Source of the DNA: a bacterium
GTDB lineage: Bacteria; Bacteroidota; Rhodothermia; Balneolales; M1805
Assembly (NCBI GenBank): GCA_006226965.1
Contig: SBGQ01000114.1
Location: forward strand, 1 to 36,008
Length of the DNA stretch: 36,008 bases
Direction: 5' to 3'
Shown here: piece by piece, positions 1 to 36,008 of the stretch
Numbering within the stretch: the first letter of the stretch is position 1
Layout: every line of letters begins with the position of its first letter
The notes under the pieces: generated by a model
What the model was told of the DNA's origin: nothing
What the model saw: the letters and a program-made list of their open reading frames with translations, nothing else
Databases searched by the model: none
Position numbers and translations under genes: made by a program

Positions 1-98
1 GCCATCAGCCATCAGCCATCAGCCATCAGCCATCAGCCATCAGCCATCAGCCATCAGCCATCAGCCATCAGCCATCAGCCATCAGACATCAGCCATCA
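1..98. repeat. Tandem heptamer repeat, 14 units of GCCATCA
   Basis: Fourteen uninterrupted copies of the 7-bp unit GCCATCA. Only unit 13 (positions 85-91) differs, reading GACATCA. The array touches the left edge of the window, so it may be longer. The unit is not a multiple of three, no ORF crosses the array, and it ends 69 bp before the first gene. It looks like an intergenic simple-sequence repeat that can change copy number by slippage. There are no spacers, so it is not CRISPR. Confidence 0.97.
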
Positions 99-167
99 AA
101 AAAAACAGCAAAAAATCTTACACCAATTCATTTAAAATCTTTGTACTCTTTGATGTTACCGGTATAA

Positions 168-881
168 ATGAATGTGAATTTTATGCTAAGTAAGCTCAGT
201 ATTTTACCCCAACCCGACGATGTAACCTGTGGCCCGACATCGCTTCATTCGGTGTATAAATTTTTGGGCGAAGAAATAAATCTGCAAGAACTCATACAAC
301 AAATTGAAATGTTGGAAGGCGGCGGAACTTTAGCCGTTTATTTGGGAATTGATGCCATAAAAAGGGGTTACAAAGCAACTGTTTATTCCTACAATCTTCG
401 CATCTTTGATCCGTCTTGGTTTAGTTTCGATAGTGATCAACTCATCGATAAATTGGAAAAACAATTGGAATACAAAGACGGAAAACGGTTCAAAAAGACT
501 TGCGGAGCCTATTTGGAATTTCTTAAAACAGGCGGGAAATTAAAATTCGATTTACTTGAACCTCAACTTATTAAACAATACACGGAAAAAGGAATTCCGG
601 TTATTGCGGGATTGAGTTCAACCTATTTATACCCTTCAAAACGAGAATTCGAAACCAGAAATAATAAAATTGATTACGACGATGTGCGAGGCGAACCAAC
701 CGGGCATTTTGTGGTGGTGAAAGATATCAACGAAAAAGAAGTTTGGATTGCTGATCCATATAATCAAAATCCATATAACTCAATCGACAGGGAATATCGA
801 ATTCCGGTACAACGTTTTATAAACTCAGTAATGCTGGGTGTAATCACTTATGATGCTAATTTATTAATCATCGAAAAATGA
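168..881 (+). CDS. C39-like papain-fold cysteine peptidase domain protein
   Basis: First gene of a four-gene operon. The protein (237 aa) has the layout of the peptidase C39-like family: an oxyanion-type Gln15 and probable nucleophile Cys21 in the segment QPDDVTCGPTSLH, then His180 in GEPTGHFVVV and Asp196 in WIADPY, giving a Cys-His-Asp triad. There is no signal peptide, transmembrane segment or ABC transporter domain, so it is a stand-alone cytoplasmic enzyme rather than a bacteriocin exporter. It overlaps the ATP-grasp ligase gene by 4 bp (ATGA). Next to amidoligases it could trim, hydrolyse or transfer a peptide product, which is inference. An in-frame ATG at 183 is an alternative start. 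No clear ribosome binding site is visible, as is usual in Bacteroidota. Confidence 0.82.
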   Translation: MNVNFMLSKLSILPQPDDVTCGPTSLHSVYKFLGEEINLQELIQQIEMLEGGGTLAVYLGIDAIKRGYKATVYSYNLRIFDPSWFSFDSDQLIDKLEKQLEYKDGKRFKKTCGAYLEFLKTGGKLKFDLLEPQLIKQYTEKGIPVIAGLSSTYLYPSKREFETRNNKIDYDDVRGEPTGHFVVVKDINEKEVWIADPYNQNPYNSIDREYRIPVQRFINSVMLGVITYDANLLIIEK

Positions 882-2350
882 GAAGAATTATTGTAGTCAA
901 CCAGGAAAAAGACTGGATTTTCAAACATATAAAAGACGTAGAAGTTGTAATCGCTAAAGATTATTTACTCAATCAGGTTTGGGCAGATGCCAAAAATGTG
1001 CAAGTCTTTAATCTCAGCAAAAGTTACTCTTATCAAACCAAAGGATATTACGTTTCGTTGCTTGCCGAAGCCCGAAATCATAAAGTAATTCCAAGTGTAA
1101 CCACCATTCAGGACATGAAATCGAAATCGGTGGTTAAAGTTTTATCAAACGATTTGAACGAACTCATCCAAAAAAGCCTCAAAAACATTAAAGCTGATGA
1201 ATTTGTTCTGAGTATCTATTTCGGGAATAATTTAGCAGCTCAACATCAGAAATTAGCGCGTGAATTGTACAATTTATTTCGCGCTCCTTTCCTTAGAGCC
1301 CGATTTAAGCGCATTGCAGATAAATGGATTTTACAAACGATTGTGCCCATTGCATCTGATGACATTCCTGATAACCACATCGATTTCTTGCAGGAAAAAG
1401 CCGTTGAATATTTTAAACGTGACCGATATTTCTACAACAAAAAAGATACTTCGGTGTACGATTTAGCCATTTTGCAAGACCCAACAGAGAAGGCACCTCC
1501 ATCAAACAAAAAAGCTTTAGATAAATTCATTTCCGTTGCAGAAAACATGGATTTTTATGTGGATTTAATCACTAAAGACGATTACGCTCGAGTTGGTGAA
1601 TACGATGCTTTGTTTATTCGTGAAACCACATCGGTAAACCATTATACCTACCGATTTGCTCGCCGTGCCGATGCGGAAGGGATGGTTGTTATGGACGACC
1701 CAATTTCTATTATGCGATGTGCAAATAAGGTGTATTTGAATGAAGCGCTCACTATTGCCAAAGTCCCGATTCCTAAAACGGTAATACTTCAAAATGATAA
1801 AACTGACGAGTTGATTAAACAAATCGGTTTACCATGTGTGCTTAAAGTGCCTGATTCAAGTTTTTCTTTAGGAGTGAAAAAAGCCGAAACGGAATCTGAT
1901 TTAAAAAACATTGTAACTAAAATGTTGGATGAGTCTGATTTAATTATTGCTCAGAAATACATGTATTCACCGTTTGACTGGCGAGTTGGTGTAATAGATG
2001 GTCAGCCGCTGTATGTGTGTAAATATTTTATGGCTCGCGGACACTGGCAGATTTATGATTGGAGCGCAAAAAAGAATCAGGAAGCAGGTGAGTTCGAAAC
2101 TTTGGCAGTTGAAAATGCACCAAAACATATTGTAGAAACAGCTGTTCGTGCAACCAAGCTAATCGGAAACGGACTTTACGGCGTTGATATCAAAGAAATT
2201 GACGGAAAGGCGTACGTAATCGAAATAAATGATAATCCGAATATTGATGCAGGTGTGGAAGACAAAGTGATTGGTGATGCCATTTATGAAACTATCATAG
2301 GTTCTTTCAAGAAACGTCTAGACCATCGCATGCATTTGAAGAATAAATAA
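878..2350 (+). CDS. RimK-like ATP-grasp ligase with RLAN-type N-terminal domain
   Basis: A 490-aa protein. The C-terminal half (about residues 270-475) is an ATP-grasp ligase of the RimK type. A nucleotide-binding strand reads LKVPDSSFSLGVKKAE, and the metal-binding motif EINDNPNIDAG lies at about residues 447-457. The N-terminal half (about 1-190) matches my recollection of the RLAN domain that is fused to RimK-like ligases in peptide- and amide-forming systems. The reaction expected of the family is ATP-dependent ligation of an amino acid to a carboxylate through an acyl phosphate. It overlaps the C39-like gene by 4 bp and the GCS2 gene by 1 bp (TAATG), so translation is probably coupled. 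At 490 aa it is much longer than E. coli RimK (about 300 aa) and should not be named rimK. The substrate is unknown. Confidence 0.85.
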   Translation: MRRIIVVNQEKDWIFKHIKDVEVVIAKDYLLNQVWADAKNVQVFNLSKSYSYQTKGYYVSLLAEARNHKVIPSVTTIQDMKSKSVVKVLSNDLNELIQKSLKNIKADEFVLSIYFGNNLAAQHQKLARELYNLFRAPFLRARFKRIADKWILQTIVPIASDDIPDNHIDFLQEKAVEYFKRDRYFYNKKDTSVYDLAILQDPTEKAPPSNKKALDKFISVAENMDFYVDLITKDDYARVGEYDALFIRETTSVNHYTYRFARRADAEGMVVMDDPISIMRCANKVYLNEALTIAKVPIPKTVILQNDKTDELIKQIGLPCVLKVPDSSFSLGVKKAETESDLKNIVTKMLDESDLIIAQKYMYSPFDWRVGVIDGQPLYVCKYFMARGHWQIYDWSAKKNQEAGEFETLAVENAPKHIVETAVRATKLIGNGLYGVDIKEIDGKAYVIEINDNPNIDAGVEDKVIGDAIYETIIGSFKKRLDHRMHLKNK

Positions 2351-3579
2351 TGAGCAATAAAAAATCGGAATTACATTTATTTGAAGGGTATGGTCTGGAA
2401 TGGGAATACATGATAGTGGATGCTATTTCACTAGATGTGCGTCCAGTTGCCGATGAATTGTTTAAATCAGTAACCGGAGATTTTGACTCGGAATACATCA
2501 ATAATAAGTTCGCTTGGTCAAACGAGTTAGTAAATCACGTTGTTGAGATTAAGACGAACGGCCCAAGGAGTAATGTAAAAAATCTGGCTTCTGAAGTGCA
2601 CGAAAACGTTCGTGAAATTAATGCTGAATTGGAAGCATTTGGAGCTCGTTTAATGCCGACAGCCATGCATCCGTGGATGAATCCGTTCAAAGAGACTAAG
2701 TTATGGCCCCACGAATTCAGTGAGATTTATCAACTTTACAACAAAATATTTGATTGTAAAGGGCATGGTTGGTCAAACTTACAAAGCCTGCATATCAATT
2801 TACCTTTTCAAGGTGATGCGGAATTTGCTAAGTTGCACGCCGCCATACGTTTGGTTTTACCCATTTTACCTGCAATTGCGGCATCTTCACCTTTTATTGA
2901 AGGGCACAAAACGGGTTATTTTGATTCAAGGTTGGAAGCTTATCGTCAAAATCAAGCCCGAATCCCGAGTTTGACAGGCAAAGTAATTCCTGAGCGAGTG
3001 TTCTCAAGAGCTGATTATCAGGCTGTTATTTTTGATCCGATTTTGCAAGACATTAAATCGTACGACACAGACCATATTCTGGATAGGCATTTTTTAAATT
3101 CAAGAGGAGCTATTGCTCGGTTTGATAGAAATGCAATTGAAATTCGATTGTTGGATATTCAGGAATGTCCGCGAGCAGATGTAGCTGTTTTTGTAGCGGT
3201 TACATCAGTTTTGAAGTTGATGATTTTAGAACGTTGGGCTGACTTTTCAACTCAAAAAGAGTTCTCAGAAGATGAATTGTTGCCGATTTTATTGCAAACA
3301 ATCCATGATGGAGAATTTGCAGTAATCAAACATCCGGCATATTTACGAGCATTCGGATTAGAAAAAGATGAAGCAACCGCTGCTGAGTTATGGCAACATT
3401 TGTTTGAAGTTTTTAAGCCGGCATTATTTGATCATCACGTAGAAGATTTAAAACATATCCTAGAACAAGGTAGTTTGAGTACTCGTATGTTAAAACATGT
3501 CGGAAAAGTGGATAGATCCGGTTTGTATAATTTATACGATAGACTTACAGATTGTCTGTCAAATAATACACTACTATAG
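2350..3579 (+). CDS. Carboxylate-amine ligase, GCS2 / COG2170 family
   Basis: A 409-aa protein resembling glutamate-cysteine ligase family 2 (YbdK-like, glutamine-synthetase fold). It opens with the metal/ATP-binding strand EGYGLEWEYMIVD. Family-like segments follow around NLQSLHINLPF and ARFDRNAIEIRLLDIQECP. Members join glutamate or another acidic amino acid to an amine using ATP. It starts within the stop codon of the ATP-grasp gene and ends 3 bp before the MFS gene, so all four genes are probably one transcript. Together with the ATP-grasp protein it could make a glutathione-like or gamma-glutamyl product, but the partner is not GshB-like, so a distinct metabolite is more likely. The family is well supported; the substrate is unknown. 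Confidence 0.85.
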   Translation: MSNKKSELHLFEGYGLEWEYMIVDAISLDVRPVADELFKSVTGDFDSEYINNKFAWSNELVNHVVEIKTNGPRSNVKNLASEVHENVREINAELEAFGARLMPTAMHPWMNPFKETKLWPHEFSEIYQLYNKIFDCKGHGWSNLQSLHINLPFQGDAEFAKLHAAIRLVLPILPAIAASSPFIEGHKTGYFDSRLEAYRQNQARIPSLTGKVIPERVFSRADYQAVIFDPILQDIKSYDTDHILDRHFLNSRGAIARFDRNAIEIRLLDIQECPRADVAVFVAVTSVLKLMILERWADFSTQKEFSEDELLPILLQTIHDGEFAVIKHPAYLRAFGLEKDEATAAELWQHLFEVFKPALFDHHVEDLKHILEQGSLSTRMLKHVGKVDRSGLYNLYDRLTDCLSNNTLL

Positions 3580-3582
3580 TAA

Positions 3583-4818
3583 ATGAGTATTTCGGCTTAC
3601 TCCGATGTTATTCGGAACATCCCGTCTTTTAGAAGGTTGTGGCTGAGTCAAATTGTTTCAAATTTTGGGGATTGGGTTGGATTATTAGCCATATATGCCA
3701 TTATTCAGCAATTTGGGCAATCTCCGTTTTTGCTGGGTTTAATCATCATCGTTAAGTTGATGAGCTTCGCTTTTTTCTCGCCAATCGCAGGTTATATTAC
3801 AGATGCGTATAATCGTAAAATGGTTATGTTTTGGTCGGATATAGCTCGTGCTGTTATTGTAGCCGGATTTATGTTAGTGAACTCAAAAGATGTAATATTC
3901 CTAACGTATGTGTTAATAGCTCTGCAAATGTTTTTTTCAGCCATGTTTGAGCCGGCAAAGTCTTCAACTGTTCCGGTTTTATTAAAAGGAGAAGATTTAG
4001 TTACAGGAAATATTATCACCAGCTTCTCTTGGAGTGCCATTTTTACAATCGGAATGGCTGTAGGCGGTATGTTAACGGAATGGTTTGGTTTCCATTGGGT
4101 TTTTGTGATTAACGTAATCACTTATTTAGTTTCTGCTTACTTTGTTTACCGAATTGAAATTCCTGAAAGCGCAGCACGTCAAAAAGAACATGTTTTAGAG
4201 AAAAAGCCGATACAAGATATAATAAATGGTTTCAAGTATTTAAAGAATCATCCCAAAGTTGCCCGTCCGGCATTAGCAAAAGCAACATACACCTCATTCA
4301 TGGGCGGACTCCTGTATCTCATCATATTGTATTCAGAAGATGTATTGTTGATGGGGAGTTTAGGCGTCGGGCTGATTTATTCTGTCCGTGGATTAGGAAC
4401 AGGAGTCGGACCGATTTTGGGACGAAAATGGTTCACTAACCATGAAAAATGGCTGAGTTTAATTGGATTCAGCATGATGATGGGCGGTTTCTTTTACTTT
4501 TGGATGGGTTTATTTCATTCCATTATTGTGGTGTTATTATTGGCTTTTATTGCCCATCTAGCTACGGGTTTTAATTGGGTAATGAGTACTGTTTTAGTAC
4601 AGCAGCGAACGGAACATGAGTTTATGGGACGAGTGTTTAGCTTTGAATGGCTCATGTTTAATATGAGTCAGTCGCTTTCCGTTTTTTTTGCATCCATGAT
4701 ATTAGAACACAAATGGTTGGATATTAACCAAACGATGATGCTTTTTTCTTGTTTATTGATTATAAACGGTATCTGGTGGTTGTTTTTAGTAGGAAAACGT
4801 GATGAGAAAGAGAGTTAA
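3583..4818 (+). CDS. MFS transporter, DHA3-like exporter
   Basis: A 411-aa integral inner-membrane protein with about 11-12 hydrophobic helices. The N-terminal half carries the drug-exporter-like pattern SNFGDWVGLLAIYAI followed by the loop motif GYITDAYNRKMVM, as in DHA3-type exporters (EntS/macrolide efflux group). It starts 3 bp after the GCS2 stop codon and is the last gene of the amidoligase operon. The context suggests it exports the product of the two ligases. It is convergent with the next small membrane-protein gene, with only 4 bp between them and no visible terminator hairpin. The family is clear; the cargo is inferred from position only. Confidence 0.88.
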   Translation: MSISAYSDVIRNIPSFRRLWLSQIVSNFGDWVGLLAIYAIIQQFGQSPFLLGLIIIVKLMSFAFFSPIAGYITDAYNRKMVMFWSDIARAVIVAGFMLVNSKDVIFLTYVLIALQMFFSAMFEPAKSSTVPVLLKGEDLVTGNIITSFSWSAIFTIGMAVGGMLTEWFGFHWVFVINVITYLVSAYFVYRIEIPESAARQKEHVLEKKPIQDIINGFKYLKNHPKVARPALAKATYTSFMGGLLYLIILYSEDVLLMGSLGVGLIYSVRGLGTGVGPILGRKWFTNHEKWLSLIGFSMMMGGFFYFWMGLFHSIIVVLLLAFIAHLATGFNWVMSTVLVQQRTEHEFMGRVFSFEWLMFNMSQSLSVFFASMILEHKWLDINQTMMLFSCLLIINGIWWLFLVGKRDEKES

Positions 4819-4822
4819 TCTC

Positions 4823-5050
4823 TTAATGATTTTCAGGAGATGCTTTTGCTTTTGATGAAAAGGCGAATCGGTAAATCAAGAATAAAATCACAATAATTAA
4901 AACGGTGAATCCTACAATTCCGGCAACAGCATAAACAAGAATAGGGACTAAAGCAGCGACAAGAGTAGTAACTAAATATTGAACTGGATTGGAGTAAAAG
5001 CTGTATGCGTTAAATAAAGACCAGAGAAAACGTAAAATTCGAGCTGCCAT
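4823..5050 (-). CDS. Small hydrophobic membrane protein of unknown function
   Basis: A 75-aa protein with an amphipathic N-terminus (LRFLWSLFNAYSF) followed by a long hydrophobic stretch (about residues 27-65) that can form one long or two short membrane helices, and a short charged tail (SSKAKASPENH). It starts at an ATG, has its own upstream gap of about 130 bp towards gabD, and is convergent with the MFS gene. I recognise no family. The hydrophobic pattern and clean boundaries support it as a real gene, but it could be specific to this lineage. Confidence 0.6.
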   Translation of the reverse strand: MAARILRFLWSLFNAYSFYSNPVQYLVTTLVAALVPILVYAVAGIVGFTVLIIVILFLIYRFAFSSKAKASPENH

Positions 5051-5184
5051 ACTAATACAGATTGATGTGTTTTTGCACAGTTACGACAGAGTTTTCATAA
5101 AGATTCGTTCGCCATCTACTAATTCAAATAAAAATAAACCAGCATTTGTATTTTACTCGGAACTTAGATTTTAAACCATTTACT

Positions 5185-6615
5185 ATGCTTAAAACTCAGG
5201 CTTATATCAACGGAAAGTGGACAAATGCCGAATCCGGGAAACAATTTTCTGTACTCAATCCGGCAACAAAAAAAGAGATTGCACAAGTTTCTGATTGCGA
5301 TGAAAAAGAGATTCAACAAGCTATAGAATCGGCTCATAATGCTTTTAAAACTTGGAAAAACACATCAGCGGGTGAACGAGCCAATTTGTTGCGTAAATGG
5401 TTCGATTTGATGATACAGCATAAGGATGAATTGGGAAATATTTTAGCCTTGGAAGCCGGAAAACCTTTACAAGAAGCTATAGGTGAGGTTGTTTACGGTG
5501 CCAGTTTTATTGAATGGTTTGCAGAAGAAGCTCGCCGAGCTTATGGTGATATAATTCCGGGACATCAAGCAAATAAACGTATTCAGGTCATACGTCAGCC
5601 AATTGGTGTTACAGTAGCAATTACACCTTGGAATTTTCCCAATGCTATGATTACACGAAAAGTAGGAGCAGCATTGGCAGCAGGTTGCACGATGATAGTG
5701 AAGCCATCGGAAGAAACGCCCTTATCCGCTTTGGCTATGGCAGAATTAGCAGAAAAAGCCGGTTTTCCAAGCGGTGTATTGCAGTTTGTAACAACTTCGA
5801 ATGCTAAACTGTTTGGTGAGATTGTAACGGCTTCATCAATAGTAAAAAAGATTTCGTTTACAGGTTCCACGCAAGTGGGTAAGTGGTTGATGGAAAAAAG
5901 TGCAGGAACACTAAAGAAGCTGTCGCTCGAGTTAGGAGGAAATGCCCCGTTTATTGTTTTTGATGATGCTGATTTAGAAGCTGCAACGGACGGTGCTTTA
6001 GCGTCAAAATTTAGAAATAATGGACAGACTTGTGTCTGTGCAAACCGAATTTTTGTTCAGGAGGGTATTTATGATGCTTTTGTGAAACGATTCACAGAGA
6101 AAGTTAAAGCTCAAAAAGTTGGAAATCCGTTTGATCAGGGTGTTTCAATCGGTCCGTTAATCAACTACAAAGCAGTTCAGAAGGTAAGTAGGCTTATAAC
6201 GGATGCAACAGATAAAGGAGCATCAGTAATTTGCGGCGGAACTTTAATTCAAGGTGAGGGACATTTTTTTGAACCGACGGTTATAACGAAAGTGAACGCT
6301 ACAATGGAGATTGCTCATGAAGAAATTTTTGGGCCAATTGCACCGATTTTTTCATTTAAAACAGCAGAAGAAGTGATTGAAAAAGCAAACGATACTTCAG
6401 CTGGTTTAGCGGCTTACATATATGCTTCGAATTACAAAACGATTTATCAGGTATCGGAAGCTTTAGAATATGGAATGGTAGGCGTAAATACTGGAATGAT
6501 TTCAACTACTGTTGCACCGTTTGGAGGCGTAAAAGAAAGTGGTTTTGGAAGGGAAGGTTCTAAATATGGAATGGATGAATATCAGGTGATGAAATATATT
6601 TGTTTGGAAGTTTGA
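5185..6615 (+). CDS. gabD: Succinate-semialdehyde dehydrogenase (GabD-type)
   Basis: An aldehyde dehydrogenase of 476 aa from the ATG at 5185. The frame stays open upstream to a TTG at 5146, but the ATG fits the family N-terminus (TQAYINGKW). It oxidises succinate semialdehyde to succinate with NAD(P)+ in the cytoplasm, the last step of the GABA shunt. Visible features are the cofactor-binding segment TPWNFPNAMITRK, general-base Glu249 in LELGG, and catalytic Cys283 in GQTCVCANR. The second cysteine (Cys285) of the CVC pair is present; in some SSADHs it forms a redox-switch disulfide. The segments EWFAEE, IPGHQA and FGREGSKYG are characteristic of E. coli GabD. It is monocistronic here. A related short-chain semialdehyde as substrate cannot be excluded. 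Confidence 0.9.
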   Translation: MLKTQAYINGKWTNAESGKQFSVLNPATKKEIAQVSDCDEKEIQQAIESAHNAFKTWKNTSAGERANLLRKWFDLMIQHKDELGNILALEAGKPLQEAIGEVVYGASFIEWFAEEARRAYGDIIPGHQANKRIQVIRQPIGVTVAITPWNFPNAMITRKVGAALAAGCTMIVKPSEETPLSALAMAELAEKAGFPSGVLQFVTTSNAKLFGEIVTASSIVKKISFTGSTQVGKWLMEKSAGTLKKLSLELGGNAPFIVFDDADLEAATDGALASKFRNNGQTCVCANRIFVQEGIYDAFVKRFTEKVKAQKVGNPFDQGVSIGPLINYKAVQKVSRLITDATDKGASVICGGTLIQGEGHFFEPTVITKVNATMEIAHEEIFGPIAPIFSFKTAEEVIEKANDTSAGLAAYIYASNYKTIYQVSEALEYGMVGVNTGMISTTVAPFGGVKESGFGREGSKYGMDEYQVMKYICLEV

Positions 6616-6802
6616 AGTTGAATTTTTGAAATGAAAAGTTCAAAATATTGTGTCGTTTGAAAATAAGAACTGCAAGTAGCTACATTTTAATGTTATAGTA
6701 GTTAAGATATTGAAGTGAGTAGTATTAAAACAACATCAGTTCTTTGTGTAATTAAAAGAATTGATACTCAGCCATAAAGTTTTCAAGAATCAATAAACAA
6801 AA

Positions 6803-6832
6803 AAGGGTGATATCCAGAAGGAAATCACCCTT
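6803..6832 (-). terminator. Rho-independent terminator of the propeller-protein operon
   Basis: Perfect 9-bp stem AAGGGTGAT (6803-6811) / ATCACCCTT (6824-6832) with a 12-nt loop. Read on the minus strand the stem is followed by TTTTGTTTATTG. It lies 20 bp beyond the stop codon of the T9SS propeller gene, which is the expected place. On the plus strand an A-run follows the stem, so it should act only on minus-strand transcription. Confidence 0.85.
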
Positions 6833-6852
6833 AAAAAAGAATAGGAATGGAA

Positions 6853-9627
6853 CTATTTAATCAGTGTCATTTTCTTTGAGCGAGTAAAACTAGTACCATT
6901 TGAGTTAAACACTTGTAGTGAATAAATATACGTTCCGCTGGCTAGATTTGAGGCATCGAAACGAACGGAATGAACACCCAAACTCATGGTTTGTCCTGAA
7001 AGTAGAGTGCTGACTAAACGTCCGGTTATATCATAAACAGCAAGCTGAACATTCGCATTACTTTTTAGTTCAAAAGAAATGGTAGTGCTTGGGTTAAATG
7101 GGTTCGGGAAGTTTTGTTTGAGTTCAAAATTGTCAGCAATGATTGCTTCCTCTGAAATTGCCGAGTTTGTATTTGGTTCTCCATAAAAAGCACCGCGTCC
7201 ATGAGTAAAAGCTGCGATATGGCCGTCGGATTCACGATAGGAAAGTGTATTCACAATCGCATTTCCGACTGTACCGGAAGCCTCTGCTACCCAAACGGTA
7301 TTATTACCATTTAATATTGTAGTAGAGTAGATACCGGTAGTAGTACCGACGAAATAAACTTTTACACCATTTATAGTTGCAATAGCCGCTGATCTGATAG
7401 ACGGCCCCGGAGTAATTCGATTACCTTCCAAATTTCCTTCAACTTGAACAAATGTTTTTCCATTATTTGAGTAATAAATACCGAGTATGTTGTAATTTGA
7501 AAGAGTTACAAGTACTTCATTTGCGTTTTCGGGATTTACTGCTATATCGCTCACATAAGCACCAATTGTAGCATCAGGTAATTCTATCTCAGTTAAAGAG
7601 GAACTGACTGTAGATGTATCAGCATTCGTCCATTTGTAGATGTAAGGAGGTAATGTCGCTCCTCCATTGGACGTTCTATTGGTACCGCCAAAATAAACGG
7701 TATGCGCAGGTGATACCGATGATTCAATAGCTGTTATAGTTAATCCGTCTCTTGCTTTTATACCTGTATTTCCAAGGTTTATCCAACTGGTTGCATCTGT
7801 GGTTACTCCACCATTTGTTGTTCTAAAAATATCACTACCGGATGGATAGTAAACAAGGAAGTCATCAGTTTTGTCAACTTCAAAAGGATGAATAAATAAT
7901 GAGAATTGAGCATTATCAGGATTAATATATCCTCTAAATGAGTATGTGCCATTTACTAATTGATATCTAATAACGTTCCCATTTTGTGAAGAAACGTACA
8001 TGTTTGTTTCTCCTAAGTAAGAGTAAGAACCATCGCCTGACGAAGCATCATCAGAGTTAGCGCTTGCAACAGTAAATAACGGACTACCATTATCTTGAGC
8101 TCCACCTACCAATTGTTTTGAGCCGTTTTTACGAGAAATTGAACCATGATAAAATTGGGTTACATAGTAATTATTGTTCATGTTGATCCATGAAACGGTA
8201 GAGCCTTTTGTATTAGTAGTGTAGGATAAACCGCCGTCATGTCCACTAAAGCCCGCACTTAAACTACTTGGGTCAAAAACAAAAGCATGTTGATCCGGGT
8301 GATGGTTTGTATACAATGCGTAGGAGTCAGCATCTTTTGTGTATCCTCCCATCCACATTCGATCTTTTTCAGTTTGAGTAGGTGTTGCACCGGCAAATGG
8401 ATTAGTTGAGAATCCGTTTATTGATCGATACAAATTAGTTCCACCCATTATTACAAAATTTTCATCCGTAGGGTGAACGGCTAATAAATAGTTATATCCG
8501 CCTTGAGATTCAAAATCTCCAGCATCACCGCCTAAATTTGGCATGAACGCACTTCTATTTTCAGATGTGTTATTGCTTAAATTAATTTTAAAGAAGTAGT
8601 CAGTTGAGCCATTTAATAACGCATAAAGTGTATTTTGATTTGAAGGTGCTAATGCTAAATAAACTCTATCGTATGAAACAGGGAAATTGTTAGGTGTAAT
8701 ATTATTCCAACTACTTCCATCTGTAGTACTTGTATACAAGCCCGGCGCATTTCCACCATTACCATCAGCAGATAGGCAAGCAATTAATTTGCCATTTGTA
8801 TCAACAATAACATCTACAAACAGATAATCACCAAAAGCTCCTAGTACATCCGTCCAAGTTTGTCCGCCATCGGTTGAGCGAAGTACAAATCCAGCGGCAC
8901 TTGCAGCAAATACGTAACCGTTTTTAGGACTAACTACAATTCGGCTTATATAATCGTATCTTGAATTAAATGCAGTAATATCAGGGTTTTGAGTATTAGC
9001 TAATAGTGTCCATGATTCACCATTATCTGTAGACTTAAAAATTCCGTACCCTCTAAATCCGGATGCCGGAGATCCGGCAGAGTTACCAAGTAACTCACCA
9101 GTAGCTGCATACCAAGTGCTTGTTTGCCCGTTTCTGGTATCTTGAGCTACGGTAGTTATATTCAAATTTTGAATCTCCGGAGTTTTCAGTTCCCAACTGG
9201 TTCCTTTGTTTGTTGTTTTCCAAATTCCTCCAGAGACCCCACCGGAAATTAAGACGTTAGCGTTAGTTACATCAAATGCGAGTGCTCTGGTTCTACCACC
9301 AACTTTATTAGGTCCGGCCTGCTGCCAAGTATAGGCATCGCCGGTTGTCTTCATTAATTGAGACTGTTTTTTCCATTCCAGTTCCCCATATTTTGCATTT
9401 TGCGGAATCTCGTTGGTTGCAGGGTCACGCATTAATTCCCATTCATAATCAGCACGAGCTTTTTTACGAAGTTCTTTTTTTAGTTTTTTCCCTACGAAAT
9501 GGTTGCTTTTGTCTAGTCCGTAAGAAGTACTAGTATTATTTGACAGATGAGTTAATCCTTCATGCACACTTGATAGGGTGATTAATGATAAACCAGCTGA
9601 TAAGAGAAGTTGTTTGGTAGCTTTCAT
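6853..9627 (-). CDS. Secreted BNR/Asp-box beta-propeller protein with T9SS sorting domain
   Basis: A 924-aa exported protein. An N-terminal signal peptide (about residues 1-30) is followed by repeated Asp-box motifs (TTNKGTSWE, STDNGESWT, STDGGQTWT, STTDGSSW), as in sialidase/VPS10-like beta-propellers. The last 85 residues or so form a type A T9SS C-terminal domain: PNPFNPSTTISFEL, then YDITGRLVSTL, ending in KKMTLIK. It should cross the outer membrane through the type IX system and be released or anchored at the surface. The propeller could bind glycans or proteins. No catalytic sialidase residues are evident, so an enzymatic role is not claimed. Its start overlaps the upstream lipoprotein gene by 4 bp, and a terminator follows it. 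Confidence 0.88.
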   Translation of the reverse strand: MKATKQLLLSAGLSLITLSSVHEGLTHLSNNTSTSYGLDKSNHFVGKKLKKELRKKARADYEWELMRDPATNEIPQNAKYGELEWKKQSQLMKTTGDAYTWQQAGPNKVGGRTRALAFDVTNANVLISGGVSGGIWKTTNKGTSWELKTPEIQNLNITTVAQDTRNGQTSTWYAATGELLGNSAGSPASGFRGYGIFKSTDNGESWTLLANTQNPDITAFNSRYDYISRIVVSPKNGYVFAASAAGFVLRSTDGGQTWTDVLGAFGDYLFVDVIVDTNGKLIACLSADGNGGNAPGLYTSTTDGSSWNNITPNNFPVSYDRVYLALAPSNQNTLYALLNGSTDYFFKINLSNNTSENRSAFMPNLGGDAGDFESQGGYNYLLAVHPTDENFVIMGGTNLYRSINGFSTNPFAGATPTQTEKDRMWMGGYTKDADSYALYTNHHPDQHAFVFDPSSLSAGFSGHDGGLSYTTNTKGSTVSWINMNNNYYVTQFYHGSISRKNGSKQLVGGAQDNGSPLFTVASANSDDASSGDGSYSYLGETNMYVSSQNGNVIRYQLVNGTYSFRGYINPDNAQFSLFIHPFEVDKTDDFLVYYPSGSDIFRTTNGGVTTDATSWINLGNTGIKARDGLTITAIESSVSPAHTVYFGGTNRTSNGGATLPPYIYKWTNADTSTVSSSLTEIELPDATIGAYVSDIAVNPENANEVLVTLSNYNILGIYYSNNGKTFVQVEGNLEGNRITPGPSIRSAAIATINGVKVYFVGTTTGIYSTTILNGNNTVWVAEASGTVGNAIVNTLSYRESDGHIAAFTHGRGAFYGEPNTNSAISEEAIIADNFELKQNFPNPFNPSTTISFELKSNANVQLAVYDITGRLVSTLLSGQTMSLGVHSVRFDASNLASGTYIYSLQVFNSNGTSFTRSKKMTLIK

Positions 9628-10046
9628 TTATCGTTTATTTCGATGTTATTAATAATACTCTTTTGGGTTGTTTCACCCATTTTTTCGGGTAATGTTTTGC
9701 ATGTAAGTACTACTAGTTGTTTCGCGTGTACTTGCAGTGCTAGTTTTTTAAGCTCTTGATTTTTTATACTGTCAATTGAAAATGAAACAGTTTCTTGTGT
9801 TTTAAAATCAACAGAGCCACGTCCTTTTTCTATAATTTCAAGTATTTGTACAGTTAAAGTGTTGTTTTCAATTGATTGAACCAATGCTTTAAACTTAATT
9901 TCTCCTTGATTAGGTATTTTTGTTTGGAGCGAATCTGACGCAGATAGAGTAGGATAATCCGTCTTTATTTTCTCTGTTTTTGATACACAAGACATCAAAC
10001 TAACAGAAAATACTACAAGCATGTACGCAAAAAGATTTAGCTTCAT
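9624..10046 (-). CDS. Small lipoprotein of unknown function
   Basis: A 140-aa protein with a type II signal peptide: a hydrophobic stretch and the lipobox LMSC with the lipidated cysteine at residue 20. The mature part is polar and predicted to be soluble, with a beta-rich look (KALVQSIENNTLTVQILEI). It is the first gene of a two-gene unit; its TGA overlaps the ATG of the T9SS propeller gene. The pairing suggests the lipoprotein works with the exported propeller protein at the outer membrane, but that is inference. I recognise no named family. Confidence 0.75.
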   Translation of the reverse strand: MKLNLFAYMLVVFSVSLMSCVSKTEKIKTDYPTLSASDSLQTKIPNQGEIKFKALVQSIENNTLTVQILEIIEKGRGSVDFKTQETVSFSIDSIKNQELKKLALQVHAKQLVVLTCKTLPEKMGETTQKSIINNIEINDK

Positions 10047-10121
10047 TTACTTTCAAAAATTGAAAAGAGTTCTTTTTAACTCTTCTATGAATCGATAATT
10101 TTACCCGAATTTTTATATCAG

Positions 10122-10140
10122 CTAAAATGCTACATTTTAG
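10122..10140. promoter_or_regulatory. Perfect inverted repeat in a divergent promoter region
   Basis: CTAAAATG (10122-10129) and CATTTTAG (10133-10140) form an 8-3-8 perfect palindrome in the 132-bp gap between the lipoprotein gene (minus) and the aminotransferase gene (plus). The right half overlaps TACATTTT, a near match to the Bacteroidota -7 box TAnnTTTG, 40 bp before the aminotransferase start. This arrangement fits an operator for a dimeric regulator. The regulator is unknown. Confidence 0.45.
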
Positions 10141-10178
10141 TGTAATTTCAAAAGTTAAATAACTGTTCCCGGCTCATT

Positions 10179-11366
10179 TTGAATACATCTAAAGACAATT
10201 TTTACCAGTTTGTTGCTCAAACATCCGATTTCCCGATTGGTCTCGAAATTGATCGCGCTGAATCCTGTTTTTTTTATACAAAAGACGGTAAAAAAATTAT
10301 CGATTTTATTTCAGGAATTGCAGTAAGCAGTTTAGGTCATCGTCATCCGAAGGTAGTTCAAGCCATTAAAGAACAGGTAGATAAACACTTGCATGTTATG
10401 GTTTATGGTGAATTCATCCAGAAGCCGCAAAGTGATTTTGCCGGATTGATCGCATCACAATTGCCAGAATCTTTAAAGCGAGTTTATTTTACTAATAGTG
10501 GAACGGAGTCGAATGAGGGCGCTTTAAAACTGGCGAAAAAGTTTACGGAGCGTTCGAAATTAATAGGGTTTAAAAACTCATATCACGGTGATTCACACGG
10601 GAGTTTAAGTGTAACTGGCAGAGATGTTTATCGCGAACCGTTTTTACCATTGTTACCAGATGTTCACTTTTTGACGTTCAACAGCTATGAAAATCTGGAT
10701 TTAATTGATGAAAAAACAGCTGCTGTAATCATGGAACCGATTCAAGGTGAAGGCGGAATTGTTCCGGCTGATAAAACTTGGTTACAAGAAATAAGAAAAC
10801 GATGTACAGAAGTCGGCGCATTATTGATTTTTGATGAAATTCAATCCGGTTTTGGCAGAACGGGTTCCATGTTTGTTTTTCAGCAGTATGATGTTGTTCC
10901 CGATATTTTGACAATGGCAAAAGCAATGGGTGGCGGAATGCCCATCGGTGGTTTTGCCTCATCAAACGAAATATTTGAAGCATTCAAAAATGACCCGCCA
11001 TTAAATCATGTTACAACTTTTGGCGGACACCCGGTTTCTTGTGCGGCAGGTTTAGCCAATCTTCAGGTTTTGTTGGATGAAGATTTAATTCAACGAGCAA
11101 AATGGATTGAAGAAAAAGTGAAATCTGGTTTAACAGGAAGGGGCATCGTTGAAGTTCGCGGGAAAGGAGCCATGCTTGGTCTGGAACTGGCCTCTCGTGA
11201 ATTGACTCAACAAGTAGTTGAAGCTGCCATGGAAAAAAACATTTTGCTCGGCTGGACTTTACACTCTAACACGCTCATCCGTTTAGCACCGCCGTTAACC
11301 ATTCCGGAAGAAATCTTGGATTTAGTAATAGAAACTCTGAAATCCTTGATTAGCGAATTCGCTTAG
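10179..11366 (+). CDS. Class III PLP-dependent aminotransferase (acetylornithine/ornithine type)
   Basis: A 395-aa fold-type I aminotransferase of the class III family. The landmarks are present: the PLP phosphate-binding segment TNSGTESNEGALK, the YHGDSHG region, the cofactor-binding IFDEIQSGFGRTG, and Schiff-base Lys248 in MAKAMGGG, followed by TTFGGHPVSCAAGL. It moves an amino group from an omega-amino acid such as (acetyl)ornithine or 4-aminobutyrate to 2-oxoglutarate. No other arginine-pathway gene is nearby. gabD is 3.5 kb away, so a GABA aminotransferase role is possible, but the specificity cannot be read by eye. The start is a TTG: the stop TAA at 10155-10157 blocks extension upstream and the next methionine is far inside the fold. 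Confidence 0.85.
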   Translation: MNTSKDNFYQFVAQTSDFPIGLEIDRAESCFFYTKDGKKIIDFISGIAVSSLGHRHPKVVQAIKEQVDKHLHVMVYGEFIQKPQSDFAGLIASQLPESLKRVYFTNSGTESNEGALKLAKKFTERSKLIGFKNSYHGDSHGSLSVTGRDVYREPFLPLLPDVHFLTFNSYENLDLIDEKTAAVIMEPIQGEGGIVPADKTWLQEIRKRCTEVGALLIFDEIQSGFGRTGSMFVFQQYDVVPDILTMAKAMGGGMPIGGFASSNEIFEAFKNDPPLNHVTTFGGHPVSCAAGLANLQVLLDEDLIQRAKWIEEKVKSGLTGRGIVEVRGKGAMLGLELASRELTQQVVEAAMEKNILLGWTLHSNTLIRLAPPLTIPEEILDLVIETLKSLISEFA

Positions 11367-12139
11367 ATTTCACCGTTTTTTCTACGCTCTAACAGACGTT
11401 CTCTGTTTACCGTTTTGCCTTGTTCAGGTAATGAGTCGGGGTTGAGGGCAGCAAGTGTAATTTCTCGTTTGCCTAAAACACCAGGAACTTTTTCAATATA
11501 CCAACCTGCCTCAACCATATTTGCACGAGCCGGGCTTGATGCGCAATAGGTGGTTAAAAGAGTTTGGTCATTACTCCAATCCGCTAAACGTTTAAAAACA
11601 TCTGTTCCCCATAAGTCGCTGTTCTTTTCCGGTGAAAAGGCATCAAAGAAAATTACATTCGGAACTTCCGGCGGTTGAGGCATGTCTTTGAATAATCCGG
11701 CAAATACATGAACGCTAAAACGAGGCGTAAGTTCAAAGTTGTGCATGCCGGGAGTTTGTAATTTTTCAAAAATATTTCGAGTAATGCCGGGCAGATTGGG
11801 GTAACGAATTACTTTGGAATAACCGCAGGCTAAAGCGGTTTCAATATCGAGAGGGAAGGCTTCAACGGAATAAAAACGAGCATTTCCGTCTGATACTTTA
11901 CCGTTTAAAATATCACCTAATATCCAGGCATTTAAACCTGTTCCAAAACCGATTTCAAGAATGCTGATGTCACCTTTTTGCTTTAAGGTTTCTAACACAC
12001 CGCCTTTTTCAAAAAACACATATAAACTTTCCGTTAATGCACCATTAGGATTATGGTAACACTGTTGGAAAACTTCGGAAAAGACTGTACTGGAACCGTC
12101 TTTACACACTTGAACTTGAAAAGGAGTCGTTTCGCTCAT
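11363..12139 (-). CDS. mnmD: MnmD-type tRNA wobble-uridine methyltransferase (MnmC N-terminal domain family)
   Basis: A 258-aa protein matching the stand-alone methyltransferase part of MnmC (formerly DUF752). The SAM-binding loop reads ILEIGFGTGLN at residues 60-70, and the active-site strand is VIFFDAFSPEKNSDLW. The segment TYCASSPARANMVEAGW and the end GVLGKREITLA are family hallmarks. It methylates aminomethyl(-2-thio)uridine at tRNA position 34. The FAD-dependent oxidase half found in E. coli MnmC is absent, which is normal where MnmD works alone. The last 4 bp overlap the end of the convergent aminotransferase gene. Confidence 0.87.
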   Translation of the reverse strand: MSETTPFQVQVCKDGSSTVFSEVFQQCYHNPNGALTESLYVFFEKGGVLETLKQKGDISILEIGFGTGLNAWILGDILNGKVSDGNARFYSVEAFPLDIETALACGYSKVIRYPNLPGITRNIFEKLQTPGMHNFELTPRFSVHVFAGLFKDMPQPPEVPNVIFFDAFSPEKNSDLWGTDVFKRLADWSNDQTLLTTYCASSPARANMVEAGWYIEKVPGVLGKREITLAALNPDSLPEQGKTVNRERLLERRKNGEI

Positions 12140-12267
12140 AAGTATTTATTCTGATATAGAGCTTTAGAATAAGCAAAAAATAAATTCGGTTCACAAAAAC
12201 ATTTACTAAAGAAATGGAATCGAACGAAGTGAGCTAATTAAATATGGTGTGATTTCTTACTCACAAT

Positions 12268-12477
12268 TTATGAGGAGCAGGAGCCTATCTCTTGTTTTCT
12301 GAGGCAATACATATCGCTATAGATACAAAACACACAACAGTCATTTTTCGACACTTCAATCGGTTTTCCGCAGCTTGCACATGTTGTTGATTTTAAATAA
12401 CCGGTTTCAGGCATTTCTCGTTTTTCTTTAAAACCGCAATGTGGACAGGTAAGAGTAGCTGATGAAAGCTTGAACAT
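12268..12477 (-). CDS. GDCCVxC-type zinc-ribbon small protein
   Basis: A 69-aa cysteine-rich protein. An N-terminal CPHC and a later CASC make a zinc ribbon. The centre reads NDCCVFCIYSDMYC, a variant (Asn for Gly) of the GDCCVxC motif that names a small family with some selenocysteine members. Here all positions are cysteine and the gene ends at TAA, so it is not a selenoprotein. It lies 11 bp after the ligase gene of the PYP operon in the same orientation, so it is probably cotranscribed. Its role is unknown; metal or redox chemistry is a reasonable guess. Confidence 0.75.
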   Translation of the reverse strand: MFKLSSATLTCPHCGFKEKREMPETGYLKSTTCASCGKPIEVSKNDCCVFCIYSDMYCLRKQEIGSCSS

Positions 12478-12488
12478 AAATGATTGAA

Positions 12489-13364
12489 TTATTTGTGAGC
12501 AACCATTGTAATACCTGTTAAAGCGTTACAATTACCTCCGATTTCTTTTTTTCTGCCGGTAATATGGAGGTGATTTTCAGAATCAAGATAACCAATATCT
12601 CCGGTATCATACCATGTGTTTTCTATTGCTGTTAGGGATAATAGGTAAATGGAACCGTTGTCATTAATCTTGATTTTCATGCTTTTATCAGTTAAGCCGA
12701 CATTTTTTATATCATTTGAAGTAAAACTTCCAATCTTTTTTCTGATTTTTGAAATCAAACCACCGGCTTCAGTTTGTCCATACGCTTGAGTTAAAAAGTG
12801 GGTTCGGCGAATTAATGCTTCATAATCCTCGCTAACCAAACTTGCACCGCCGACAATCACTTCATCCACATTCCATTCCTCATTATAGAACATCCGTAAA
12901 GCTCCGGGAACTGTGAAAAGATGAGTTGCTTTCATCGAATTAATTAAAGCAGGTACTTTTTTCAAATCTGAAACATAGGGAACGAAAAAAGCAACTTGTG
13001 CTCCGGCTAGTTGCGCTGCTAAAATCCATGTTAATCCGGCAACATGCCACGGACTTGCAACTATTAAAACATTACTTTGAGTATTAAGTCCAAAAATATC
13101 AATGCTTAATTCGGCATTTAATAAAAGTTTCTTCTTGGTGTTAGCCATCGCTTTCGGAAGTCCGGTACTACCGCTCGAATAAAGTGCAATTTGGGGAGAT
13201 GTTGTATTGATAGGTGAATAGTTCCATTCAATCTGATTGGATTCTACATCTTCGAATCGAGGAGGTATGAATAGATACGAATGTGAGTCCTTAAAAAGAT
13301 TAAGGATATCAGCAGCATGGGTAAAATCTGCCGATGTTTTAGAAATAAATGATTCTTTAATCAT
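12489..13364 (-). CDS. Minimal AMP-forming acyl-CoA ligase-like protein, candidate p-coumarate ligase for PYP
   Basis: A 291-aa member of the adenylate-forming (ANL) superfamily. The ATP-binding loop YSSGSTGLPK lies at residues 62-71, a QAYGQTEAGG motif near 192-201, WYDTGDIGYL near 250, and the hinge-region GRKKE near 271. The protein ends about 16 residues later, so the whole C-terminal subdomain with its catalytic lysine is missing. The N-terminus is also about 100 residues shorter than in 4-coumarate:CoA ligases. It overlaps the 155-aa gene by 4 bp and sits two genes after the PYP gene. PYP needs p-coumaroyl-CoA to load its chromophore, so this is the natural candidate. A MenE-like role is the main alternative. 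The core may still form the acyl-adenylate. Confidence 0.75.
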   Translation of the reverse strand: MIKESFISKTSADFTHAADILNLFKDSHSYLFIPPRFEDVESNQIEWNYSPINTTSPQIALYSSGSTGLPKAMANTKKKLLLNAELSIDIFGLNTQSNVLIVASPWHVAGLTWILAAQLAGAQVAFFVPYVSDLKKVPALINSMKATHLFTVPGALRMFYNEEWNVDEVIVGGASLVSEDYEALIRRTHFLTQAYGQTEAGGLISKIRKKIGSFTSNDIKNVGLTDKSMKIKINDNGSIYLLSLTAIENTWYDTGDIGYLDSENHLHITGRKKEIGGNCNALTGITMVAHK

Positions 13365-13828
13365 GAGTTTGATAAAAAAGTACGATTTACCAGTTGTCTG
13401 ATTTGAGACAAGTTTTGTTCAACGGTATCAGCATCTATCAAAGAGAAAATGGGTTCAAGAAAATAACTGCATACAGCTGATTTGGCTTGGATTAGTTTGT
13501 CATCAAAGGAAGTAATGGAAAGATTGTAATTCGCTAAATGTGTAAAACGAATCCATTCTGATTGAAGTTCAATCCACAAAAAAGCTAATTGCTGCTTTAA
13601 ATGAAAGGTGCATTCTGTAAGGAGTTCTTCATCTTGCTGAACTTCAAAACTGCATAAATAGGATTCGAAAAGCTGTATAAAATTTCGTTGAATTGAGCTA
13701 TGATAACGTTTTAGTTCATATTGATCCGTATCAGAAAGCCTTAACTCCGGTATAAATGAGTCCGCTTCTTGTGTAAAAAGCGGACTCGTCATCAGAGTGT
13801 GAATACGTTGTTTGAACTCCGTAATCAT
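13361..13828 (-). CDS. Unrecognised helical protein in the PYP operon
   Basis: A 155-aa predicted cytoplasmic protein without signal peptide or membrane segment. It appears mostly alpha-helical, with many aromatic residues in amphipathic stretches (YHSSIQRNFIQLFESYL, LAFLWIELQSEWIRF). It contains three cysteines. I recognise no family. It begins 6 bp after the PYP stop and overlaps the ligase start by 4 bp, so it is firmly within the operon, between the photoreceptor and its likely chromophore-activating enzyme. It might be an output partner of PYP or a helper in chromophore loading; the sequence alone does not decide. Confidence 0.72.
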   Translation of the reverse strand: MITEFKQRIHTLMTSPLFTQEADSFIPELRLSDTDQYELKRYHSSIQRNFIQLFESYLCSFEVQQDEELLTECTFHLKQQLAFLWIELQSEWIRFTHLANYNLSITSFDDKLIQAKSAVCSYFLEPIFSLIDADTVEQNLSQIRQLVNRTFLSNS

Positions 13829-13834
13829 AAGCGA

Positions 13835-14224
13835 TTAGATTTTTTTTACTAAAATCCAGTTCGCATTTTTTTTGTCTCGATAAAGGTGTACTCGAACTTT
13901 AGTCGGACTTAATTTGTAAGTAAACACATAATCGAATACGGTATTAAGTAAACCCGATTGTACACCACGATTAAATCTTCCGGAAAAAATAAAGTTATTT
14001 GAACAGGGTGCTACTTCGCTAAAGTAGTTTTTACCAATCACATGCGCTGATTTGAAATCTGCAAAATGTTCGTAGTTGTATTTGTTATACAGTTGAATAG
14101 TACCATTGTCATCAACCTTAACTACACCGAAATTCAGCTTATCCGCCATTTCCGGTGTTAAGAATTCAATCGATTGTAAGATATTTTGTGGTATAAATGG
14201 TGTAATCTGTGCTATTGCATTCAT
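13835..14224 (-). CDS. pyp: Photoactive yellow protein (PYP) blue-light receptor
   Basis: A 129-aa protein close in length to Halorhodospira halophila PYP (125 aa), compared from memory. The whole PAS fold is recognisable: GVVKVDDNGTIQLYNKY, then VIGKNYFSEVAPC, GVQSGLLNTVFDYVFTYKL, SPTKVRVHL and the end WILVKKI. Cys74 in APC matches chromophore-binding Cys69, and Tyr46 matches the phenolate-binding Tyr42. The Glu46 region is changed by a gap (YNKYNYEHFAD), so the equivalent is Asn50 or Glu52. Leu105 replaces Met100. PYP binds p-coumaric acid as a thioester and undergoes a blue-light photocycle. There is a 1-bp gap after the coiled-coil gene and a 6-bp gap before the 155-aa gene. A tyrosine ammonia-lyase gene is not in this window. 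Confidence 0.93.
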   Translation of the reverse strand: MNAIAQITPFIPQNILQSIEFLTPEMADKLNFGVVKVDDNGTIQLYNKYNYEHFADFKSAHVIGKNYFSEVAPCSNNFIFSGRFNRGVQSGLLNTVFDYVFTYKLSPTKVRVHLYRDKKNANWILVKKI

Positions 14225-14225
14225 T

Positions 14226-14399
14226 TTAAGCTTCCTTATTCAAAAGATTAGCGGTTGATTCTTGATAATCAGTTACATAGGTCTGATCCAGATTATCATC
14301 TTTTTCTTTATATAAACTTGTTAGTTGGAGCTCTAAATGATGAACAATTGATTTGAGTTCATCAATTTCAAGCTCGAGTTCTTCTTTAGATTTGCTCAT
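14226..14399 (-). CDS. Short coiled-coil protein, first gene of the PYP operon
   Basis: From the ATG at 14399 this encodes 57 aa beginning MSKSKEELELEIDELK, with a heptad pattern (ELEIDELKSIVHHLELQL) typical of a short coiled coil, then an acidic, polar tail. The frame extends upstream to a TTG at 14447 (73 aa), so that start is possible. It is separated from the PYP gene by a single base, so the two are almost certainly cotranscribed. No family is recognised. A dimerising partner or signalling linker for PYP is a guess based only on position and shape. Confidence 0.65.
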   Translation of the reverse strand: MSKSKEELELEIDELKSIVHHLELQLTSLYKEKDDNLDQTYVTDYQESTANLLNKEA

Positions 14400-14469
14400 A
14401 AGTCTGTAGAGTTTAGATGTTATTTCTAATGGTTCGCCTTTAAACAAGAAGAGATTTTATGGCGTTCAT

Positions 14470-14510
14470 TTTATTTGTTAAAGCTTGTAAGTTCGTGCTT
14501 AACAAATAAA
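14470..14510. promoter_or_regulatory. 12-bp inverted repeat between the PYP operon and the sensor-kinase gene
   Basis: TTTATTTGTTAA (14470-14481) and TTAACAAATAAA (14499-14510) are perfect inverted copies, and the inner AGC/GC bases can extend the pairing with one bulge. The repeat lies in the divergent gap between the PYP operon (minus) and the propeller sensor kinase (plus). Each arm, read towards its own gene, contains TTTATTTG, one base from the Bacteroidota -7 box TAnnTTTG. It could be a shared operator or a symmetric pair of promoter elements. Confidence 0.45.
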
Positions 14511-14565
14511 TACAACGCTTTGTGAATGCATGAACAGATAGCTTAAAAAGCGATATATTCACGAA

Positions 14566-17445
14566 ATGATATTCCGAGCATATACTTTCATCACAAAGCT
14601 GATTTTCTTATTCGCAATTATTCAAAGCTGCAGTATTTCTGTTCTAAATGCTCAAGTGATTCCCTTTAAAACTATTTCTTTAGACGAAGGTTTGTCGCAG
14701 TCGGTAGTACAGGCAATTACTCAAGATAAGTTCGGTTATTTATGGATTGGGACGGAATACGGTTTAAACCGATTTAACGGAAAAAGAGTTGATGCTTTTT
14801 ATCAAACTAACGGATTGCCTTCTAATAACATAACGGAGGTGTATTACGATAATGCAGGCGTTTTATGGGTTGGTACAGACCACGGAGTCGCAACCTATTT
14901 AAATGAACAATTCAACATTTTTGAGGGAACTGATACACTCATTCAAAATCCAATAAATAAAATAATTCACCATCCGGATGGTTCTGTTTGGATTGCAACA
15001 GAAGGCTCCGGAGTTTGGCATTATGACGGACTCGTTTTCGAACGGTGGAATACGGACAATGGGCTGCCTTCCGATTCTGTTCGTGACATTTATTTTGATA
15101 ATGATCGCATAATCTGGATGGCAACGCGAAACGGTGTAGCCTATTTTGATGGAACTGCCATTCGAGTGGTAAATAAAGACGAAGGGTTAAGCGATGAAAA
15201 GGTCCGTTCTTTAACACCGCTAAGTAATTTGAGTCTAATTGCAGGTACCCGAAACGGAATTACATTATTATTTAAAAGTGGAGATAGTGAGCATATTGCC
15301 GTGAATATGCGTAATCAATTGTTGAAGGTGAATCAGGTAATGCTTGATTCTCGTTCACGTATGTGGATTGCTGAGGAATCAGGTTTGTGGCGAATTGACG
15401 ACATCAACAAACCGGCTTTAGAATTAATTTATAACGAAACCTTTGTTTCTTCGGTTTTTGAAGACGCTTCCGGTTCAATATGGTTCGGAACCTTTGGTAA
15501 CGGGGCGCTTCAATATCAGGGTGATGCATTCATAAATTATACAACAGATTCCGGTTTACCCAACGCCGTAGTATCGAGTGTTTATCAAACTAAAGATAAA
15601 GTTACTTGGGTAGGCACTTTTGGCGGCGGTGTACTTCGTATGGCTCCGAACGGAGAGAAACAGGTATTTCAGCGTTCCAATTCCAGTTTAAAAGACAATC
15701 GAATTTTTCACATTATTGAAGATGAATCCAATCGAATTTGGTTTGCTACAAGAAACGGAATTAATCGTTATAAAGAGGGAATCGGCTTACAACAAATACC
15801 CAGAATTCCGAACGATAAATACCGTTTTATTCATCAGGTAAGTCACGATTTATTTTGGTTGGCATCAGAGGAAAACGGCATCTTTTTATGGAACGACCGA
15901 AAACAGACCATAGAGCGCGAAATAACCACGAAAGAGGGCTTAATCAGTAATTCCGTACGTGTAGTTGAGGCTAGTTCCGATGGGCGATTATGGGTAGGAA
16001 CAACAAACGGTATTTCGATGATTGACGGCAAAACGGTAACCAATTACAATTTGGCTACGGGACTCATCAATCAGGTTATTTTGGATATTTTTGAAGGTTG
16101 GGATGGCCGAATATGGTTTGCACATTTTATGGGTTTAAGCTCACTGAATAAAGACGGAACATGGTCGCATTATCCTTTAGAATTTAAGGGTGAACCGCTT
16201 GCAGCTTATGTAGTTAGAGAGTTTGATGATTATCTGTGGGTAGGTACAAATAAAGGTTTGGTGCGATTTAATCACAAACAGAAAAATCCACAGATAAAGT
16301 TCTATACGGCAGACATGGGTTTGGTAAGTGATGAACTCAATAAAGGGTCTATTTTTATTGATACAGAAGGTTATTTCTGGCTTGGTACAATTCGCGGCTT
16401 AAGCAAATTCGACCCCTTACTTCAATATGAAAAGAAAATTCAGGCTACTGTGTTAATTGATGAAATTGAAGCGCAGGGAAAACGTAATGAAGCGTATGAA
16501 AACATAGAACTGGAATACGACGATAATCACTTTGAAATTCATTTTTCGGCGATTACAACTCAAGACCCAAGTACCATTCAGTTCAGATATCGACTACGTG
16601 ATGCCGATCCCGATTGGCAGACAACCTACTCAAATTCCGTTCGCTATGCTGGTCTTCCTGATGGCGATTATCAGTTTCAATTACAAAGTATCAGTAATGA
16701 CGGCATCCAATCGCAAAGTGTGTATGCAAATGTGAAAGTATTACCGCCGTTTTGGAGAGCATCTTGGTTTATTTTCCTGGTGCTTAGTTCTTTGTTTGTA
16801 CTCGCGTATTTAATTGTGAATAACATTCGAGTTTCAAAACAGGTTGAAGTTGAACGAATGCGTGTTCGAATTGCCGGAGATTTACATGATGATGTGGGAG
16901 CTTCGCTCACAGAAATGGCGCTTCAAGCCGATTTTATTCAATCGTATCCATTATCAGACGAAATAAAAGAAACCATGCAGCAATTGGGTGATATGAGCCG
17001 CCAAGTGGTAAATACGATGGATGATATTGTGTGGTCGATTGATGCACGAAACGATACAGTTGGAGATTTAACCGACCGGATTCAGGATTTTGCAAATCAG
17101 ATTTTATCGAGAACAGCTATTCAGATTTATTATCATTTTGATTTACGTGATGAAAAACGCACCATACATGCTGATACGCGTCAAAATGTATATTTAATTT
17201 GTAAAGAGGCGGTTAACAATGCTGTCAAATATTCTGAAGCCACAGAAATACACCTCAGTTTGCGCCACGATAAAAACGCATGCATCTTAGAAATAAAAGA
17301 CAATGGAAAAGGGCTGCCGGAATCTGGGAAAAAAACGGGGCATGGACTCAAAAACATGCAACTTCGCGCAAAACGTCTGCAAGCAAATCTGGAGTTTATT
17401 TCTGATAAGGGACTTACCGTTAGATTAACTAACTTAAAGCTATGA
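14566..17445 (+). CDS. Propeller-sensor histidine kinase (Reg_prop / Y_Y_Y / HisKA_3)
   Basis: A 959-aa membrane sensor kinase. After a signal peptide (about residues 1-29, ending VLNAQ) come many two-component regulator propeller repeats (GYLWIGTEYGLNRFNG, LWVGTDHGVA, VWIATEGSGVW, IIWMATRNGVAYFDG) forming a large periplasmic beta-propeller sensor to about residue 630. A Y_Y_Y-type domain (about 650-725) and one transmembrane helix (about 731-753) follow. The cytoplasmic part has a HisKA_3 dimerisation domain with phospho-acceptor His774 in RIAGDLHDDVGAS. The ATPase domain carries an N-box (KEAVNNAVKYSEAT) and a G-box (DNGKGLPESG, GHGLKNM). There is no fused receiver. It overlaps its response regulator by 4 bp. 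The ligand is unknown; such sensors in Bacteroidota often detect carbohydrates. Confidence 0.92.
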   Translation: MIFRAYTFITKLIFLFAIIQSCSISVLNAQVIPFKTISLDEGLSQSVVQAITQDKFGYLWIGTEYGLNRFNGKRVDAFYQTNGLPSNNITEVYYDNAGVLWVGTDHGVATYLNEQFNIFEGTDTLIQNPINKIIHHPDGSVWIATEGSGVWHYDGLVFERWNTDNGLPSDSVRDIYFDNDRIIWMATRNGVAYFDGTAIRVVNKDEGLSDEKVRSLTPLSNLSLIAGTRNGITLLFKSGDSEHIAVNMRNQLLKVNQVMLDSRSRMWIAEESGLWRIDDINKPALELIYNETFVSSVFEDASGSIWFGTFGNGALQYQGDAFINYTTDSGLPNAVVSSVYQTKDKVTWVGTFGGGVLRMAPNGEKQVFQRSNSSLKDNRIFHIIEDESNRIWFATRNGINRYKEGIGLQQIPRIPNDKYRFIHQVSHDLFWLASEENGIFLWNDRKQTIEREITTKEGLISNSVRVVEASSDGRLWVGTTNGISMIDGKTVTNYNLATGLINQVILDIFEGWDGRIWFAHFMGLSSLNKDGTWSHYPLEFKGEPLAAYVVREFDDYLWVGTNKGLVRFNHKQKNPQIKFYTADMGLVSDELNKGSIFIDTEGYFWLGTIRGLSKFDPLLQYEKKIQATVLIDEIEAQGKRNEAYENIELEYDDNHFEIHFSAITTQDPSTIQFRYRLRDADPDWQTTYSNSVRYAGLPDGDYQFQLQSISNDGIQSQSVYANVKVLPPFWRASWFIFLVLSSLFVLAYLIVNNIRVSKQVEVERMRVRIAGDLHDDVGASLTEMALQADFIQSYPLSDEIKETMQQLGDMSRQVVNTMDDIVWSIDARNDTVGDLTDRIQDFANQILSRTAIQIYYHFDLRDEKRTIHADTRQNVYLICKEAVNNAVKYSEATEIHLSLRHDKNACILEIKDNGKGLPESGKKTGHGLKNMQLRAKRLQANLEFISDKGLTVRLTNLKL

Positions 17446-18107
17446 AAGAGATTTCCATCATAGAAGACAACGAGAAAATCAGAACACTGATTCAGAAGTT
17501 TTTAGATAATCAGCCTGAGTTTACCTGCACCCGAGTATTTGATGCCGTTGAGCCTTTTTTACAAGAACTCAAAACAAAAACGCATCCGAATGTGGTGCTG
17601 ATGGATATCGATTTACCCGGAATGAACGGTATAGAAGGGATGAAACTGATAAAATCTCAATATCCGAACATTGAAATCATCATGCTTACGATTTACCACG
17701 ATTCGCATAAAATTTTTGATTCTCTTTGTGCCGGTGCATCAGGTTACTTATTAAAACACACGTCTTTACCGGAAATTAAAGAATCCATCGAAGTGGTTTT
17801 AAATGGCGGTTCTGTGATGTCGCCACAAATCGCCCGCAAAGTAATGACCTATTTCAGTTCGAGCGGACACACTCCTGATTTGAGCAAAGAAGCAAAAGAA
17901 GCAGACAAAAATGCAGAAAATGAACTCACCATGCGTGAACGAGAAATCGTAATTGGTTTAGTTGATGGACTGAGTTATAAAATGATTGGCGACAGAATGG
18001 ATATTTCACTCGATACGGTGAGAGCACATATTCGAAATATTTATCGCAAATTACACGTGAATTCGAAAGCCGAAGTAATCGCAAAATCGTTACGCGGCGA
18101 GATTTAA
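17442..18107 (+). CDS. NarL/LuxR-family response regulator
   Basis: A 221-aa two-domain regulator. The N-terminal receiver has the acidic pair Glu8-Asp9, phospho-acceptor Asp55 in VLMDIDLPGMNG, and the conserved lysine in GYLLKHTS. The C-terminal LuxR-type helix-turn-helix reads LTMREREIVIGLVDG, then DISLDTVRAHIRNIYRKL. The ATGA overlap with the kinase gene makes the partnership clear. Phosphorylation should promote DNA binding as a dimer, usually to short inverted repeats. The inverted repeat upstream of the kinase is a candidate site, which is inference. The gene is convergent with fmt, with 43 bp between them. Confidence 0.92.
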   Translation: MKEISIIEDNEKIRTLIQKFLDNQPEFTCTRVFDAVEPFLQELKTKTHPNVVLMDIDLPGMNGIEGMKLIKSQYPNIEIIMLTIYHDSHKIFDSLCAGASGYLLKHTSLPEIKESIEVVLNGGSVMSPQIARKVMTYFSSSGHTPDLSKEAKEADKNAENELTMREREIVIGLVDGLSYKMIGDRMDISLDTVRAHIRNIYRKLHVNSKAEVIAKSLRGEI

Positions 18108-18150
18108 TTTTTTAGTTGATTCGCTACTTCTCAGAAATCAGAAGCACTTT

Positions 18151-19065
18151 TCAAGAGAGGGTTTTATCGCCTTTATATCCGTTCCAAAATGAAGCACCGT
18201 CGGTTGAGGCTTTGCCTTCGAGTTGAACTTCATCCAACCAAAGAATACCATTTACACAGCCAACGCCTAATCGTTGGTTGATAAATCCTAATTCTCCGAC
18301 TGATAATCCTGTTTGGTAGGAGATTGACGAACGTTTTAATTTCAACTTTTTTCCGTCAAGCAGACACCAACTTCCTGGAAATGGATTCATCCCGCGAATT
18401 CGATTATGAATCTTTTCGACATCCTGGTTGAAATCAATCTTAGCATCTTCAGGAAATACTTTCGGAGCAGGTGTTGCTAATGCTTCGTTTTGCTGGATAG
18501 TTTGATAGTTTCCTGATTCAATTAAGGGGAGAACTTCCTGAACGGCTTCTGCGCCTAATTGCATCAATCTTGCGTACACTTCTCCGGTTGTGTCATCAAG
18601 GGAAATAGGAGTTTTCTTTTGTAGAATGATAGACCCCGCATCTACTTGTTCATTCAAAAAGAATAATGAAACACCGGTTTCTTCATCGCCATGTACTACT
18701 GACCAATGGATTGGCGCCGCGCCGCGGTATTTTGGCAATAATGATGCGTGTACATTTATACTCCCGACTTTTGGAATGGCTAAAATAGACTTGGGAAGAA
18801 TTTTAAACGCCACAATTACAATTAAATCGGGCTGCAAAGAAGATAGAAGTGCTTCTAATTCCGGATTCTTCATGGATTCAAATGAAAAAACCGGCAAGCC
18901 CAATTCTAGTGCTTTTGCTTTTACAGGAGTAGGAGTGAGTTCGTTTCCGCGACCTCTTCGTTTATCCTCACCTGAAATGACTGCAACAACTTCATGCCCT
19001 GATTGTGCCACTGCTTCCAAAGAAGGAACGGCAAAATCAGGGGAACCCATGAATACAATTTTCAT
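18151..19065 (-). CDS. fmt: Methionyl-tRNA formyltransferase
   Basis: A 304-aa enzyme that formylates initiator Met-tRNA with 10-formyl-tetrahydrofolate. The catalytic residues are in place: Asn104 and His106 in INVHAS, the SLLPKYRGAAPI loop, and Asp142 in EQVDAG, matching E. coli Asn106, His108 and Asp144. The N-terminal KIVFMGSPDFAVPSL and the C-terminal OB-like domain (KIHNRIRGMNPFPGSWC) are standard. It lies 5 bp after def in the same orientation, the classical def-fmt pairing in which the second enzyme later removes the formyl group. The length is normal. Confidence 0.97.
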   Translation of the reverse strand: MKIVFMGSPDFAVPSLEAVAQSGHEVVAVISGEDKRRGRGNELTPTPVKAKALELGLPVFSFESMKNPELEALLSSLQPDLIVIVAFKILPKSILAIPKVGSINVHASLLPKYRGAAPIHWSVVHGDEETGVSLFFLNEQVDAGSIILQKKTPISLDDTTGEVYARLMQLGAEAVQEVLPLIESGNYQTIQQNEALATPAPKVFPEDAKIDFNQDVEKIHNRIRGMNPFPGSWCLLDGKKLKLKRSSISYQTGLSVGELGFINQRLGVGCVNGILWLDEVQLEGKASTDGASFWNGYKGDKTLS

Positions 19066-19070
19066 CTTAT

Positions 19071-19625
19071 CTATTTCTTTGGAACGATAGGATAATCAAC
19101 AGGATAAGTTCCTTTTTCGATATCGTCTAGTGCGCTTTGAACCAAACGTTTACGGAACGAGCCTAAATAATCGATGAATAAAACACCTTGTAAATGGTCG
19201 TATTCGTGTTGAACAACACGAGATAACCATCCATCGGCATTCAAGATTAGTTCATTAAAATCTTTATCCAAATAGGTAATCGTAATCTCGTTTGGTCTAA
19301 AAACTTTATCACGAACATCAGGAATACTTAGACAACCTTCTTCCATTGGAATTTTTTGGTCGCCCATTTTAGTGATTTTTGGATTGATGAAAACCATTTC
19401 ACCATGTTTCGGTTCATCATCTTCCATCATCGGATCTGCATTTATCACAAAAAGCTGAATGCCTAAGCCGATTTGAGGTGCAGCTAAACCAACGCCATGT
19501 GAGTTATACATGGTTTCGAACATATCGCTGATGAGCTGTTTTAAATTGGGGTAATCGTTAGTAATCGGAGCTGTTTTCTCTCTAAGTACAGAGTCGTTGT
19601 AAGTTACAATTGGTAAAAGTGCCAT
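19071..19625 (-). CDS. def: Peptide deformylase
   Basis: A 184-aa metallo-enzyme that removes the N-formyl group from new proteins. All three family motifs are visible: GVGLAAPQIG at residues 44-53, EEGCLSIP with metal ligand Cys98, and QHEYDHLQG with ligands His140 and His144 and catalytic Glu141. It lies between ruvX (8 bp upstream) and fmt (5 bp downstream) on the same strand, so the three are probably one transcript. The length is typical of Bacteroidota deformylases. Confidence 0.97.
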   Translation of the reverse strand: MALLPIVTYNDSVLREKTAPITNDYPNLKQLISDMFETMYNSHGVGLAAPQIGLGIQLFVINADPMMEDDEPKHGEMVFINPKITKMGDQKIPMEEGCLSIPDVRDKVFRPNEITITYLDKDFNELILNADGWLSRVVQHEYDHLQGVLFIDYLGSFRKRLVQSALDDIEKGTYPVDYPIVPKK

Positions 19626-19633
19626 GATACTAT

Positions 19634-20050
19634 TTATCGATGATTCAAATATTCCTGAAGTAAAATAACAGCAGCTGTTGAATCAACCAAGCCTTTGTTC
19701 TTTTTGATTTTTTTGGATTGTCCGCTTTCTCTTAAAGCCTGATGAGCCATAGTTGAGGTAAAGCGTTCATCCAATGTTTTAATGGGGATTTCACCCGTTA
19801 GTTTTTTTAATTCACCAATGAAAGAGCGAACCATGTGTACAGATTCACCTTCTTCGCCTTTTAAGGTTAAGGGCCAGCCCACAATAATTTCTTCGTATTG
19901 AAATTCGGTAAGCCATTGTCTCACTTTTTGAGGGATTTCACCGGGGCTAAAAGCACCAATCGGACTCGCTATCATTTGTAACGAATCCGATTGTGATACG
20001 CCAATGCGTTTTTTACCGACGTCGAATGCTAAAATGCGTTTCTTTAGCAA
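19634..20050 (-). CDS. ruvX: YqgF/RuvX putative Holliday-junction resolvase, pre-16S rRNA nuclease
   Basis: A 138-aa RNase H-fold nuclease. Conserved acidic residues are at Asp10 in LAFDVGKKRIGVS, in the LDERFTST motif, and in VDSTAAVILLQEYL; the strand IIVGWPLTLKGEEG is typical. E. coli YqgF takes part in 16S rRNA 5-prime maturation and has been proposed as a Holliday-junction resolvase. The start codon is a TTG at 20050: the HU stop codon ends 2 bp upstream and there is no ATG at the N-terminus of the domain. It is probably cotranscribed with the HU gene before it and def-fmt after it. Confidence 0.92.
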   Translation of the reverse strand: MLKKRILAFDVGKKRIGVSQSDSLQMIASPIGAFSPGEIPQKVRQWLTEFQYEEIIVGWPLTLKGEEGESVHMVRSFIGELKKLTGEIPIKTLDERFTSTMAHQALRESGQSKKIKKNKGLVDSTAAVILLQEYLNHR

Positions 20051-20051
20051 A

Positions 20052-20369
20052 TTAGGCGTCCTGAAGATCTGAAATAGGGGTTTTCAAGAATTCTTTGAGC
20101 AATTTACTTGGTTTGAAATGGGTTTTACGGTGCTCAGGTACGTAAATAACTTCGTTAGTTTTTGGGTTACGGGCTTTTGGTTTAGCTTTTGTTTTCTTTA
20201 CTTCAAAAACACCAAAATCACGAATCTCGATACGGCATTCAGGGTTAGCGTCCATCATAGTATTACGAACGGCATCAATTACGATATCAACCCAGGGTTC
20301 AACCTGAACCATTGGAATGTTGTTTTCTTCAGAAATTCTTCTAACGAGATCTCTTTTTGTGTATGTCAT
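20052..20369 (-). CDS. HU/IHF-family DNA-binding protein
   Basis: A small histone-like protein, 105 aa from the ATG at 20369; a TTG two codons upstream is possible. The HU fold is clear: N-terminal helices (TYTKRDLVRRISEENN), then the beta-arm region IEIRDFGVFEVKKTKAKPKARNPKTN. The arm-tip motif reads KARNPKTNE, and the C-terminal helix lies in HFKPSKLLKEFL. It bends DNA as a dimer and acts in nucleoid structure. It is about 12 residues longer than E. coli HU because of an acidic C-terminal tail. It appears to be the first gene of the HU-ruvX-def-fmt cluster, after a 174-bp upstream gap in which I see no convincing promoter. Confidence 0.93.
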   Translation of the reverse strand: MTYTKRDLVRRISEENNIPMVQVEPWVDIVIDAVRNTMMDANPECRIEIRDFGVFEVKKTKAKPKARNPKTNEVIYVPEHRKTHFKPSKLLKEFLKTPISDLQDA

Positions 20370-20543
20370 TGCCAATAATAATTTAATGAGAGTTGAGAGT
20401 TATAGTTAAAATCGCTGTTTTGTAATCTTCGTATTGCTTTTAAGTACGGAATTTATTACAGGTAATAGCTTGTTTTTTTTACAATTGCGAAAGATACCAA
20501 TAGCACAACTTATAAGAAATACAAAAAAGGTAAAAAAACGTGT

Positions 20544-22784
20544 TTAATCGAATCGATATGCGTCTTTTACCCCTTCTATTTTCTTTAATTCCTTGATGAC
20601 ACGCTCTAAATGCACAATGTCCTGAACGTAAAGAATCAAACTGCCTTCGAATAAGCCGTCTTCACTAGAAACATTGATGCTTTTCATGTTGGTATTAAGT
20701 TGTTTTGAAATCTGCGTGGTAATATCCGTTACTAAGCCTACGCGGTCCTCACCGATAATTTTGATTCCCCCGACAAAGGAGTTATCAACTTTTTTCGGCC
20801 ATTTGATATCTACAATCCGATCGCCTTCTGTTTTTACCAAATTCGGTACGTTTCGGCAGTTTGTCCGGTGTATTTTAATGTCGCCAGTTCTGCTTAAGAA
20901 ACCGATTACATCATCTCCAGGAATGGGGTTACAACATTTCGAATATGTGTATTTGATGTCTGTATAAGAGCCGTTAATAATGAGGCCGCTATCGCCGATT
21001 GCGCGCGCATCATCATAAAATAATTCCTGAAATTCATCATCTTGTAAACGAGTGATTTTCTTTTCAGCTTCTTCTTCGGCCGCTTTGTTTCCGCTAACAT
21101 ATTGTTTAACGGATTTAATGAATTTGGCAACTTCCAAATAACCGGCACCAATATCGTAATACACTCTAGAAATGGAAGGGTATTTGATTCTGTTCGCAAC
21201 TTTTGCCAAATCCTGATCCGATATCTCGATATCCAGTTTTTCGGTGCGTTTTTTAAATTCCTCACGTCCTTTATCAACCAATTCTCGTTCTTTTTGTTTG
21301 ATAAACTGACGTAATCTGGATTTCGCTTTGTGTGTTACAACATCGTTAATCCAATCAGGATTTAAGTTGAGTTGTTTACCTGTTATAACCTCAACTTGGT
21401 CGCCGGAATTGAGTTTATAACGCAAGGGGACAATTCTGCCGTTTACACGTGCGGCTTGTGCACGTTCGCCAATATGTGAGTGAATTTCGAAGGCAAAGTC
21501 GATTGGTGTGGAACCTTTCGGAAGTGTTTTTAATTCACCTTTCGGAGTAAAAACGTAAATCTCTTCCTGATATAGATTCAGTTGGAAATCTTTAACGAAA
21601 TCGGTGGCTTCATCCGGTCTTGGGTTTTCAAGAACGGCTCGAACCCAATGTACGTATTGGTCGAGTCCGGCCGAGTTGTTTTGTTCTTTGTATTTCCAAT
21701 GTGCTGCTAAACCTTTTTCAGCAATTTCATCCATTTTTCGGGTGCGAATCTGGATTTCTACTTTAATTCCACGATTCGAAATTACCGTTGTATGCAGCGA
21801 TTGATACCCGTTGTTTTTGGGCAAGGAAATGAAATCACGGAAACGTTCCGGTATGGGTTTGTACTGGTCGGTAATCATCGAATACACCCGCCAACAATCT
21901 TCTTTGGTATGCGGATCTTCTAAGATAATTCGGATTGCAAATAAATCGTAAATCTCTTCAAACGGCTTTTGTTGGCGCATCATCTTCTTGTAAATCGAAT
22001 AGATGTGCTTAGGACGACCTTTTATTTCAAAGTTGAATCCCGCTTTATCGAGATGATTTCGTAGCGGATACATGAACTCTTCCACAAACGATTCTCGGGA
22101 TTCTTTTTTCTCTCTGAGTTTTCGAGCAATGAATTTATAGCCTTCAGAATCTAAGTATTTGAAACTGAGGTCTTCCAGTTCACTCTTTATTTTAAATAAA
22201 CCGAAACGGTGTGCTAAAGGAGCATATAATTCGAGCGTTTCAGTTGCAATCTTAATTTGCTTAGGTTTTTGAAGATGCTGTAAGGTTCGCATATTGTGCA
22301 AACGGTCAGCGAATTTAATTAAAACTACTCTCAAGTCTTCCGACATGGAAATGAGCAGTTTCATAAAGGTTTCGGCTTGTTTGGCGTCTTTGTTTTTAAA
22401 AACGCCTGAAATTTTGGTTAAGCCGTCAATAATTTGAGTTACCGTTTTCCCGAAAATTGATTTTATATCATCTAAAGTTACTTCGGTGTCCTCAACGGTA
22501 TCGTGTAATAATGCTGCTGCTACAGAAACATCATCGACGCCAATTTCTTTAGCCACAATTATGGCAACTTCAAGCGGGTGAAGATAATACGGCTCACCTG
22601 AAGCACGAGTAATTCCTTTGTGCGATTCTACACAAAGTTTAAATGCTTTGGTAATTAAATTGGAATCAACGTAATCGAGATATTCATCACAAATAGACAA
22701 TAACTGATTAAGCTCGTGCTGTTGAGCATCGCTTAATTCTATGGACTTCATATCCAGATTTATGTGAGCCGCTGCTTGACTCAT
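20544..22784 (-). CDS. Bifunctional (p)ppGpp synthetase/hydrolase (RelA/SpoT family)
   Basis: A 746-aa long RSH protein controlling the stringent-response alarmone (p)ppGpp. Domains in order are: an HD hydrolase with intact residues (HP at 69-70, His94-Asp95 in LLHDTVEDTE, and FADRLHNMRTL); a synthetase domain with GRPKHIYSIYKKM, YDLFAIRIIL and NGYQSLHTTV; a TGS domain (IYVFTPKGELKTLPKGST); a zinc-finger/helical region with CCNPIPGDD; and a C-terminal ACT domain. Because the HD residues are intact, the protein should both degrade and make (p)ppGpp, as expected where one long RSH enzyme serves both roles. It stands alone, divergent from the SGNH gene. Confidence 0.95.
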   Translation of the reverse strand: MSQAAAHINLDMKSIELSDAQQHELNQLLSICDEYLDYVDSNLITKAFKLCVESHKGITRASGEPYYLHPLEVAIIVAKEIGVDDVSVAAALLHDTVEDTEVTLDDIKSIFGKTVTQIIDGLTKISGVFKNKDAKQAETFMKLLISMSEDLRVVLIKFADRLHNMRTLQHLQKPKQIKIATETLELYAPLAHRFGLFKIKSELEDLSFKYLDSEGYKFIARKLREKKESRESFVEEFMYPLRNHLDKAGFNFEIKGRPKHIYSIYKKMMRQQKPFEEIYDLFAIRIILEDPHTKEDCWRVYSMITDQYKPIPERFRDFISLPKNNGYQSLHTTVISNRGIKVEIQIRTRKMDEIAEKGLAAHWKYKEQNNSAGLDQYVHWVRAVLENPRPDEATDFVKDFQLNLYQEEIYVFTPKGELKTLPKGSTPIDFAFEIHSHIGERAQAARVNGRIVPLRYKLNSGDQVEVITGKQLNLNPDWINDVVTHKAKSRLRQFIKQKERELVDKGREEFKKRTEKLDIEISDQDLAKVANRIKYPSISRVYYDIGAGYLEVAKFIKSVKQYVSGNKAAEEEAEKKITRLQDDEFQELFYDDARAIGDSGLIINGSYTDIKYTYSKCCNPIPGDDVIGFLSRTGDIKIHRTNCRNVPNLVKTEGDRIVDIKWPKKVDNSFVGGIKIIGEDRVGLVTDITTQISKQLNTNMKSINVSSEDGLFEGSLILYVQDIVHLERVIKELKKIEGVKDAYRFD

Positions 22785-22901
22785 AGATTCTTAATTATTT
22801 TGAACCGCTTAACGTTTTGTTAATTATGGGTAATACTTCAATAATAAACGATTTAGTAATCAAAAAAACAGTACAAAATTCTCAAAAAGTGAATTTTTTG
22901 A

Positions 22902-24029
22902 ATGAAAATGAGTGAAAAAATGCGATTTTCAAGCAAAGAAATCGGTCGTGGAATACAAATGCTCAAAAAAGGTAAACACTTCATCATAAACATTCTGATT
23001 ATTACTGTCTCGCTTATGCTTGGATTAGCGCTAGGAGAAGTCGCTGCAGGCTTAATGGGAGTAATACGATATGAAACCTGGCTGGAGATGTCTTCAAAAG
23101 GATATATGCAAAACCAGAGAAATGTGAGGGCGTGGGGACAAACATTTAGTGAACCCATTTTTTATAGTTTTGATGAAAAAAGAAATCGGATAACAAGTGC
23201 AGATTCAGGTAAGTCTAAATCTGCAAAAAATGTGTTGCTTCTTGGCGATTCGTTTACATTCGGTTTGTATTTGCATGATTCATTGACAATCGTACATCAG
23301 CTAAATAGTATGAGTGCTGATTCCATTCACTTTATAAACGGCGGAGTTGGCGGAACGGGAACGGCGGATCACTATTATCATTTAGAGCAGAAACTAACTG
23401 ATTTACCCATTAATGATGTCGTTCTTTTGTTGAATACCGACGATGTTGACCGAATGATTGCAAAGAATTTATTCCTTTTGAAGGATTCTGTGCTTATAGA
23501 ATCCCAAAGATGGAGTCCTACCACTGTATTTAAGCGATTTAACGGAAAGAACTGGCATGCAAATTTGGAGCGATATAGTCGCTTGTATGCATTGTTAAGT
23601 AAATACATGTGGAATAATTGGTTCTTTTATGATGATTTCTTTGCTGATAGCTCAAGCAGACGATATGATTGGCCAAGTGATGAGCAATTGCAAGTAAATT
23701 CTGTCTATGCAGTGGATGTTTGGATACGTTTAATAAATAAGATGAAGCAGTTATGTGATAACCATGAGGTTTCGTTTCGAATAATTACTACCGGTTATCC
23801 TGCAAATGAGGATTATTCCCCGAGAACTGCTCATGTTTATTCCAAATTCGATTCCATCGGAACAGTTACCGGAATTGAAATCGTTGATATTCGAGAACAT
23901 ATGAATCAGGCTTCCGGCGGAGAGATTTCAAAATTTCGTCTGTTACCGGATTCTCATCCTAATGGTTTAGGAGCGAAAGAGATAGCAAATCAGGTTTTGG
24001 AAGAATTTTTTTTAAAAAAAGATGAATAA
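22902..24029 (+). CDS. Membrane-anchored SGNH/GDSL hydrolase-like protein
   Basis: A 375-aa protein with a short cytoplasmic start, one N-terminal hydrophobic helix (HFIINILIITVSLMLGLALG) and a periplasmic domain. SGNH landmarks are block I LLGDSFTFG with nucleophile Ser117, a glycine-rich GGVGGTGT, and block V Asp350-Ser-His352 in LPDSHPNG. This is the catalytic layout of GDSL esterases and carbohydrate O-deacetylases. The substrate is unknown; cell-surface polysaccharide or an acylated glycan is plausible. In-frame ATGs at 22908, 22920 and 22959 are alternative starts. The gene is divergent from the RSH gene and is followed 48 bp later by tRNA-Leu. Confidence 0.8.
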   Translation: MKMSEKMRFSSKEIGRGIQMLKKGKHFIINILIITVSLMLGLALGEVAAGLMGVIRYETWLEMSSKGYMQNQRNVRAWGQTFSEPIFYSFDEKRNRITSADSGKSKSAKNVLLLGDSFTFGLYLHDSLTIVHQLNSMSADSIHFINGGVGGTGTADHYYHLEQKLTDLPINDVVLLLNTDDVDRMIAKNLFLLKDSVLIESQRWSPTTVFKRFNGKNWHANLERYSRLYALLSKYMWNNWFFYDDFFADSSSRRYDWPSDEQLQVNSVYAVDVWIRLINKMKQLCDNHEVSFRIITTGYPANEDYSPRTAHVYSKFDSIGTVTGIEIVDIREHMNQASGGEISKFRLLPDSHPNGLGAKEIANQVLEEFFLKKDE

Positions 24030-24033
24030 AACG

Positions 24034-24064
24034 TTGGATTCACTTTGAATGTGCTGTATATTTG
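24034..24064 (+). promoter_or_regulatory. Bacteroidota-type promoter for tRNA-Leu
   Basis: TATATTTG at 24057-24064 matches the Bacteroidota -7 consensus TAnnTTTG exactly. A TTG at 24034-24036, 20 bp upstream, fits the -33 element. Transcription would start a few bases after 24064, just before the mature tRNA at 24078. This is the clearest promoter in the window. Confidence 0.75.
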
Positions 24065-24077
24065 CGCTCCCAAACGG

Positions 24078-24164
24078 GCCGCTGTGGTGGAATTGGTAGA
24101 CACGTTGGACTTAAAATCCAATGAGACTTAAACTCTCGTACCGGTTCGAGTCCGGTCAGCGGTA
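24078..24164 (+). tRNA. tRNA-Leu, anticodon UAA
   Basis: An 87-nt cloverleaf. The acceptor stem is GCCGCTG (24078-24084) with CAGCGGT (24157-24163), including a G-U pair at the first position, and the discriminator A is at 24164. The D-arm lies in TGGTGGAATTGGTAGACA. The anticodon arm is TTGGA-CTTAAAA-TCCAA, giving anticodon TAA, which reads UUA. A long variable arm (GAG/CTC stem) as expected for leucine tRNA follows, then the T-arm ACCGG-TTCGAGT-CCGGT. The CCA end is not encoded. Confidence 0.97.
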
Positions 24165-24175
24165 CAGACTCGATA

Positions 24176-24208
24176 GCCTTGTGAATCAATGATTTACAAG
24201 GCTTTTTT
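24176..24208 (+). terminator. Rho-independent terminator after tRNA-Leu
   Basis: Stem GCCTTGTGAAT (24176-24186) with ATTTACAAGGC (24192-24202): 11 bp including one G-U pair, 5-nt loop CAATG, followed directly by TTTTTT (24203-24208). It lies 11 bp after the tRNA on the same strand and closes a compact promoter-tRNA-terminator unit. Confidence 0.92.
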
Positions 24209-24590
24209 ATTTGTGGATAGGGTATTTTTTACCATCAGATAAGGGTGAAAGATGAGTTTTTTCGAACTTTTTTTGTGTTAGTAACTGTTGGAAATAATCC
24301 TAAAAAAGATTTCAGTATACAATAATGATGATTATGCAATAGAGCGTTTCAAATTATTACTTGGAGTAGGTGCGACTGAAAAGTTTAAATATTCAACTCT
24401 TGGTCTTGAAGCTTTATTGTATGATATACAAGGCAATCACAAGATTTAAAAAAGTAGTTTTGGCATTTAGTGTACTTTTAATTTTAAATTCATTTGAAAC
24501 GACGGAAAGCTACACATGGTAACTTAGCATTGATAGTTGTAAGTAGTTTTAGGTAAAGAGAGAAGAATTATATAAGTGGTGGGGTTCGAT
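24209..24590. other. Gap without a confident gene; two overlapping short ORFs
   Basis: No standard gene is visible here. Two short plus-strand reading frames look coding-like but lack support. One runs from a TTG at 24288 to a TAA at 24447-24449 (53 codons) and contains DDYAIERFKLLLGVGATEKF. The second starts at an ATG at 24421 and stops at 24520-24522 (33 aa), with a basic start and a hydrophobic stretch VVLAFSVLLILNSF like a signal peptide. They could be remnants of decayed genes. No RNA gene or repeat was recognised. Confidence 0.35.
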
Positions 24591-24995
24591 TTAATTGGTT
24601 TTGGGCGGGTTTTTCTTAAGCAAAGCATAAATAATGGCTAATAATGTACCACCAGAGAAAATACTACCTTGAATTTCAAATCCCATTTTTAAAAGCTCAT
24701 AACTAAACCACATCCCACCGAGAGCTATTAGTAAAACAATGAAATGTTTAAAATAATTTAGTCCGTGTACAAGTATTTGTTCACGTTTCCCTATAGTTAC
24801 TCCTTCTGCATTCATTTTGTGGCGGTGTTTTTGCTCGTCTTGTGCTGTTTGTCTTATTAATGCAGGTAGTTCTGGATCTGCTTGGGAATACTCAGCTATT
24901 TCGGCTGCACTTGGCAAAAGTTGATCTTCGTAAGACTCAGAAGCCTCATAATGGTCTCGACCTTTTTGAGTTAATTGACGATTGTGTTTTGCCAT
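24591..24995 (-). CDS. DUF2335-like predicted membrane protein
   Basis: A 134-aa protein. A polar N-terminal half contains LLPSAAEIAEYSQADPELP and a helical stretch rich in E, Q, H and K (TAQDEQKHRHKMN). Two hydrophobic helices follow (about residues 84-102 and 108-127). This order, a proline-containing PxAxEIxEY segment, then an EQxHRH helix, then two membrane helices, is what I recall of the DUF2335 family, which has no known function. Its ATG directly follows the TAA of the 112-aa gene upstream, so the two are cotranscribed. It lies in the variable region downstream of tRNA-Leu. Confidence 0.7.
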   Translation of the reverse strand: MAKHNRQLTQKGRDHYEASESYEDQLLPSAAEIAEYSQADPELPALIRQTAQDEQKHRHKMNAEGVTIGKREQILVHGLNYFKHFIVLLIALGGMWFSYELLKMGFEIQGSIFSGGTLLAIIYALLKKNPPKTN

Positions 24996-25334
24996 TTATG
25001 AATTTACTAATTCAGAATTATTCTGCTTGCTTTTTTCGATTTCTTTGGAAGCAGCTGATTTATAGCCTCTGAAAACAACATTAATGTCTTTGGAATAGTT
25101 AGTCTTATCTACGCTAAAACTTCCAATTTTTATGACACGGTCTTTAGGATAAAATCTATCTACAAGATCATTGTAAACCTCTGAATGTGAAGTTTCATTT
25201 ACCAATAGATTAACGTGTAATATTTTTTTTAAAGATGCCATGAAATATTTGATGTTATCATTCTTTTTGATGTAATACATTATTACCATCCACCGCTTTT
25301 TGAAAGGGAGGCTAAGTATCTGGTTATCAATCAT
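24996..25334 (-). CDS. Unrecognised 112-aa protein paired with the DUF2335-like gene
   Basis: The protein is basic and probably soluble. The middle reads as alternating strands and helices (LKKILHVNLLVNETSHSEVYNDL, then DRVIKIGSFSVDKTNYSKDINVVFRGYKSAA). I recognise no family. The first ATG gives 112 aa; internal ATGs at codons 16 and 19 (MVIM) are possible starts because the first 15 residues overlap the end of the upstream small ORF. It abuts the DUF2335-like gene with no intergenic base. The tight spacing supports a real two-gene unit, but the surrounding DNA is decayed, so truncation at the N-terminus is possible. Confidence 0.55.
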   Translation of the reverse strand: MIDNQILSLPFKKRWMVIMYYIKKNDNIKYFMASLKKILHVNLLVNETSHSEVYNDLVDRFYPKDRVIKIGSFSVDKTNYSKDINVVFRGYKSAASKEIEKSKQNNSELVNS

Positions 25335-25464
25335 AAGAAATCGTGTCTACATCTTCGTGAAGACTAGGATAATTGGTAAAGTCATTAAAATAATTTTTAC
25401 CAATTAAATCAAAGAATAATCTGAAGCTTACTGAGAAGTCACTATTTTTACTTCCAAAGCCCAT
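25327..25464 (-). CDS. Short coding-like ORF, possibly the 3-prime part of a broken gene
   Basis: An ATG at 25464 opens 45 codons that end at a TGA (25327-25329) overlapping the next gene start by 8 bp. The product includes FSVSFRLFFDLIGKNYF and NYPSLHEDVDTISYD and looks like genuine protein sequence. The same frame stays open upstream of the ATG (KVELTTVDVRTI) as far as a run of nine T residues on the minus strand. It may therefore be the end of a longer gene whose frame was broken at that run. No family is recognised. Confidence 0.35.
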   Translation of the reverse strand: MGFGSKNSDFSVSFRLFFDLIGKNYFNDFTNYPSLHEDVDTISYD

Positions 25465-25542
25465 AATCGTTCTCACATCTACAGTTGTTAACTCTACTTT
25501 TACTAAAAAAAAATGAACGATATAAATAAACTAATGTTGCGT

Positions 25543-25671
25543 TCAATCTGTGCCTAATATTAAATCAAATTGAATTGAAATCCAAGATTCTATTTTAGAC
25601 TTGAAAAATGGCAATATTTGAGAATAAGAGCCACTTTTGAAATAGTTTTCAAAATGTATATTAGAAAACAT
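25543..25671 (-). pseudogene. Short coding-like ORF, possible 5-prime part of the same broken gene
   Basis: An ATG at 25671 gives 42 aa (MFSNIHFENYFKSG, later FFKSKIESWISIQFDL) before a TGA at 25543-25545. It ends 78 bp before the ATG of the next short ORF on the same strand, with the T-run between them. Both fragments are aromatic-rich and of similar character. Two or more frame changes would be needed to join them, so this is probably a decayed gene. A functional 42-aa peptide is less likely. Confidence 0.3.
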
Positions 25672-25826
25672 GAGTCTATATTTAGTAGACTCCAATAAGT
25701 GCCTAAGATTTAAATTGTATTAAAACATTGGGAGTGATTTGTTACTTGTAGTGTATGGCACCCAATACTGGAAAAATGAATATCTCTAAAAGTCCAATGA
25801 GTGTTAACCGTTAAAAGTTAGACTTC

Positions 25827-26183
25827 TTATTTCAAGAGTGTCATTTGGCGCATAATGCTTTTCTTCGGAGTACTTAACCGATACATATAAACCCCGCTAA
25901 CTAGTCTGGCAGCATCAAAACTAACGTGAAAGGAACCTGTTGGTTGGTACGTATTTATAAGTGTTGCAACACGCCTTCCCATCAAATCAAAAACCTCTAA
26001 AGAAGCTTGGGAGCTTGTTTATAAGGTTGCGTTTGCGGGTTCAATGGATTGGGATAATCTTGAAGCAAAGTAAGTGCATTTGGTAACTGAATACCATCAG
26101 AAAAGTCATTCGCTTAATTGGTTTAGTATTCCAACTAATAGTGAAACCTCGATTTGTAGAAAACGCGAATGTTACATGAAAAA
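25827..26183 (-). pseudogene. Frameshifted remnant of a T9SS C-terminal sorting domain
   Basis: Read on the minus strand, three frames in turn give a decayed T9SS tail. The first has FAFSTNRGFTISWNTKPI. The second has SDGIQLPNALTLLQDYPNPL. The third has [34 protein letters not shown] and the end MRQMTLLK, with a TAA at 25827-25829. Frame changes lie near 26110 and 26020, and a few residues are missing between the NP motif and the VFDLMGR strand. The end resembles that of the intact T9SS propeller protein in this window. No upstream effector domain remains, because a separate gene ends at 26189. Confidence 0.82.
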
Positions 26184-26188
26184 ACGTG

Positions 26189-26428
26189 TTATTCGGCTGC
26201 ATCATCTATGTAACAACCGTTGCGATCACAAATTCCATTTTTACAATAATCGGCAGGAGTGCAGTTTACCATGCATAATTCACCGTACTTTTCTTCGTAT
26301 TCAGTTTTCAGTTTTATAGCACTATCCTTAAAAAATATCGCTAATTCGTGTGCTGATTTATAAGCAGAACGAAGATTTTGTTTTTCATTTTGAATGATGA
26401 AGAATTGAGAAAGCCTGTCATCTTTCAT
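26189..26428 (-). CDS. Unrecognised small protein with cysteine-rich tail
   Basis: 79 aa from the ATG at 26428; a GTG at 26440 gives 83 aa. The N-terminal two thirds look helical and charged (DDRLSQFFIIQNEKQNLRSAY, LKTEYEEKYGE). The C-terminal part has five cysteines (CMVNCTPADYCKNGICDRNGC) that could hold a metal. No signal peptide is seen. It overlaps the end of the HTH gene by 11 bp (23 bp with the GTG start) and is probably cotranscribed with it. This gene pair resembles the early genes of a mobile element, but I know no family for it. Confidence 0.5.
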   Translation of the reverse strand: MKDDRLSQFFIIQNEKQNLRSAYKSAHELAIFFKDSAIKLKTEYEEKYGELCMVNCTPADYCKNGICDRNGCYIDDAAE

Positions 26429-26798
26429 TAGGAACCTCACTTTTATGAATCAACCATATTTTACCGTCTTTTATAGCTGTTTTATACCGACCTTTATTAC
26501 ACGCGTTAGCAATGGAAGCGGGGTGTTGCATAAGTATTCTTGCAAGTTCTTTTGTGCTTAGATACTCTGTATGTTGCTTAGTATTTCGTTTTTCAACAAC
26601 TGGTTTTCTATCCGGAAAGTTAGTTTCTATAAACTTTTTTATGTGCTCTCTGATAGTTTTACTTTTTGTTGTGCCTTTGGCAACAGACATAATGTGAGTA
26701 TGAGATTTACCTAAGCTCTTAGCAAACTTGCTAACAGTAACCCCGGCAGCGGCACAAGCAATCTGGAGTTCGCCATATATATTTGTATTGGAACTCAT
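26418..26798 (-). CDS. Small DNA-binding protein with two helix-turn-helix-like segments
   Basis: A 126-aa protein. An N-terminal phage-type helix-turn-helix (about residues 12-45) reads CAAAGVTVSKFAKSLGKSHT, then IMSVAKGTTKSK. A second segment (about residues 76-122) resembles the excisionase/HTH_17 fold: YLSTKELARILMQHPASIAN, then KGRYKTAIKDGKIWLIHKSEV. It is divergent from the XRE regulator across 129 bp, an arrangement like a phage or integrative-element switch. It probably represses or activates its own promoter or that of its neighbour. A role as an excision or replication factor is an alternative. Confidence 0.65.
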   Translation of the reverse strand: MSSNTNIYGELQIACAAAGVTVSKFAKSLGKSHTHIMSVAKGTTKSKTIREHIKKFIETNFPDRKPVVEKRNTKQHTEYLSTKELARILMQHPASIANACNKGRYKTAIKDGKIWLIHKSEVPNER

Positions 26799-26827
26799 TT
26801 TTTTTAGATTTCAGGATGAATAAAGGC

Positions 26828-26838
26828 TTCAACTTGAA
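26828..26838. promoter_or_regulatory. Candidate operator between the divergent HTH genes
   Basis: TTCAACTTGAA is a 5-1-5 palindrome 30 bp upstream of the minus-strand HTH gene, inside the 129-bp gap shared with the XRE gene. Related AT-rich half-sites (AACTTGAAAG, AACCTGAAAG) follow at 26831-26854. This is a plausible binding site for one of the two regulators but is short enough to arise by chance. Confidence 0.3.
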
Positions 26839-26927
26839 AGTTTAAACCTGAAAGCTTAGCGAATAGTAAACCTTAAGCAGTAGGAAACAGTCAAAGAGTA
26901 GAAGTTGTAGAATAATATATAGAAAGA

Positions 26928-27338
26928 ATGTTGGAATTCATAAATAATGATAGAAAGATAATTTCTATCAGATTAAAGATATTTCGTGAAGAGTTAGGGT
27001 TAACTCAAAGCCAGATTGCATCAGAGTGCGGCACAACGATTAAGACCATAAGTAACTATGAAACGGGTCATAGTGAGCCGAAAACACAATATCTGCTTTA
27101 TTTAGCCGGAAAAGGGTTGAACCTTCACTGGTATTTTACCGGGAAAGGTGAAATGCTCGTTGATAAAGTAGGGGAGAGTCAGGTTCTAGAAAGCACGAAT
27201 TACAATGATGATAAAACGTTTGAGGTGGCAGAGAAATACGTTACAAATCGCGGGAAAATGCCTTTAACTATCAAACAGGAAAAAGTCCTTCTTGAACTGT
27301 TACTTAAAAATGCACAATACAAATCTGATAATAAATGA
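26928..27338 (+). CDS. XRE-family helix-turn-helix regulator
   Basis: A 136-aa protein. A Cro/C1-type helix-turn-helix occupies about residues 13-65: IRLKIFREELGLTQSQIASE, then TTIKTISNYETGHSEPKTQY. It is followed by GLNLHWYFTGKGEML, a segment often seen after the HTH in phage-repressor-like proteins. The C-terminal half is polar and lacks a LexA/S24 peptidase domain, so it is not a self-cleaving repressor. It is divergent from the two-HTH protein and is the last gene of the island before conserved chromosomal genes resume. Likely role: repressor of the small element. Confidence is high for the DNA-binding family and low for the target. Confidence 0.85.
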   Translation: MLEFINNDRKIISIRLKIFREELGLTQSQIASECGTTIKTISNYETGHSEPKTQYLLYLAGKGLNLHWYFTGKGEMLVDKVGESQVLESTNYNDDKTFEVAEKYVTNRGKMPLTIKQEKVLLELLLKNAQYKSDNK

Positions 27339-27373
27339 AATAAAGAACCATAAGCGGACTTTTTCTTAGCACA

Positions 27374-27396
27374 CAAAAGGGTACAAATTAGTACCC
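27374..27396 (-). terminator. Hairpin terminator overlapping the ggt stop codon
   Basis: GGGTAC (27379-27384) and GTACCC (27391-27396) form a perfect 6-bp stem with loop AAATTA, followed on the minus strand by TTTTGTGT. The TAA stop of the gamma-glutamyltransferase gene (27388-27390) lies in the loop. The stem is short, so termination may be incomplete. Confidence 0.5.
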
Positions 27397-29085
27397 CGCG
27401 GCATAATCAAATCCTCTTGGGTCGGCGCCACCCGATAAAATGCCGTTTTCATCAATAAAAATAACATCTGCTCTACCTGAATAGCCTTTACGTTCGCTTA
27501 AGGTATAACCGCGAGCTTGTAATTGTTGGTAATCGTATCGGCTTAGAGCGAATTTTTCAAAATAAAGTTCATCGGGTAACCATTGGTGATGTACTCTGGG
27601 AGCCGCTACAGCTTGTTGGGCATTCATACCAAACTCAGCTCCGTTTATGAAAACCTGCAAAACGGTAGTAATAATAGTTGAACCGCCGGGTGTTCCTAAA
27701 ACCATATTTAATTTGCCGTTTTTAGTAACAATAGTTGGAGTCATACTGCTTACCATGCGTTTATGCGGTGCTATAGCATTGGCTTTTCCGCCTGTTAAGC
27801 CAAATTGATTAGGAACGCCCGGTTTTGAAGAAAAGTCATCCATTTCATTATTTAAAAAGAAACCGGCACCATCCACAACTACTTTAGAGCCGTAACCACT
27901 ATTTAAAGTGGTTGTAATCGCTACGGCGTTTCCAAATTTATCAACCACGGAAAAGTGAGTGGTTTCGTCCGATTCTTTGAAAAAGGGAACAGAACCGGGT
28001 GCAATTTCATTACTTGGAGTTGCCATTGCCCAATTAAACGAATTCATTCTATTTTTTGAATAAGAGCGATTGGTTATTACGGCAGTCGGAACGTTTACAA
28101 AATCCGGATCGCCAACATATTTCGAACGGTCGGCATAAGCACGTTTCATCGCTTCTGCCATTACATGTACCGCTTCCGATGAATTCCATCCATAGTTACC
28201 AATGTTATACGGTTCAATCATAGAAAGCATTTGGCTTAAACCAATTCCACCGGAACTTGGCGGCCCCATAGAAACCAATTCGTACTCTTTGTATTTCATT
28301 TTTACAGGTTCCCGCCAGGCGCTTTTGTAGGCTTTTAAATCATTCAAATCTACTAAACCGCCGTTCTTTTTCATTTCTTTTGTGATGAGTTCGGCAGTAA
28401 CACCGGAATAAAAACCATCGCGACCAAATTGGGCGATTCGTTCTAAGGTCTGAGCCAAATCTTCTTGTACAAACAATTCACCTTCTACATATTCGCTGCC
28501 ATCCGCCTTAACGAAATATTTCTTAGTTGATGGAAATTGTGAAAATACTTCTTTGTTGTGATTTAAGGAACTCGCTTCTTCATAAGTTAAATGGAAACCT
28601 TTACGCGCCAATCGAATAGCCGGTTCTATTACCATATCAACAGGCATGGTTCCATAACGCTCAAGAGCTTCTAATGCTCCATCTACACTGCCCGGAACGC
28701 CAACTGCCCAGTGACCCAAAACCGATTTGTCAGTTACATTTCCCTGCGCATCGAGGTACATATCTTTACTGGCTTTAGCTGGTGCTTTTTCACGAAAATC
28801 TATCGTTTTTACTTCACCGTTCTGGAAACGTGCAACCATAAAACCGCCACCACCCAAGTTTCCGGCTGCAGGGAAGGTTACTGCTAAGGCAAAGTGAACA
28901 GCTACGGCAGCATCAACTGCATTTCCGCCTAATTTCAGAATTTCAATTCCGGCTTCGGATGCTTCTTTATTGGCAGAAACTACCAAGCCATTTTTGTATT
29001 TCTTGGGTGAACCAACCTGAGCAAAGGAACTGTGTACCAAGAAAATGCTAAGATATAATAAGCTGCTAAATAATCTGAATTTCAT
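27388..29085 (-). CDS. ggt: Gamma-glutamyltransferase (glutathione hydrolase)
   Basis: A 565-aa Ntn-hydrolase made as a precursor and cut into two subunits. A signal peptide (about residues 1-22, ending SSFAQ) sends it to the periplasm. The large subunit carries GGNAVDAAVAVHFAL and GNLGGGGFM and ends before Thr376 in DETTHFSVVD, the nucleophile that becomes the N-terminus of the small subunit (190 aa, the usual size). Other hallmarks are PSSGGIGLSQML, LNNEMDDF, MVSSMTPTIV and TPGGSTIITTV. It releases glutamate from glutathione and other gamma-glutamyl compounds. It lies 3 bp after xerD in the same orientation. Any link to the gamma-glutamyl-type ligase operon 23 kb away is speculation. Confidence 0.94.
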   Translation of the reverse strand: MKFRLFSSLLYLSIFLVHSSFAQVGSPKKYKNGLVVSANKEASEAGIEILKLGGNAVDAAVAVHFALAVTFPAAGNLGGGGFMVARFQNGEVKTIDFREKAPAKASKDMYLDAQGNVTDKSVLGHWAVGVPGSVDGALEALERYGTMPVDMVIEPAIRLARKGFHLTYEEASSLNHNKEVFSQFPSTKKYFVKADGSEYVEGELFVQEDLAQTLERIAQFGRDGFYSGVTAELITKEMKKNGGLVDLNDLKAYKSAWREPVKMKYKEYELVSMGPPSSGGIGLSQMLSMIEPYNIGNYGWNSSEAVHVMAEAMKRAYADRSKYVGDPDFVNVPTAVITNRSYSKNRMNSFNWAMATPSNEIAPGSVPFFKESDETTHFSVVDKFGNAVAITTTLNSGYGSKVVVDGAGFFLNNEMDDFSSKPGVPNQFGLTGGKANAIAPHKRMVSSMTPTIVTKNGKLNMVLGTPGGSTIITTVLQVFINGAEFGMNAQQAVAAPRVHHQWLPDELYFEKFALSRYDYQQLQARGYTLSERKGYSGRADVIFIDENGILSGGADPRGFDYAAGY

Positions 29086-29088
29086 AGT

Positions 29089-29994
29089 TTACGATCTGGG
29101 ATGAAACGATTTGTAGGTCTGATGTAAATAATTACGGTCAATATGCGTGTAAATTTCAGTAGTCATAATACTGGAGTGCCCCAACATTTCCTGAACTGCA
29201 CGCAAATCGGCGCCGCCTTCTAATAGATGTGTTGCAAATGAGTGGCGAAAAGCATGCGGATACACGTGTTTTGTAACTCCGGCAGCTTGAGTGTATTTCT
29301 GAACAATGTTCCAAATGCTCATTCGGCTTAAAGGTTTTCCACGCTGGTTTAAAAAAACTTTGTTTTTTGTGTTGATTGGGTTATTGATAAACAAGGTTCT
29401 TACTTCACGGATATAATCGTACAAAATTTGTTTGTTGATTTCTCCCAAAGGAACCAGACGTTCTTTGTTTCCTTTACCAATCACACGAATAAAATCAATT
29501 TCAAACAAAATCTGATTAAGTTCTAAGTCAACCAATTCACTTACGCGCATTCCTGTTCCGTACAAGGTTTCCAAAATACAAGCATCACGCATACCAACAG
29601 CGGTTTCCTTTTCCGGCGCATCTAAAATTGAAGCTACTTCTTCTGCTAAAAGTACGTCAGGAAGTTTTTGGGTGAATTTTGGCGTTTCTATGATTTCAGA
29701 TGGATTGGCAACAGCGAATTGTTCCATCACACAAAATTCATGAAATCCTCGAATAGCAGAGATATTACGGGCTATACTTCTGGGCGCTAAACCCATGGCG
29801 GCCAATTCGTTTAAATATTCTTCGATGTGGCTGAATGTCACCGCTGCTAAATCGCTGAGTTGCTGTATTTCAGCTAAAAAAATGAGGTAACGTTCCAAAT
29901 CGTTTCGGTACGATTCAACGGAGTTATCTGATAAACCCTTTTCCAGTTTTAGAAAATTAAAATAGGATTGCAGTTCTAAATCAAATAATCGCAT
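29089..29994 (-). CDS. xerD: Site-specific tyrosine recombinase XerD
   Basis: A 301-aa tyrosine recombinase of XerC/XerD type. An N-terminal SAM-like DNA-binding domain (LEKGLSDNSVESYRNDLERY) is followed by the catalytic domain with GTGMRVSELVDL, HAFRHSFATHLLEGG (His247 and Arg250), LGHSSIMTTEIYTH and nucleophile Tyr282. It resolves chromosome dimers at dif during division. The length, the conserved housekeeping neighbours and the xerD-like TRAVQEMLGHSS-type segment (here LRAVQEMLGHSS) argue for the cellular enzyme and not an integrase of the nearby island. It overlaps the PgpH-like gene by 14 bp. XerC versus XerD is judged by similarity only. Confidence 0.92.
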   Translation of the reverse strand: MRLFDLELQSYFNFLKLEKGLSDNSVESYRNDLERYLIFLAEIQQLSDLAAVTFSHIEEYLNELAAMGLAPRSIARNISAIRGFHEFCVMEQFAVANPSEIIETPKFTQKLPDVLLAEEVASILDAPEKETAVGMRDACILETLYGTGMRVSELVDLELNQILFEIDFIRVIGKGNKERLVPLGEINKQILYDYIREVRTLFINNPINTKNKVFLNQRGKPLSRMSIWNIVQKYTQAAGVTKHVYPHAFRHSFATHLLEGGADLRAVQEMLGHSSIMTTEIYTHIDRNYLHQTYKSFHPRS

Positions 29995-32425
29995 TCAATT
30001 CGTCGTCGTTGTCGTCTTCTTTGGATTCTTTTTTCGGTGCTTTGAGTTCCGTTGATTTGGTTACCGGAGCCGGTTTAATCAGACTGCTTTCCGGATTTTG
30101 AAGTACAACTTTTTTCACTTCTTCATCCTGACCCGGATATTTAACTCTTCCGTGATACACACCAACTAAAATGGTTAAGAAAGCTTCTTTTATGCGCTGT
30201 AAATCTTGGAATGTAAGCGGACAATCACTTAACTGACCTTCATCCAGTTTTTCATCTACAATTCGGTGTACATGCGCTTCTAATTTGGAATAGTTTGGCT
30301 CTTTTAAGGTTCTGGCAGAGGCTTCAACGCTATCAGCCAACATCACAATTCCCGTTTCTCTGGTTGATGGAATCGGTCCGTCGTATCGGAAATCTTCTTC
30401 TTTAATTTCTTCCGGATTTTCACTGATTTGTTTCCCTTTTTCATAGAAATAGCGAATAAGAGAAGTACCGTGGTGAGTTTTAATAAAATCGATAATGATT
30501 TCCGGTAAATCGTGTTCCTCGGCCATTTTTACTCCGCCTTTAACGTGTTCGCGAATTACTAAAGCACTCATTCTTGGCTTTAATTTTTCGTGAACATTCA
30601 TACCGGACTGATTCTCAACGAAATATTCGGGCTTTTCCATTTTGCCGATGTCGTGGTACATGGCACCTACTCGGCATAGTAAAGCATTGGCTCCGATGGC
30701 ATTAGCAGCAGCTTCAGAAAGATTGGCAACTTGTAAACTGTGATGAAATGTGCCCGAAGCATGTAACATCAAGGATTTTAAAAGCGGACGATTGGTATCG
30801 CTTAATTCAAGCAGGGTTACATCGGTTGTAACATTGAACAGTTTTTCAACAATCAGAATAAGAGGATAAACCATTACCAAATTGAATAATGCGTTTATCA
30901 GAATACTGATTGAATGTTGATACAGATTATCGAAGGTGCCTAATTTGGTTAAGCTAAAGCCAATGTAAACCAAAGCATAGCTTGTTAAAATTAATGCCGG
31001 AGTAAATAAATAAAACTGACTTCTGTTTTTTATATCACGAACAGAATAAACCGCAATGCTACACGCCGTGATGGATGAAGTAGTTAATTCAAAATCGTAA
31101 CCGTTGTATAAGCCAATAGTTAATGAGACTATGAGCGTGGTTAAAATTCCGACACGCGAATCGAAAATTACAGTGAGAATTACCGGTATTATTGCAACCG
31201 GAACGATGTAAGGAGAGACATTTTCAAATCGATAAATAAACGAATTGGCCGCAAAAATAAGTCCGATTAACAAGAAAAGCAGGAAGAACATCTTATTATC
31301 ATCAAAAATCTTTCTTCTATACAAATAGATGTACATAATGAAGATGAAATTGATGGCAAGCATGATGATAATCTGACCGATATACTGTTTCCAAACTTCT
31401 AATTCGCTGGCTTGTTCACTTCTTGCTTTTGCAAGACTACTGAGCATATTTAAGCGGTCGCGATTTATTAAATCGCCTTTTCGGATGATAACCTGACCTT
31501 TAGCAACAGCGCCTTTAGTCGGCGAAATCGTGCTGATAAATTCATCCACACGGTCTTTGGTGTCCTTTGCTGAGAAAATGAGATTGCTTTCAATCACCAA
31601 ATTAAACAACTGATAAGCCGATTCTGCACTTTGGTCGGCGAAGGTTCTGAACAATCGATATTGAGCGTATTCACGTGCTTCACGAATGTCTTTTACATCC
31701 ACCAAATATTGATTGCGTTCTGTTCTTTGGCGTAAATCCCGAACGGTAATTTCTTGCAGTGTAATTTCGGATTTTGTTCTGTCGATGATACCTTGATTGA
31801 GCAGTTCATCAATTAAACGATCGAGGCGCAATCGAATATCAACCCCGATAAAACGGTCTGATTTTGGTTTAGTGGAATTAAATGAATAGCGATCCAGAAG
31901 GCCATTCCAGCCTTTTTCATCTAAGCCGACACCGGATTGAAAACGAGACTGAATAAACTGCAAGGAATCAGACAGCATATCTTCCGTGTTTTTTTCAGCT
32001 TTTGCTGTCTGCCACTTTATATAAGCTTTTAAAACGGGGTCTATTCGAGAAAAAAGGGAATCGATTCGGGTTACGATGCGGATTCTGGTATCATGATCAA
32101 CATGAAAAATGAGCGGGGTTTCCCGAACAATTTGGTCTTTTTCTTTGTCGTATTCATCGGCATCTTTTAAAAGACTAAATGTGAACGGAGCCGTTAAATC
32201 TTCCTGAGTCCAGGGCTCACCCAATTTGTAATTAATTTCTTGAAATGTGGAACGAGGGAAGATGAAAATCAAAAATGAAAAGAAAACCAATCCTATAAGG
32301 ACTTTAACAGCTATGTCTTTTCTCTGTTCAAAGATTTCCTTCTTCTGCGCCTCTTTTTGAGATTCACCAATACCGACATAGGATTTGGGTTTTGGTGATA
32401 AACCAATCAGTTCAAGAATTTTCAT
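29981..32425 (-). CDS. 7TM-HD membrane phosphohydrolase (PgpH-like)
   Basis: An 814-aa inner-membrane protein. One N-terminal transmembrane helix (about residues 37-58) precedes a large extracytoplasmic 7TMR-HDED region (to about 330). A block of seven hydrophobic helices (about 345-545) and a cytoplasmic HD domain follow: HHSLQVANLSEAAANAIGAN, then AMYHDIGKMEKPEYF with the His-Asp pair near residue 590. The C-terminal tail is acidic and lysine-rich. The same architecture in Listeria PgpH degrades cyclic di-AMP, so c-di-AMP phosphodiesterase is the best guess. It is conserved between ligA and xerD here, with 6 bp to the STAS gene upstream. Confidence 0.9.
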   Translation of the reverse strand: MKILELIGLSPKPKSYVGIGESQKEAQKKEIFEQRKDIAVKVLIGLVFFSFLIFIFPRSTFQEINYKLGEPWTQEDLTAPFTFSLLKDADEYDKEKDQIVRETPLIFHVDHDTRIRIVTRIDSLFSRIDPVLKAYIKWQTAKAEKNTEDMLSDSLQFIQSRFQSGVGLDEKGWNGLLDRYSFNSTKPKSDRFIGVDIRLRLDRLIDELLNQGIIDRTKSEITLQEITVRDLRQRTERNQYLVDVKDIREAREYAQYRLFRTFADQSAESAYQLFNLVIESNLIFSAKDTKDRVDEFISTISPTKGAVAKGQVIIRKGDLINRDRLNMLSSLAKARSEQASELEVWKQYIGQIIIMLAINFIFIMYIYLYRRKIFDDNKMFFLLFLLIGLIFAANSFIYRFENVSPYIVPVAIIPVILTVIFDSRVGILTTLIVSLTIGLYNGYDFELTTSSITACSIAVYSVRDIKNRSQFYLFTPALILTSYALVYIGFSLTKLGTFDNLYQHSISILINALFNLVMVYPLILIVEKLFNVTTDVTLLELSDTNRPLLKSLMLHASGTFHHSLQVANLSEAAANAIGANALLCRVGAMYHDIGKMEKPEYFVENQSGMNVHEKLKPRMSALVIREHVKGGVKMAEEHDLPEIIIDFIKTHHGTSLIRYFYEKGKQISENPEEIKEEDFRYDGPIPSTRETGIVMLADSVEASARTLKEPNYSKLEAHVHRIVDEKLDEGQLSDCPLTFQDLQRIKEAFLTILVGVYHGRVKYPGQDEEVKKVVLQNPESSLIKPAPVTKSTELKAPKKESKEDDNDDELNAII

Positions 32426-32431
32426 GGAATA

Positions 32432-32779
32432 TTAATTGGATTGAAGGCGTTTTAAAGCACTTTCACGATCTGATTCGATTTCGAAAACAGGTGTAAGTTG
32501 TGAAATGTCTAATAGTTTTTGAATTCTATCATTCAAAGAGCATAAAACGAGTGTTCGGTTTGTATCTCTGTAAATTCGGTGCGCTAATAACAAGGCAGAA
32601 AGCCCGGAAGAATCGGCATACGTTACGTTTTTTAAATCGAGAACCAATGGGCCAAATTCATTGCCATCGGCAGTAAGCACGATTTGGCTTTTCATTTCCG
32701 GCGCAATCTCAGTATCCATTTTTTCTTTCAACGGGGTGATTACCGATACTGTATCGAGTAATTCAACATCAAATTTCAT
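32432..32779 (-). CDS. STAS-domain protein, anti-sigma-factor antagonist type
   Basis: A 115-aa single-domain STAS protein. The hallmark loop VTYADSSGLSALLLAHR has Ser58 at the position phosphorylated in Bacillus SpoIIAA. The preceding strand is PLVLDLKN. Such proteins bind anti-sigma kinases and are switched by phosphorylation of this serine. No partner kinase or phosphatase gene is next to it, so the network it serves is unknown. It lies 5 bp after ligA and 6 bp before the PgpH-like gene, so it is part of the same minus-strand operon. Confidence 0.9.
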   Translation of the reverse strand: MKFDVELLDTVSVITPLKEKMDTEIAPEMKSQIVLTADGNEFGPLVLDLKNVTYADSSGLSALLLAHRIYRDTNRTLVLCSLNDRIQKLLDISQLTPVFEIESDRESALKRLQSN

Positions 32780-32784
32780 AGCAG

Positions 32785-35972
<3,188 letters not shown>

Positions 35973-36008
35973 AAGTTTTGCTTTAATCCAATTATAAAAA
36001 CGTTTTTA

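Follow-up and report, generated by a model that had tools for sequence, protein, structure and literature searches.

A Balneolales photoactive yellow protein operon and a conserved set of unnamed candidate partners on one side of the PYP family

Photoactive yellow protein (PYP) is among the most studied photoreceptors, yet its downstream partner is called unknown in the two large surveys of 789 (PMC9664959) and 984 PYPs (PMC12826048). We report that the PYP genes of one side of the tree are accompanied by a conserved set of unnamed partners; this set is the surprising result, the PYP from which we started being a member of a known family. The partners are a helical domain of about 105 amino acids, here called p155, and a coiled coil with an LY motif. 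Their presence along one whole PYP branch in about ten phyla, together with occasional fusions to chemotaxis kinases, makes them strong candidates for the proteins by which the light signal is read, and the old open question of PYP signalling thereby becomes testable. We consider it fairly likely that the operon described below is a blue-light signalling module, in which p155 passes the signal of PYP to a kinase and the LY coiled coil serves as dock or scaffold.

The window, the whole stretch of 36,008 nt that was analysed and to which all coordinates refer, is from contig SBGQ01000114.1 (GCA_006226965.1) of a member of the Balneolales. A preceding reading of the sequence alone (the sequence-only reading) had described a unit of five genes with gaps of 11 bp or less, or overlaps, and all five open reading frames lie on the minus strand where it had placed them. 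The unit and its surroundings comprise the following features, with the basis of the assignment in brackets:

14226..14447, minus strand: 73-aa coiled-coil protein with one LY motif (ExQLxxLYxEK), TTG start
14301..14336, minus strand: the LY motif L-E-L-Q-L-T-S-L-Y-K-E-K (motif and repeat models)
13835..14224, minus strand: photoactive yellow protein (PYP), 129 aa (TIGR02373, PYPs in the PDB, tree)
14003..14005, minus strand: codon of Cys74, equivalent to Cys69 (chromophore attachment), in APCSNN (alignment)
14075..14077, minus strand: codon of Asn50 at the position of Glu46, the proton donor in model PYP (alignment of 80+ PYPs)
13361..13828, minus strand: 155-aa all-helical protein with the PYP-associated domain p155 (profile, hold-out, co-occurrence, AlphaFold2)
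12489..13364, minus strand: 291-aa AMP-binding ligase without C-terminal lid domain (PF00501, motifs)
12268..12477, minus strand: 69-aa GDCCVxC protein (zinc-ribbon, seleno-type), co-directional (NF041374)
14448..14565, no strand: intergenic stretch of 118 bp between the PYP operon and the divergent kinase gene (coordinates)
14566..17445, plus strand: divergent beta-propeller (Reg_prop, Y_Y_Y) HisKA_3/HATPase_c kinase, 959 aa (family matches)
17442..18107, plus strand: LuxR-type response regulator, partner of the 959-aa kinase (family matches)

The 73-aa gene ends 1 bp before the PYP gene, which is followed after 6 bp by the 155-aa gene; this overlaps the ligase gene by 4 bp, and 11 bp separate the ligase gene from the 69-aa gene. 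For the 73-aa gene there is an alternative ATG at 14399, from which a protein of 57 aa would be made. When 84,980 species genomes were searched with an alignment of PYPs, 79 loci emerged; the best (L043, from a metagenome-assembled genome) is a second Balneolales operon, in which the genes for coiled coil, PYP, p155, ligase and aromatic ammonia-lyase follow one another. Comparison of gene neighbourhoods thus shows that the core order coiled coil, PYP, 155-aa gene and ligase is common to both operons. A scan of a viral collection retrieved no PYP relatives. The earlier statement that PYP is known from proteobacteria and Salinibacter falls short, many more phyla being on record (PMC12826048, PMC9664959).

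That the 129-aa product is a PYP, as had been claimed, was borne out by a match of its residues 13-129 to TIGR02373 (photo_yellow; E 6.1e-30) and by its best PDB matches, which are all PYPs (E 1.6e-24). Ordinary PAS domains had been named as the competing assignment, and the generic Pfam PAS model reaches only E 0.041, far weaker than the PYP profile. The TIGR02373 score of 103.9 bits lies under the curated equivalog cut-off of 143.05 bits, which is passed by none of the 296 genomes of the window's phylum and under which all sampled PYPs of the second side of the tree fall; the model covers just a fraction of PYPs (PMC9664959). A genome-wide profile search found no second PYP-profile match in the window's genome, and a generic PAS search found 31 ordinary PAS domains there. 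In the PYP tree the protein pairs with that of L043 (98/98) on the side that carries p155. Judged from its sequence, it is a real PYP and a slightly odd new member of the known family.

The sequence-only reading had suspected unrecognised partners in the operon, and indeed both p155 and the LY family recur beside PYP. The 155-aa protein, our first example of p155, has relatives directly beside PYP in other phyla (phmmer), and a refined profile retrieved from the 14,065 open reading frames of the PYP loci 32 at E < 1e-24 and nothing weaker (best-domain scores). These come from 26 of the 79 PYP loci, where the distance between p155 and PYP is at most about 6 kb, from the window and from two further loci. 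Because iteration can inflate scores, whole groups were held out of the profile. Without Balneolales, p155 of the window was recovered at E 5e-8 and that of L043 at 5e-16; loci of the Rhodothermota type, when held out, scored 1e-18 to 1e-25, and kinases of the Bdellovibrionota type 5e-18 or better, with zero matches to non-members in all hold-outs. The window's 155-aa protein has no match in Pfam and NCBIfam, 31 members of the family have only scattered weak ones, and a sequence match of p155 in the PDB was not found. Neither p155 nor the LY repeat is mentioned in the main texts of the two surveys, whose supplements may list a protein equal to p155 as an unnamed 'hypothetical protein'. AlphaFold2 predicts p155 with confidence (mean pLDDT 93.4) to be all-helical, and a fold search of this model against the PDB gave no usable match (best E 0.31). 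Trp92 is invariant in the family and Asn96 and Glu128 are nearly so; the window's protein is a divergent member, with Thr at Asn96 and Phe at Glu128. An assignment as Hpt or histidine-kinase dimerisation domain was rejected, there being no conserved phosphoryl-accepting His.

Across genomes p155 and PYP co-occur. The PYP tree splits at 100/100 into a p155 side and a classical side. Among the 47 genomes of the PYP loci p155 was detected in 27, linked to PYP or not, namely in 27 of the 28 genomes of the one side and in none of the 19 of the classical side. Since 16 of these 27 genomes had supplied the profile, the other eleven are the independent part of the evidence. Three samples had not been picked for p155. 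In the window's phylum (296 genomes) PYP (E < 1e-20) is found in 6 and p155 in 8, the latter in 6/6 PYP genomes versus 2/290 others; in Bdellovibrionota both are present in the same 5 of 58 genomes; and in Leptospiraceae p155 occurs in 2/3 PYP genomes versus 0/10 others, one PYP-bearing genome being without it. Fisher tests gave 3e-11 for the window's phylum and 2e-7 for Bdellovibrionota, treating related genomes as independent, and because the lineages are related the counts are not independent events. In two genomes (G275 and G283) p155 is encoded far from PYP and the co-occurrence is therefore no neighbourhood effect. The PYP-p155 claim has its limits, however: in Myxococcota p155 was found in just 1 of 14 PYP genomes, and it was not detected with some myxobacterial PYPs that carry the APCxNN signature. 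The PYPs of Salinibacter ruber and Leptospira biflexa (clade B of PMC9664959) are on the same tree side as that of the window, and in Salinibacter loci, too, a p155 gene lies beside or near PYP; for Leptospira the surveys name an adjoining chemoreceptor, their main texts containing neither p155 nor the LY repeat. The PYP of Halorhodospira halophila (pyp-pCL-TAL operon) is on the other side, p155 being absent from all classical-side genomes tested; like the window's protein it is a PAS-type receptor with the Cys, the Tyr and a ligase in the operon, but the two are 36% identical and the window has Asn at Glu46.

Two of the 296 genomes of the window's phylum, both of one genus (G046 and G127), harbor p155 without PYP. 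As a separate observation, two genomes of the Kapaibacteria type contain an unlinked p155 gene followed by the same large open reading frame (L162:6690-9019 and L163:6954-9115; 580 and 564 aa), whose product looks from its sequence like a C-terminal processing protease.

What p155 might do is indicated by its fusions. In L049/L058, L063, L082 and L086 it is the C-terminal part of Hpt-HATPase_c(-CheW) kinases encoded directly upstream of PYP; the kinase core of L086 matches the NCBI CheA models with E 8.5e-61, under their curated cut-offs. In L050, L053 and L097 p155 precedes one common, degenerate ATPase-CheW-like region, and in L078 and L065 another common degenerate region of this kind follows it. 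In the two PYP-less genomes, which are of the window's order, p155 (L164:3417-3842, L165:6819-7322) is encoded beside a membrane HisKA/HATPase_c kinase. The fusions to CheA-like kinases and ATPase-CheW regions lead us to regard p155 as a domain that receives a signal, not as a loading factor. A link of PYP to the chemotaxis apparatus has precedents. Ppr of Rhodospirillum centenum, a PYP-phytochrome-kinase, binds CheW (PMC2993699) but is a covalent fusion to phytochrome and kinase for which no p155 domain is reported; the MCP-PYP fusions (PMC12826048), like our proposal, let PYP feed the CheA pathway but via the receptor, whereas p155 is a domain on the kinase itself. In Bdellovibrionota the genes for CheA-p155 and PYP are repeatedly accompanied by genes for further unannotated proteins, each roughly 165 aa long (L063:8380-8874, L086:8363-8878, L049:5129-5623, L086:5154-5657); those scanned have no Pfam match.

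From these findings we propose the following mechanism. Tyrosine ammonia-lyase, in this genome unlinked, and the linked ligase would supply activated p-coumarate to Cys74 of apo-PYP, and light would alter the shape of the protein. The dedicated reader p155 would sense the state of PYP and control a histidine kinase, CheA-like or other, acting in cis where it is part of a CheA-like kinase, as in Bdellovibrionota and others, and in trans where it stands alone, which is the case in the window. The LY coiled coil, encoded just upstream of PYP or fused to its N-terminus, would be dock or scaffold. We infer that p155 binds PYP physically and that the signal runs from the receptor to the kinase; as to the kinase used in this genome and the biological output, none of the five genes of the operon encodes an output kinase, the genome has several CheA/CheW loci, and the divergent 959-aa beta-propeller kinase is possibly the output or a regulator. 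A single domain family is thus predicted to serve one side of the PYP family as partner, a prediction that the p155-CheA fusions make directly testable in vitro; if it is true, a concrete route from light to kinase and new optogenetic parts would be at hand.

The alternative that survives best, which we nevertheless regard as unlikely, is that p155 does not read the signal and is instead a chaperone or helper for the attachment of p-coumarate to PYP. Such an assembly factor would track the presence of PYP as p155 does, and the p155 gene of the window, L043 and L117 is found next to genes for ligase and ammonia-lyase. It would hardly be expected to be fused to CheA-like kinases and degenerate ATPase-CheW regions or to neighbour a HisKA kinase where PYP is absent; furthermore, the domain has no conserved Cys or His, and classical PYPs are loaded without it.

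Improbable, too, is that PYP, LY protein and p155 merely spread together as a historical cassette, p155 being a general kinase-side domain with no contact to PYP. The patchy distribution over about ten phyla does suggest horizontal transfer, and the two genomes with p155 and no PYP fit with it. However, p155 stays with PYP even where the two genes are found on separate contigs or at a distance of 100 kb, as is the case in some genomes, and a kinase domain that stands on its own should turn up in far more PYP-less genomes.

The second candidate partner, the 73-aa coiled-coil protein, has no Pfam match above cut-off, and a plain iterated profile of it drifted to generic coiled coils, for which reason it was replaced by motif and repeat-unit models. 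The motif ExQLxxLYxEK occurs in 51 of the 14,065 open reading frames of the PYP loci, nearly all of them adjoining PYPs that fall on the p155 side. A profile of the repeat unit (two motifs 32-33 residues apart) found at E < 1e-3 35 open reading frames adjacent to PYP and 1 elsewhere; the window's protein, with its single motif, reaches only E 0.014. With a motif model trained without the window and L043 the 73-aa gene ranks 36 among 13,121 open reading frames, scoring 28 versus -0.2 for the next one of the window; the coiled coil of L043 was not distinguished by this model. In loci of the Oligoflexus type PYP itself carries the LY motif at its N-terminus, and one such fusion is predicted to form a helical hairpin (pLDDT about 65-82). 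In relatives of Salinibacter the repeat has multiplied, giving proteins as long as 1,266 aa, which end in a PYP-like domain with Ser, Gly or Ala in place of the chromophore Cys:

L061:3787-7584, L066:3045-6533, L069:4721-7603, L072:5167-7857: giant LY proteins, directly upstream of a normal PYP

An interpretation of these giant proteins as chemoreceptors was dropped, their profile matches being just generic coiled coil and the C-terminal Cys-less PYP domain.

The sequence-only reading had ascribed to the window's PYP the full signature of the family, and here it went too far. In the alignment Cys74 in APC corresponds to the chromophore cysteine Cys69 and Tyr46 to Tyr42, which hydrogen-bonds the chromophore, so both residues are kept as it had said; the Glu46 position, four residues past the Tyr, is occupied by Asn50. 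L043 has Cys there and the other Cys-bearing PYPs among the 80-odd aligned homologues have Glu. Across PYPs this position is Glu in 97.1% and Gln in 2.6% (PMC12826048), and the surveys define a functional PYP by Cys69, Glu46 (or Gln) being usual and not defining. A one-residue insertion after the helix bearing Asn50 means that the local structure may differ and could compensate. The photocycle of this PYP could be altered or absent, and the protein would offer a natural experiment on how PYP chemistry works when Glu46 is missing. It might even no longer be a photoreceptor, having become a redox or ligand sensor with the same partners. We think this rather unlikely, since Cys74 and Tyr46 are retained, as are the ligase in both Balneolales operons and the lyase in L043. 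For such a change speak the Asn of the window and the Cys of L043 at a position that is Glu or Gln in 99.7% of surveyed PYPs (PMC12826048), the lack of the usual Glu128 in p155 of both, and the proposal of neofunctionalised PYPs in PMC9664959. That the two Balneolales PYPs are without Glu46 and their p155 proteins without Glu128 is possibly a joint change in one lineage.

The linked adenylate-forming ligase had been put forward as a candidate for activating the chromophore; this 291-aa protein belongs to the AMP-binding enzymes (PF00501, E 1.4e-21), with the ANL adenylation core motifs SSGSTGLPK, YGQTE and YDTGD, which it has in common with p-coumarate:CoA ligases (4CL, menE-like ANL). It ends about 22 residues past the GR motif (GRKKE), the terminal residues being GRKKEIGGNCNALTGITMVAHK. 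In ANL enzymes the usual two-step CoA reaction depends on a C-terminal lid, where the catalytic A10 lysine is normally found and which forms the CoA site. The two Balneolales ligases, unlike 4CL and menE-like enzymes, are without this lid and its A10 lysine; several other PYP ligases, those of L063 and L086 among them, continue into it. Window and L043 ligases are 41% identical and share the ending GNCNxLTxxTxxxHK, so the truncation is conserved and the gene is not broken. Since lysine and CoA site reside in the lid, the lidless candidate ligase may work more simply, and we speculate that it hands p-coumaroyl-AMP to apo-PYP, which, if the enzyme works, would be a simpler way to load the chromophore.

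The system had also been called self-contained, which found no support, the operon having neither ammonia-lyase nor output kinase. The recommended search of the genome for a tyrosine ammonia-lyase turned up a candidate on another contig. There are two aromatic lyases, one of which (L122) lies between hut genes. The other (L123; PF00221, E 1.7e-107) is 44% identical to the lyase of the L043 pyp operon, with which it shares QQL where HutH has LSH, and its best PDB match is 2o6y, which we take to be the tyrosine ammonia-lyase of R. sphaeroides.

All parts can be joined into one reading, which is possible but less likely than not: about half of the sampled PYP tree would signal via p155, by which light input would reach CheA-like kinases directly, and via an LY coiled coil expanded to scaffolds of about 1,200 residues that end in chromophore-less PYP domains; the lidless Balneolales ligase would use p-coumaroyl-AMP, with no CoA step, for direct acylation of apo-PYP; and the receptor would work without Glu46.

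The neighbours of PYP given in PMC9664959 and PMC12826048 are ligases, TAL, GGDEF/EAL proteins, kinases and chemoreceptors, and a linked ligase is well known from about 30% of pyp operons (PMC12826048, PMC9664959). That ours is an ordinary PYP-ligase operon filled up with lineage-specific genes is very improbable and already contradicted by the recurrence of p155 and LY families beside PYP in many phyla, even though PYP-ligase linkage is common and the fifth gene seems incidental. The 69-aa product of this gene is a member of the GDCCVxC family (NF041374, E 9.9e-15, 54.5 bits versus a cut-off of 40) with no counterpart in the other PYP loci (79 scanned), and its link to PYP function is doubtful. 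In a Spartobacteria locus (L117:2618-6866) the genes are arranged in the order PYP, aromatic lyase, p155 and AMP ligase, with p155 inside the chromophore operon.
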